A stretch of 64,000 nucleotides of DNA, taken from Hexactinellida sp. DTS-2022. Taxonomy: Eukaryota > Porifera > Hexactinellida. Shown here in pieces: positions 1 to 64,000 of this stretch. The DNA lies in the NCBI GenBank assembly GCA_028753945.1, contig JAPNXP010000002.1:5642001-5706000 (forward strand). The letters are read 5' to 3'. The translations under genes and the position numbers were made by a program. The notes under the pieces were generated by a model. That model was given only the letters and a program-made list of their open reading frames with translations. It was not told where the DNA came from and made no database searches. The stretch's first letter is position 1. Every line of letters begins with the position of its first letter.

Positions 1-478
1 GTAATTCTTTGTATCTAAACAAGAACAAATACGACTATCTTATTAGTTATCAGATCTCAAAATTTGAACAATTCTTCATCAGTAAACTAAAGTTACGTGA
101 TTTTCAAAGAATTGATAAATCTGTATTTCATGAACCATGGAATACGAAAATATATATAAATTTAGTCATATCTATCACAACTCCATATTAGTCTTCCCAA
201 TATCCTAAACAGATAATATTAGTCTAATATCTTCTCATGGGTATTCCCACGGTGAAATTTTCACTTTTATTATCTACAAAGGTAAGAGGGTGGCAAGTGG
301 AGCAGTTCACATTTATACTACGTCATCATGACAAATTCTGAAATATTTATTTTTTTGATTGAAATCGATAGAGAATAGTAAACCATTTCTAAATCCGAAT
401 TTTCACGAATTTGAATGATTAGATCGACATGTTTTCCTCCTGTTCCAACATTTATCAGTTAGGCAGTATACACTACAG
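1..478 (-). mobile_element. TTAA-bounded MITE, family F2, truncated by the window edge
   Basis: This is the terminal part of a repeat seen again at 6385-7043, 14453-15129, 37090-37570 and from 63047. All copies share the stretch around the motif TACGTCATCAT and end in a 12-bp terminal inverted repeat (TIR) like CYGTAGACTGCC next to TTAA. Here the outer end reads GCAGTATACACTACAG followed by TTAA at 479-482. It has no coding capacity and abuts the decayed gene that follows. The other end lies outside the window. Confidence 0.7.
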
Positions 479-482
479 TTAA

Positions 483-1450
483 AGCAATTACAGACGCTGT
501 GTAACATAGGCTAACTAAAATCAACTTCAACTTGTGTAAAGGTAGATTCATTATTTAGAATTCTTTTCTCATTATAATACCATTTTTTTAGGAATTGAGT
601 AATTTCTACGTTAGTATGTCTCTTAAATAGCATCTCAGTAAGTGGTAATGGACTAATTTGGGCTTACGGATGTCTTACTACTAGGGCGTAATACATAATT
701 TTTTTATGGAATTTGTCAATCTTTCTTACAACGGACCCAGTAGCATTAAATGCAACAACAATAAATTAGTTTGTAGTTTTCTAATGAGAAGTATCTGTCC
801 CTCGCTGTGAACTACCACAGGGCATTGAGAAACACTTTGAATATAACCATCTATAACATTAACTTTAATATTGCTTTCATAAGTCTTTTTAGTAATGATA
901 ATATCTTGCCACATGTCTTCGCTAAATCTGCACTTTGATTCATGTTCAGATTTGACTTTTCTAAGAAGCTCTTGAGATTTAAAAAAGTTAAGATTCCCAT
1001 GCTTAGCGACTTCTTAGCTTTTAGAACAAGCAAATTGGTCATAATAAATATTACTTGTTGAATTTTGGGCCAATTTCTCAGCAAGCATTTCCCTATCCAG
1101 TCCATTTAATTTCCGCGAATGCGAGATTTTATTATTAAAATGTTGTTCAGAAATAGTTCCCGTAACATTGACTTCAACAGAGAAATTTCTAACATCCAGA
1201 TGAGGAATATCGCGTATGAAAATTTAAGCCTGATACAATTCTTAAACTTACAAATTGCTTCCACTACAAGATATGGAAAGTTTCGAGTTGCAGTACTCTT
1301 GTTAATACGGTGATAGAGATATTGAATGACACAATATAGACGCACAACTGATATATTTTATTGAAAACATTTGTCCATTCCTTACTTAATCTATTTTCAT
1401 TGTAATGTGGAGATATAAGGCTCCATTCGTCTTGAGTTAATGAAAATTCA
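483..1450 (-). pseudogene. Decayed transposon-type gene (uncharacterized family)
   Basis: Reading the minus strand and switching frame several times gives one long conserved-looking protein stretch. In order: a block with HSRKLNGLDREML (around 1090-1130), YYDQFACSKS (near 1030), then after an in-frame stop GNLNFFKSQELLRKV (about 960-1000), then DGYIQSVSQCPVVVH (about 815-860), NATGSVVRKI (about 720-750), IMYYALVVRHP (about 665-700) and PLPLTEMLFKRHTNVEI (about 610-655). I recall this domain order (a DATGSV block followed by YYALVVRHP and PLTEML) from repeated, transposon-like proteins of arthropods, but I cannot name the superfamily. The gene is dead: there are stops and at least three frame changes, and its downstream end is cut by the F2 MITE at the TTAA at 479. 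Upstream of 1345 the similarity is weak, so the 5' limit is approximate. Confidence 0.6.
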
Positions 1451-1696
1451 AAAGAAATCTAGATTCCAAATTGGACGCGTTTTGGACTTTAGCATAGTTC
1501 TTTGAGGAGACACTGTCAATAGAGGTATAATCCTCTAGTGGGTTAAAATTATGGGTGAAATTGGGTATAAGGTCAAGACATTGTTGGTTACGAGGAAGTG
1601 TGGTGATAGGATCAACTGAATTAGTATTATTAATATATTTGACATCATTGGAATGTATTATATTGTCTGACTGTTTGAATAATTTTCCTGGATAGT
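1451..1696. other. Unassigned AT-rich spacer
   Basis: I see no open reading frame, repeat boundary or RNA-like structure here beyond ordinary AT-rich sequence. Confidence 0.4.
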
Positions 1697-1700
1697 TTAA

Positions 1701-2690
1701 GGTTAAGGTATACTCTAGAGCACTGCTACCAAAAGTAATTACCCGAATTAATTAAATTTTTTACAGCGGATAGACTTCATCTTCAGGATGCCAAAAATAC
1801 AATAATATTGGCAAATATAATAAGAGAGGAAAATCTTTTTTTAATTTTACCATATTTGCGGAATAGATCAATCAGCAAAGATGAACAAGACAAATAATAT
1901 TATTGATAAATGTGTTTAGCTGGATGTAATATAACTTTTGAGTGCAGGAATTGTGAATATCTACATTTACTGGTTTTCAAATACTTTAATGTGATGTCGA
2001 ATTTCCAATGAAGATTTACCTGATCCAAAATTGCAAATACACATGAACTATTCATAATAGAGTAAATCGCTGCACTGATAAGTTGTATCTTTACGAGATT
2101 TCTCCGAAACCGTTGAGTTTTTAATTCCACGACCAAAATTGACAAAAAGATTCCTATTATTTTTACAGTTTGACACACTTTGGTCACCTCAATTTAGGAA
2201 TAATTGCTGTAATTTTTTTTTCAAAAGCCGCTATCTCAAAACTAACATTTTCAGAATTGCGGAAGAAGTCATTTTGTCAATTTTGGTCGTAGAATCAAAA
2301 ACTCAACGGTTTCGGAGAGATCTCGTAAAGATACAACTTTTCACTGCTGCGATTTACCCTAATATGAATAGTTCATCTGTTTTTTGCATTTTGGATAAGG
2401 AAATCTTCATTTGAAAATCGACATCACATAAAAGTATTTGAAATCCAGAAAAATGTAGATATTCACAATTCCTGTACTCAAAGGTTATATTACATCCAGC
2501 TAAACACATTTTATCAATAATATTCTTGGTATTGTTTATCTTTTCTCTTTGATCTATTCCGAAAAAATGGTTAAATTTAAAAAAAGATTTTTCCTCTATT
2601 AGTTTATTTGCCAATATTTTTGTATTTTTGGCATCCTGAGGATGAAGTAAATCCGCTGTAAAAAAATTAATACAGCGGATTTACTTCACG
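1701..2690. mobile_element. Fold-back pair of F1 MITE halves
   Basis: The left half (1701 to about 2138) is family F1 in reverse orientation, starting after TTAA at 1697-1700 with GGTTAAGGTATACTCTA. The right half (about 2139-2671) is F1 in forward orientation. The two arms are inverted copies of the same sequence. The right half lacks the normal outer end and instead closes with a palindrome at about 2644-2689, in which GAAGTAAATCCGCTGT is repeated in inverse. An 80-codon frame starting MANKLIEEKSFFKF on the minus strand (2354-2614) recurs in other F1 copies, but is probably just repeat sequence. Confidence 0.7.
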
Positions 2691-3619
2691 TTCTATAGAA
2701 ACTGGCCATATTTAACTTTGTGACTTCTTAAATTAAGGATGCTTTCCGCCATGAATGTATTAGCGAATGGGTGGTTTCCACAATATTTTGAATATTGCAT
2801 TGAAGCTCTCTATACTAGACTGTAATTACATAACGAAGCATGTAATCACCACTGTATATCTTCCTTTGTTCTATTTTCGGAATTATTTTGGATAACATTG
2901 TTCAACGCTTCCTATCTCGGTAATACTATCGATATCAAAGCGTGACCACATTTCTAGGAAACTATGAAAGCAAAAGTTCTATTAATTAATGTCTATAATC
3001 AACAGTATTAGATCTACAAATTTGACCATTTTCAGACTGATTAGATCATAGAAAGGTATTCTAGAATTAAAACTCCCGTAAATCCGTGAAATTCGTTAAA
3101 ATTTCCAATTTTATGCCTTTTTATCTGTCACTGAACAGGAACCAAATCTTAGTTCTGTTCAATAAAGGTAAAATATGTTGGTTACAGTGTATACCAATAT
3201 ACATAAAAATTTCATTGAGATAAATTCAATACTTTTTCTAAAATCTTGGTTGAAAGCTCCAAAAATCGGGAATTGAGCTATCGACGCTCAAAGTTTTTCC
3301 CTGCAAATTCAATTAGAACTAATCTATTACAATGTGTTTCATCCCAGGATGTATTCATCAGTTAAGCTCACATTCAAATAAACATTGTATTTTGAATAAT
3401 GTGTAGGTTTGGAAATGAATTGGAACTGTCAATAGCAGTCCAAGTTCTTTTGGAACACTTTTTAAAGCAAAATCAAATTCAATACTATCTGAAATTGTTA
3501 TTTTTGTCATTATTCATTTCAGTTTAGCTTTGGTTATATGTACTTAGTCCATAGTGTATAAGATTATAAGAATAATGCTTATGAATTTGTATATTGTAGT
3601 TCATTTGACAAAAAGATAT
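2691..3619. other. Unassigned AT-rich region
   Basis: There are no frames with protein-like composition and no inverted termini that I could pair. It looks like decayed intergenic or old repeat sequence. Confidence 0.4.
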
Positions 3620-3692
3620 GCCAAGTTTGGGGTTCGAACCATGGAACATTGAATACTGTCCGATATGCTACCAACTGAACTACTGGAACTTC
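3620..3692 (-). repeat. tRNA-like sequence, probable SINE head or tRNA pseudogene
   Basis: On the minus strand there is an A-box-like TAGTTCAGTTGGTAGC (about 3665-3680) followed at near-normal tRNA spacing by a perfect B-box core GGTTCGAACCC (about 3629-3640). The 5' and 3' flanks do not pair into a seven-base acceptor stem and the anticodon arm is poor, so it is not a functional tRNA. An internal pol III promoter of this kind is typical of tRNA-derived SINEs. I saw no second copy in the window. Confidence 0.5.
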
Positions 3693-4844
3693 TAAATATT
3701 AGAGAATGTATTCTATTCCATATAAATGGAATATAGAATATATACATGTATATAAATGTGAATAAATGTACATACACATTCATTTAACGCTGGTTCCGTC
3801 CATTTGCATGGAGTGAGTATATACAACACACTACTCGTTTATCCTAGTAAGCCCATATAAGGAGTATATATGTAAGCTATTTTAAGACTACTAGTGCTCT
3901 ATTATAAGGCTTCTAAGCACTGATTTCTTTTGAAATTCTTAATTAACTTATCTTTGAAGTCCTGTGGAGAGTTGACCACAAAGTTCTCTTACCCTTGACT
4001 CTCGGATCTCAAGCTGAGTTTTGGTGTTTGGTTCATCGAGTCTTTTTCTTTTGCATCGTACAACAAGCGACTCCATTTTGGTAGGTTTGGTTGAGTGGTA
4101 CGCTCCGGAAAAGTTCTATCTAATTGGGGAACTTTGAATGTGACTCTATGTCTTATTTCTGAAAATGGTCTAAACATACATAGACCACCTTCAGGACACC
4201 AATATCCTCGCTACGAAGAGCTCAAGTCCAGGCATGATTCAGGATTGGTGGATTTTGGTGCATCTTGAAAGGAATTTGGTCATCCAGATTGTAGTTGCTC
4301 TTGTATCCGGGGACAGAACATGAGTTAGGCATGAATGGAAGCTAAATTAATAAAATACTTGAGCGAAAATAAAAGAATGAGATAGTACGTCAATGGAAGA
4401 GTTTAGAATAAAATCTGATCAATAGTTGTATATATTTCAAGACTAGTTCTAATAAAGGTGGTTGATTATTAATATTATGGTTGAAATTAAATATTGTAGT
4501 TTGATGAATATTACCATCTTCTCTTTCATACTTGGTCCATATTTTATAGGTTAAAAGTTAGGCCATATATAGAGCATAATATGGTCAATCAAAATTTCAG
4601 GACACTTGTCTCGACTTTTCTTAGATTTTCATGGTATTTCGAGCGGATTAGGCCATAAAATTTGAAGAATTCATCGAAATGCTTAGACAACAAGACAAAT
4701 CACCGATATATTCACAAACTATACGAGAGTAAACATTCAACTTGATATCTGGTGTATAAACCTCTGGATGAATGTTGGCGCAACCTCACTTTGTGAGTTT
4801 TATCCATTCTTTTGAAGGGTTTCGTCAAAGTTAAAGTTAATATA
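3693..4844. other. Unassigned AT-rich region
   Basis: It contains TATA-rich simple sequence near 3710-3780. The rest has no coding signal and no repeat boundary that I can identify. Confidence 0.4.
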
Positions 4845-5103
4845 CCGTATTTCCCCGAATAAGCGCCGGGGGCTTGAATAAGCGCGGGGTCAATAAAAAT
4901 GACATTGGTATGATAAAATTTAAAGACATCAGTTAATAGCTGTATTGTAATTCCATTGATTTTGGCAACTTCAGTAGGTATTCTGTTGGTGGAAACCATT
5001 AGAACCCACCTAAAAAATATATTCTGGATTTTCATGAAAATTTCAGGAAAACTTTGGTCCACGAAAACAATAAGCGCCGGGGCGCTTATTCGGGGAAATA
5101 CGG
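4845..5103. mobile_element. TA-bounded pogo/Tigger-like MITE (259 bp)
   Basis: The ends are inverted copies reading CCGTATTTCCCCGAATAAG inward from both sides, each flanked by TA (4843-4844 and 5104-5105). A short internal GCGCCGGGG iteration strengthens each end. TA flanks and long, sharply conserved TIRs without a gene fit a non-autonomous Tc1/mariner-pogo element. Confidence 0.8.
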
Positions 5104-5182
5104 TAATTAAAAGACAGTAAATATCAATAATATTTTTCTAGAACGATTTTCGAAAATAAAATTGGGATTTGAATACTACATA

Positions 5183-5226
5183 CAGTACACCCTCGCTAAT
5201 CCGAACCCTCGCTATCCGAATAGGGT
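5183..5226 (+). mobile_element. Solo end of a pogo-like element
   Basis: The sequence CAGTACACCCTCGCTAATCC with a following iteration CCCTCGCTATCCGAA looks like a Tigger-type terminus. No matching inverted end was found nearby. Confidence 0.4.
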
Positions 5227-5329
5227 ATACCTAAATATTATGCTATTAAATGTGGGAAAAATTCGTAAATTGCAATGGAAGTATAATAATAAGTCTAAGG
5301 CAAGTATTTTAAGGAGTACACTAGATTAT

Positions 5330-5545
5330 GGAATGAAAGGTTCACGAACGGACTGTGTTTACGCAATTCAGTTCATCTTAAATTGGCGCTCGTTCAGTTC
5401 GTTCTAGTTAGCCTCCTAAATTCAGCTCCACAAGCGTTTCTTCAGTTCGTTCACGGGCTTCCCGCGTCCGTTCAATCCGTTCAAATAAGTTAGTTCAGTT
5501 CATTCAATCTCTTCAATTCGTTTAGTCAGTTCTTTCAGTGTACAG
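5330..5545. repeat. Degenerate GTTCAGTTCGTTC-type short repeat
   Basis: The motif GTTCA/GTTCGTTC recurs many times with variable spacing, in both perfect and degenerate form. It is slippage-type sequence with no coding meaning. Confidence 0.5.
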
Positions 5546-5602
5546 TGAGAAAGTCGAACTATTCCATTTATGATAGACTGTTCGATCCTCCAAGCTGAAT
5601 TC

Positions 5603-6311
5603 ATTGAAAAGCCCGCGTAAAACGTAATCACGTAAAAAACGGTTCTTTCTCATAGTAACACATATTAAACCAATAGATGCGTTTCCAAATATTATAAACA
5701 TCGAATAAAATTTTAAATAACTAGTGTTTAAACACTAAAAATCCAACATCCGGACCTCTCAGATAGCCAAGGTTCCCATGTGTATATTATTCCCAAGGGA
5801 ATTCCCATAGGATTTCCAATATCGTTTTGAATGGAAAATATTTTAACCTATGGGAATCCTGATAGAAACCAACTTGTGAGAATACTTGGGAATTCCCACA
5901 GAAAGGGAATTGTGTTGTGAAGACAATTAAAATTCCCTTCACACCGAACCCTACACCTACGGGTACCTCCCACAACCGGATATCTTTAGTGTGTATAGTG
6001 AAGCTAATATGTATTCATTTGACCAATAAGATATTTGGATGAACTTACTATACGACAAATACATATCCCTAACTGTCTACTATCTCTAAATCATCATTTT
6101 TGTTTTTTTGGAAATCTAGAACGGCTTTGTTACCACTAAATCATAAAGATTATCGAAAATATCCATAAAAAAGAGAATTTATTGCATGAAAATCATAGAT
6201 AAACCGCGTAAAACGAGTTGAGGATCGCGTAAAAAAGTTTGGGTCATAAAAAATTGTTCCGCGTAAAACGAAAAAGCGTAGAAAAAAAACGCGTAAAACG
6301 GGGTATTACTG
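5603..6311. mobile_element. CGCGTAAAA-type TA MITE, copy 1 (left end lost)
   Basis: This element matches 13484-14409 over most of its length. The right end reads ACGCGTAAAACGGGGTATTACTG followed by TA at 6312-6313 (shown here as two adjoining parts: ACGCGTAAAACGG, then GGTATTACTG). The left terminus seen in copy 2 is missing. At 5640-5660 it carries the uninterrupted sequence CTCATAGTAAC, which is the empty site for the 178-bp insert found in copy 2. Confidence 0.7.
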
Positions 6312-6384
6312 TATACTGCTTGAATGTAATGGTAAATATGAAATGATTTGGAGAAATGACAAAGTTTCAATGTATAGTGTTTAA

Positions 6385-7043
6385 CCGTAGACTGCCGGAG
6401 TTATTTTCAGAAAAATAGAATACCCAGTAGTTCTTTGTGTTTAATATTTAGAACCTATTAATTTGAAATCCAAACAGAGCACAATAATATATCAATATGC
6501 TAGAATTTTTGAAAAATTTACTTGAGGATTTCGACAAAAAGTGATAACACATACTTTCTCTATAAATCGATATAGCGCCGTTAACATGTATGCAATCCTT
6601 TGTTTCGTAACTTGAACAATGACGACTATCTTATTAGTTATCAGACGAAGGTTACATGCTAAACGAAGGTTACATGATTTTTAAAAATTCGACAAAATAG
6701 TTTTTGATGAACCTTAGATTACGAAAAATACATATATTTGAGTTTTATCTGTCACAACTCTGTATTAGTCAAACCAAATACACTAAATAGATATTATTTA
6801 GTCAAATATCTTATTTCGGGTATTTCTACGGGTAAAATTATCACATTTAGAATTTACAAACGCAAGTGGAGCAGTTCAGTTTAATGCTACGTCATCATAA
6901 CAATTTCTGAAAATTTTGATTTTTTGAATGAAATCGATAGATAGTACAATACCATGTCTAAATCCGAATTTTCTTGAAATTTGAATTATTTGATCGACCT
7001 GTTTTCCTCCTGTTACAACGTGTATCAGTTAGGCAGTCTACAC
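6385..7043 (+). mobile_element. TTAA-bounded MITE, family F2, complete copy
   Basis: It begins CCGTAGACTGCC after TTAA (6381-6384) and ends GGCAGTCTACAC before TTAA (7044-7047). It is 659 bp with no coding capacity. It is colinear with the copy at 14453-15129. Confidence 0.8.
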
Positions 7044-7047
7044 TTAA

Positions 7048-8240
7048 ATATACATATCATATACTATAATTAACATTTATGGGTAGACTGAAATTCCAAT
7101 ATTTCAATTTCAAAAAGTAGATTAATGTAGTTCTTTTTGTGCCTTCACTATCAAGATTACGTTATTATACCCTACATTAACCTATTAAAACCATATATCG
7201 ATATATTTGGTTACAAAATAGTTAGGTCGACTCCAGTGTATTTTATAAGGAATGAAATGTTTTTTATTGTTTCGTGGAATAAAAAAATGGATTTTCGGTA
7301 GAAATGGAATCTTGAAATGGATATCAGGCGATAAAAACTCACTATTCAAATGGGCAAAAAAATGAAAATAGGAATTAAAAAATGGGCTAGGAATAAAAAA
7401 ATGGGCTTATAATATACCCTGGTCGACTCCGACATCCCTGGTCCATAATCCATAAGTTACTGTGAGGCCTTATGTATATTAGGCTATGGTTCTACATATT
7501 TTATACAAAGAACTACAGGGTAAGCTATTTCCTGAAAATAACACTGGGAGTCTACGGTTGAGGAGTTACAATGGCAGATTTATACAAATATACCTAAATA
7601 CCATATTTCATGTATTAGCATTTCCAAATATACTTTCACATGCCAGCTTTCCAATTCTAAAGAAAAATTCGAAATTTGTCACTATTATGACCTTTTTGAC
7701 CTCACCAAAGGTCCTAATCATCATCTTATTAAATAATATGGCCATAGAGGGGTAAATGATTGTAAATTCATGAAAAACGATAAATTTAGTTTAACCACTC
7801 CTAGCTATAGATTGACATGCTATCTATCCAAATCCAAAAGAAAAATTTGATTCGGACAATTTTTTTCATTTTTGACGTCACCAAAGGTCAAAATCACCGT
7901 CATTTTGTACAAATACATTAAGTTTGATTTTCCGGGTGTGACCTTTGTATAGTTCGCATATCTCAAAAAGTATAAGTCGTAGAGAAAAAATTGTCTCTCA
8001 AAAATGATCCTTGTCGGTTGTTCTTGGGATTTTGCCCGTCGATTTTCAACTTTAATACAAAGTTTTAATTAACAACAACATTTAGCAATGAGTATAAATT
8101 TCCTCGAGAGCTATGAGGAGGTGGAAGCAGACATGTACCTGCTCAGGATTGCAAAACAGTTTGCGATTCATGACGCACGCATGTCAAATGTAATTTTACT
8201 CATTTGAGCTAATTGAGATATCCTGTAAACCTTTATGATA
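7048..8240. other. Unassigned region with a diverged tandem duplication
   Basis: Two stretches around 7640-7720 and 7800-7915 share an order of motifs (ATGCTATC-like or CCAGCTTTCC, then AAAGAAAAATT, then TGACnTCACCAAAGGTC), suggesting an old duplication of roughly 185 bp. Nothing else is recognisable. Confidence 0.4.
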
Positions 8241-8249
8241 CTATATATT

Positions 8250-8495
8250 TAGTATCAGATGTAGCCCGGGCACAACTTTGGGCCCTCCGACAAGAGGTCC
8301 TTGCGGGTGGAGGAGCGGCTGATGAACCGCAGGGCCCTCCTTATTGGGTTGGGGGTGCGATTCGGGTTCATTGCGACCCTGGGTCTCTCCTCCCTATGGA
8401 GGTGGGGACAATAAGTCCTAATGGGGATGGCGGTGGAGGTGGTGGATGTGGCGAGGTGTGGAGGAGGAGGTGTCACCCATACACACCAAGGTAAG
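8250..8495 (+). repeat. GC-rich repeat fragment, copy 1
   Basis: This GC-rich island in AT-rich surroundings is open in two opposing frames (8213-8494 plus, 8255-8476 minus), a common side effect of GC-rich sequence. Part of it (around GCAGGGCC...TTATTGGGT) recurs in reverse complement at 15963-16140, so it belongs to a dispersed repeat. A possible splice donor AGGTAAG follows at about 8490. I cannot tell whether it derives from a retroelement or a host exon. Confidence 0.45.
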
Positions 8496-8609
8496 AAATT
8501 ATCATAGATGCTTACTTACTTACATTATTAGATTCTATAGACGTATTGAATTGTACTCACATCAAATTGATGGAGAATAAGAGATTGAGTATTTAACTAA
8601 ATATATATA

Positions 8610-9069
8610 TAGTGGAATCTCGCGTATCGGGGAACCTCCGTCCAAGCGCTCAGCGCCCCGATACGAGGTTAAAACAATTAAGTTAGCACCTACGCAACAA
8701 ATCATACACATATAGTCAAAACCTAGAGTTAAGGGTGATATTTAAGCAGTACTACACATTACAATTTCACATTCTACTTTACCTACACTAGGAGTCACAA
8801 ATCTATGATATTCACGGATTTTTTTTAAAAAAACTCCCCCGATTACCTCAGCACGAGTTTCTAGCGTGGGTGGGTGACGCTTAGCGGCCATTACAAAGAA
8901 TACTAAGCTGCTCAAAAGTAAAAAGCATTTTACTCAAGAGAAATAATCTTCGGTGGAGTGCACCGATAAGTTAATGGCGCCCCGATACGCGGGAGTATTT
9001 TAATGGGAAAACCAAATTCCCAAACGACTGCCCCGATACGCGAGTGCCCCGATACGCGGAATTCCACTG
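8610..9069. mobile_element. TA-bounded pogo-like MITE with GTATCGGGG termini
   Basis: The left end is AGTGGAATCTCGCGTATCGG and the right end is its inverse, ATACGCGGAATTCCACTG, followed by TA at 9070-9071. The CCCCGATACG motif is iterated inside both ends. There is no gene. Confidence 0.75.
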
Positions 9070-9071
9070 TA

Positions 9072-9573
9072 TTCAGATTTTCAAAGACCTGTATCTCAAA
9101 ATTAACATTCTCAGATTTATGTAGATACGAAACTTTTTCAGTTTTGCACGTAAAATCAAAATCTCAACGGTTTCGGATAGATCTCGTATAGATACATCCT
9201 TTATCGTTTGGGATTTATTAAATTAGAAATATTTGCAGAGCTTTGCGGATTTTGGCGAGAATAATTTCGATTAAAAAGTTGACATTACGTAATTTTCAAG
9301 AAAATTTAAAATTATTAAATTGAAACAATCCCAGACGATAATGGATAAACAAGATTTAGGTAAACGCATTTAAACAGTAATTGCTATTGTAAGGTTCATT
9401 AATACTAAAAAATCTCTTAAATTAATAAATTTGAAAACCTAAAATTTTCCCAGTTTCTTGTCATTGAAATATTATTGCATTTTTACAAATAGAAGATGAA
9501 TCAAATCCGCAGTTAATTTAAAGTGAATGGGTAAATATTTTTTGGTAGAAGTGCATTAAAGTATACCTGAACC
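9072..9573 (+). mobile_element. Diverged, left-truncated F1 MITE
   Basis: The internal F1 blocks TATCTCAAAATTAACATT and CTCAACGGTTTCGGA are recognisable, as is the outer end GTATACCTGAACC before TTAA (9574-9577). It is much more diverged than the other F1 copies. The pogo-like MITE ending at 9069 abuts its truncated side. Confidence 0.6.
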
Positions 9574-9577
9574 TTAA

Positions 9578-10572
9578 CTTCCTGACACCTTAAAGCTAAA
9601 AGCCAACTTTTCAAAATTCAACTAACCAACCGCAATGTTTCATACAACATAAAATTTTGAACTATAGTAAATTTCAACTAACCCAGTAAGTTCGAAGTAA
9701 CTAAACGAAGTTATCGGGAAATTTCGGGAAATTAGAATTGGCTTTAGTTAATAGAGAATTTAAAATACTATCATATAAAACTTATGAGAAAACTTGACAG
9801 AACGCGACAGATAAAATTTTGACGCTTTGTAGTCAACTAACGGATGAAAAATTTAATAATGAATTTAGCAATTTTTTAACTTGATTATTTTATGTGTTAT
9901 TAGAACTAGGATTAAATACTCACCGTTATTATTAAACTCATCTATAATAGCAATCAAAAGAAGTCGTTAGAATGCACTAGTTGTATTTATTTTAAGAATT
10001 GAGTGTGATAATACACACTGTTCATTTGTGGTTTTGAATAATTATTTGTGAACAATTAGAATAGTCACACTAAGCAAAAGCCAATTGTAGCTATGCAACG
10101 TGAGGTATTACTGATATTTTATATATTTGAAGTATTATGATATTCAGCTCTCAGTTTAGCATTAAAATATTAAGATATTTGAGATTAAAAAAGTGGTCTA
10201 CTTCCTGGTGCCGTGCCACTGTGTGCAGTATTATAAGAAAGTCATCGTAAGACGGTTAGTTAAGCTTTATAGATTCAACAATGTTTTCTACTCACATTTT
10301 ATTGTCATTATGACATCTGTAGTGCCTCTCTCAAGATGGATTTCATTAAAACATTCAATTCTGGAATTGCCTGAATCTCTATGGATTTACACCAGTGTCT
10401 ATAGTTACACATCTAACTACTTTCAAAGTCTGGATTCCATTCTCTTTACAATCCTTAATTATTTTTGAGAAGTCATTGTTATTTTATATTTTATTTCTCC
10501 AATTGATGTCTATTTAAGTTATCTCATAAACTTCCAGGCAATAATTATTACATCATTTTTTTTTTCTTCTAG
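9578..10572. other. Unassigned AT-rich region upstream of exons
   Basis: There are no repeat ends. It may hold further exons or an intron of the gene that follows, but I could not support any. A pyrimidine tract followed by CTAG at 10561-10572 is the acceptor of the next exon. Confidence 0.4.
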
Positions 10573-11149
10573 GGAATTCTAAGCAGAATATTATATGAAT
10601 GGACACCAGATATTTATCCTAGTTTTTCAGATAATGAGCGTGCTAGACGTAAACACAAAATACTGTATTTCGTGGTAAGTAGTATTCTACACAATAATAA
10701 TTGTGTAATATTATTATAATCAATGATTCCTATATACCTTTATTAGGCGATGGGGTATCTCAATACGATGCTATGGGACACGTTCCACGGAAAAAGATCA
10801 AACCGTTATTACAGATTCCTATCCGGATGACCCAAAGATTATTGTTATAGATGAGAATTGGCAGCGTAGTAAATGTGTTCTCTTGGGGATAACATTTGAT
10901 TCAGTTAGCAAGCATCCATCGGTTCTCGTTGCACAGCCACTAAGCCAATTCGATCCAGAGCTGACAGAGAAAATCAAAGGAGATGGTACGCAGTGGCTTA
11001 ATACAAAGATTGAAATAGCATTTGCACACAAAATGAGACGTTACACGACACGATGCTATCATTATTCGATAGGTTATTGCCATTTACCCCACAGAAGGGG
11101 GCAAAAAATCAAGCATCTCACACCTGTTGAAATTTCAAAAAAGATTTGA
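10573..11149 (+). pseudogene. Unknown two-exon gene fragment
   Basis: Exon 1 (10573-10674) follows a long pyrimidine tract ending in AG and gives 34 codons starting GILSRILYEWTPDIYPSF, then a consensus donor GTAAGT. After a 72-bp intron ending TTTATTAG, the next exon in phase 0 (from 10747) reads AMGYLNTMLWDTFHGK and meets a stop at about 10828. The adjacent frame stays open from 10748 to the stop at 11147-11149, with protein-like composition (DSYPDDPKIIVIDENWQRSK, then PLSQFDPELTEKIKGDGTQW). The simplest reading is one ancestral exon with a single frameshift near 10790-10800. The last third recurs, badly decayed, at 20280-20470, so this is probably a repeated, possibly TE-derived gene. I do not recognise the family. 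Confidence 0.5.
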
Positions 11150-11209
11150 GAAAAAATGATCATAACCATTAGAAATCACTGTAAATACCTGACTTTCTAT
11201 ACGTATATA

Positions 11210-11556
11210 CAGTCAACTCCCGTTGTAACGAAGTGCTTGGGACCGTAGTGTCTTTTCGTTATAAGCGGAGTTTGTTATAACCGGAGTTCGTTATAAGCGG
11301 AGTTCGATATTAAAAGAGTTCAATGCATATTGGATTTCGTTTTAACCGGAATTCGTTTTAACCGGAGTAAATTAATACATTAGAGACTATATGGGATTCA
11401 AATGACTTTGTTATAAGAGGAGTTTGGTTATATCCATTTCGTTGTAACCAAAGTTTTAATAATGCGATAAGATGGAAGGATTTCCGGACCACTGAATGAC
11501 TTCGTTATATTCAGATACTTCGTTATATTCGACTTGGTTATAACGGGAGTTGACTG
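11210..11556. mobile_element. TA-bounded pogo-like MITE with GTTATAAC iterations
   Basis: The ends are CAGTCAACTCCCGTTGTAACG and its inverse (the right one reading CGTTATAACGGG inward as the complement), flanked by TA at 11208-11209 and 11557-11558. The motif CGTTATAA...CGGAG is repeated about ten times inside, in both orientations. It is 347 bp with no gene. Confidence 0.85.
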
Positions 11557-11619
11557 TATATACAAGTGGTTCTTAAACACAATTATTTTAGACTCAGATG
11601 CTGACAGAGGAAAACTTTC

Positions 11620-12060
11620 GGTAAGTATATCGTTGCAAGCAGAGACTTTGGTTTACTTACTGTCTGATATAGAAACCTAGAGCGAAGAGAGTCGAGCCCA
11701 TCGGCCCCATCCCGGCGGGATGGTGATGGATTCCGAAGAGTATATTGTTTGCAAGCAGAGACTTTGGTTTACTTAATGAATTATTTAGTAACGATATAAT
11801 CAAACTCCTAGGGAGAAAAAGGGAGAGGGAAAGCCCGTGAGTTATTGTTTTGCAAGCTGAGACTTTGGTTTACTTAATATCTGATATATAAACTATATAC
11901 GCACAGAGCTCCGAATGTGCAAACGGGAGACATTCCTATTTTTATTACTGTGCCAACTATACTATAGTATAGTGGCCCAGTATTGGAATCACTGACTTTA
12001 TTTTTTACTGTGCCGACTATACTATAGTATAGTGGCCCAGTATTGGAATCACTGCCTTTA
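11620..12060. repeat. Short direct repeats
   Basis: The motif GCAAGCAGAGACTTTGGTTT occurs three times (about 11634, 11751 and 11856, the last with one change) at roughly 110-bp spacing. Downstream, a ~58-bp unit containing the palindrome ACTATACTATAGTATAGT occurs twice (about 11945-12055). No gene is associated. Confidence 0.65.
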
Positions 12061-12080
12061 TTATTTTTATTATTATTTTT

Positions 12081-12632
12081 TTCTCCGTAGACGGTGCCCT
12101 GGCCTGAGCTTTATAGTTGATGGGCTGAAACTTGGCATGTAGGTGCGATGGGACCATCTTTTTTGCACCTGGGGTTACGATTTTTGATTAACAATTTTTT
12201 TACACATCTTTAACACCTTTCAAAATTTGTCTGGTCCATAACCCAAAAGTTGCTTTACTAAACCCCCAAATTTTATTTCACATTTGGATTCGCCATAAGA
12301 TTCTGCGTCTGATGGGAGAAGAAATCTTCCAATAAAGGGGTCAATTTCTGCCATAAATGGGGGTTGAAATTTCTTTGTTTACTCACACTTCAATTTCAGT
12401 AAAGTGTTAAATCTAATTCTATTGTTTAACTTGTAATAATTATATTGATTTAACTTGTTAAATCCTACTCTAGTGATTCAACTTGCGATAATTATATTGA
12501 TTTAGCTTATAAATTCCAGCTGGCTTCTATTTAATTCTAGCATTACTATACAATGGATTAAATAAAATAATATAATATAAGGAATTTGTTGACTCAACTC
12601 AACCAACCGTGGATAACATTGCTAAAATATAT
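12081..12632 (+). repeat. Direct repeat DR1, copy 1
   Basis: It starts TTCTCCGTAGACGGT and ends GTGGATAACATTGCTAAAAT, and is almost the same as 12923-13474. It carries the line CCTGGCCTGAGCTTTATAG early and several TTCAACTTG/TTGATTTAACTTG iterations late. There is no coding frame. Confidence 0.75.
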
Positions 12633-12788
12633 TACTACTAATATATTTTATTATCAATACAAAATGAATGAATGGCAATAAACTCTAGATGGTTTGTGAT
12701 AGAAACAAACTTCAAATTCAACAATCGTTCCTTGTGACTCCGACCACTTAACAAATGGTTCTTCACACCTTGGGCGTTGATGACTTGG

Positions 12789-12921
12789 CGAAAAAAAATC
12801 CAAAATTGCAGCCTGCGCCGACAACATGATCCTTTGGAGGCACTATAAATAAACAACCAACAAAATATAGTGCCACCAAAGGAACATGCGTCGGCACAGT
12901 TTTCAATTTTGGATTTTTTTT
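12789..12921. repeat. Small hairpin element, copy 1
   Basis: Inverted arms of about 58 bp run from AAAATCCAAAATTGCAGCC through CCTTTGGAGGCACTAT, and back through ATAGTGCCACCAAAGG to CAATTTTGGATTTT. A second copy sits at 15229-15357. It is a palindromic MITE-like unit without a visible TSD. Confidence 0.6.
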
Positions 12922-12922
12922 T

Positions 12923-13474
12923 TTTCTCCGTAGACGGTCCCCTGGCCTGAGCTTTATAGTTGGCGGGCTGAAACTTGGCATGTAGGTGCGATGGGACCGT
13001 CTAATTTGCACCTGGGGTTACGAATTTTGATTAACAGATTTTGGACACATTTAACACCTTTCAAAATTTGTCTGGTCCATAACTCAAAAATTGTTTTACT
13101 AAACCCCCAAATTTTGTTTCACATTTGGATTCGCCATAAATTCTGCGTCTGATGGGAGAAGAGATTTTTGAATAAAGGGGTCAATTTCTGCCATAAATGG
13201 GGTTAGAAATTATATTGTTTACTCACACTTCAATTTCAGTAAAACTGTGAAATCTAAGTCCATTGTTTCAACTTGTAATAATCATATTGATTTAACTTGT
13301 TAAATCCTACTCTAGTGATTCAACTTGCGATAATTATATTGGTTTAACTTATAAATTCCAGCAGGCTTCTATTTAATTCTAGTATTACTATACAATGGAT
13401 TAAATAAAATATTATAATATAAGGAATTTGTTGACTTAATTCAACTTAACCGTGGATAACATTGCTAAAATTTA
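12923..13474 (+). repeat. Direct repeat DR1, copy 2
   Basis: This is the second copy of the unit at 12081-12632, about 842 bp downstream and in the same orientation. It differs by scattered substitutions and small indels. The hairpin element lies between the copies. Confidence 0.75.
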
Positions 13475-13483
13475 TAACTAAAA

Positions 13484-14409
13484 CAGGTATCCCTCTTTTA
13501 CGCGGTAGATGCGTTCCTTGAAAACCCCGCGTAAAACGAAATCGCGTAAAAAAACGGTTCATTCTCATACAGTCGAAATCGGGTTTTTTTGCTCCCCAAA
13601 ATGCACGACAAAAGGAGGCAAAAAAACCCAATAAGCAAAAAAATCCGATGGAAAACACATTAAGATATCTCATTTTTGCACGACAAAAGGAGGCAAAAAA
13701 ACCCAATAAGCAAAAAAACCCGTGGCAAAAAAACCCGATTTCGACTGTAGTAACACATATTAAACCAATAGATGCGTTTCCAAATATTATCAACATCGAA
13801 TAAAATTATAAAAACCTAGTGTTTAAACATTCAATAATCCAACATCCGGACCTCTCAGATAGCCAAGGCTTCCGTGTGTATGTAAATCCCATTGGAATTC
13901 CCATGGGATTTCCAATATGGATTAGAATGGAAATTATTTTAACCTATGGGAATCCAGATAGAAACCAACTTGTGAGAGTACTCGGGAATTCCCACAGAAA
14001 GGGAATTGTGTTGTGAATGCAATTAAAATTCACTTCACACCGCAACCCTACACCTTCGGGTACCTCCCACAAACGAGTAACTTTGGTGTGAATAGTGAAG
14101 CAAATATGTATTCATTTGACCAATGATATTTTTGGATGAACTTACTATACGACAAATACATATCCCTAACTATCTACTATCTCTAAATCATCATTTTATT
14201 GTGGTTTTTTTAAATGTAGAATCGCTTTGTAACCACTAAATCTTAAAAAATATAGAAAATATCCACAAAAAATAGAATTATTTGCATGAAAATCATAGAT
14301 AAACCGCGTAAAACGAGTTTAGGATCGCGTAAAAAGTTTTAGTCATAAAAAATTGTTCCGCGTAAAGGAAAACGCGTAAAAAAAAACCGCGTAAAACGAG
14401 GTATAACTG
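13484..14409. mobile_element. CGCGTAAAA-type TA MITE, copy 2, with nested insert
   Basis: The left end is CAGGTATCCCTCTTTTACG and the right end is its inverse, CGTAAAACGAGGTATAACTG, then TA at 14410-14411. The interior is colinear with 5603-6311 except for the 178-bp insert at 13570-13747. Several GCGTAAAA iterations line both ends. Confidence 0.75.
13570..13747. mobile_element. 178-bp TA-bounded MITE nested in copy 2
   Basis: The ends are CAGTCGAAATCGGGTTTTTT and its inverse, flanked by TA at 13568-13569 and 13748-13749. Inside, a unit with GCACGACAAAAGGAGGC occurs twice. The copy at 5603-6311 has the uninterrupted CTCATAGTAAC at this point, so the empty site is known and TA is the duplicated target. 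Confidence 0.9.
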
Positions 14410-14452
14410 TAATATCATTTATTATCAATACATAATGAATGAATGGCTTTAA

Positions 14453-15129
14453 CCGTAGACTGCCGGTGTGATTGTCAGGAAAATAACTTAACCTCTAGTT
14501 CTTTGTATATAATATGTAGAACCTATAAATTTGAAATCCAACAAGAGCACAATAATATATTAATATTACTAAATTTTTGAAAAGATTTATTAGAGGATTT
14601 AGACAAAAAGTGGTGACACATACTTTCTCTTTAAATCGATATAACGCCGTTAATATTTAAGTAATCCTTTGTTTCTAAACAGGAACAAATACGACTATCT
14701 TATCAGTTATCAGATCTCAAAATTTGAAGAATTCTGCATCAGGAAACTAAAGTTACGTCATTTACATAAAAATGATAAATCGGTATTTGATGAACCATGG
14801 ATTACGAAAATATACATAAATTTGAGTGTCACAACTCTATATTAGTCCACCCAAATATCCTAAAACAGATAAGATTAGTCTAATATCTTCTTATGGGTAT
14901 TCCCACGGTGAGATTTTCACATTTCTTATCTATAAAAGTAAGAGGGTGGCAAGTGGAGCAGTTCACTTTTATGCTACGTCATCATAGCAAATTCTGAAAA
15001 TTTTGATTTTTTGATTGAAATCGATTGAGAATACGAAACCATTTCTAAATCCGAATTTTCTCGAAATTTGAATGATTAGATCGACATTTTCCCTCCTGAC
15101 ACAACGTGTATCAGTTAGGCAGTCTACAG
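14453..15129 (+). mobile_element. TTAA-bounded MITE, family F2, complete copy
   Basis: It begins CCGTAGACTGCC after TTAA (14449-14452) and ends GGCAGTCTACAG before TTAA (15130-15133). It is 677 bp and non-coding. Confidence 0.8.
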
Positions 15130-15228
15130 TTAAACTCAAGATTGTTTATGATAGAAACAAACTTCAAATTTATCTACCATTCCTTGTGACTCGGATCAAA
15201 ACACCTTGGGCGTTGATGACTTTGCTAA

Positions 15229-15357
15229 CAAAAATCCAAAATTGCAGCCTGCGCCGACAGGATGTTCCTTTTGGAGGCACTATCAATAAACAACCAACAA
15301 AATATAGTGTCACCAAAGGAACATGCGTCGACACAGGCTGAAATTTTGGATTTTTTT
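15229..15357. repeat. Small hairpin element, copy 2
   Basis: This is the second copy of the palindrome at 12789-12921. The preceding ~85 bp (GATAGAAACAAACTTCAAAT onward) is also shared, so the repeated block is larger than the hairpin itself. Confidence 0.6.
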
Positions 15358-15962
15358 TCTCGAATTTAAGGTCCAGGTATACTCTAGAGCACTTCTACCA
15401 AAAGTATTTACCCAATTTAACTCAATTTTTTACAGCGTATATACTTCTTCTTCAGGATGCCAAAAATACAATAATATTGCCATATTCACTAAGAGAGGAA
15501 AAATCTTTTTTTAAATTTTACCACTATTGGGTAGAAGATCAATCAGCAAAGATGAACAAGACCAATAATATTATTGATTGAATGTGTTTAGCTGGATGTA
15601 ATAAATCTAATGAGTGCAGGAATTGTGAATATCTGGATTTTTCTGGATTTCAAATACTTTTATGTGATGTCGACTTTCAAATGAAGATTTTCCTGATCCA
15701 AAATCCAAAAAGCACATGAACTATCCATAATAGAATAAATCGCTGCACTCATTAGTTTTATCTTCACGAGATCCATCCGAAACCGTTGAGCTTTTGATTC
15801 CACGACCAAAATTGACAAAATGACCTATTACACAAAACTGAAAATGTTAGTTTTGAGATATAGGCTTTTGAAATATGAATATAAAATTTTAGGTAAAGTA
15901 TAGAGGAGGAAAACTAGTAAATTCACGTTGTTCATTCAAATTCTAACTCACTATGTGTATTG

Positions 15963-16140
15963 AAGTGAATTAGCCGCCGCCACAACCACTTGCACCTCCA
16001 AAGCCACTTCCGTTCTCCCTCCCAGTTTGGTATTTATCTCTTCACCCAACACCAAGTTGACGTGACCCCACAATTGTTAGGAGCACTATTGGGATCCCAA
16101 TCTAATCCTCCACCCAATAAGCACGGCCCTGCGCATTCAA
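15963..16140 (-). repeat. GC-rich repeat fragment, copy 2
   Basis: In reverse complement it matches the island at 8330-8440 around GCAGGGCC...TTATTGGGT and the following GGTGG-rich part. It lies inside the enlarged F1 element, next to the satellite. Confidence 0.5.
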
Positions 16141-16204
16141 TAGTGTTCATTTCAATTTAAATTTGAAATTATTCCTCAATTATCCCTATATTGAACACAA
16201 AATT

Positions 16205-16975
16205 CTAAATTACACCTGTGCCGAGAGCATTTTCGTAGTAATTGCAATTATTTCCATAAATTTCTAAATAGAACTACCAAAAGTCTAAAATTACACCTGT
16301 GCAGACAGTAATTCCCTTTGTATTTTGATTATTCGTATATGAATCCCTATATTTACCTACCAAACCAAAATTACACCTGTGCCGACATTAAAATCCTTTA
16401 TATTTGCAATTATTCCAATATAAACCTATATTGAACTACCAAAAATCAAAAATTACACCTGTGCCGACATCAATTTCCCTTATATTTGCAATTATTTCAA
16501 TATAAATACTATATTGAACTACCTAAATCAAAAATTACACCTGTACCAAAAGCAATTATATTTGTATTTGCAATTATTCTAATATAAATCCTAAATTGAA
16601 CTAACCAAAATCAAAAATTACACCTGTGCCGACATCAATTTCCTAAATATTTGCAATTATTCTAATATAAATCCTATATTGAACTACCTAAAATCAAAAA
16701 TTACACCTGTACCAAAGCAATTTTATTTTATTTGCAATTATTCTAATATCAATTCTATATTGAACTACCTAAAATCAAAAATTACACCTGTACCAAAAGC
16801 AATTATATTTGTATTTGCTATTATTCCTATATAAATCCTATATTGAACTACCTAAAATCAAAAATTACAACTGTACCAAAAGCAATTTTATTTGTATTTG
16901 CAATTATTCTAAAATAAATCCTATATTGAACTAACTAACAATCAAAAATTACACCTGTGCCAACAGCAATTTCCC
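16205..16975 (+). repeat. 83-bp satellite, about ten units
   Basis: The anchor AAATTACACCTGTGCCGACA (or ...GTACCAAAAGC) recurs near 16210, 16290, 16370, 16450, 16533, 16615, 16697, 16778, 16861 and 16945. Each unit continues with TTTGCAATTATT and TATATTGAACTACC. Units differ by a few bases. A single related stretch (AAATTACCACCTGTGCC) occurs near 28470 inside another element. Confidence 0.85.
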
Positions 16976-17205
16976 TTTAATATTTTATTAATTTTTAATT
17001 TTTTTATTTTTTTATTTTTTTATTTATCAGAGACAAGGTCACAAAAATGTGTCAAACTTGAAAGATATATGGAGTTTTTCTTAGAAATTTCTTGGGAGTA
17101 CACATGGATATCAATACAATCCAAAAATACAATAAAAACGAAAAAGACCTTTTTTGGGGTTTTTTCGAAATTTTCCATTTTTCTAGAGTATACCTGGACC
17201 TTAAG

Positions 17206-17488
17206 CACTTAAATGAATCTAAATTGATGAAGTTTAATTAGACAGGCACTGTTAAGACCCTTTGGACGATACATAATTCTTAACTTCAAAAGAAACAACT
17301 GGAAACATCCTTAAAGCACTATTTTATCAATTTGGAGTTTTTTAACAGTGATTGCATCAAAAATTGGTTTTTCTCGATTTAAGCACTTAAATGAAAGTAA
17401 ATTGAGGAAGTTGAATCACATAGGTTCTGTTAGGACCCTTTGGAAGATAATTTATTATTAACTTCAAAAGAAACAACTGGAAACATCC
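17206..17488 (+). repeat. 175-bp tandem repeat, left part
   Basis: A unit of about 175 bp runs from AAGCACTTAAATGAA to TTTTTCTCGATTT and begins again at about 17383. The array is interrupted by the F3 element and resumes at 19083. Together roughly three and a half units can be counted. Confidence 0.75.
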
Positions 17489-17492
17489 TTAA

Positions 17493-19082
17493 GGCCCCTC
17501 TTTGGTTAATTTGGTAATTGAGATTAGACTGTTTTCGTATGGTACACAGTAAAGTATAGATATCTACATTGAAAATTTCAAGTGAATCTGAGCTCTACTT
17601 TTGCTGTTAATACCAGTTTAGTGCTCAGGAATGTGTGTATCATCATGAAAATGTCAATTTTCAATTGAAAATATATTTACATTTGGTTCAACTATTGCAA
17701 ATTTGGTCTAAATAGTTTGAAACCAAGTCTAAACTGATGAAGACATATGTAATTCGGGGGGATTTTTCAAACTAACCACTAACATACAAACTTTGAGAGT
17801 TATAGCCCTTTGAAGTCACATTTTGACTGACAATTTTTGCATTATTCGATGTTTTATGTAAATATGCGGTCCAAGTCGAACTTCAAAGATATAGAATTCT
17901 GAATTTTTTTATGCTAGAGGTTAGTTTGAAAAATCCCCACGGATTACATATGTCCTCGTTAGTTTAGACTTGGTTTCAAACAATTTGGACCAAATTTGCA
18001 ATAGTTGAACCAAAAATAAATGGAATTTTAAATTTACTTTTCACACTATTATGAGGGTATTCCGGTCAATATATAGGACAGCAATCTTTTGGAAAATGGT
18101 TTCAATTGTGATTCTAATGGGTTTGCAATATTATATGGATGTGATGGGAAATTTAGTGCTAAGCTCTAAAGTTTATAGTTTTGAATAAATAAATATGCAA
18201 AATCATCAAAAATGGGCACATTTTATGCCCATATATGGTCATTTGGAAGATTTTTGCGAGTTAGGGTCATAAAATGTATTATGGACGAATAGGAAACCGG
18301 GTATTGCGAGCATTTTGCACTCAAATATTTCATTATTGGTCGACGGGTTTCTGAGATTCAATGTAGAGATGTGAAAGGACCACCCAATGAGTTGAAAGGT
18401 CAGTAAGTTTAAAATGCTAAAGCGTTCACAGTTTTTATCCAAATTGTTTGAAACCAAGTGTAAACGATTGAATATATATTTAATATGGGAATGACCCTTG
18501 ATCTAAACTTTACAATACAAACTTTCGAAGTTAATGCCCTTTGAAGTCAGACCAGGCACCTTGACAGTCCAAATCTGACTTCAAATGACTATAACTCGGG
18601 ACTTAATTTTTGGAATGTTGAAAATTTAGGCTTACAACCTAAGTAGATATGCAAATATACTTTTGTATGAATAACAACTATATTGAAAACAAATTGTGGC
18701 AGTGCCAGCCTACAAAACTTTCATTCCATTTGAAAAAGTCACCCTCCATGATGTCCTTCACATTCCTGGATCTTATAATGGTCGCTACAGCAAAACTATT
18801 AGTCAGATTCACCTGAAATTTTCAATGTGGCTTTACTTTCTGGTGTACTATCCAAAAACAATCGAATCTCAATTTATCTGACCAGCATTGTGTGGCCGTA
18901 AATTATATTACTTTCAATTTGGCCATATAACAGACATTCCCCAATTTCAAATTGCTCTAGTGAGTTCAATTGTCCTCAGAATTAAGCCAAATTTTCCTAT
19001 ATTATCCTCCCGGGTATTATAACTAATAAAAACGAAATAAACTCAAATATTTAAATAATTCAAAATTAACCCGAGAGGGGCC
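17493..19082. mobile_element. TTAA-bounded element, family F3, complete copy
   Basis: The ends are GGCCCCTCTTTGGTTAATTT and an inverse ending GAGGGGCC, flanked by TTAA at 17489-17492 and 19083-19086. The flanks rejoin to ACATCC-TTAA-AGCACTATTT, which occurs uninterrupted near 17307-17325 in the neighbouring 175-bp unit, so the empty site is known. The interior contains inverted copies of TTTAGACTTGGTTTCAAAC (about 17710-17730 and 17970-17990). A 61-codon frame at 18696-18881 recurs in the second copy but has no recognisable domain. The element is 1590 bp with no transposase. Confidence 0.85.
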
Positions 19083-19370
19083 TTAAAGCACTATTTTATC
19101 AATTTGGAGTTTGTTAACAGTCAATACAACAAAAATTGTTTTTCTCGATTTTAAGCACTGAATGTAAATTTTAGGAAGTTGAATTACATAGGTACTGTTA
19201 GGACTCTTTGGACGATGATTAATTCTTAACTTCAGAAGAAACAACTGGAAACGTCCTTAAACCACAAAATTAACAATTTGTAATTTTTTAACAGTCATTG
19301 CATCAAAATAGTTTTCTCGATTTTAAGTACTTAAGCCCTTTTTCTCAAAGGGCTTAGAAAAAGTATTTAG
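19083..19370 (+). repeat. 175-bp tandem repeat, right part
   Basis: This continues the array at 17206-17488 after the F3 insertion, with one further full unit from about 19155 and a partial one. It runs into a palindrome-rich stretch built on AAGCCCTTT and its inverse (19330-19420). Confidence 0.7.
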
Positions 19371-19570
19371 GCTTAAGCACCTTCTGATAAGGGTTGGGCT
19401 CGAGCTTAAGCCCTTTTGTTACTGCTTGACCCCATGTCTGCTAGATACTACTGATTATTTATAATTTATTTATGTATTTGAAATGTATACGTGTAATATA
19501 AGACAATTAATATTATCTAAACAAAATAATGTCATTGACTTATTTTAATAATTCCTCAAGCTATCTTCAC

Positions 19571-19792
19571 TTAGCACCATCGATTCATACTGACCTCACT
19601 CCTATTAATCCATTCGTCAGTGATTTTGCCAATATCCAATTGGTCTAATATTTCATTATGTACATTGCATAATGCACATGCATTCAATCTGTCTTCTGAC
19701 ATTGTGCTGAAAGATACGTTTTTATACGTCTTAAGCAGCTAAATCCGCGTTCAGCAAACATGACGTACAAGGTAAAAGATGGTAGAGCTTAA
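19571..19792 (-). pseudogene. hAT transposase C-terminal remnant
   Basis: The minus strand gives AERGFSCLRRIKTYLS, then after a one-base shift MSEDRLNACALCNVHNEI followed by LDQLDIGKITDEW and a stop at 19571-19573. The block with a GFSCLRRIKTYL core followed by SEDRLNAC is the hAT dimerisation region. Nothing convincing of the catalytic part was found upstream (to about 20100), so this is an isolated fragment. Confidence 0.7.
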
Positions 19793-20262
19793 GGAATAAA
19801 ACCAAGTTAGGCCACATGAGACGATGATGAGACTTCTCAGAAAGATACTTGTGAAGGTACTTCAGATCAGTCGTGTTTTTGGTAGGGTTGGATATTTACT
19901 AACACGATCCCATTGCATTATCTCTAACTTCAAAAACCTCTATTAAGCCAGGAGATAGTCAAGTTAGATATAATGCAACTTTTCACTAAGGTAGAACTAG
20001 ATGCAACCACTTCTAACATTAATGATCCACCCTAGTACTATGCAAGTACGGTGATCTTATATTACTGTGGGAAATTGGATTCCAGAATAATTATGTTATT
20101 CTTCATATTAATTCGTCAGCTTCTTATCAATACGTAGCATTTGGTTTCAAAACTTTTCCAATAATATATCATGAGTTATGACCAATTGATGACTATGGTT
20201 TTATCTGTTTTGTCATATTTTCACACCTCAAGGCCCTCAAATATACAATAAAGTATTATATA

Positions 20263-20470
20263 ACACCCGAATCTGTTATTACAAAGAAGGAAATAGCATT
20301 TGCGATAAAATGAGATGTTACACAACACGAACCAAACATTATTTGATAGGTTATGGACTTTTTCCCCTCAAAAGGGGGCAAAGAATCGCACATTTCATAC
20401 CTGTTGATTTTTCAGAAAAGCTTTGAGATATAATGATTATAGCCATCAGTAAATACTTGACTTTCTATGC
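20263..20470 (+). pseudogene. Decayed second copy of the unknown gene at 10573-11149
   Basis: The stretch GGAAATAGCATTTGC onward, including GTTACACAACACGA, the AAAGGGGGCAAA motif and the ACTTTCTATGCG tail, aligns to 11005-11205. All frames are broken. Similarity continues past the stop codon of copy 1, so the shared unit includes 3' flanking sequence. This supports duplication of DNA rather than of spliced RNA. Confidence 0.6.
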
Positions 20471-21213
20471 GAATATAATACATTTTTGGAACTTAGGTGT
20501 CATAATTTCAACATGACCATATATGGTAATTTTGATGTACCAATTTTGATGACCAAGCGAATTTTTTACTCTTGATCTATGTCCTCAGAGACTTGCTCTA
20601 AAATTCTAATCATATCATGATACAATTTCTTACTCATTGGATAACCTTTTGGGATTATATTTTAATTCAAATGATGTATTCTGATTTCAATGCCCATATA
20701 TGGTGTGAGCAGAGTGGCAATATTTTAATAAGGTGACAAAAATCCAAATTCGGTTCCAAATGAGATAGTGCTTAGCTCTAAATTGCTAAAAATAACCTAA
20801 TTCAATTTCAAATGACAATATCTATTTTATACTGCTTGGGAACTCATTTTTTCGCACTTTCAAATTCTGGACTCAGCCACTTCGACACAACAGAAAAACC
20901 GTATTTTGTGAAAAAGTTTCAAAAACACATGAAAAGTGGCGTTTTATAGACATATACCCCCAAATAAAGGTTCTGAGTAATTTTAGAGAAAAGAATAGTC
21001 ATTACCGTGTTGTATTAGATGATATAAGCTCTGTCCTATGATAAAAAAGATTAAATTAATGTAGTGAGAGACTTTAAAAAATTGGTTTTGTTGTATTAAT
21101 TTGAATTGAAACTATATTTAGAATTTTAAAAATTCCATAATATAGAAACAAGACAAATACATTCTGATATTCCTAAATACTCTCAATACACTGTAATAAT
21201 TGTTCCCTTCTAA
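20471..21213. other. Unassigned AT-rich region
   Basis: I see no coding frame or repeat boundary here. It contains TGCCCATATATGG motifs that also occur inside F3, possibly a decayed relative. Confidence 0.35.
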
Positions 21214-21269
21214 GGCCCCTCTTTGATTAATTTGGAAATTGAGATAAGATTGTTTTCGTATAGTACCCA

Positions 21270-22411
21270 CAGTGGTTTGGGGCACGGAATAGTTGAAAAT
21301 TTCCAGGTATAGAAATTGCTTAATTATGGAATAAATAGATTTATAATTGTGTAATTACTAAGTATTTCAAAAATTAACTTGATGGAGTATATATAGCTAT
21401 AACTAGCAACTGTTAAAGATGAAAGAATGTATTTATCAAAATTCCTTAAATTGCGGTATCAAAATATCAAGAATTTCAATTTGCTAGGATTTCGTTTGTA
21501 TCTGCAATATACCTTACTCTTCTTATACATTCTAAATTTAACACATATTCAATCTATTCATATTGTCAAATTGATCCAAATGTCTTATTAACTTCTCAAA
21601 TTTCTTCTTTGGAGCTGAGAGACAAAAATTATCAATATCAAATTATTTTGAAATTTTTAAGTATCCGCTAAAACACATATAGCATTCTATAGCTTAGAAA
21701 TTTCCTGTGGCCATTCTAAGATGGAACATATACAACATATTAAAATATTTAGATGCGCTTCGATGCGCAATATAGAATTTATATTCAAATTCCATTCTCT
21801 ATTTTAAGTTGCTATGAAAATGCTAAAACTAATTATTCGGTACTATTCAGTAGTATATCTTATTGGTTATCCAAATGTTTGTAAATATTGTATATTAAGA
21901 ACAACTGAGCACTTGAGTACAATTTCATCAATGAGAGCAGCGAACTATGAACTCATATTGGGATTTTATAATGAAGGAAGTTAGTTTTGCACAATTCGGA
22001 GGTTATTTAGTGTGATGCACAAGTGACAGCTATGCTAGAAAAAGTCATCTAGGATTTATATGAGTTCTAATACACATTATAATTACAATAGGTAACCATC
22101 TACCCCCTTTACATGAGTGTACAAATCCTTATATCCTTTGGGAACTGGACTTTTACAAAATATTCCCCATGTTCAAGATATTTGAACAACAACTGTGGGT
22201 GAGTATTAAAAGATTGTTAACAAACCAAAATTTTTGTGTTTCATTGATTTACAACAAATCGCCCAGAACTAAACTTAAAAGAGTGGATACACCATTTTTG
22301 ATGATGCCATTCAATTCGCAGCTATCAATAACCCATATGCATTTAATACATCTCATATGTCTATCTGCAACCAGGATACCTATTCTTTACTAACTCCCAT
22401 TTAAACCACTG
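21270..22411. mobile_element. Insert with 9-bp TSD inside F3 copy 2
   Basis: It is bounded by CAGTGGTTT and AAACCACTG. The flanks TAGTACCCA (21261-21269) and TGGTACCCA (22412-22420) are a nine-base duplication with one mismatch; the empty site in F3 copy 1 is TGGTACACA (17540-17548). Nine bases suggests a Mutator-like rather than a hAT element, but the TIR is only nine bases. The interior is AT-rich. A 74-codon frame at 22169-22393 has no recognisable feature. Confidence 0.65.
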
Positions 22412-23810
22412 TGGTACCCAGTGAAGTATAGATACATTGAAAATTTCAAGTGAATCTGCGTCCTACTTTTGCAATTACCACCTGTTTAGTGCTGGGGAAT
22501 GTGTGTATCATCATGAAAAGGTCAATTTTCAATTAAAATAAATATACTTTTGGTTCAGCTTTTCTCAAATTTTGTCCAAATTGTTTGAAACCAATTCTAA
22601 ACTAATGAGGACATAAGTAATTCGGGATGATTTTTCAAACTAACCTCTAGCATCCAAACTTTGTGAGTTATAGCCCTATGAAGTCACGTTTCGACTGCCA
22701 ATTTTGCATTATTTGACGAATTACGAAAATCTTGCTGTCCAAGTCGAACTTCAAAGAAATACAATTCGGAAAGTTTGTCTGCTAGAGGTTAGTTTGAAAA
22801 ATCATCCCGAATTACAAATGTCCTCATTAGTTTAGACTTGGTTTCAAACGATTTGGACCGAATTTGAGAAAAGCTGAACCAAATGTATATTTAATATTAT
22901 GTATTTTCAATTTACTTTCCACACTATTATGAGCGTATTCCGGTGAATATATAGGATAGCAATCTTTTCGAAAATGGTTTCAATTGGTAATCTAATGTGT
23001 TTGTAATAAAACATGGATGTGATTGGAAATTTAGTGCTAAGCTCTAGAGTATATAAATATCGAGAAGAAAATATGCTAAATCATCAAAAATGGTCACATT
23101 TTATGCCCATATATGGTCATTTGGAAATATTATGCGAGTTAGGGTCATAAAATGTATTATGGAGGGATAGGAAACCGGGTATTGCGAGCATTTTGCACTC
23201 AAAATTTTATTTATTGGTCATCGGGTTTCTGAGATTCAAAATAGAGATGTGAAAGGACCACCCAATGAGTTGAAAGGTCAGAAAGTTTAAAATGCTAAAG
23301 CGTTCACAGTTTTTATCCAAATTGTTTGAAACCTAGTGCAAACTAATGAATATATATTTAATTTGGGAATGAACCTTGATCGAAACTTTACAATGCAAAC
23401 TTTCAGAGTTACAGCCCTTTGAAGTCAGACTAGGCACCTTGACAGTCCAAATCTGACCTCAAATGACTATAACTCCGAACATAATTTTTGGAATGTTGAA
23501 AATTTTGTTTTAAAACCTAAGTAGATATGCAAATATACTTTTGAATTAATAACAACGAATTTGCAAGCAAATTATGTCAGTGCGAGCCTACAAACTTTTT
23601 ATTCCATTTGAAAAAGTCCCCATCCATGATGTCCTTCACATTCCTGGATCTTATAATGGTCTCTACAGCAAAACTATTGGTCAGAGTCACCTGAAATTTT
23701 CTATGTGGCTATTCTTTATAGCGTACTATCCAAAAACAATCGAATCTCAATTTATCTGACAAGCATTGTGTGGCCGTAATTTTTAATACTTTGAATTTGG
23801 CCATATAATC

Positions 23811-24319
23811 CAGAGTAATCGCGTACGGCGTACTGTACGGTACGGTACGGACTTAGTACGCAGATTATCCTTCCGTACCGTACTTACGCACTCCGTACGT
23901 ACTTATTTAATGATAGTATATAATCTTATCTTTAGCACCTAGCCGTCCACCATAATTTGAGACTCCTTGATAAATTATCTTCCTATGATAAGAGGATGAA
24001 AAAATTACTCGGGAAACTGTTATTTGATCAGATTAGTAATATTAGTTTTATTTAGCAGATTTGGTTGATATCAAAGTATTGTTTTTAGCTTGCGCGATCA
24101 GATTATTAGGTACCGAATTGTTTATTTGTAATCGCATAATTTCGAACTATAATAGATTAGAGCCTTGTTTATTAATTATTTTTCGAATTATAGAAATACT
24201 TGTATGCATATTGTTAATTGTTCACAACGTATTATTGCGTACCGTAAGACGTACCGTACGAAATAATACGGTACGGAGACTCTCCGTACCGTACCGTACG
24301 AACGTACGCGGTTACTCTG
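23811..24319. mobile_element. hAT MITE (509 bp) made of GTACGG iterations
   Basis: The TIR is CAGAGTAATCGCGTACG and its inverse, flanked by a perfect 8-bp TSD ATATAATC (23803-23810 and 24320-24327). The F3 copy at about 18922 holds the uninterrupted site. The subterminal parts are iterations of GTACGG and CCGTAC in inverse arrangement. Frames in this region with VRRTVRNNTVRR-type text are translations of the iterations, not genes. Confidence 0.9.
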
Positions 24320-24479
24320 ATATAATCGACATTTCCCAATTTCACATAGCCCTAGTGAGCTCAATTGTCGTAAGAATTTAATCAAATTTTCCAATATTAT
24401 CCTCCCGAATATAATGACTAATAAAACCAAATAAACTCAATTATTTTAAAAATTCAAAATAAACCAAAGAGGGGCCTAA

Positions 24480-25204
24480 TCAGCCTATTAAAGATTTTGC
24501 TCTATAATACAGGCTTCCCATGCATGTAGTATGTTCTAGCGCTAACTAGGTCTTTGATTATCACATACATGATTGAATACATCATAGCTAGTTCCAAACT
24601 GAAAACGAAATCAAATTAAGTTCTATAATTTAGATTTTATGGGGCTTCCAGTTATCTGCAAATCCAAAAGTCCCATAGGAGGATTTCCTCTGGCTCCACC
24701 AGATAGGTGTGTGGATTTCACGATCATTATTGGCTAAAGACATATTCTGTGTGATGTAACACATAGATCATCGTTATGGGCGGTTGATGGCCGGTGTAGA
24801 ATTTTGATTTGACCTAAATTAAAAAAATTGCGATCTTTTGAACGCAAAAAACTATTAAAAAGGTCATCTTTTTATGCGATATTTGATAAAATGTATGTAA
24901 AAAAATTATGATTCATAATTCACATATATAAACAGACTACCAACTCCGTAGGCTTATAATCTTCAAATATTGGTACTTACAACATACATAGATGGCCACA
25001 AACTTGGCATATTAACGACCACCACTTTTGGAAATCCCCCTATGGGATATTTGTATTAGCCAAACTTTGAAACCCACAAAAAATAAAAAGTATAAAAGAT
25101 AGAGTCATTTTCTTTTTGGTTTATAGCTTTGTATCAAAATATGGATCTATTTCTCGCAATTACAGATTAACACAAGACATTTCTTTATGTGGGGTAATTT
25201 AACC
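24480..25204 (-). mobile_element. TTAA-type repeat, family F6, partial
   Basis: It ends GGGGTAATTTAACC followed by TTGA (a degraded TTAA) near 25190-25208. Blocks such as AAGTCCCATAGG and GGTCATCTTTTTATGCG are shared with 26524-26748, 38388-38650 and 43810-44221. The far end is not clear. Confidence 0.5.
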
Positions 25205-26515
25205 TTGAATTTAAGCTCGCTCACACGCGCGCCTAAAATACTAATTTGGAATTACTTCTATTGGAGCATCAATTGAATTTCGCGCGCCTAGATAAATTTT
25301 CTTTAAAGTTCGCCTAGATGAAACCATGAATGTAGGTGAATTTACAGCGTGAAATATCTAATATTCTAGCAATTGTTCATATGCCAGACCCACCCTTATA
25401 AAGTTCAATGATTTGATTGCGGTGACCTCCCCGAATTCTCTGGTTATGGTCATTTTCTATTTCTAATAAGTTACCAGCAGTTGATTGACAAAATATATTT
25501 GTGAAAATAATTTAGGAATGCGTCAAATTGAAAGCAATTAACAAATATGTTAATATTGCAGGAATCTAAACTGGTAGCTTCTAATAAGAAATTGTTGTGT
25601 ATTAAGAATAAAATAAATAACAATGGACACTGAGTGTGCAAATACTTTTGTATACTTAGTGTATAGTGTTGCTATGTAATATATTTTATAGATATAACTT
25701 GTAGAAAATCACGATAATTTGAAACACTTAGTTTACTTCATTACTCGTCAAATCAATATGCATTCAAATTGCGCGGACGAGAAAATCACCAATATTATCG
25801 AAATTTATAATTTATATCAATAATTTAGCAAATTATTCGATGGAATTTCCCAATATTTGAGATTTGTGACCATACTACTTTGCAAAATTAGTAAAAGTAT
25901 GGAAACGCTCTGAACGGATTACATAAATATATAAACTACATTTAGTAGAAATTTCAAGTTGATATCATCAATAATTACGGAGTTCTCAAGCATTTCCACA
26001 GCCGTTATTAGAAAATATTGATAAGGAGAAGAGGGTGCAGAAAGACACGATAATGGCACAAACATTCAGTACTTCTGACAGAAATAAATCGAAGATAATT
26101 GAAGTAGTCATATTCCTCGAAAACAATTACTGTTAGTGTTAGCAAGTTAGAGCTGGGTTATTCCATGCGAAATGAACAAGTCCAAATCTTCGATATCTCA
26201 GAATCGCTTCATAATTTGTATGTGACTTATATCACTATAGCTATATTAAAATATACAATATTAGCTCTTAATTGAAAATAGTTTATGAGAAACAGCCTGT
26301 TGAAGATTGTGTGATTAAGAAAAAATTAAGTCGGACATTTACATCTCAACTCTGCAAAATGATCACAATATATAAGATTTACATATCAAGCGTACCAAAC
26401 TTCTACACATGTATGAACACATGTCAACTAGTGTTTTGATGAAAATTTGGAAGAACATTTCCACATTTTCATGAAGATGAGGGGTTAAACTTGCAAGAAT
26501 ATCTGTATTTTGCTG
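25205..26515. other. Unassigned AT-rich region
   Basis: I see no coding frame, TIR pair or RNA gene. One short stretch (25205-25330) repeats CGCGCGCCTA-like text twice. Confidence 0.35.
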
Positions 26516-26523
26516 CTTAAGGT

Positions 26524-26748
26524 TAAATTAGGGCAGATTCAGGCAAAAAAAAACATAAATTTAGTTTTGAAGTTAGGCCTTTGAATTTCACATATATGAT
26601 GGAAGACATTATAGCTAGTTCCAAACTGAAAACGAAATCAAATTAACTTGCATAATTTATATTTTATGGGGCTTCCAATTTTCTGCTAATACAAAAGTCC
26701 CATAGGGGGATTTCTTCAGACTCCACCTGATAAGTGTGTGATTTTCAT
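26524..26748 (+). mobile_element. F6 repeat, left end
   Basis: It starts GGTTAAATTAGGGCAG after a TTAA at about 26519-26522 and is colinear with the reverse of 43810-44221. It is cut at 26748, where an F1 end begins. Confidence 0.55.
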
Positions 26749-26976
26749 GGTTCAGGTATACTCTAGAGTACTTCTACCATAAGTATTTACCCGAATTAAT
26801 TAATTTTTTTTACAGCGGATTTACTTCATCCTCAGGATGCCAAAAATACAATAATAGGCAAATAAACAAATCGAGGAAAAAACTTTTCTTAAATTTTACC
26901 ATTTTTGCGGAATAGATCAATCAGAAAAGATAAACAATACCAAGAATATTATTGATAAAATGTGTTTAGCTGGATG
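26749..26976 (-). mobile_element. F1 MITE, truncated
   Basis: It begins GGTTCAGGTATACTCTA and runs in the reverse orientation through the MANKLIEEK-type stretch to GCTGGATG at 26976, then stops. The TTAA is missing on the left. Confidence 0.7.
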
Positions 26977-27805
26977 TGTGAGATCAAATATCATGCAAGA
27001 AGGGTGACCACTTTAGTCAAATGTAGAGAGATATGGAATTATCCCGTAACCACTTCTGTGTCATCATAGTGATGTGGCAATAAACCTTGAAATTAATTAA
27101 TATCCGAGAGCTTAGCTCTAAATTCCTAGGAATATTAATGATCCATTTCAAGTTTGTGAGTAAAGTTTAATATGGTATAAAACAATTTTCTACATGATTA
27201 CAACCGCTCAGTGCCATTTTTCTAGAAATATTGGAATTGACCAGATGTGGGACTAAATAGCGTACTTTTTGAGATAAATACCAGAGATTAAGCCTTGAAA
27301 TTTTTTTTATACGTTCTATGTTACTAATCTGTTAGATCAATTACCTCGGAATTTCATTAATCATCAATAAACATAAAGATAATTGACAAACGATACTAAG
27401 AACGAGGCAATTTCAACTAATTCCTTCGTCGGAGGCTTCAAAAATAATTATTGGCTCTCAAAAGTTGAGAATAAAATATTGGGCTAAAGCCATTTTTACC
27501 TTAGAACTAATAGTAGCTCTGTTGTGAATTAGAACATTCTAGAACAAGTATAAGCAAGTTTCCGAACACATATAAAATATGTAATACAGGATAGACGCTA
27601 TATTCACAATATTGAAAGTATCTATACTTAGCCAAAATAATTTGTTATAGGAGTCTATTTATAACTTCTAAGTAATGCTATTGGGGGGTTGAAGCAATAC
27701 TACAATTTATGATACATCAGCGCAATTCCATAATCCTTTCATTAATCACAAATACCTGTCAGTGGACACCGCTAATTCTTATATACGAATTGAAGTGGGG
27801 TAGTT
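26977..27805. other. Unassigned AT-rich region
   Basis: No feature could be supported. Confidence 0.35.
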
Positions 27806-27807
27806 CA

Positions 27808-29008
27808 TAACTGCCAACCGTACAGGGATTTAACCATTTTGGCTGAACTGTGAAGCATACAGGGATTTATTCCATTTGTATTGGCATTTTTTATTTACTA
27901 ATTATGAGTTAATAAAATATCTAGTGATGATATTATACTCTGCCTTGCATACTGCATTTATCACATAGAGACACAACTTGGTTCATATATCTATTCAAGC
28001 GTTTACGGAATCCCTATACACAGAGGGGCCAGATGGATCAAAATCATAATCCAAATCCATTCAGTAATCCATTTTCTTCAGGAATATAGATCCAAATCCA
28101 ATCCATATCCATATGGAATACTGATATCAAATCCATGTCCAATCCATGAATCCATCAGATCCATGAAATCCATTAGATCCATGAAATCCATAAGATCCCT
28201 GAAATCCATAAAATCCAGTATAAACTTTCATTATTATTATGTAATGCGATATCCTTGTTTCAATTTTCTAATTGATTTCTTCTCACTTTACTTGTTAGAA
28301 TTCTTTTCAATAGAATCTAGAATCACACATACGTTCTGGTACAATGTGTTAGTTTACGAAATGGATTTTCTATTATGTTGTAGATTTGAATAGGCGTATT
28401 GATTACATCGAATTTGATTCGTGTATTCTGTTAGTTCAATTGATGATAACCATTGAAATAAATCCTAAATTACCACCTGTGCCTCCGTCAGTACCATGCA
28501 GGCACTATAATCGCCCAACATAGATACTGATAGTGCCTGCAATGGTACTGACGGATGGATTTAATGGATCTGATGGATCTGATGGATTTCATGGATCTGA
28601 TGGATCTGATGGATCTTATGGATTTCATGGATCTCGTGGATCTCATGGATTTCATGGATTTCCTTGGAATTTGGAGAATCAAAATCCTTCCGATATCCAT
28701 GAGTTTGGGATTTGTCAATCCAAATCCATCCAAAATCCATGGATTATGGATTTGATGGATCATAAATCCATGAAATCCATAATCCATAATCCATCCAGCC
28801 CCTCTGCCTATACAGTATATATTTAATTGCTTTACATTTCCAAAGTAATAATTTTGATATGTATTTCGTGTGTCCCTGAATAATAATTCCCGGGACCAGC
28901 GAGCTTAGCGAGCGAGAAATCTTTGGGAGGCGTACACGGATTATGACAATGTACAGGGGAAAATTTGTGCCCTATGAGGGATATGACTCAAATAGGTGGG
29001 CAGGTTTG
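27808..29008 (+). mobile_element. CTGCCAACC-type MITE with nested hAT, copy 1
   Basis: The left end ATAACTGCCAACCGTACAGG and right end AGGTGGGCAGGTTT are inverse of each other. The same unit occurs at 31595-32004. Flanks GGTAGTTC and GCTAGTTA may be a worn 8-bp TSD. The stretch GCGAGCTTAGCGAGCGAG near 28900 is shared with copy 2. Confidence 0.6.
28021..28806. mobile_element. hAT MITE built from GGATnnnAT repeats
   Basis: The ends are CAGAGGGGCCAGATGGAT and ATCCATCCAGCCCCTCTG, with a perfect 8-bp TSD CCTATACA (28013-28020 and 28807-28814). The subterminal sequence on both sides is a nine-base repeat of the type GGATCTGAT or GGATTTCAT, in inverted arrangement. At the centre (28484-28554) is a hairpin with CCGTCAGTACCAT and its inverse. 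Low-complexity frames such as MDLMDLMDFMDL arise from the repeat and are not genes. Confidence 0.9.
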
Positions 29009-29019
29009 CTAGTTATGCT

Positions 29020-29293
29020 CTTCAACTTGAATACAATAAATTCTAAACACAACTTGAATTCTCTGAGCACCCCCATTGGAGGTGCTGACACAATCTCAGG
29101 AGGTGCCGTAGCACCCCCTAGCAGCGCCTTGGCGCCGCCCCTGACAGGGATATGTTTCAAAATAGGTTGGCAGGTATGCTTTATGCGGTCTAGACTACCA
29201 AAAATATGGACTTCTGTTGAGGTCAAGCGGGCCGGTTGAATATCGTAGGCGGGCCGGATCAGGCCCGAGGGCCGTAGTTTGCCCACCCCTGGT
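29020..29293 (-). mobile_element. Solo end of a hAT element
   Basis: The sequence finishes GGGCCGTAGTTTGCCCACCCCTG, whose inverse starts CAGGGGTGGGCAAACTACG, a terminus I know from hAT elements of many animals. The upstream 200 bp is GC-richer than its surroundings. No partner end was found, and the left limit is a guess. Confidence 0.55.
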
Positions 29294-29830
29294 TTACATA
29301 CTTCCTTAACAACACTGCGTATATATGAAGAGAATTAAATCATAGTTGCTGAACTTGCTTCATGTTTCTTTGCATGCAATTTTTGGAAAATCTAATTTTA
29401 GCTTCTGTAATAGAATAATGCAGCACGTTACCTTTTTTCCTGAGCAGTGTATTTATTAGAAAGGATTGAAAATTCATAGAAATAATGTTTAGAACCAAAT
29501 ACAACTGCGCAATACTCACTGTAAGCTTTTGAAACCTTTGAGTCACAATTTTCGCCATTTGTTTCCCGTAACACCGGTATTTTTGGTGGATTTTCGAACG
29601 AAAACACTTCCCAAAATTGCAAAAAATAATTCATTCACAATTCCAAGATTAACCCCAGTGTGCATGCACATTTGGTTCAACACGCATCGCACGCGTCTAC
29701 ATTCCATTTGATCTAGTACGTATTACCCGCAATTAATTAATAGGCAAACAATCGCTAGTAATAGACGTAGTTTTGAAAATATTTTGAGAACAACATTTGC
29801 AAATTTTCATTTATTCTTTTTCGATATCTT
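29294..29830. other. Unassigned region
   Basis: Short overlapping frames on both strands (29340-29711) lack protein-like features. No repeat boundary was seen. Confidence 0.35.
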
Positions 29831-29845
29831 TTTCCTTTTTCGAAA

Positions 29846-31166
29846 ATGTCTAAGATGGCAAAGGAAACTCTCGCTACATGCTTTGGAGAACTTTCGAACG
29901 TTTCAAACAAGTAACTAAAGAATCAGTTGGTGTTGTTTTTACATGGGATGGCGGCCTAAAAGTATTAGGGTGCGATTTATTTAAACAGTATGTCTCTCAA
30001 AATAAAGATGAAATTTGGCAGTCAATATCTTATACTAAAGTCAGTGAGTACTCTCTTTCTAAACCAACCCAGGATAAGGAAATGAACTCATTATTAGAAA
30101 AAGATTTCTAAACTATGAATGTAGAAACGTTAAGGAAACTCATCTCTTGGATTGTCGACTGCCAATTAGCTTCGTTACTATATTCTTAAGTTATCTCGTT
30201 TATTGAAAGTCAAGGCCCGACCCCCAAGTTGAATAATCCTGAACCCTCAAACTTCCAAAAAAAAACAATTTTAATTTTTTATTGCATATATAGCAATCTC
30301 TATAATTCACTGAAAATTTAATTCAGAAATTCCAAATACTAGGAATTATTAACACCGGAAGTACATTATGCGCCATATAAATGTACTAATTTTAGAAATC
30401 ATTTTGAAAGCAAAATACTTGCGACTTGCGCCTGGCTCCAAATAAATCTCATCAAGTATTTGCTGTTTCATGTATTTAGCATATTTATTCTGTAGAAAGA
30501 GAATGCTCTAAATACGTATCAAATTAAATACAAATCAAATTCAATACAATAATAGTAATCACTAATCAGACTTAAAATTTAAAAAAATTTAAAATAACCA
30601 TGAGCAATTTTCTGGGTCACTTTCAAGACTAATAGTTCATACAGTATGCAATAGTAACTATACTCGCTACATATTATAGTCAACCCAGTAAATTAAGGCA
30701 TTCATTTAGTACCTGAAAAAATACTACTATACTACTATAGTAGTATAGTAGACTAGTAAAATTCAACTAATCATCTTTGAGGACCTTTTATAATGTATTA
30801 AATTTAGGGAAAACGAGGTACTTCTGGGGAAAAGACCATCTAAAACCCAAATGGTGGCCAAACGACGTAGCGTTTGCAAGCGTATCCCGGAAATACTCTA
30901 AGAAAATTTTGCTCCGAATCCTTAACTCTTTTAGAACCTACGAGGCTCAAGTTTTGCCAATACCACCTTCCCTGCCATCGGACACCTCGAGGGAGCGCTC
31001 ACCACATGTAATCCGAAATACCAGCGCTGAGATTTCCGAACTACAACATATTGATAATATCGACGAGTCTAGCGATCTGAATAGCCTCTCGAGTAAATCA
31101 CTTTTACCTGGAAGCCGAGATTTACTTACTCTACCAGTAACTACTTCTCCATTTTTCGATCAATAA
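29846..31166 (+). pseudogene. Unknown two-part gene with WWPNDV motif
   Basis: Part 1: a start-like ATG at 29846 (MSKMAKETLATCFGELSN), then after a frame change a stretch through SVGVVFTWDGGLKVLGCDLF and EYSLSKPTQDKEMNSLLEKDF, one stop, and in the same frame TMNVETLRKLISWIVDC (to about 30180). Part 2, 0.6 kb downstream (30777-31166): KTRYFWGKDHLKPKWWPNDV and KKILLRILNSFRTYE, followed by a serine/proline-rich tail to a TAA at 31164-31166. I infer one gene with an intron between the parts and at least one disabling change. The WWP(N)DV block resembles small multi-copy arthropod proteins that I cannot name. A 28-bp perfect palindrome lies just upstream of part 2. Confidence 0.45.
30724..30751. 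repeat. 28-bp perfect palindrome
   Basis: CTACTATACTACTA followed directly by its reverse complement TAGTAGTATAGTAG, with no spacer. It sits about 25 bp before the second part of the unknown gene. It may be a replication by-product; no function is implied. Confidence 0.8.
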
Positions 31167-31346
31167 TTTTGAGCAATTTTCTATAATATTACATTTTATT
31201 ACAATTCTATTATGATAATCGGTTGATAATCGTATTGTGAGTTATATTAGATGTAAATGTTTACTTCGGGTAGGATCAATACATTTTTATTTGCTACTTT
31301 AGGGAGTAGATTATTGGAGGTAGGCGATTATTTGAATAGAGGCTAC

Positions 31347-32098
31347 CATAGGCGTCGAACTTTCCAATTTTTCTGAAAATCTGGGGGGGGCAGCCAGAGA
31401 ACATTTATAAGACATTTATTTTATTTTATAATTAATACCCAAAATCACGCATAAATAGTAAATAAATAACGTAAGTGAGATGCAAATTTACTCAGAAAGC
31501 TTAATGAAACTTGAAATTTTGGCAAATTAAATGCTGTTATCCTCCACTGTTTCAACTAATTTTCAAGAGAAACGCCAGCTGAGGGGACGAAATCATACTT
31601 GCCAAACCTACAGGGATTCCCTGTACAGTACAGGGATTCAAACATTTTGGCGGTTCAGTACAGGCGTACAGGGATTTTTATTTACTAATTATGTTTCAAA
31701 TAATGCCTAAAAATGTCTACAGTGATGATAGTATATTCTGCCATGCATTCTGCATTGACCACATAAAGGCACAACTCGTTTATATATATATATTCAAGCG
31801 TACAGGGATTATTTGTACAATATATAATTCAATGCTTTCTCAATTACAAGTACTAATTTTGCAATGTAAGTGAATAGTAATTCTTTTGACTAGCGAGCGC
31901 AGCGAGCGAGAGATTTTTTGGGGTGTGTACATGGATTATGGCCAATGTACAGGGGAAAATTGGAGCCCTGTACAGGGACATGACTCAAATAGGTTGGCAG
32001 GTATGCGAAATCTGGGGGGGGCGAGACCTATGCTGCCCCCCCCGACATTTTTCCGGGGGGGGCAGGCCCCTCCCGCCCCCCCTGCAACGACGCCTATG
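31347..32098. mobile_element. hAT MITE (outer) with perfect 8-bp TSD
   Basis: The ends are CATAGGCGTCGAAC and its inverse GCAACGACGCCTATG, flanked by GAGGCTAC at 31339-31346 and 32099-32106. G- and C-runs (GGGGGGGG, CCCCCCC) are subterminal on both sides. It contains the smaller element at 31595-32004. Confidence 0.85.
31595..32004 (+). mobile_element. CTGCCAACC-type MITE, copy 2 (inner)
   Basis: The ends are ATACTTGCCAAACCTACAGG and an inverse ending AGGTTGGCAGGTAT. The flanks ACGAAATC (31587-31594) and GCGAAATC (32005-32012) form an 8-bp TSD with one mismatch. TACAGGGATT is repeated several times inside. It matches 27808-29008 once the nested hAT there is removed. Confidence 0.75.
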
Positions 32099-32106
32099 GA
32101 GGCTAC

Positions 32107-32744
32107 TAATCGAATAAATACGGTAACTCATTTGACAGTAAATTCTGTATTAATCTCTAGAATGAAATTTTTCCAATGTTCCTAAACCTATGATGGAAAT
32201 TCACCCAATATTAGAAAATATATGTTTTACTAGTAAGTAAGCTTTTGATATTAATGTAAAATTAAACGATTAATTCGTTTGAAAATTATCATCAAATGGC
32301 AACATGTGCCATCTATTCCCATCTCTCCAAAAGAGGCAATTTGGGAATAGTGGCAAAGGATTATAATTTTTAACGAAATCAATAAGGGATTGAAATGAAA
32401 GCTTCTAAATTGTTATTTCGAATGTGCAGATTACTATTTTTCATCCAAATAGTAATATGTTATGTAATTTGTGCACTGTATTGCATTGTTAAACAAACTA
32501 TAGTAATATTTTCAATGGAAAATGTTGGGTGGTTGAATACTTTTGTCCTCATAATGTATGTAATTAACATTGTGGAATTCAAATCAGCTATCAGAATTAA
32601 TATATTAATTAACACTGCATCTGAATGATCACAAATTAATTATTTAATTAGCTAATTATATATTTTATAGAATCAATTAAATAGTTGATACTCATACAGA
32701 TTCGGATCCGGTGGTTCCGGTAACCTCATCTCGGACCGGGCGGA
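32107..32744. other. Unassigned, with one arm of an inverted repeat
   Basis: The stretch at about 32563-32673 (GAATTAATATATTAATTAAC and its surroundings) is inversely repeated at about 34305-34400, flanking the 3' half of the hAT pseudogene. No TSD was found. A 77-codon frame (32395-32628) is hydrophobic but AT-driven and not convincing. Confidence 0.4.
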
Positions 32745-33080
32745 TTAAGGATCTCTCACAAATGGGGAAATCGTCCGGATCCTTAATAATATTTTCTCTT
32801 GTTTAATGAAATTGTAGAATTCTTTGCAGGATAAAGAATAATTCAACTCGACACAAAGTTCGGCTTTTACCATTTCCGTACTTAGTCGATTTCTTTCATC
32901 AGTCCAAAGATTTTTCATTGGGCTAAAAATTATTTCTACATACGCATTGCTCACAGGCAACGCAAGAGCGAATTCCACCAAACTTAGAAAATTGGGACAA
33001 TTAGCATATGTAAAAAATGCTACCCACTGTTCATCGATGGATAAGAGATTGTCTCGTTAATTAACTAGCTATTCTCTTAA

Positions 33081-33779
33081 GGTTCAGGTATACTCTACAA
33101 ATTTCGAATATTTAGATAAAATCCAGATCATTGTCTATTTCTCTTTTATTGCATTTTGGGATTGTATTGATACCAATGAGTACTCTCAAGAGATTTCTAA
33201 GAAAGATTCCTATTATTTTTTCCAGTTTGACACACTTTGGTCACCTCAATTAGGAATAATTGCTGTAAATTTTATTTTCAAATGCCGCTATCTCAAAACT
33301 AACATTTTCAGAATTGCGGAAGAAGTCATTTTGTCAATTTTGGTAGTAGAATCAAAAACTCAATGGTTTCGGAGAGATCTCGTAAAGATACAACTTTTCA
33401 GTGCTGCGATTTACCCTAATATGAATAGTTCATCTGTTTTTTGGATTTTGGATAAGGAAAATCTTCATTTGAAAATCGAATTCACATAAAAGTATTTGAA
33501 ATCCAGAAAAATGTAGATATTTACAATTCCTGTACTCAAAAGTTATATTACATCCAGCTAAACACATTTTATCAATAATATTCTTGGTATTGTTTCTCTT
33601 TTCTGATTGATCTATTCCGCAAAAATGGTAAAATTTAAAAAAAGATTTTTCCTCTATTAGTTTATTTGCCAATATTATTGTATTTTTGGCATCCTGAGGA
33701 TCAAGTAAATGCGCTGTAAAAAAATTAATTCATTCGGGTAAATACTTATGGTAGAAGTACTCTAGAGGATACCTGAACC
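33081..33779 (+). mobile_element. F1 MITE, complete copy (699 bp)
   Basis: The ends are GGTTCAGGTATACTCTA and an inverse GAGGATACCTGAACC, flanked by TTAA at 33077-33080 and 33780-33783. It lies inside the hAT pseudogene. It carries an 80-codon frame on the minus strand (33430-33672, MANKLIEEKSFFKFYHF). Confidence 0.9.
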
Positions 33780-34612
33780 TTAACAAGCAAAATTCATCAT
33801 TTGTTTTGAAACAGAGAAGTAGTTTTCGAAAATTCATCAAAGCTCAATTCTGTTCTGTGTAAATTAAAGATCTGAATGTGTTTATAAACGCTCCCTTCGT
33901 AATCAAACCACTTTTCAAGGTATGAATTTATCCTTTGGAAAACACGATTAGCTTCATCTTTAAACTGTACTTGCTCTATTTTTTGAAGTTTAGGTATACA
34001 CTGATTAACTCTGAAGCCATAAAAGCCATCAGCGAGTCTTTCAATCATCTTTGATTTCAAATTAAACATTATGTTGTATACCTCAGGTGATTGAGTTGTG
34101 ATATCTTCAAGTTTCTTAATACAATAATCGGCCAAAAGTATTTGAACAGCAATAATTGGTATTCCGACATTTGAGGTTATACCAGCATAATAACATTAGT
34201 AGATGTTACAAAATGGCTATTTACATGAAATGATGTGTAAGGATAATAAAACAGCAAAGTTTTCGAATTACATTTTATGGAGGTGTTAAACTCATTAAAT
34301 ATATAATTAGCTAATTAAATAATTAATTTGTAATCATTAAGATGCAATGTTAATATATTAATTCTGATAGCAGATTTGAATTTCACATGGTTAAATTACT
34401 CTAAGTTCTTAATTTCAAATTAATCCGAATATTTTCTGCTGTGATACAGCCACATTTCCATTTGTGCCACTTATGCCACAAGTGGCATGTGGCAGAAACA
34501 CTTATGCCACTTCGTGAATTTTTCAAAATTGAATAGAAATCACAACATTTTGTAATTTATATCTTTAATAATATATTTATAGTCATTTCAGAGTAGTTTA
34601 GATAGCCGTTAA

Positions 34613-35309
34613 GGTTCAGGTATACTCTACAAAATCCCAAAATTTCGATAAAATCCCAACTATTGTAAGTCTCGTTTTTATTGCATTTTCGGATTGTATT
34701 GATACCAATGTGTACTCTCAGGAGATTTCTAAGAGAAATTCCTATTATTCTTCCAGTTTGACACACTTTGGTCAGCTCAATCTAGTTATTATTGATGTAA
34801 AAATTTTTTTCAAAAGCCTCTATCTCAAAACCAACATTTTCAATTTTGTGTAATAGGTCATTTTGTCAATTTTGGTAGTGGAATCAAAAGCTCAACGGTT
34901 TCGGAGAGATCTCCTGAAGATACAACTTATCAGTTCCACGATTTAGTCTATTATGAATAGTTCATGTGTTCTTTGGATTTTGGATCAGGAAAATATTCAT
35001 TTGAAAGTCGACATCACATAAAAGTATTTGAAATCCAGAAAAATCTAGATATTCACAATTCCTGCACTCATAAGATATATTACATCCAGCTAAACACATT
35101 CAATCAATAATATTATTGGTCTTGTTTATCTTTGCTGATTGATCTTCTACCCAATAATGTTAAATTAAAAAAAAAAATTTCCCCTCTTAGTATATATGCC
35201 AATATTATTGTATTTTTGGCATCCTGAAGAAGAAGTATATACGCTGTAAAAAATTGAGTTAAATTGGGTAAACACTTTTGGTAGAAGTGCTCTAGAGTAT
35301 ACCTGAACC
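34613..35309 (+). mobile_element. F1 MITE, complete copy (697 bp)
   Basis: TTAA flanks lie at 34609-34612 and 35310-35313, with the same TIR as the other F1 copies. It is more diverged than 33081-33779 (the 80-codon frame is broken). It is the second F1 insertion in the same pseudogene. Confidence 0.9.
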
Positions 35310-36103
35310 TTAATAAGTTACCGGACGAGTAATGTCTCTGCATTAAAATCCCAATCGTTCAAATAGTTTTGGCTGGTTAGTGCTTGGAAAATATTCATAA
35401 AACTATGTATGAACTATATAAAACATTCATTTAAGCATAGTTCATCATCTGCATTTAATTCATGTTCTTGATCTTTAATAAAGTCCCAAATCAATTTTGG
35501 ACATTCTTCCTCACCAAGTTGTAAAAAGTACACCTTTACAGCTGGCCATGACAATAATAAGCGATCTAAAGCAAGTAGAAGGCTTAGCCATCTTGTTGGA
35601 ACATGGCGTAATAATTCTTTGTATTCAATATCTAGAAACTCGAAACAAGATTTGGGCTCTTTCACTCTTTTTGCTGATATGGAAAATTCATTGAAGATTT
35701 TTATCACGAGCAACTCTACATCACGGGACATGACCTTACAACCAAAACGTGCGCTATTATGGATGACATGACAATTACAATTAGAAGAAATAAGTTTGGG
35801 GCATAGTTGTCTAAGATTGGTAAACTGAATGATGTTTCCCATAATTAACTGGTGCATTGTCTGCACCATAACTTATTAAATATTGTATATTCATTTGATT
35901 ATGTTCAAGTCTTAAAAGTATATTGCTAGAAATAGAATCAGAAGTTTCTTCAGAGCAGACAAAAAGTCAATAACTCGATTTTTAGTGCCAAAAGATTTCA
36001 AAAAGTATCGTAAAGCAAGAGGATAATGCTTCAGATTTCCTTTGTTAGAGCATGGCCTACTTAATATACGGCTATATATGTCCCCGAGAAGGCCATGAAA
36101 CAA

Positions 36104-36540
36104 AGAGGCCAGTTTCTAATTTTCAAAATGGAAAATTGATCTTTATTCGAATAATTAGTAATGATAGAGCTGAAAAGTGTATTATAACTATATAGGAATA
36201 TGGTATCCAGGTATACATAGCACCCTCCAGAATTGTGATATGTCATCATCTGATTACGTTATCGTAATTTTTGTTGCGAATTATCTTGTTTTTCTAGCAT
36301 ACTTTTAACATAGTTAAACTCGTTATAAATGTTCAAAATTAGAACATGGTTATACCCATAAGTAGTAGAATAAAATATATCTAAATTATAAATGGAATGT
36401 TGACACATTCATCGGTTGCCATGGAAAATGTATATTTCCTAAATGTGCCATAACTCAAAAACTATGAATGTTATGTAAACTAGACTGGTACTGATCTGTC
36501 CGGAATAGGTAACTTACTATTCATCGACAAGACATTTTGT
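36104..36540. other. Unassigned AT-rich region
   Basis: No feature could be supported. It may contain the lost 5' end of the hAT pseudogene. Confidence 0.35.
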
Positions 36541-37015
36541 ATGCCTAACTTCAATAAGATCATTTTGCGACCTCATAGAAGTAAACTAACAATTACTGTA
36601 TGAGTGGAGCCCAATAAAGGGAAAAAATATCACTTTTTGGCACTTCTTTTGACGAATTTTATGATTGGGAAGTTCATCTTTGGTTAAACTTGGGTTAGGG
36701 ATCTGAAGTGGTCAGCAAATGTAGTTATAATAGTACTGATTAATCACTGAAATTATTGGAGCAATATCGACTATACTTTATTAGATTTAATTTTGCGAAA
36801 ACTAAAAAATCAGTATTACACCTATGGGAAGCCTTATCCTAAAGAATTTAATTGTATTCCAAAAATAGAGCTAACTTAGTTATGCTGTGAACATTTTAAG
36901 CTTAGTTATGCAATTTCAGAGGTGATTGGAGAATTACACTTGAATAACTTCAAAGAGTAAAAAACCACCCATAACACTAATACAAGTTTCGCATGCAGTA
37001 TCCTTAATAAATATC
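36541..37015 (+). repeat. Repeat D, copy 1 (TTAA-type end)
   Basis: It is colinear with 52200-52687 (shared blocks include TTGACGAATT, GGTTAAACTTGGG, ATATCGACTATACTTTA, CATTTTAAGCTTAGTTATGCAA and AAACCACCCATA). The right end reads GCAGTATCC followed by TTAA. No gene. Confidence 0.6.
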
Positions 37016-37089
37016 GCATAAAAACATGACCTTTTTAATTTGCAAGTTTAACAAATGATTATTCAAACGAATCGATTCTATATTATTAA

Positions 37090-37570
37090 CTGTAGACTGC
37101 CTAACTGATACACGTTGTGTCAGGAGGGAAACATGTCGATCTAATTATTCAAATTTCGAAAAATTCGGATTTAGACATGGTTTTGTATTCTCAATCGATT
37201 TCAATCAAAAAATCAAAATTTTAAGAATTTGTTATGATGACGTAGCATAAAAGTGAACTGCTCCACGTTCCACCCTCTTACATTTGTAGATAAGAATTGG
37301 GAAAATCTCACCGTGGGAATACCCATAAGAAGATAGTAGACTAATCTTATCTGTTTTAGGATATTTGGGTGGACTAATATAGAGTTGTGACAGATATAAA
37401 TCAAATATATGTATATTTTCGATAATCCATCGTTCATCAAATGCAGATTTTTCATTTTTAAGAAAATGACGTAACTTTAGTTTTCTGATGCAGAATTCTT
37501 CTAATTTTGAGATCTGATAACTAATATGATATCGTATTTGTTCCTGTTTAGAAACAAAGGATTACTTATA
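37090..37570 (+). mobile_element. F2 MITE, partial
   Basis: It starts CTGTAGACTGCC after TTAA (37086-37089) and is colinear with the reverse of 1-478. It stops at about 37570, where a pogo-like end begins. Confidence 0.65.
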
Positions 37571-37575
37571 TAGTA

Positions 37576-37711
37576 TTAAGCGGAGTTTGTCCCGATTAAC
37601 CACAATTTTTAACATTAGCTTCTATGGAAAGGATTCGGTTCGTGGGAAGTTATCCCAATTAAGCGGCTATCCCGATTTACTGGTGTCCCAATTAAGCGGA
37701 TTACACTGTAA
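37576..37711 (-). mobile_element. pogo-like MITE end (AATTAAGCGG type)
   Basis: The right end GTCCCAATTAAGCGGATTACACTG with following TA is the same terminus as at 39973 (parts GTCCCAATTAAG and CGGATTACACTG). The remaining 110 bp matches the reverse of 40721-40810, the left end of the larger copy. Only this terminal part is present. Confidence 0.7.
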
Positions 37712-38383
37712 TACCATTCCTGTAATTTTTATATTGCATAGTTTAAGGATGCATCGACAGAATTAGTATTAGGTCGTATTGGTAGTTTCTTTGTTTGTGA
37801 ATGTATTGAAATAATTTACTGCAAACATAAATTCAGTGTATCATATAAATACAATATACACTATTGCATAACTTCATTTGATCTATTTTACGAGTGCTGA
37901 TCAAATCACTTTCAGGATGGCTTCCATCACCCTAATACAATAGTGTTGGATTATACTATAGTTATTTTTCTGAAAGTATGCACGATAGACTTCCAAAAAC
38001 TTCAGTGTTTATTCATTACGACCAGTAAGATAAAATTGACCTATTTTTGGGGAGATTATATTCGCGAAATATTGCTGCCATACGCTTATACAAGGAACTC
38101 TCCAAAAAGGGTCGAAAAGTGAGATTTTTTGTCTATCCATTGGTAAATAGTTGCAATCCAAATATTCCCTACGCACAAAAATATGTCAATTATCTTGAAG
38201 CAACAATATTTTAGTACCTTTGAAAGTTCCAGACTGCAGAATAAATTATTTCTCTATAAAATAACCTACTTTGTGTAAAAATATTATGTATTGAGATAAT
38301 GACGTTTAAAGTTTTATCAAATAATAGTCAACATATATGTGCAAATTACCTGGTATATCATCATGGTATCGATAATTTATTTA
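37712..38383. other. Unassigned AT-rich region
   Basis: No feature could be supported. Confidence 0.35.
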
Positions 38384-38387
38384 AGGT

Positions 38388-38650
38388 TAAATTACCCCAG
38401 GTGAATGAAAGTTCTTGTATTAATCTGTAATTATTTAAAATAGATCTCAATACAATACAAAGTAATAAACCAAAAAGAAAATGTCTCTATCTATTATACT
38501 TTCTATTTTTTGTCGGTTTCAAAATTTGGCTAATACAAAGCTCCCATAGGGCGATTTCCAAAAGTGGTGGTCGATATTATGCGGTGTTATTGGGAATGCG
38601 GCCATCAATGTTTGTTATCAGAATCAATATTCAAGGAGATAGCCCCTTGA
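38388..38650 (+). mobile_element. F6 repeat, left end
   Basis: It starts GGTTAAATTACCCCAGG after TTAA and matches the reverse of 25060-25204. It fades out at about 38650, with no second end found. Confidence 0.5.
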
Positions 38651-39026
38651 AATAAAATGTTAATTTATTTCAAGTTTGATAGCGTTTTTGGACTATACTA
38701 TGTAGTAGTAGTTTACCAGGAAAATAGAATTTCTTTATCTTGCATTATTATAGAGTTATTTACTATAATATAATTTATCATATATGAATCCATATAGCCG
38801 TTGCCCAGTGATATCAATTCAACAGTAAACAGCTAACTTAGTTTGAGGTTGTATTTCAACTATAATAGTATATGATTGAATGATCATAGTAAGCTTTTGT
38901 GGAATTTTTAATTAATTCATTTTTTATGAAGAATTTTCATAAATATGTGTAATATTGTTGGCCAATTTCACTAACTAAATTATTATCAATTTCTATATCT
39001 TTAAAAAATGTGTTCTAAAACTACTA

Positions 39027-39525
39027 CAGTGCAACCTCTATAAGTGGGGAGCATGGGACGGGGAAAATTTCAATTGCCCCCCATTCCCCGGTTATAAAAT
39101 TCAATTGGAAAAACATTATATATGCTATATAATACAAAATATTCATATAACACACACATTAATGCACGTTCTAGTTCTTATTTGTATATTATGACAATTT
39201 AGTTAACTGCTGATCTACACTAGGTGATTTCTTCTAAAAACATCAGAGTAGATCTATCGAAAATATTTTTTCTGTAGAACTTTTTAGTCGATTTATTGAA
39301 ATATTGTATTATTTTATAAGAATCATGTTAGGATTTGTCCATTCCCCCCATTTATGGAAGTTGTTTTGTATGGAGATAAAAACTCCTTGAAATTTATGGT
39401 CCCCCAATCCCCACTTCCCCGCTTATAGAGGTTCATTTGTATGGATATATACGAATATGGTAAAAAAATTCCCCACTTATGGAGGTTCCCCATTTATAGA
39501 GACCCCACTTATAGAAGTTGCACTG
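39027..39525. mobile_element. TA-bounded pogo-like MITE (499 bp)
   Basis: The ends are CAGTGCAACCTCTATAAGTG and an inverse ACTTATAGAAGTTGCACTG, flanked by TA (39025-39026 and 39526-39527). CCCCACTTATnGAGG iterations fill both termini. Confidence 0.85.
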
Positions 39526-39972
39526 TATCTTACTCTACATACGATAAGGAGCAACTTTGCAATTGATTTTGAGTATCTATCTTTTATATTTTTTGAGATA
39601 ACACTGGGCAACGACCATCTTTTGAGGGAGAAAATTCTTTTGGACAAGATGACGCCACTCACCCACTTCTGAGGACTTTCGTCAACCAAAAATTGACTTA
39701 CGTCACCAAAGATTATCGGATTCAAATATACTTAATATTCGAGTGGTTTTCACAAATATGTATAATTGCACAGGTACAACCAGTGCTGACAAGTCTCCGT
39801 AAATTCACGTAGACTACGTAAATATGACCCCTATCTACGTGTCTACGTATGAAGATTTTTTTCAACGTATTTATAGTGAAATATTTTTAAGTATTTTTAT
39901 TTATCATTTAAATGGATTTTGTTATTAATAGTGAACCATTTTATTTATTTATGTTTTATAATATGTTAAATA

Positions 39973-41221
39973 CAGTGTACTGCGCTTAATTGGGACACCG
40001 GTTAATCGGGACAGCCGCTTAAGGCTCAGGTATCCTCTAGAGTACTTCTACCATAAGTATTTACCCGAATGAATTAATTTTTTTACAGCGGATTACTTCA
40101 TCCTCAGGATGCCAAAAATACAATAATATTGGCAAATAAACTAATAGAGGAAAAAACATTTTTTAAATTTTACAATTTTTGCGGAATAGATCAATCAGAA
40201 AAGATAAACAATACCAAGAATATTATTGATAAAATGTGTTTAGCTGGATGTAATATAACTTTTGAGTACAGGAATTGTGAATATCTACATTTTTCTGGAT
40301 TTCAAATAGTTTTATGTGATGTCGATTTTCAAATGAAGATTTTCCTAATACAAAATCCAAAAAACAGATGAACTATTCATATTAGGGTAAATCGCAGCAC
40401 TGAAAAGTTGTATCTTTACGAGATCTCTCCGAAACCGTTGAGTTTTTGATTCTACGACCAAAATTGACAAAATGACTTCTTCCGCAATTCTGAAAATGTT
40501 AGTTTTGAGATAGGGGCTTTTGAAAAAAAAATTTACAGCAATTATTCCTAAATTGAGGTGACCTAAGTGTGTCAAACTGGAAAAATAATAGGAATCTTTC
40601 TTAGAAATCTCTTGAGAGTACTCATTGGTATCAATACAATCCCAAAATGCAATAAAAGAGAAATAGACAATGATTTGGATTTTATCTAAATATTCGAAAT
40701 TTGTAGAGTATACCTGAACCTTAATTGGGACAACGCCCCAAGAACAGAATCCTTTCATTAGAAGCTATTACTAAATTTTCGGTTAATCGGGACAAACTCC
40801 GCTTAATCGGGACAAACTAAACAAATTTGGTTCAAAATTGGTGCTCGCTCAATAGAAAATTCATATTAATCAGAACAAATTTTAATAATCTTTGTCAATA
40901 CTGATGAAGGCAGGATAAAATATCTAAATATTGTCTATTTCTTATTGATTTCCGTGATATCGAAATTTACCAGAGATTATGACCTTGCGGTTTAGGGATC
41001 TATAAAACAATCCAGAGAATATTACGGCTCATACTATGGATTTGAGAAGAATCAAGGGTCCGCAGGCATTGGAGGAATTGTTGTAACAGGTTTAAGACCA
41101 AGATTTGTGTAAATCACTGTTAAATGACTACTTTACAAAGGTTTTTCGGTTAATTGGGATCTCCGCTTAATCGGGACAAGAGGCCTGGAACAAACGTGTC
41201 CCAATTAAGCGGAGTAGACTG
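39973..41221. mobile_element. pogo-like MITE (AATTGGGACA type) nested in the hAT
   Basis: The ends are CAGTGTACTGCGCTTAATTG and an inverse ending GCGGAGTAGACTG, flanked by TA at 39971-39972 and 41222-41223. GGTTAATCGGGACA motifs recur near both ends. It holds an F1 MITE, so its own length is about 550 bp. Confidence 0.85.
40023..40720 (-). mobile_element. F1 MITE nested in the pogo-like MITE (698 bp)
   Basis: TTAA flanks lie at 40019-40022 and 40721-40724. The orientation is opposite to 33081-33779. It keeps the 80-codon frame (40129-40371, MANKLIEEKTFFKFYNF). Removal leaves CCGC-TTAA-TTGGGACA, in line with the GCTTAATTGGGACA iteration of the host MITE. Confidence 0.9.
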
Positions 41222-41447
41222 TAGTTACAAAATACTCTGATTGTTGATATTACATTATGAATTCGCCAAAAATTATCTTTGTTTTGGGAGATAGACTCAA
41301 TTGACAAATTTCACATACAATCTTTTAACAGGACTTGAGCCTAACTCTTCTTGTGAATTCAATACAGTCTATCACACAATGTTGTTTCTATGTAATTTAA
41401 TCCACTTTCACAATTCAAAATTAGCACAATTTTGTTCTTATATTCTA

Positions 41448-43443
41448 ATGGCTGAGAGAACAGGTATTCGAATACATGAAGTAAATATCAAGCGTAAACG
41501 GTACGATTGCAGCTTCCAGATAAAGTGGCTCTCTATGCCTGAGTATTTGAAGTGGATCAAAGCTGTTCCTAATAAATCTGGAGTTGCCTATTGTTGTTAT
41601 TGTCACAAAAAAAATTGATTATGCTGGTGACACCCGTGATGTTCATAGTCACGCCAATTCTTCCATCCTTAAAAGTAAAGCAAGATGCGTTGAGACATCC
41701 GGAAACGTTGCAGATATGATTCAGCATAATATTGTATCTGATTCACACAAGAAGGTACAGGCAGCTGAACTTATGTTTGCGAATTTCATAGCACAGAATA
41801 ATCTTCCACTATTTCTAGCTGATGATTTTTCTAGTCTCATTAGCAAAATGTTCCCAGATTCTGCTTTTGCTAAAGACTTTTCAACTAGGCGGACAAAGAC
41901 AACCATGTTGGTTAAAAATGTAATATCACCAATTTGTTCTAAAAGCCTCGCAGCTCAACTAATCTCTGTTCCATTTTCTATTATGGTTGATGAATCCACT
42001 GACATAACTGTTTATCAAAAGGTCACCATTGTTGTTCGTTCCTTTTGTAACAATCAAGGCTGTGTAGTAACTAGATTTTAGCACTTGAAGATCTTGATAC
42101 AGCTGATGCTAAAAGCATATTTGGTATTATTACAACGAAATTTGAAAAGGAAGGCGTTCCCCTAGGCAATATTTAGGATTCGGTTCTGACGGAGCAAATG
42201 TAATGATTGGAAGACATAACTCTGTGTTGTCACGCCTTCTTGAAAAACAACCATACTTATTCAACATTCATTGTGTTTGTCATGTGCCCATCTATGTGCC
42301 AGTGATGCTTGCAAAACAATCCCTAAGGAAATTGAGCAGCTGGCACGAGATATTTATTCACATTTCAGTTGTAGTCCACGCCGTCAACATCTCTACCATG
42401 AATTCCAGGAGTTTGTCAATGTAGATATGTTGAAGATTCTGCGACCATCACAGACGCGATGGTTAAGTTACTCAATGTGCGTTCAACGGATAATTAATCA
42501 ATGGGACGCTCATGTTAGTTATTTTAGCTCGGGTGATGAGGCTGACCGACTCGTGACTGTTCAACGAATTGGCACTAAGTTGCAGGATCCTATAGTCAGA
42601 TCCTATTTCCTATTTTTGGAGGCGATATTACCGCTTTTTAAAACTTTCAACAAACTATTTCAAGCCCAGTCTTCCAATTTGCATAATCTTAATGATGAGA
42701 TGCACTCCTTATTAAAACGTCTAATGTCCTTTTTCATTCGTACAGCTTGTATAATACAAGTGCAAAATATAGCTGACATTGATCACCATGATGAATCAAT
42801 CTTTCTTCCCCTTGATGCAGTGTATATTGGTCACAAGACAAAAATGGAGCTTAATCAAGCTAGTATCACCGGGGAAAAAAAGAAACACTTCATTATCGCT
42901 TGTCAGAAGTTTCTACTTGAGGCAGTCACTGCACTAAAAAAAAGACTACCACTAAACAAAAAAGTAATAGGAAGTCTGCTATGTATATCACCCGAAAATC
43001 GTTTCGATGCTAATGTAGAACATATACTCTATCTTGCAGCTCGTTTTCCTAATCTAATCAATTCGGCACATGTGGACACAGTTCACCAAGAATTCCTGGA
43101 CTATCAATTGGCTAACTTTCCTTCACATATTGCCAGTGAGAAGAATATTGAGCAATATTGGCACAAAATCAGTCTACTCTCACGTTCAGACGGCCAATTA
43201 CTTTATCCAAACCTAACAAAGTTAGTCAAAGGTATGCTGTGTCTGCCACATAGCAATGCCGACTGTGAGCGAATATTTTCGCAGATGAAATTAATTAAAA
43301 CACAACAAAGAATCAGCCTATCTACTGACCTCTTGAGTTCTTTGTTAACGGTGAAAACCACTATTCAATGTTCCTCATCATTTGTACCTGACTCGGAAAT
43401 GTACGAGTTATTTTCACAAACTATGTACGACCATAGTAATTAA
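41448..43443 (+). pseudogene. hAT transposase gene, frameshifted
   Basis: ATG at 41448 (MAERTGIRIHEVNIKRKRYD). An N-terminal zinc-finger-like part follows (YCCYCHKK, then HSHANS after a shift in a run of A near 41615). The catalytic core includes FSIMVDESTDITVYQK (about 41970-42020) and GFGSDGANVMIGRHN (about 42177-42225), each with the expected Asp, then CVCH and RPSQTRWLS (about 42445-42465). The C-terminal dimerisation block LPHSNADCERIFSQMKLI (43250-43305) is intact. From 42271 to 43443 one frame is open for 390 codons. Frame changes near 41615, 42080, 42172 and 42275 disable the gene. It resembles hAT proteins often labelled ZNF862-like. Confidence 0.85.
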
Positions 43444-43809
43444 TGCCTTAAAAGTTTGTTGCATTCTATTAGTGAATTACATCTTATTGATTACAAGCGC
43501 GAAAGCGTCTATATCTCTATTTAGAATGATTCTTACACAAAGTTATTAGTTTATGTTATTTGAATAAGGAAATTAAAGAACTTTTGGGTTATAAAGGGAT
43601 TTTAGAATACTCCGTAAAAAATTTAGTTTCTCGGTAAATTTTATGGTCAATCTCCAGGAATTTGTCTGAACTCACTTGGCAGCACTGGGTACAACCATAT
43701 TTGAACAATTTTTAATCTTTGGTCCGATCGAAGGGGCAATCTCCTTAAAGATATAAGCGTACGGAAATGGTAGTCGGTTAAAATTTTTGAATTATACTCA
43801 GAATTTATT

Positions 43810-44221
43810 TTTTCAAACATTTCATCAATTATCGCATAAAAACATGACCTTTTTAATCATTTTAGATCTTAAAAGGTCACAATTTTTTTTATTTTGGTCA
43901 AATCAAAATTGTAAACCGGCCACCAACCGCCCATAACGATGATCTATGTGATATATGGGACAGAATATGTCTTTAGCTAACAATGATCTTGCAAACCACA
44001 TACTTATCAGGTGGACTCTTAAGAAATCCCTCTATGCGACTTTTGTATTACCATAAAATTGCACGCCCCATCAAATCGAATTTTTAGAAGTTATTTCGAA
44101 TTCGTTTTCAGTTTCGAAATAGCTATAATGTCTTTTATCATATATGTGAAAATCAAATACCTAACTTCAAAACGAAATTTATGTGTTTTTTTGCCAGAAT
44201 CTGCCGTAATTTAACCTTAAC
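43810..44221 (-). mobile_element. F6 repeat
   Basis: It ends CTGCCGTAATTTAACC before TTAA (about 44218-44221) and is colinear with the reverse of 26524-26748 and parts of 24540-25060. The other end is not defined. Confidence 0.55.
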
Positions 44222-44269
44222 TCAATTGAGCATTTTAAAATTTTGGATTATTTAGAAATTGAAAAAACA

Positions 44270-44443
44270 AGCAATCGACCAAAATCGATGAAAATTCATC
44301 GATTGCAATCCAATCGTTAAAAATCGATGCAATCCAATCGAAAAAAATGCAGTAATCCAAACGATAATCCAATCGATGAAAAATGCAGCAATCGGCAATC
44401 GAAAATCTTCTCGATTGGATTGGATTGGCAACCCTGGTACATT
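44270..44443 (-). mobile_element. Solo terminus with ATCGATT repeats
   Basis: CAATCGAT/ATCGATTG motifs alternate on both strands and the stretch closes with GGATTGGCAACCCTG, whose inverse CAGGGTTGCCAATCC is hAT-like. No partner end was found. Confidence 0.45.
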
Positions 44444-44444
44444 C

Positions 44445-44520
44445 CAGGGAGCATGCTCTGTGTACTTTCTAAGGAGCATGCACTGTGTACCTACTGAGCA
44501 TGCTCTGTATACTTTTTGAT
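44445..44520 (+). repeat. Short tandem repeat, about 30 bp, three units
   Basis: GAGCATGCTCTGTGTACTTT occurs three times with small changes (GAGCATGCACTGTGTACC, GAGCATGCTCTGTATACTTT). The GAGCATGCTC core is itself palindromic. Confidence 0.75.
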
Positions 44521-44957
44521 ATATGGATTTTAACCATTATTGTACTTGTTCAAAGGGACCACGCATTACAACTTTTTTTAATGTGCTTTCCCTGAATCTC
44601 TTCCCTCGAGACTAATTGGTATACTTGATATGAGATGGGACCACGACTTTGTATGAAGAGTAATCGTCCAATAGGCCCCCACCTCATAGGGATATCATGT
44701 CAGTGGTTTCGTCCAATTGCAGGGACTCATTAGGAGTGGGGTAACCCTCGACCACTCTTATAGCGCCTTGCGCCAACCTAGTGTAGGTTACCAGTCATAC
44801 TGCCGGCATGTGAATACTAAGACCCGTAGTCATAGTCTGCCCGTACTGCCACCTAGTGCCTTTCCCAAGGACACTACTCCCGAAGGTCATAGTGATGCTC
44901 ATTCACAACATAAACAGTTAACAAATAGCATAGTTAATCCCAAACAGGAGTATGGAG
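44521..44957. other. GC-richer stretch of unknown origin
   Basis: It is clearly GC-richer than its neighbours from about 44680. An open frame (44717-45073) runs on into the left TIR of element A, so it is not a gene as such. The composition is coding-like (PVLPPSAFPKDTTPEGHSDA), and it could be a fragment of another element cut by A. Confidence 0.35.
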
Positions 44958-44959
44958 TA

Positions 44960-47900
44960 GGCCGGATCAAGAAAAGTACAATTGGTCGGATCAACTTCTA
45001 CCTAAGGGAAAAGTTGCCTTTACTCCTTTCTAGGATTATAAGAAATTTAGATCCGAAAAATATATTGATTTGACCCTTGCGGTTTAATAGTTTTGCTGTG
45101 TCACTTTCACATAATTGACCTTAAATCCTCCGAATTTTCAAAATCCTTTGACTTAGCCCCTTTAAATGTATTAATTAGTAATAGTAAGTCGCCAATTTGC
45201 TGTCGAATAGTATATAAAGCTAATCTCCATCTATTAGGATACTAAAGTTATGAAGAATTTCTTTGTATTTTCGATCATACCCTAATAATATCACCCCCCC
45301 CCCCCCCCCTCCTTCCCTCCTTCTTCCCCAAATTTGAAAATGCATAACACTAGCTTTATAATTGTCAAACATAGTTGATTTCTGTGTCTAAATCTAAATT
45401 CATCATTAAATTGGTTTAAAGATATTTCATACACATTCCTTAACCCATGCATTTAACTTAGTTACCATTTATCTAATATGGAATTTATGGTTAATTATTG
45501 TATCTTCATAAATACTCTGATCAGATCAACCCTTTAGAGTATTTTTATTCCTATAATTTATTGATCTTTGAATATGGCAGAATACACGCGTGGTAAAATA
45601 TTTCATCCTGTGTTCGGTTACCCTGGACCTATACCAGAAAATCAACTCCCAACAAAACTAGATCTGTATAATCATTACAGAATGCTTAGAAATGAAAATT
45701 CGAAATTCACTAGAGACGATATTGCGAAAGAACTTACACAAATAATAGTGCGCATCTATGAAAAGTCTTCTATACCAACAATATCTGAGATCAAAATAAA
45801 ACAATACATCAATTCTGGTATTATTGAGAGAGCTAAATACCACGGAAAAAGTATCCAAAACAAGCAACAACCTGACCGTGTCCAACCTATAATTTCCGAA
45901 TTCAATGTTCTGTTCGACGTCTCGAGTTGTAAATGCCCGATTGAAGAAGGCAAATGTTTTTGCTCTTTCGATAAAAAGATACCAAGCCGCGAGTGGCCAT
46001 TTCTCCTTGATCAGCGAAACGCTAGAAAATTATTTTTATCCAGCTTGGATCGCTCGACCACCTCCAAAAATATTGCTGCTCAAAAGAGAAAAGAGGCACA
46101 ATATGAAAGAGAAGAAAGCGAACTGAAGAGACAACAACCTGATCAACCTTCGCAGGAATTTTTAGAATGTGACCTTGAAGAGTTTGAATCTTACGACCCA
46201 AATACATCGAATAATCACAAGCATACACGTAATCATAATCAATTGCGAAATTTAGCCATAATGTGTGATAGATATCAGATAAGCGATCGCGCAGGCGCAG
46301 CTATAGCCAACGCAGTACTCCAGGATTACGGTATTATCACACCAGATGAAAATAGTCTAATTATTGATAGAAACAAACTACGTAGATCGAGATTTTCAGA
46401 AGGAAGGGTTCTAGCTAACGAAGCTCACGAGAATATCACGGATATCACTGCGATTTATTTTGATGGCCGTAAAGATCAAACTCGAGTGATGGTAGAGAGA
46501 GAGGATGGAAATCTGCACCAGGATACTGTGAATGAAGAACATTACACCGTCTTATCTGAACCAGGAAATCAGTATATTGCCCATGTAACACCTAGTTCTG
46601 GTAAATCAAAAGATATAGCAAGGGAATTGGTTGATCTTTGCAGGGAGCGGAATTCAGATTTAAAGGCTGTTGGAGCTGATGGAGCTCGAGTAAACACTGG
46701 AATCCATAATGGATGTATTAGACTCCTTGAACTAGAGTTCTCAAAACCACTCCACTGGTTTATTTGCCAATTACACAGTAATGAACTTCCATTGAGGCAT
46801 CTCTTTGAGAGAATAGATGGGAAAACCAGTGGACCCAATAGTTTTAAAGGAGTAATTGGAAAAGAACTTAATTCTGATTTTGCTAGCTAGCCAATCGCGG
46901 TTTATAATCCTATATGCGGTAAAAGTCAGTACATCAATTGCGAGATTCTCAACAATTTAAGTACAGATCAGAAATATCTATATAATATATGTCATGCAGT
47001 TCAGTCTGGTAACTGCTCATCTGAACTTGCATCGATGCAACCTGGCCCTATACATCATGCTAGATGGACAACCTTAGCCAATAGGTTACTTCGATCTTAC
47101 ATTTCAACGATCCATCCTACACCTGAATTATCCCGAATTGTCTATTTTATCGTCAATTACTATGCACCAGTTTGGTTTAGAATTAAGAGTAATTCTATAT
47201 GCACAGATGGACCTAGAAACCTATTATATGCAATATCTTTACTGCGAGAGTTGCCGGACTACGATCAAGAAGTAGTTTGTGATGTGCTACAGAGAAATGC
47301 ATATTTTTGTCATCCAGAAAACCTTCTGTTATCGATGCTTGCAGACAATGATGTGCAAATTAGACAAAAGGCAGTCAACACTATTTTAGATATCCGCACC
47401 AACAATTCATCATTTGGACAGAATGAAATTCGCCCATTTAAGCTTCGGTTCACTGCTGAAACATACGTGGATATGATTGATTGGGAAACATCTCTTATCA
47501 CAGAACCGCCTTTGACAAAACACCTCTCAAAAGAAGTACTACTTAATAGTGTGTATACTCCTATAGAAATACCAGGATATCCATGCCATACACAAGCTGT
47601 TGAAAGAACTATTCAACTGGTTACAAAAGCTTCATCATCAGTAACAGGGGAAGAGGCGAGACATGGATTAATTCTTACAAAGCTAACCTCGAGAGAACAA
47701 ATGCCTGCTTTTGAGTCAAAAAAAGATTATACATGTTAAATTAACTGCATATAATATAATTGAACCTTGCTTTATTCAACAACTGATCAAAAAGCTAGTG
47801 TTATGCATTTTCAAATTTTGGGAAAGAATGAGGGAAGGAGGGGGGGGGGGGGGTGATATTATTAGGGTATGATCGAAAATACAAAGAATTTCTTCATAAC

Positions 47901-48187
47901 TTTAGTATCCTAATAGATGGAGATTAGCTTTATATACTATTCGACAGCAAATTGGCGACTTACTATTACTAATTAATACATTTAAAGGGGCTAAGTCAAA
48001 AGATTTTGAAAATTCGGAGGATTTAAGGTCAATTATGTGAAAGTGACACATCAAAACTATTAAACCGCAAGGGTCAAATCAATATATTTTTCGGATCTAA
48101 ATTTCTTATAATCCTAGAAAGGAGTAAAGGCAACTTTTCCCTTAGGTAGAAGTTGATCCGACCAATTGTACTTTTCTTGATCCGGCC
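44960..48187 (+). mobile_element. Element A: TIR transposon with ~395-bp inverted repeats
   Basis: The left TIR (44960 to about 45354) and right TIR (about 47790-48187) are near-perfect inverted copies, starting GGCCGGATCAAG and closing inward with AGCTAGTGTTATGC-type sequence. TA lies on both sides (44958-44959 and 48188-48189). Each TIR holds a long C- or G-run near its inner end (about 45293-45310 and 47840-47855). Between the TIRs lies a single gene (45574-47739). One gene, long TIRs and a TA target make a plausible complete DNA transposon. I cannot place it in a named superfamily. Confidence 0.8.
45574..47739 (+). pseudogene. Element A gene: RNase H-like transposase candidate, one stop codon
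   Basis: ATG at 45574 (MAEYTRGKIFHPVFGYPGPI). One frame runs 721 codons to TAA at 47737-47739, interrupted only by TAG at 46888-46890 (codon 439). Visible blocks: two Cys clusters (CKCPIEEGKCFC, about residues 122-133), a charged stretch, AIYFDGRKDQT (about residue 295), AVGADGARVNTG (about 366-377), WFICQLHSNELPLRHLF (about 393-409), and PCHTQAVERTIQLVTKASS near the C-terminus (about 670-688). The two Asp blocks plus a C/H block and a late Glu are the kind of pattern found in RNase H-fold transposases such as hAT, but this assignment is inference. I recall close relatives as repeated uncharacterized proteins in arthropods and cnidarians. The near-intact frame suggests recent activity; it could also be a read-through stop. 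Confidence 0.7.
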
Positions 48188-48530
48188 TAGTGATTAATGC
48201 TCTAATATGTATAATATGTCTACACTAGATGGGATACAGTATGAATATACTAATAATATGACAATTGAGTTGAATTACACTGGTCTACAACATTTTCTTG
48301 GCTAATAAGTTGAGACTATTTCTTGGGTATATTGGGGTCACTGAGTTCGAAAATGGGACTAATTCCTGTCAATTGGCTCTACTTTTTAAAATATTGTAAA
48401 TTTTGTGTTTTTCAATATCCGTAAATTTGTGTTCACTGATACTATATAGTATGTATGTATTGCCTTATAACTAGAATTGAACGGACGTAATAAGCAGATA
48501 ATTTAAGAAATAATATTATCTGAATACTTA

Positions 48531-51126
48531 TCAATCATGAACGAACGTTCTCTTATACGATTTCCTCTTGTGAGGTTCCTGGGCGCAATCACGCATAAGG
48601 ATCCAGCAGTAATCTGACAACATGTGAGCGTCCCATCGTCCTTGGTACCGTTCCTCCATAGTCCTGATGTCTTGGTGGAATCGCTCGCCCTGTTCTTCGC
48701 TTAAATCACCAAGATTTTCAGGGAATCTCTCTAAATGGCTATAGAGGTAGTGAAGTTTTATGCTCATTCTGGTTCCCAGACTGTGGAAGTTCTTGAGCAT
48801 GTCTTCGACCAGATTCTGGTAGTTAGCTACTTTGGTGTTGCCTAAAAATCCCTTTACAACATCGACAAAGGAATACCACGCGGCAGCCTCAACCCCAGTC
48901 ATATGTGAAGCGAAATCTTCATCTTTTATCAGTTTTCTGATTTGTGGCCCATCAAAAATTCCTGCCTTAAGTTTTTCGCTACTCAGACCAGGAAACACTG
49001 AGCAGAGGTAGCTGAAACAGGTACCATCTTTGTTCAATGCCTTTACGAATTGTTTCATCAGCCCCAACTTGATATGGAGTGGGGGTAGGATTATACGGTC
49101 ACGACTAACTAGGGGCTCGTTAACAATATTCTTTTCCCCGACGGAGAGCTCTTGACGAACGGGCCAGTTCTTCTTTTCCCAGTGCACCTCATCCGCTCTG
49201 CTGTCCCACAAACAAAGAAAGCATGGGTATTTAGTGTAACCACTTTGCTGTCCTAACAGAATGTTGACCATCTTCAAGTCTACACACGCGATCCAGTTAT
49301 GTTCATCATAACACAGCTTTTGTAGGACCATCTTTATAGTTGCGTAGTGCTCTTTCAAGATTACTGAATGGCCGATTGGAACAGAGGCAAACTTGTTACC
49401 GTTATGCAGCAACACACACTTTAGACTCCGTTTAGAGCTGTCGATAAATAAACGCCACTCATTCGGATTGTATTGTGACAGTCCTATTGCTGAGAGAAGT
49501 CCTGGGATGTTATTACAAAACACGAAATCGCCTTCTTCACTGAAATAGCGAATAAGTTCTTCGTCTCTGCGTCGGTAATAAGTTATCCTGGCTTCATTGT
49601 GGAGAACATGGTGTTCACTGAGACGGGAAGCCAGGATCTCTGAAGCATCTTTCGATAGGCCTAAGTCTCTCACTAAGTCGTTGAGCTGCCCCTGGGTGAA
49701 AGGCTCCGCTTTAGTTATTTGTAAAGACTCGATACAGCTATTGTTGCTGTAAGTGCTGTCCGACGAATCATCAATTGCCTCATTCGCAGTATCAAGAACT
49801 TGATCAGGAAAGTACTTAAAAATAGGCACCTGAATTTCGCTGCAATGTGGAATTGGCCGTCTTGCAGAATCGATGTCAGGATATTGCCACGAATTCTTTT
49901 TCTGTCGGTTCCATCCAGACATGTTAAGGCTCGACCCACACCTTCACTAATAATGTCCCTATCAAATCCAAACATATATCAGTTTTAGCCCTATCTATAC
50001 TGCTAATAAATCCGCAATCAGAATTGAATTCGAATAATATTCACTCAAGTGATTGACTATAGTTCCATATTGCGTAATATTAAATTCCTATACCCGATGA
50101 TTTTTTAACCACCCAAATTTTTTTTAAAGTATTGATGATTAAGAGTTGTTCAGCATTTTGATATTATCTATGTATACTAACAAAGAGCTGCTAGCACTTA
50201 GATGTGAAATAGTATTCTCAATATTGTTCAGTAATGTTTCAAATTGAAACTAATCAAATTTCAATGATTATTTTGCATTTTTCTGATTCAAACACTTACA
50301 ACAATTAATTTTATTTATTGTGAATAACGTAACTGCTAGCAGTCCTTGATCTATGTATGATTTATATGTCTGAAGTCTAAAATTACTAAATACATTTAAG
50401 AATTTTTCTATAAACAGGTGGTGGCATGTGTAGGTTTGGAGTTTGGAGAAAAATAATTGATTATTTATATTATAATACAGTTTAACTATATATATACACT
50501 CCATTCAGTAGGAATCTTAAATAGTGGTTATATAACAATGTTGACTAAGTATTATGCACTGGTTTAATCTTAAGTTATGTAGTATTTAGCAATAAAAATT
50601 AGATAAATCCGCTATAAACTGTGACGAAATCCCGACCAAATTTTGTATTACGTCAGTGGCGCAAAGTGGCGCAAGGTGGTGTATTTCCTAAAGTATTTGG
50701 AATTTCGGGATGAAAATTTCTGTGAATAAACTCCATCTATAGACCATGCGGAATATGCAATCATATACAATTAATCAATGTTCTGGGCCTCCGTCCTGAA
50801 GGTGTGGGTCGAGCCTTAACCATGCAGAAGTAACAGTCATCGTGATGGTTCTTGGGCTCTCGCCAAACCATTGGAACACCGAACTTCATGGATTTGGCTT
50901 TTCCTTGGGTCCATAAGCGGAGGGTTTCTGTACAATACTTGCACACTTTGTGAGGGCTCCATGACTTATCTTGATCGCCTAACTTCATACCAAAGTAGGC
51001 CTGATAAGCTTTTTTGGTGACATCTCTAACATTAAAACGATATTCCTTTGCCATATATTCACCACAAATATAGCAAAAGACATCAGGATCATTGAGGCAA
51101 CAACGTCTAATGCGCTTTGAATCCAT
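48531..51126 (-). pseudogene. Element B gene: 567-codon uncharacterized family, split by a TTAA insert
   Basis: The first part starts at ATG 51126-51124 (MDSKRIRRCCLNDPDVFCYI) and reads 103 codons to CYFCMV at 50818. The second part runs from 49923 to the stop at 48531-48533. The insert at 49928-50815 with one TTAA lies between them; taking it out joins the parts in frame as CMV-N-MSGWNRQKK. Paired cysteines (FCYICG, VCKYC, CYFC) suggest an N-terminal zinc-binding module not unlike a ZAD domain. The C-terminal half holds LPPLHIKLGLMKQFVKAL, AGIFDGPQIRKLI, LHYLYSHLERFPENLG and EEQGERFHQDIRTMEERYQG, then WDAHMLSDYCW. I recall exactly this block order from many multi-copy arthropod and cnidarian proteins of unknown function. 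TIRs around it argue that it is a transposon protein. The catalytic chemistry is unknown. Confidence 0.75.
49928..50815. mobile_element. TTAA-bounded MITE, family F4 (888 bp), in the B gene
   Basis: The TIR of 19 bp is GGCTCGACCCACACCTTCA and its inverse, with TTAA at 49924-49927 and 50816-50819. The interior is AT-rich with no transposase. Its absence restores the host reading frame, so it transposed by precise TTAA duplication, as piggyBac and Kolobok elements do. Confidence 0.9.
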
Positions 51127-51369
51127 AAAGCTTCTAATATGCTGGAAATAGAGGGAACAAATAGTAGTAAATGTTGTAATAAACGTACAAATCGCTTATA
51201 TTTGTATTATTAACTCAAAATTTAAGGTTGTGTAATATCTAGTAAACTAGAGCCAAATCAGCAAAACTAATATTATTTTCGGATTAAGCAACCCCGAAAT
51301 ACCCTAAAACCGCTCCAACAATCTGAGCCAAGAGACAAAAAAATATTTTTGTTGGCATGTGTTATATAT

Positions 51370-51797
51370 TAATCTTTTGATGATGCATAAAAAAATTAAA
51401 AAAATATGCAAATTAGAATTTAAGGATGCTTCGGGTGAGATTTTTGTTCTTTTAGTGACAAAATTGTAATGCGAGTTTATTCTGTGAAATGAAGCTAATA
51501 TATCATTAAATTATGTGAGAAGTGAATTTTTTTGAAAAAATATTCTACAAAGTCTTCAAAATGTCAATTTGGTGACGTCATTGTTGATGATGTTTCTTTT
51601 TTATTATCCCAATTGACATTCCTTGGTTTTATATGTGCCTTATCTTGCACTTATATACTTTATGTATATAAACTAACATTAATATGCACAAATATCTCAA
51701 TGATTAGCATATATTGCCAAAACCAGTTGATAATGGGCTAGAAATTCTGATCTGCATATTTTTTAATTTTTGTATGCATCATCAACAGATTAATTGA
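51370..51797. repeat. Fold-back repeat near the right end of element B
   Basis: The stretch AATCTTTTGATGATGCAT (about 51371) is inversely repeated as ATGCATCATCAACAGATT (about 51776), each followed inward by an AT-rich arm ending AGAATT or AATTCT. Between the arms lies a 320-bp sequence bounded on the left by TTAA and starting GGATGCTTCGGGTGA (51424). Confidence 0.6.
51424..51741 (+). mobile_element. F5 repeat (GGATGCTTCGGGTGA end), copy 1
   Basis: TTAA is at 51420-51423. The copy runs to GATAATGGGC and is inversely repeated at 52688-52997. It sits inside the fold-back of element B. Confidence 0.6.
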
Positions 51798-52199
51798 CTA
51801 TATTATATTATTCAACTCAATTGTCATATATATTAGTTTTTTCATACGGTATCCCAACTAGTATAGACTTATTATACATATTAGAGCATTAATCACTACG
51901 TAAGCCATGATTTAATCACTGATAATGATGTCCCAAAAGAAAGCGGACTCTATTAATACGACAGAAACTTGCATAGAATACGATTTAATCAAGTAGTTTG
52001 TTTACTATGATGTTTCAATACATATTTAGTATATAGTATGAAACTTATCTAGTATATTTAAACTAAATCTGTTTGTAATACGGACAAATTTAATAGACAT
52101 ATGCATTTCACAATCAAAAAACTTCAGCCTTCGATTACTCAATTGTAGTTTTTTTGACATATCCCGAATTTTATCTAATATAGTTCATAAGGGATTGCT

Positions 52200-52687
52200 T
52201 TCAAAAATTCAGATATAGTTCTTAATAATATAATGATCATTTTGCAAGCTCATTGAAGCAAACAAACGATTAGTGTAGGAGTAGAGACCAAGCAAGGAGC
52301 AAAAATACCACTTTCTGGCCTCCATTTTGACGAATTCTAGGATTCGTAAGTTAAGAATTGGTTAAACTTGGGATAGGCGTCTGGTGAGCTAAGCAAATGT
52401 AGTGCTAATAGTACTGATCAATCATACAAATTTTTGGAGCTATATCGACTATACTTTACAAGAATTAATTCAGTGAATTCTAATAAAACAGTATTACCCC
52501 TATGGGGAGGCATTTCCTAAAGAATTTATTGCTACTCGAAAAATAGTTTGGACTTAGATATGCTGTATGCATTTTAAGCTTAGTTATGCAATTACAGAGC
52601 AGATTGGAGAATTACACTTCAATATCTACAAAGACGCTAAAACCACCCATACCGCTAATACATTTTTCACCCTAAGCACCCTTAATG
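52200..52687 (+). repeat. Repeat D, copy 2 (TTAA-type end)
   Basis: It is colinear with 36541-37015. The right end reads CACCCTAAGCACCC before TTAA (52684-52687), a variant of the F5 end, so D and F5 are probably related families. Confidence 0.6.
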
Positions 52688-52997
52688 CCCATTATCAACT
52701 GGTTTTGGCAATATATGCTAACCACAGAGATATTGTGCATATTAATGTTAGTATATATACATAAAGTATATAAGTGCACGATATAGTACATATAAAACCA
52801 AGGAATGTCAATTGAGATAATAAAAAATCTACATCATCAATAATGACTTCACCAAATTGACATTTTGAAGACTTTGCAGAATATTTTTTTATAAATTTCA
52901 CTTCTCACATATTTTTATGATACATTAGCTACATTTCACAGTATCAACTCGCATTTTAATTTTGTCACAAAAACCCTAAATTTCACCCGAAGCATCC
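52688..52997 (-). mobile_element. F5 repeat, copy 2, inverted
   Basis: This is the inverse of 51424-51741, ending TCACCCGAAGCATCC before TTAA (52998-53001). The pair forms arms of about 310 bp around 0.95 kb. Confidence 0.65.
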
Positions 52998-53001
52998 TTA
53001 A

Positions 53002-54206
53002 TGAGAACTAATTAATAATAAATTGTTAATAATTGACATATTTTGCCCATATATGGAGCGTGATTAACCAATGAAATGTTTTGAAAATTCCGTATAGACC
53101 AGATCCTTACTTTACCTCGCAACGCTTTAGAAATGCATTCTCAATATTTGGGATTTTGGATTCCAGAAGGAACTTAGCCTTATATATTGTATTGTATTAT
53201 TTATTACTTGGAATATACATATATTGGGGATATTATTTCGCGAGAAATATCAAAATGAGTCATTTTGAACGATCAGATAAACTTTATAAACATCACATGC
53301 CATGGCGATATTTCACCCGTTGCAGTGTATAATCTTGAGGAACTTACGAAATTGGAGTTCTGATAAATTGAGAAATTGATACAAATATTAGTCTCTGAGT
53401 GACAAGGGATATATTCGGCAAAATATCAATAAATATGCATTTTAGTCATAATGCATGTAAAATATCGCGAAGAACGAAGAGAAAATTAGAAACCAAAATT
53501 GTGTGCTATAAATGCGAATTAAAATTTACTAATCCGAAAAAACCGAATTTTATTTTGAAAAATATTTCCGTATTTTTAGGGACAGGAGGACTAATTTTGT
53601 TGATAAAAATTTTTTTGGACATCACATAGATTGAAGAACATCAAATTCGTATTCCACATGGTTAAAGATAGTGAGCATATATGGTCATCCACGTTGGGAA
53701 TTTTTCCCATTTTATCTTCCAATAATTACACCGTGATTTTGTGAGATAATTTGTGTGCCATATTTAATTCGGAGTGCCTCTGTGTTGGAGTCTAAATGTG
53801 CGTACTTTATAATAAAGTTTTCGGTCACGTTGGAATGTGGATATCTCCTTCCCAAATAAAATAAACTCTTGAGAAACGTGCCTGTTAATCACACGATAAA
53901 ATACTTCTTACTTCGAAAAAGTTCGTTACCACTTGCTTAAAAGTCAGAGAATTTTCCAAAAATATAAGTTCATATTCCTTTGTTGAATAGATGCTTTTAG
54001 GTGAAGAGGAAGTACTGACTTCATTTTTGAAAAATATTTAAGAGGGGCCGTTTAAAGCAAATCGTTCTTTCACAGCGAATGTCGATTCCAATTTTAATAG
54101 AATATGTCTCCTATGAGATATCCATGGATATAATTGCAAATAACAGATCCTTAATATGCTTTTAAGAACGCATTTAACAATTCAATAACAGGCGAATACA
54201 GCTAGT
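53002..54206. other. Unassigned AT-rich region before the Helentron
   Basis: Small frames (53081-53332, 53399-53629) are AT-driven. I looked here for the missing Rep domain with its HUH motif and did not find it. Confidence 0.4.
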
Positions 54207-54221
54207 GTAAACAGCACAAAT

Positions 54222-56135
54222 TTGCTGTTAGCTGTTAATGAACTCTATGTTACCGAAGAGCAATACATAACTGCATTGAGATCTTGTATAAATAGACCAA
54301 CTATATTTCTGAAACGAAATTTGAATGAAATGCGGATCAATGCTCATAATACGACTATTTTGCATCTCTGGAAAGCTAATATGGATCTCCAATACATATT
54401 GTATCCATACGCTTGTGCTGTTTACGTTATTTCGTATATCGGAAAGTCCCAGCGTGGGATGTCTAAGTTGTTGAGAGATGCCTTAATGCATCTGAAAGCA
54501 GGCAATGCCACAATTAAAGAGAGACTGAGGGGAATTGCATACAAGTTTCAGAGCTGTAGCGCGGTATCAGCTCAGGAGGTTTCTTACCATCTCCTCAGTC
54601 TCCCTCTCTCCAAGTATAGCAGAGCTAATGTCTATATTAACACCAATCCTGCCAATAAACGGGTTAGGATACTCAAGTCCAAGCCCGTTCTAATGGGTAT
54701 GGAACAGGATTCTGTAGATATACTTCTGTCAGGTCTAATTGAGCACTACATGCAACGACCTGATGAGTTAGAGGAAACATGCCTAGCTGAGTTTGCAGCA
54801 TGGTATGAATTCCAATCTAGTAAGCGAATGTGTAAAACTAATCCCGACTTTGATGAGGAAAATATGGAAGACAAGGCTGCTTCCCTGGTCGATAATACGA
54901 GACTATTTCCTCTCAAAGATGCAGGTTTTATGAGACTTCGTCGTAAAGCTAAAATTATCCGATTTAGAAGGTATAGTATTATACAGGATGAAGTTAACTT
55001 TTATAGAGAAGAGTTAATGCTGTTTGTACCGTGGAGAATTGACACTAGTAATACTGACAATATCGACTTTAAGTCTATGTATGCTACCCATCTTAATCTG
55101 ATTACTCAGAATAGGGAATTGTTTGAAAGCAGAGACCAATCCTCAATTGACGAGGCTATTAATATCCTCGAGGACTTGGACCCTGATGAGCTCAACTTTG
55201 ATGGGATTGCTATTGAGGAAATAATGAACAATGAGGGTGCAGTGGTTATTGAGTATACTGACTTCCAGGTAGACAATCCAGGGAACGACAATCCCTGGAC
55301 TGTAGATCCCAATAGTGACCCCGGAACTAAATCTGTAGGAGGATTCTTCACTATTCCTAACATGAATACAGAGGAGGTATTCCTTGAGATGTGTCGCAGT
55401 TTGAACAAGGTTCAAAGTACTGTATTCCTCTACACTCTGCACTGCTTTAAGACTATGAAGCAGCTGCCCATGTATCTCTATATAGGCGGAGGTGCTGGTG
55501 TTGGTAAGAGTACGGTGGTACGAGTCTTATACGAAGGTTTGGTAAGGTTTATGAATTCACTACCTGGCACTAAGCCTGATGCTATTAAGGTACTGCTAAC
55601 AGCTCCTACAGGTAAAGCTGCTTTTAATATCCGTGGTATGACACTCCATTCTGCATTTGCTTTACCTGTAACTGAGTTTATCGGCGAAATGCCCAACTTA
55701 TATTCTGATGTTTGTAACACATTAAGAAGTAAGCTAAGCTGTTTGAAAGTTATCATAATAGATGAAATATCCATGGTTGGTAGTAAAATTTTGTCTCAGG
55801 TTAATAAGCGATTGAAAGCCATTATGGACAATTCACTGGACTTTGGTAGTGTTTCCATCATCTGTGTTGGAGATTTCCATCAGTTACGTCCGGTTAAGGA
55901 TAGATATGTCTTTCAAATTTCAGTCTCCAGTGCCAATAATTACGACGGACTGGTTGGTCCGTACCTTTGGGAAAAATTCTCATATAAAGAAATAACCGAA
56001 ATAATGAGACAAAAAGATGATCAGAAGTTTGCATTAGCATTGAACAATTTTGCTAAGTGTTGTTTAACTGAGGATGACACAAATCTTTTACTAGTAGAAT
56101 TATTGCGAAAGATTCTTATGAGAATCTTCCCATAA
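54222..56135 (+). pseudogene. Helentron Rep-C/Pif1 helicase, first part
   Basis: A 637-codon open frame. The start is inside the Rep region (TEEQYITALRSCINRPTIF, then LWKANMDLQYILYPYACAVY, VISYIGKSQRGMSKLL), so the natural N-terminus with the HUH motif is absent. The Pif1 helicase part follows a linker of about 250 residues: Walker A GGGAGVGKSTVV (about residue 422), TAPTGKAAFNIRG, Walker B VIIIDEISMVG (about 510-520) and CVGDFHQLRPV. The frame is lost by one base near 56110, in LLRKILMRIFP. Confidence 0.9.
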
Positions 56136-56627
56136 ATCTATCCATTTGCTTAGTACAAACGCCAGTGTTAATACTCATAACGAGATTGTTCTCAATGCAT
56201 TAACCACTGAAGGTTTTAGATTTATAGCTATTGATTCTTTAGTAGGAGATACTGCTGGTGGTATAACTGACAAGCTGAGTAAACTTATTAAACACCTAAA
56301 GGTATGTGACACCCAGGGACTACCCTATGAGCTCTTCTTGAAGCTGGGCGCTAGATACCTCATGACAGTGAATAACGATATACAAGATGGTCTGGTTAAT
56401 GGGGCTACTGGAATCTTGACGAGAATAGTTTATGGAACCAAGAGCGATTCTCTGGAACGAGTTCCCTGCATCCCCTGGATCGATTTGACGATCCTACAGT
56501 AGGAAAGGACAAACGAGCAAAGTCTCAGCATCATTATCTTAGAGATAATGCAATTCCAAGGAACTGGACTCCTATTGGATTGGAAACACGACGTTTCCAG
56601 AGAGGGAAAGCCGTGAGTTGTTATAAG
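56111..56627 (+). pseudogene. Helentron helicase, second part
   Basis: It continues in the next frame as NASVNTHNEIVLNAL, KLGARYLMTVNNDIQDGLVN and GATGILTRIVYG. Near 56480 the frame changes again, to FDDPTVGKDKRAKSQHHY and WTPIGLETRRFQRGKA. It is cut by the hAT MITE at 56628. Confidence 0.85.
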
Positions 56628-57425
56628 CAGGGATGGATCCAGCACAAAATATCTGGGGGGGTGCAATGCCCCGGGTTGGGCCTTTGAATTGTAGACGCCG
56701 TAGGAAGCGCCCGCGGGTCAAATGAGCCAGTATTTGGAGGTTCTTTTTTTAAGAACAGCAATGAGAAAGCAGCTTTCAAGAAAGTTGAAATATATTTAAT
56801 ATACGTCAAAGAAATCTATTCTAAATTCATACATAACTATAAATTAATATTTAATTAATTAAACTATCAATTAACCAACAATCACAATGAATCAATAGTT
56901 AACGATTTTTCCTGATATTTGATATACAACGTTCCCAATAGTACTCACAGAAAAGATAGGGAAGAGAAATCTCATATATTTCTCTTAACCAATCTCGGAA
57001 ATTGTGCCAGTCCCTAGATATAATTTTCGATTATATTATCATATTCTTGGGCGGGGTGGGCAGTGGCATATCCAGGATTATCGTGAGGGGTCGCTTTGGA
57101 GCGGGCGAAGCGAGCAACGGTAAGGGGGGGGGGATCTTGGGGACACCCCCCCAGAATTTTTTTGAATCTTAGACGCTCAAACATCGATGTACAGCTATTC
57201 ATGTCACATAGTAGGAGGAGTGTAATATTGTGCAGTTGTACCAAAGGTGTTTAGATGTTTAGGCATTATAAATAACAACATATCCCTTTTGGAAACTAGT
57301 TATGAGGGGGGTGTTTGAACACCCAAATCCCCCCTAGATACGCCACTGGGGGGGGTTCGCACTCCCCCTGAGCCATTTTGGGGGGGGTGCAACCCCCCTG
57401 AACCCCCCCGGTGGATCCATCCCTG
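56628..57425. mobile_element. hAT MITE in the helicase gene (798 bp)
   Basis: The ends are CAGGGATGGATCCA and its inverse TGGATCCATCCCTG, with a perfect 8-bp TSD GTTATAAG (56620-56627 and 57426-57433). G-runs and C-runs are subterminal. It contains a second pair of hAT-like ends (57061-57349). Confidence 0.95.
57061..57349. mobile_element. Nested hAT-like MITE (289 bp)
   Basis: The ends are CAGTGGCATATCCAGG and CCTAGATACGCCACTG. These match the widely seen CAGTGGCGTATCTAGG hAT terminus. The target is a G-run (GGGGTGGG and GGGGGGGT), so the TSD cannot be judged. It lies inside the hAT MITE at 56628-57425. Confidence 0.65.
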
Positions 57426-57433
57426 GTTATAAG

Positions 57434-57666
57434 ATAGTTAGGAAGCAGTTTCCTTTCATAGTAGCTGAAGCTCTTACAATTCATAAGAGTCAGGCGATAC
57501 TTACGATTATGTTGTAGTCCATATAGAAGTACGTTTGCCACGTAATGCGTTATACACCGCGCTCAGTAGGGCAAAATCTGCATCTGGTCTGTTTGTATTT
57601 GGTAATCTAAACTAACTAATAAGTTATCTGAAAAAGATCCTGTCCACTTAGAACTTAAGCGGTTAA
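57434..57666 (+). pseudogene. Helentron helicase, C-terminal part
   Basis: VRKQFPFIVAEALTIHKSQ, a one-base slip, then TYDYVVVHIEVRLPRN and ALYTALSRAKSASGLFVFGN, the conserved last motifs of Pif1 helicases. Another slip follows, and KDPVHLELKRL leads into the TTAA at 57663-57666. Confidence 0.85.
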
Positions 57667-58365
57667 GGTTCAGGTATACTCTACAAATTTCGAATATTTG
57701 GATAAAATCCAAATCATTGTCTATTTCTCTTTTATTGCATTTTGGGATTGTATTGATACCAATGAGTACTCTCAAGAGATTTCTAAGAAAGATTCCTATT
57801 ATTTTTCCAGTTTGACACACTTTGGTCACCTCAATTTAGGAATAATTGCTGTAAATTCTTTTTTCAAAAGCCGCTATCTCAAAACTAACATTTTCAGAAT
57901 TGCGGAAGAAGTCATTTTGTCAATTTTGGTCGTAGAATCAAAAACTCAACGGTTTCGGAGAGATCTCGTAAAGATACAACTTTTCAGTGCTGCGATTTAC
58001 CCTAATATGAATAGTTCATCTGTTTTTTGGATTTTGGATAAGGAAAATCTTCATTTGAAAATCGACATCACATAAAAGTATTTGAAATCCAGAAAAATGT
58101 AGATATTCACAATTCCTGTACTCAAAAGTTATATTACATCCAGCTAAACACATTTTATCAATAATATTCTTGGTATTGTTTATATTTTCTCATTGATCTA
58201 TCCCGCAAAAATGGTAAAATTTAAAAAAAGAATTTTCCTCTATTAGTTTATTTGCCAATATTATTGTATTTTTGGCATCCTGAGGATGAAGTAAATACGC
58301 TGTAAAAAAATTAATTCATTCGGGTGAATAGTTTTGGTAGAAGTACTCTAGAGGATACCTGAACC
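57667..58365 (+). mobile_element. F1 MITE, complete copy (699 bp), in the Helentron
   Basis: The ends are GGTTCAGGTATACTCTA and GAGGATACCTGAACC, flanked by TTAA at 57663-57666 and 58366-58369. Without it the reading frame is continuous as ELKRL-REQCAIMWSIPLTS across the single TTAA. Confidence 0.95.
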
Positions 58366-58369
58366 TTAA

Positions 58370-59272
58370 GAGAACAGTGTGCTATCATGTGGTCTATTCC
58401 ACTAACTAGTCCAGATATCTATGTACACAATGTTCGTTCATTGAACAAACACTGGGAAGATTGACCTTAGATCCACTCATATTGCAATCCCAAGTGTTAA
58501 TCTTGCAGGAGACAATGACTTTAGCCACTGATAACTTTAATATCCCTGGTCATACTCTCATTGGTAGAATTGACAGTAGTGCTAGACTTCCTGGTTCTGG
58601 TACACACATATACTCCCGAAATCCAGCGGTGTGTAAGTCTTTAGTTGCACACTCAGGCTGTTATAATGGTGCTAGGATCGAGATATTGATTATCCAGTTC
58701 TATGATCCCATGATAATCGATAAGCCTATCGTGGTAATCTCTACATACCGATCACCACATTCCCCAATGAAGGAATTTACTCTGAGCTTGATCAAGTTCT
58801 AAGTAAAATTGATAACTCTGATCCCTTGATAATTACTGGGGATTTCAATATAGATTTATTTGCGCGATCTCTTGTGAGAGATACCTTGATAAAGTATTTT
58901 GCAAATATAGGGATGAACCAATCTTTGTCTGGAGTTTCCACTAACTATGGATCTCAGCTGGATTGTGTATTCACTAAAAACTTGACCTGTTCATCTGGTT
59001 TTTATGAATCATACTTTAGTGATCATAAGCCAATGTTGATTGCTCTTGGAACTGCTGTTAGCGCCTGTAGTAATGTGGGTAATCAACCAATTATATCACA
59101 TGCTACTAGTCAACATGATATTATTGATATTGACCAAATACCGAATGATAATACAACCAGTGTTTTTTTTAAGGATTTGCTTAGAGGGCCCTGTCAACAA
59201 TTAGAGGCCCTCACCCCAACAATTAGAGGCCCTAACTCTTCATTTCATGATATTGAGTACTTAACACGTTAA
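58370..59272 (+). pseudogene. Helentron endonuclease (exonuclease-endonuclease-phosphatase fold)
   Basis: SPDIYVHNVRSLNKHWED, a frame change at about 58460, then LILQETMT (catalytic Glu), SSARLPGSGTHIYSRNP and STYRSP. After a second change near 58800, LIITGDFNIDLF (Asp, Asn) and the terminal YFSDHKPM (Asp-His) follow. All the metal-binding and catalytic blocks of the AP-endonuclease-like fold are visible. The protein would nick target DNA, as proposed for Helentrons. The gene is disabled by the frame changes. Confidence 0.85.
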
Positions 59273-59340
59273 AAATTAGAGGCCAATTGAGAAAAATTAG
59301 AGGACCATTTTGGGCCTCTAATTTGCCTTAAAAAAACACT
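59195..59340 (+). repeat. Short AATTAGAGGCC repeats at the end of the endonuclease
   Basis: The motif AATTAGAGGCC occurs about five times, once in inverse (GGCCTCTAATT), between 59198 and 59335. It looks like a local expansion that ends the endonuclease frame. Confidence 0.6.
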
Positions 59341-59615
59341 GAATACAACCAAGGATATTCAGGATGTAATTGTTAGTCATGTGTCCATCCCTACTCCTGT
59401 GCTGTCTCCTGTAGTTGCATATGACAATGCTAATTCATTCACATTTGCGATGAGACTGTAATTAGCACAATGCATTAATCTACAGAGAATACCTTTAAGA
59501 CCGACTAACTATACTGGGTCTAGAGTCTCAGCTACTGGTTATTATGATTTTATGCGTACAAATATAAGAGATCGGTTTAATTTCAGAATAGTTCCTATAA
59601 AAGTGAAGGCCCTTC
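59341..59615 (+). pseudogene. Helentron remnant between endonuclease and OTU
   Basis: A coding-like stretch with one stop reads TKDIQDVIVSHVSIPTPVLS, NANSFTFAMRL, stop, then TNYTGSRVSATGYYDFMRTN and DRFNFRIVPIKVKA. It continues the Helentron polyprotein, but I do not recognise a domain. Confidence 0.5.
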
Positions 59616-60292
59616 AGCCCTACTGAACCCTGAAACCCCCCAATTTTTCGAAAAATCGAGGTCTTTCCAGAATGTTGCATACAATATATGGCTAAATGCT
59701 TCTGCAAAGTTTGAGCAATTTCTATTCGATAAAAAACAAATTATAGGCAGCCAAAGTTTACATAATGAAGAAATCTCATTAGAAAAATCCCGGGGATCAG
59801 CAAAACCTGACCCCAATTCATAAAAGTTGCTAAGAACTGTGTCCATAGTAGAGCTATGAACTTTAGTGTAATCAATAGATAAATGTATTAGGTAGGGAGC
59901 AATGGAGAGCTATTTCCAAAAATAAAACATAAACTTGTGTAACACTAATAAAATAGGCACATGATAAATGTTTGATAGCCAAATTATCGAAAATTCCGAA
60001 GGGATGACCTGTTATAAAAGAAGTTATAAGCATTTTTGTGAATCTGGCTTCATAGCTCCCTACCTGGATACTTTATACAATTGATCATTAAGCATATTGA
60101 CTTAATATATAACCATAGCAGAATAATCGCAAAGTAACCTGCATAAATAACTATATGGATATTTGTATTGATTCCATATAGTGCTATTTTTGTAATTGAT
60201 GCTATGGGAAAGGTATGCATTCGCAAGTTGAGGTGAGAATATTCATAGATTCATTATATGATGTAGTCATAGAATAACAGTTAAAAACGAGT
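59616..60292. other. Spacer before the OTU domain
   Basis: AT-rich with no open frame of note. It may be a later insertion or an intron; neither boundary is clear. Confidence 0.35.
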
Positions 60293-60754
60293 TTGCTCAG
60301 TAGGGCTGGAGAGCCTGAAGGGAATTGTTTCTTTAGAACATTGTCTCACATAATTTTCGGTGATGAAAGTGAGCATCATAATATCCGTGGTTCTCTAATG
60401 GACACATTTGAACAAAGTCCTTATGTTCCTGCTTTATGTGGCATCCAACGCTATAATGCAGTTACTATTCAGCAACACTTGAGTAATATGCGGCGTAATT
60501 ACTCTTGGGGAACTGTTGATGAACTTATTATGTTTGGAATCTTAGCTGGTATTAATGTTAGTTACATTAATGCTGTTGTTACAGACCCTTCTAAGTGGGT
60601 TATAACTGATGTGTATACTGAGAATATGATAGGTAAACCAAGCGATCCAATATATGGAGGGAGACACTTTGTTGTGTTGTTTCATAGTATTAATTTCTCT
60701 GGATCTTGTAGTAATCATTATGATGCTATATATCCATTTCACTTTCATAAATGA
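60293..60754 (+). CDS. OTU-family cysteine protease domain of the Helentron
   Basis: A 153-codon open frame reading EPEGNCFFRTLSHIIFG at the N-terminus (nucleophile Cys in the GNC motif), then HHNIRGSLMDTF, a middle helical part with SWGTVDELIMFGILAGINV, RHFVVLF and the C-terminal NHYDAIYPF with the catalytic His. Family members usually have Asp-Gly-Asn-Cys; here it is Glu-Gly-Asn-Cys, so the residue next to the nucleophile loop is changed. The domain is complete and unbroken. The upstream start is unclear (no ATG near the beginning), so it is probably part of a longer polyprotein or a second exon. Confidence 0.8.
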   Translation: MLSRAGEPEGNCFFRTLSHIIFGDESEHHNIRGSLMDTFEQSPYVPALCGIQRYNAVTIQQHLSNMRRNYSWGTVDELIMFGILAGINVSYINAVVTDPSKWVITDVYTENMIGKPSDPIYGGRHFVVLFHSINFSGSCSNHYDAIYPFHFHK

Positions 60755-60825
60755 TTAAATTATACAAGGTTATTTACTAATGTGTACTATGCATTATTTG
60801 CGTATACAAAATGAACTGTTTATGT

Positions 60826-61095
60826 GTACAAGTGTGTAGAAAGACTGGGTTTGTAGAACAGGCGTGTGACACTTTAATAGTGTACACTGAGTCTTATAAC
60901 ACTGTGCTTGTGAGGACAAGTGTGTAGAAAGATTGGGCTTGTAGAACAGGCGTGTGACACTTTAATAGTGTACACTGAGTCTTAAACACTGTGCTTGTGA
61001 GAACAAGTGTGTACAAAGACTGGGCTTGTAGAACAGGCGTGTGACACTTTTATTATTAGTATACACTGAGTCTTATAACATTGTAGTTGTGACGT
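60826..61095 (+). repeat. 91-bp tandem repeat, three units, at the Helentron 3' side
   Basis: Each unit holds AAGTGTGTAGAAAGACTGGG, AACAGGCGTGTGACAC and TACACTGAGTCTTA. The third unit has a small insertion (TATTATTAG). Tandem repeats beside the coding region are usual for Helentrons, so these probably mark the 3' terminal region. Confidence 0.8.
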
Positions 61096-61099
61096 GTCT

Positions 61100-61495
61100 T
61101 AGTTATTTTTAATTACTATATTAACGTTTATCAATATATAGAATTCGGGTTTATTTGCCCATTTAGGAGAACGCTACTGAGGTGTATCCCAACTGCTCAG
61201 GCCTAAGTACCGAAAACATGCTAGTTAGGTTATGTGTTACAAGTACATTCATACTACTTCAATTCTGTATCAAACCCATATACTTACGTATCAACACATC
61301 TTCCTACCAGCCAGTTCACTTGATGATTCAATCCCCATTTCGATCACCTTTGAGTATTTTATCTGCTTCTCAAGTACCAATGATGGGATTTAGTGTATCA
61401 CTTACTCTACTCTTAACTTACAAGCTCGAGATTTTAATTAATAATTTAATGATTATAAAAATTTATCTCTTTAAATATTAGAGGTAAACTCTTGA
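61100..61495. other. Unassigned, between Helentron repeats and purine-rich stretch
   Basis: A 99-codon frame (61182-61481) has no recognisable motif. The Helentron 3' terminus probably lies here, but I could not fix it. Confidence 0.35.
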
Positions 61496-61640
61496 GTCTG
61501 TCACCACCGGGACCACCTGAAAGAACAACGAGACGCACGAGAAGCGGAGAGGACCACGATTGGGCGCGAGAGGAGATTTGAGAGGGGGAAGAAGGAGGTG
61601 GAGGGAGGAGAGGAGGGCCCAGGCCTGGAGGACTAGGGTC
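61496..61640 (+). repeat. Purine-rich, GC-rich fragment
   Basis: A run of GAGGA/GAGAGG-type sequence with coding-like character in places (arginine/glutamate-rich) that stands out from the AT-rich background. It might be the 3' end of a non-LTR retrotransposon; I found no flanking proof. Confidence 0.4.
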
Positions 61641-62900
61641 CTCAATTTGTTTTAATATATAATAAGGTTAGTTAATTAAGGTTTTTTTAGAACAATTGAA
61701 CCATTCCATTATATTTCTATTGATACCGAATTTACTTTTTCTTTAGGAATTAGAACTAATGAGTATAATCATCAATAATCATCTAATCAACTCTATCAAT
61801 ATAATTCTCTTCAATCATCACCTATTCTACGCTAATTTATTCAGATTATATTACAATTCTTTATTTGTTTACTATCTATATTAAATAATCAATTGTTTTT
61901 TGTTTCAACATGACTTTCCATTTTTGATTTGCTGAAATTTTATTGACTATACCTCCAAAACGGAAGCCAGGCAATCAGGGGAGGGATCGCTATACGAGAC
62001 AGAGGGTTGGAGACTTAAACTGCCCTAACACAGAAATAATATCAGTCAAACATAGCATAAACTGTCTGTTACTATTGATACAAAATCGAGCTATACTTAA
62101 GATGCTGCTGAAATTTTTGAACTATTAATATGATAATTTTACTTTGCAAACAAATAACATTATGTAACATTCTTATTAACGGGACTTTATGAGGAATAGA
62201 TTAAATACACCACATAGATTTATAATTCTAAATAATTAGTCTCTTTGCGTTATAAGGCCGCGCAGTGGCTGTCAATTGAGGTGTATAGCGTCGAACCGTC
62301 GCAAAGTGACCGAGACCAAAGGAATCGTTCATATATGCTTTGACAAACTACTATATAAATATAGTTATATTTAGAATTTGGGAGATAGATCTTTATATTA
62401 TAAATAGGTTTTACTATGGCAACTACATACATTCGTTTATACGAACACTAAAGGAACGTCAAGATGTCTACTCAACATAATTTCGCATTAACTGTTGTCA
62501 TTTGTATTGAAAAGCTTTTGAAATGCGCTAAATACATTGTGTACTAAACATAAATTCGTATATACAATGTTTGTATAAGGCTCTACAAGGGAACCCAGAC
62601 CCCTCAAGGGAACCCAGACTCTTTTTGAGTTTTAACACAAACGATTCCCCATCATCGAATACTATTACATAATTTACCGACCACTAATAAAATAATATTA
62701 TACGAGCGCGCTACGCTAGCTCGGTCGCTTCGCGACGTGTAACACACAGAAAATAGAAAAAATATTATTCCCTATTTTATGATAAAATGGGTATACACTT
62801 CGCCTTTCGTGGTTTGTATAATTTTGTCAATTAAATTGTCAACCGCACATAGTTGGTTAAAGGATTTCATTTACCTTATTATAGGAAATTAACGCGCCAT
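61641..62900. other. Unassigned region
   Basis: It contains two copies of AAGGGAACCCAGAC (about 62588 and 62608) and a GCGAGC/GCTCGC-type palindromic stretch near 62704-62740. No gene could be supported. Confidence 0.35.
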
Positions 62901-62910
62901 GAAATCAGTG

Positions 62911-63000
62911 GCGTGGCTAGGGTGGTGCGCGGTGGTGCGGCGCACCACCTCAGGTGATGCGTATTTATATATGCTACGTACCAGTACAAGTGGTGCATAT
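62911..63000 (+). mobile_element. Solo end of a CAGTGGCG-type hAT element
   Basis: CAGTGGCGTGGCTAGGGTGG is a classical hAT terminus, related to the ends at 57061. GGTGGTGCGnGGTGGTG iterations follow. No partner end was found before the F2 copy. Confidence 0.6.
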
Positions 63001-63046
63001 AATGTGCACAAATACATTTTATGAGATTGGCAAACAAATGGTTTAA

Positions 63047-63300
63047 CCGTAGACTGCCTAATCGCCACACAGTTTGGCAGTGCCAAAAAACGTAGTAAAT
63101 AAACTCCAAATTTCAAAATATTTCCGATTTAAAAATGTTTTTATATTCTCTATCGATTTCAATCATAAAAAAGTTTTTTTGAAATTTCAAGATGATGACA
63201 TAGCATAAAAGTGTCATCTGCCACTTGAATGCCACCTCAATTATAAATAATAAAATGTAAACTTTGGTTGTGCAAAACATGTTTGTTATGGAATTCAATG
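63047..63300 (+). mobile_element. F2 MITE, partial and diverged
   Basis: It starts CCGTAGACTGCC after TTAA (63043-63046) and shows the F2 blocks ATTCTCTATCGATTTCAAT and GATGACATAGCATAAAAGTG. It fades out at about 63300. Confidence 0.6.
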
Positions 63301-63649
63301 TATAGACCCTTTTTTGAATGTTTACTCGTATATTTATGGAGTTGTGGGACATAATGGAATTTTCTTACATTTTTCATCATCCATGGTTCAAAAAAACAAA
63401 CTTTAGTAGTTTTAATATATTGATGTAGATTTAGTATTATGCGTCCGAATCGATTTAAATATGTTATCCAAAATGGAATATTATGACCCCACATGATATA
63501 GTTTTAAAGTACGACCAGGGACTTCTTTAATATAGGGACTGTAAACTTCGTTTTACGGTAAAATTAGCGTAGGCCTAAAACAGTATTGATACTTATTGAT
63601 ATCCCGTATTCCGCTAATGCTAGAGATAGGAAATGTACTATTGTCGTAT

Positions 63650-64000
63650 AGGAAGTCATATTTTGGGAGTCCAACGGTAATATTGGTTTATCGAAAATAT
63701 TTGTGGAATGTAAGTTATGCGATTTTCTCACCCTTCCATATATGGTAATTTTGTTAAAATCTCGAGATTACTTAACTTTATACATATGAAATGTATCATT
63801 TTCGTACAGGAAATCATATTTTGGGAGTCCAACGGTAATATTGGTTTATCGAAAATATTTGTGGAATGTAAGTTATACGATTCTCACACCTTTCCATATA
63901 TGGTAATATTGTCAAAATCTCGAGATTAGTTAGTTTTATACATATGAAATATATTATTGGCGAATGGGAAATGGGAATTCATATTTAGGGACTCAGTAGA
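63650..64000 (+). repeat. 156-bp tandem repeat running out of the window
   Basis: Two full units start near 63650 and 63806 with CATATTTTGGGAGTCCAACG and share TTGGTTTATCGAAAATATTTG and CCATATATGGTAAT. A third begins at about 63962. Divergence between units is low. The array continues beyond 64000. Confidence 0.85.

Follow-up and report, generated by a model that had tools for sequence, protein, structure and literature searches.

A probable Chapaev3 transposon within an older MITE copy, and an apparently accidental pair of 90-bp inverted repeats around it

Chapaev3 transposons have been described as duplicating a TWA target site between A and T and as encoding a transposase with the motifs C(2)C, LH and H(4)H, while CAC/GTG ends are ascribed to Chapaev elements at large (PMC4079192). 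In the same source Garfield_BM is given as an example of 2,289 bp and 556 aa, and most Chapaev3 elements have one ORF, whereas Merrow and Garfield have two exons. A second source groups Chapaev3 together with Transib and RAG1 and names an N-terminal complex zinc finger, 'Chapa' (PMC4411706). A wider CMCT clade with motifs in common has also been named, in which CA..TG ends and target site duplications (TSDs) of 2-5 bp are common (PMC12730594).

Here, a minus-strand gene was analysed in a window of 64,000 nucleotides, which is the whole stretch of DNA considered. With a probability of roughly 95%, the gene encodes a Chapaev3 transposase (CMC, or CMCT/Transib-RAG1, clade), its element lies inside an older copy, M*, of a TTAA-flanked MITE, and the 90-bp inverted pair around it is accidental; the assignment to Chapaev3 rests on published descriptions.

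Ends, target site and transposase of the element

The ends of the element were located by comparisons within and between three subfamilies, and ends and TSDs were measured within one genome. In the window the element occupies 48278..51361 on the minus strand (3084 bp including a nested MITE), its termini being CACATGCC... on the 5' side of the gene and ...GACCAGTG at the other end, with TSD copies TTA at 48275..48277 (TAA on the gene strand) and TTA at 51362..51364. Across copies of the three subfamilies the ends have the form A-TWA / CAC...GTG / TWA-T. Both ends were located in ten of 21 loci (nine of the 20 fetched loci and the window), and in all ten the termini are CAC/GTG, both TWA copies agree (TAA in six loci and TTA in four, on the gene strand) and the flanking A and T are present. 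The end count excludes the 11 gene loci that gave no end pair. These are L043, in which the 5' end is altered, reading TTCACAGG and lacking the usual base pattern; the truncated L041; L047, L048, L049 and L051, with one end found; and L050, L052, L054, L056 and L057, in which ends were not sought. L047 and L048 have common flanks and probably represent a single site that was duplicated. A 1-bp TSD, read from the first end alignment, was dropped once both copies proved identical throughout with the boundary set at TWA / CAC.

Two subfamily C copies are 99.7% alike and differ in flanks and TSDs, and are therefore independent insertions. An empty site was found for one of them, L058, the joined flanks of which match C9:619133-619400 over 269 of 300 bases at 93%, with the element absent and a single TTA at base level. 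By eye, these flanks resemble what we take to be a P-element/THAP-type transposase reading frame; several stretches related to them exist without the insertion. A second empty-site search with the flanks of L046 gave repeats on one side only and no empty site. As the ends and the one empty site show, the element has 5'-CAC and GTG-3' termini and targets ATWAT, of which TWA is duplicated. By analogy, movement may be of the cut-and-paste type with synapsis of the two CAC ends, double-strand cleavage could leave hairpins on the flanks in the manner of Transib/RAG1, and the two strand transfers would occur three bases apart.

The protein belongs to a family of 2663 proteins at E <= 0.001, in which C(2)C, LH and H(4)H are each present in all 98 aligned sequences. 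The catalytic fold is predicted to be RAG1/Transib-like and of RNase H type (model mean pLDDT 90), and E514 and E517 are candidates for the catalytic E. No Pfam model scored above cut-off in the 16 full-length family members scanned, NCBIfam offered nothing useful for the family, the viral structure library gave nothing at E <= 0.001 (best 0.03), and scans of viral contigs and genome contigs confirmed no relative. PDB sequence searches yielded no match for the N-terminal profile and two at chance level for the family profile, one to a FYVE-domain chain (E 0.4), the other to a proteasome subunit (E 1.1). One family member, P0093, comes from a 2652-base contig of a metagenome assembly labelled Pseudomonadota and is probably eukaryotic contamination. 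PIF/Harbinger, suggested by the TWA TSD, was rejected on the CAC termini, a profile list without Harbinger and the RAG1-like predicted fold.

A transposase role had been proposed in the preliminary description, and the element's own termini, its TSDs, the empty site and the RAG1/Transib-like predicted fold speak for it. The same description had suggested an undescribed or unassigned transposon group, but the element fits Chapaev3 as published (PMC4079192, PMC4411706, PMC12730594). A CMC-type transposase outside Chapaev3, from an as yet nameless sister lineage sharing its TSD and ends, is highly improbable: the match to Chapaev3 was made by description instead of direct protein alignment, and CA..TG ends with 2-5 bp TSDs are frequent across CMCT (PMC12730594), but the TWA TSD in A/T context, the size of 2.2 kb and the single ORF of 567 aa fit the published Chapaev3 description, as does the joint presence of C(2)C, LH and H(4)H.

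Origin of the 90-bp inverted repeats

The gene had previously been placed in an element bounded by ~90-bp terminal inverted repeats (TIRs), each next to TA. The inverted repeats are real, as a within-window comparison aligned 48188-48275 with 51810-51898 over 89 bp at 92% (E 9e-30), and TA is present beside each arm; as bounds of the gene's element they were refuted, however, and the repeats and TA are not its TIRs and TSD. In a whole-genome search with 48188-51898 (112 Mb, 18 contigs; 40 of 486 candidates were scored, so that counts are lower bounds) the stretch proved to consist of three unrelated repeats. The gene part (query 87-1740 and 2629-3178) has at least six further copies, 91-99% identical and without the 90-bp arms, the middle 0.9 kb is a repeat of its own, and the right part including the arm (query 3233-3711) recurs without the gene. 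Occurrence of the repeats apart from the gene, which the preliminary description had itself named as a refutation, was thus observed. All of the 19 further 90-bp matches are overlapped by a match of the right-arm region, among the matches listed, and homology crosses the right 'TIR end' and its TA uninterrupted in each of the four solo copies aligned. The left TA also adjoins another, separate element at 44960-48187, which has ~400-bp TIRs that are 98% alike, TA at 44958-44959 and 48188-48189, and ORFs of 440 and 234 aa with no Pfam family above cut-off.

The right arm was traced to M, an intact TTAA-flanked MITE of 1258 bp at 51424..52681 (plus strand) inserted into M*; the interior of M at 51810-51898 is the claimed right 'TIR'. 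The TIR of M begins GGATGCTT, and at least 34 further full-length copies were found (40 of 276 candidates scored); a filled site is provided by one M inside the subfamily B transposon L049, set against the uninterrupted sequence of L045 with a single TTAA. M*, an inverted older M copy on the minus strand, is present as an outer piece at 48190..48277 (the claimed left 'TIR'), a middle piece at 51365..51419 and an inner piece at 52686..53001 that reaches its TTAA end. Joined in order, 48186-48277, 51365-51423 and 52686-53001 agreed with reverse-complemented M in 420 of the 466 aligned positions, and the alignment had 16 gap columns; the first two bases come from the neighbouring element and contribute one match. 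On this alignment the three pieces are to be read as one older M copy, M*, split by the gene's transposon and by the opposite-facing M. Both 'TIRs' are therefore the same internal M segment, one lying in M* and the other in M. On its outer side M* stops exactly at the start of the element at 44960-48187, and no trace of M* was found in the 400 bases left of that element, where the best local score was 20.0 while 100 shuffles averaged 19.5 and reached at most 28.0.

An undescribed transposon carrying the gene between 90-bp TIRs (GTGATTAATGC...) with a TA TSD is even less probable than a sister lineage. The inverted pair with TA by both arms would suit it, but the 90-bp repeat has at least 19 further matches and none in the six other gene-element copies listed, the right arm is the interior of M in at least 34 other full-length copies, the left arm runs on across two insertions in the single 466-position match to M, and the gene's element has separate ends and a TSD of its own. 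On the Chapaev3 reading, the element landed within M*, and a second, opposite-facing M, also inserted in M*, produced the accidental 90-bp inverted pair. A nested transposon may thus seem to have TIRs that are in fact two inverted copies of one MITE. M and the 888-bp MITE nested in the gene resemble piggyBac/Kolobok-like TTAA MITEs in that both are TTAA-flanked and have TIRs that start with GG.

Coding state and N-terminal zinc domain

The minus-strand gene of the claimed family was confirmed as two ORFs in the window. The transposase 3' part is a 463-aa ORF at 48531..49922 (minus strand) that holds the D, D-CxxC, LH, H(4)H and E positions, and the 5' part lies in a 121-aa ORF at 50761..51126 (minus strand) that comprises the N-terminal zinc domain, to ~50820, and then nested-MITE sequence. 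This MITE (888 bp, 49928..50815, TIR GGCTCGACCCACACCTTCA, also given as GGCTCGACCCACACC) was overlooked when nothing else was said to be encoded. It is flanked by TTAA at 49924..49927, a site uninterrupted in L039, L040 and L042, and by a second TTAA copy at 50816..50819; at least 12 other near full-length copies were found in a whole-genome search. Because the TTAA MITE splits the ORF, the window copy is unable to make the whole protein. Elsewhere in the genome, near-identical copies do have a whole ORF: L039 and L040, 99.5% alike over 2123 bp, each carry a 567-aa ORF, the length given in the preliminary description, and in the other elements of the ten compared the longest ORF has 92 to 543 aa. 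Decayed relatives are many, with at least 87 matches (77 of 154 candidates scored). A host gene, that is, a domesticated transposase kept for a cellular function, is the least probable reading, since its widespread relatives, the named ones only 'uncharacterized' or 'hypothetical', are set against many copies with TSDs at different sites, a full-length ORF missing from most of the ten compared and the near identity of the two 567-aa-ORF copies.

In the N-terminal domain the cysteines C18, C21, C62, C65, C98 and C101 are kept in 90-98 of 98 rows, misses being mostly gaps. Insect C2H2 zinc finger transcription factors carry a domain, ZAD, that also occurs in ZNF276; homology of the Chapaev3 domain to ZAD is possible but doubtful. 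Position and spacing of the N-terminal CxxC...CxxC are alike, with weak profile and fold similarity, and residues ~10-80 of the L009 protein showed a weak, repeated ZAD resemblance alongside a rival weak FYVE match. In contrast, ZAD (zf-AD, PF07776) stayed below the Pfam cut-off in every protein scanned: none of the 16 full-length proteins reached 28 bits, eight being listed lower at 11.8-16.2 bits. A model of the N-terminal domain in isolation has low confidence. The zf-AD profile alignment is confined to the domain's second half (34 columns), eleven other windows were compared in the profile alignment of the domain, and other zinc profiles also match the family N-terminus at low score. In P0002 the FYVE profile (E 0.0015, residues 3-67) beats zf-AD (E 0.069), and the odds of ZAD homology are therefore lowered. 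If the homology were true, ZAD would be a piece of a RAG1-related transposase captured by host genes, or the reverse; Chapaev3 transposases might pair via a ZAD-type dimer, and ZAD transcription factors would gain a testable transposon relative.

Comparison with Transib/RAG1 and Chapaev3

The assignment of this large family to Chapaev3 would make 'uncharacterized' annotations correctable. Compared with Transib/RAG1, identity is about 11-15% in the best rows, and the TSD is 3 bp here and 5 bp there. In the intact L039 no second ORF beyond 77 aa was found, and therefore no RAG2-like partner was seen there. Set by description, the Chapaev3 kind is already known and the present element is new to it. 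It differs from the elements described in PMC4079192 in having TIR bodies of its own, and from Merrow and Garfield in their two exons. As in Merrow, Garfield and Conan, the termini are CAC/GTG and a TWA TSD lies between A and T; the C(2)C, LH and H(4)H motifs and the single ORF are likewise those of Chapaev3, and L039, with 2192 bp and 567 aa, is close in size to Garfield_BM (PMC4079192).
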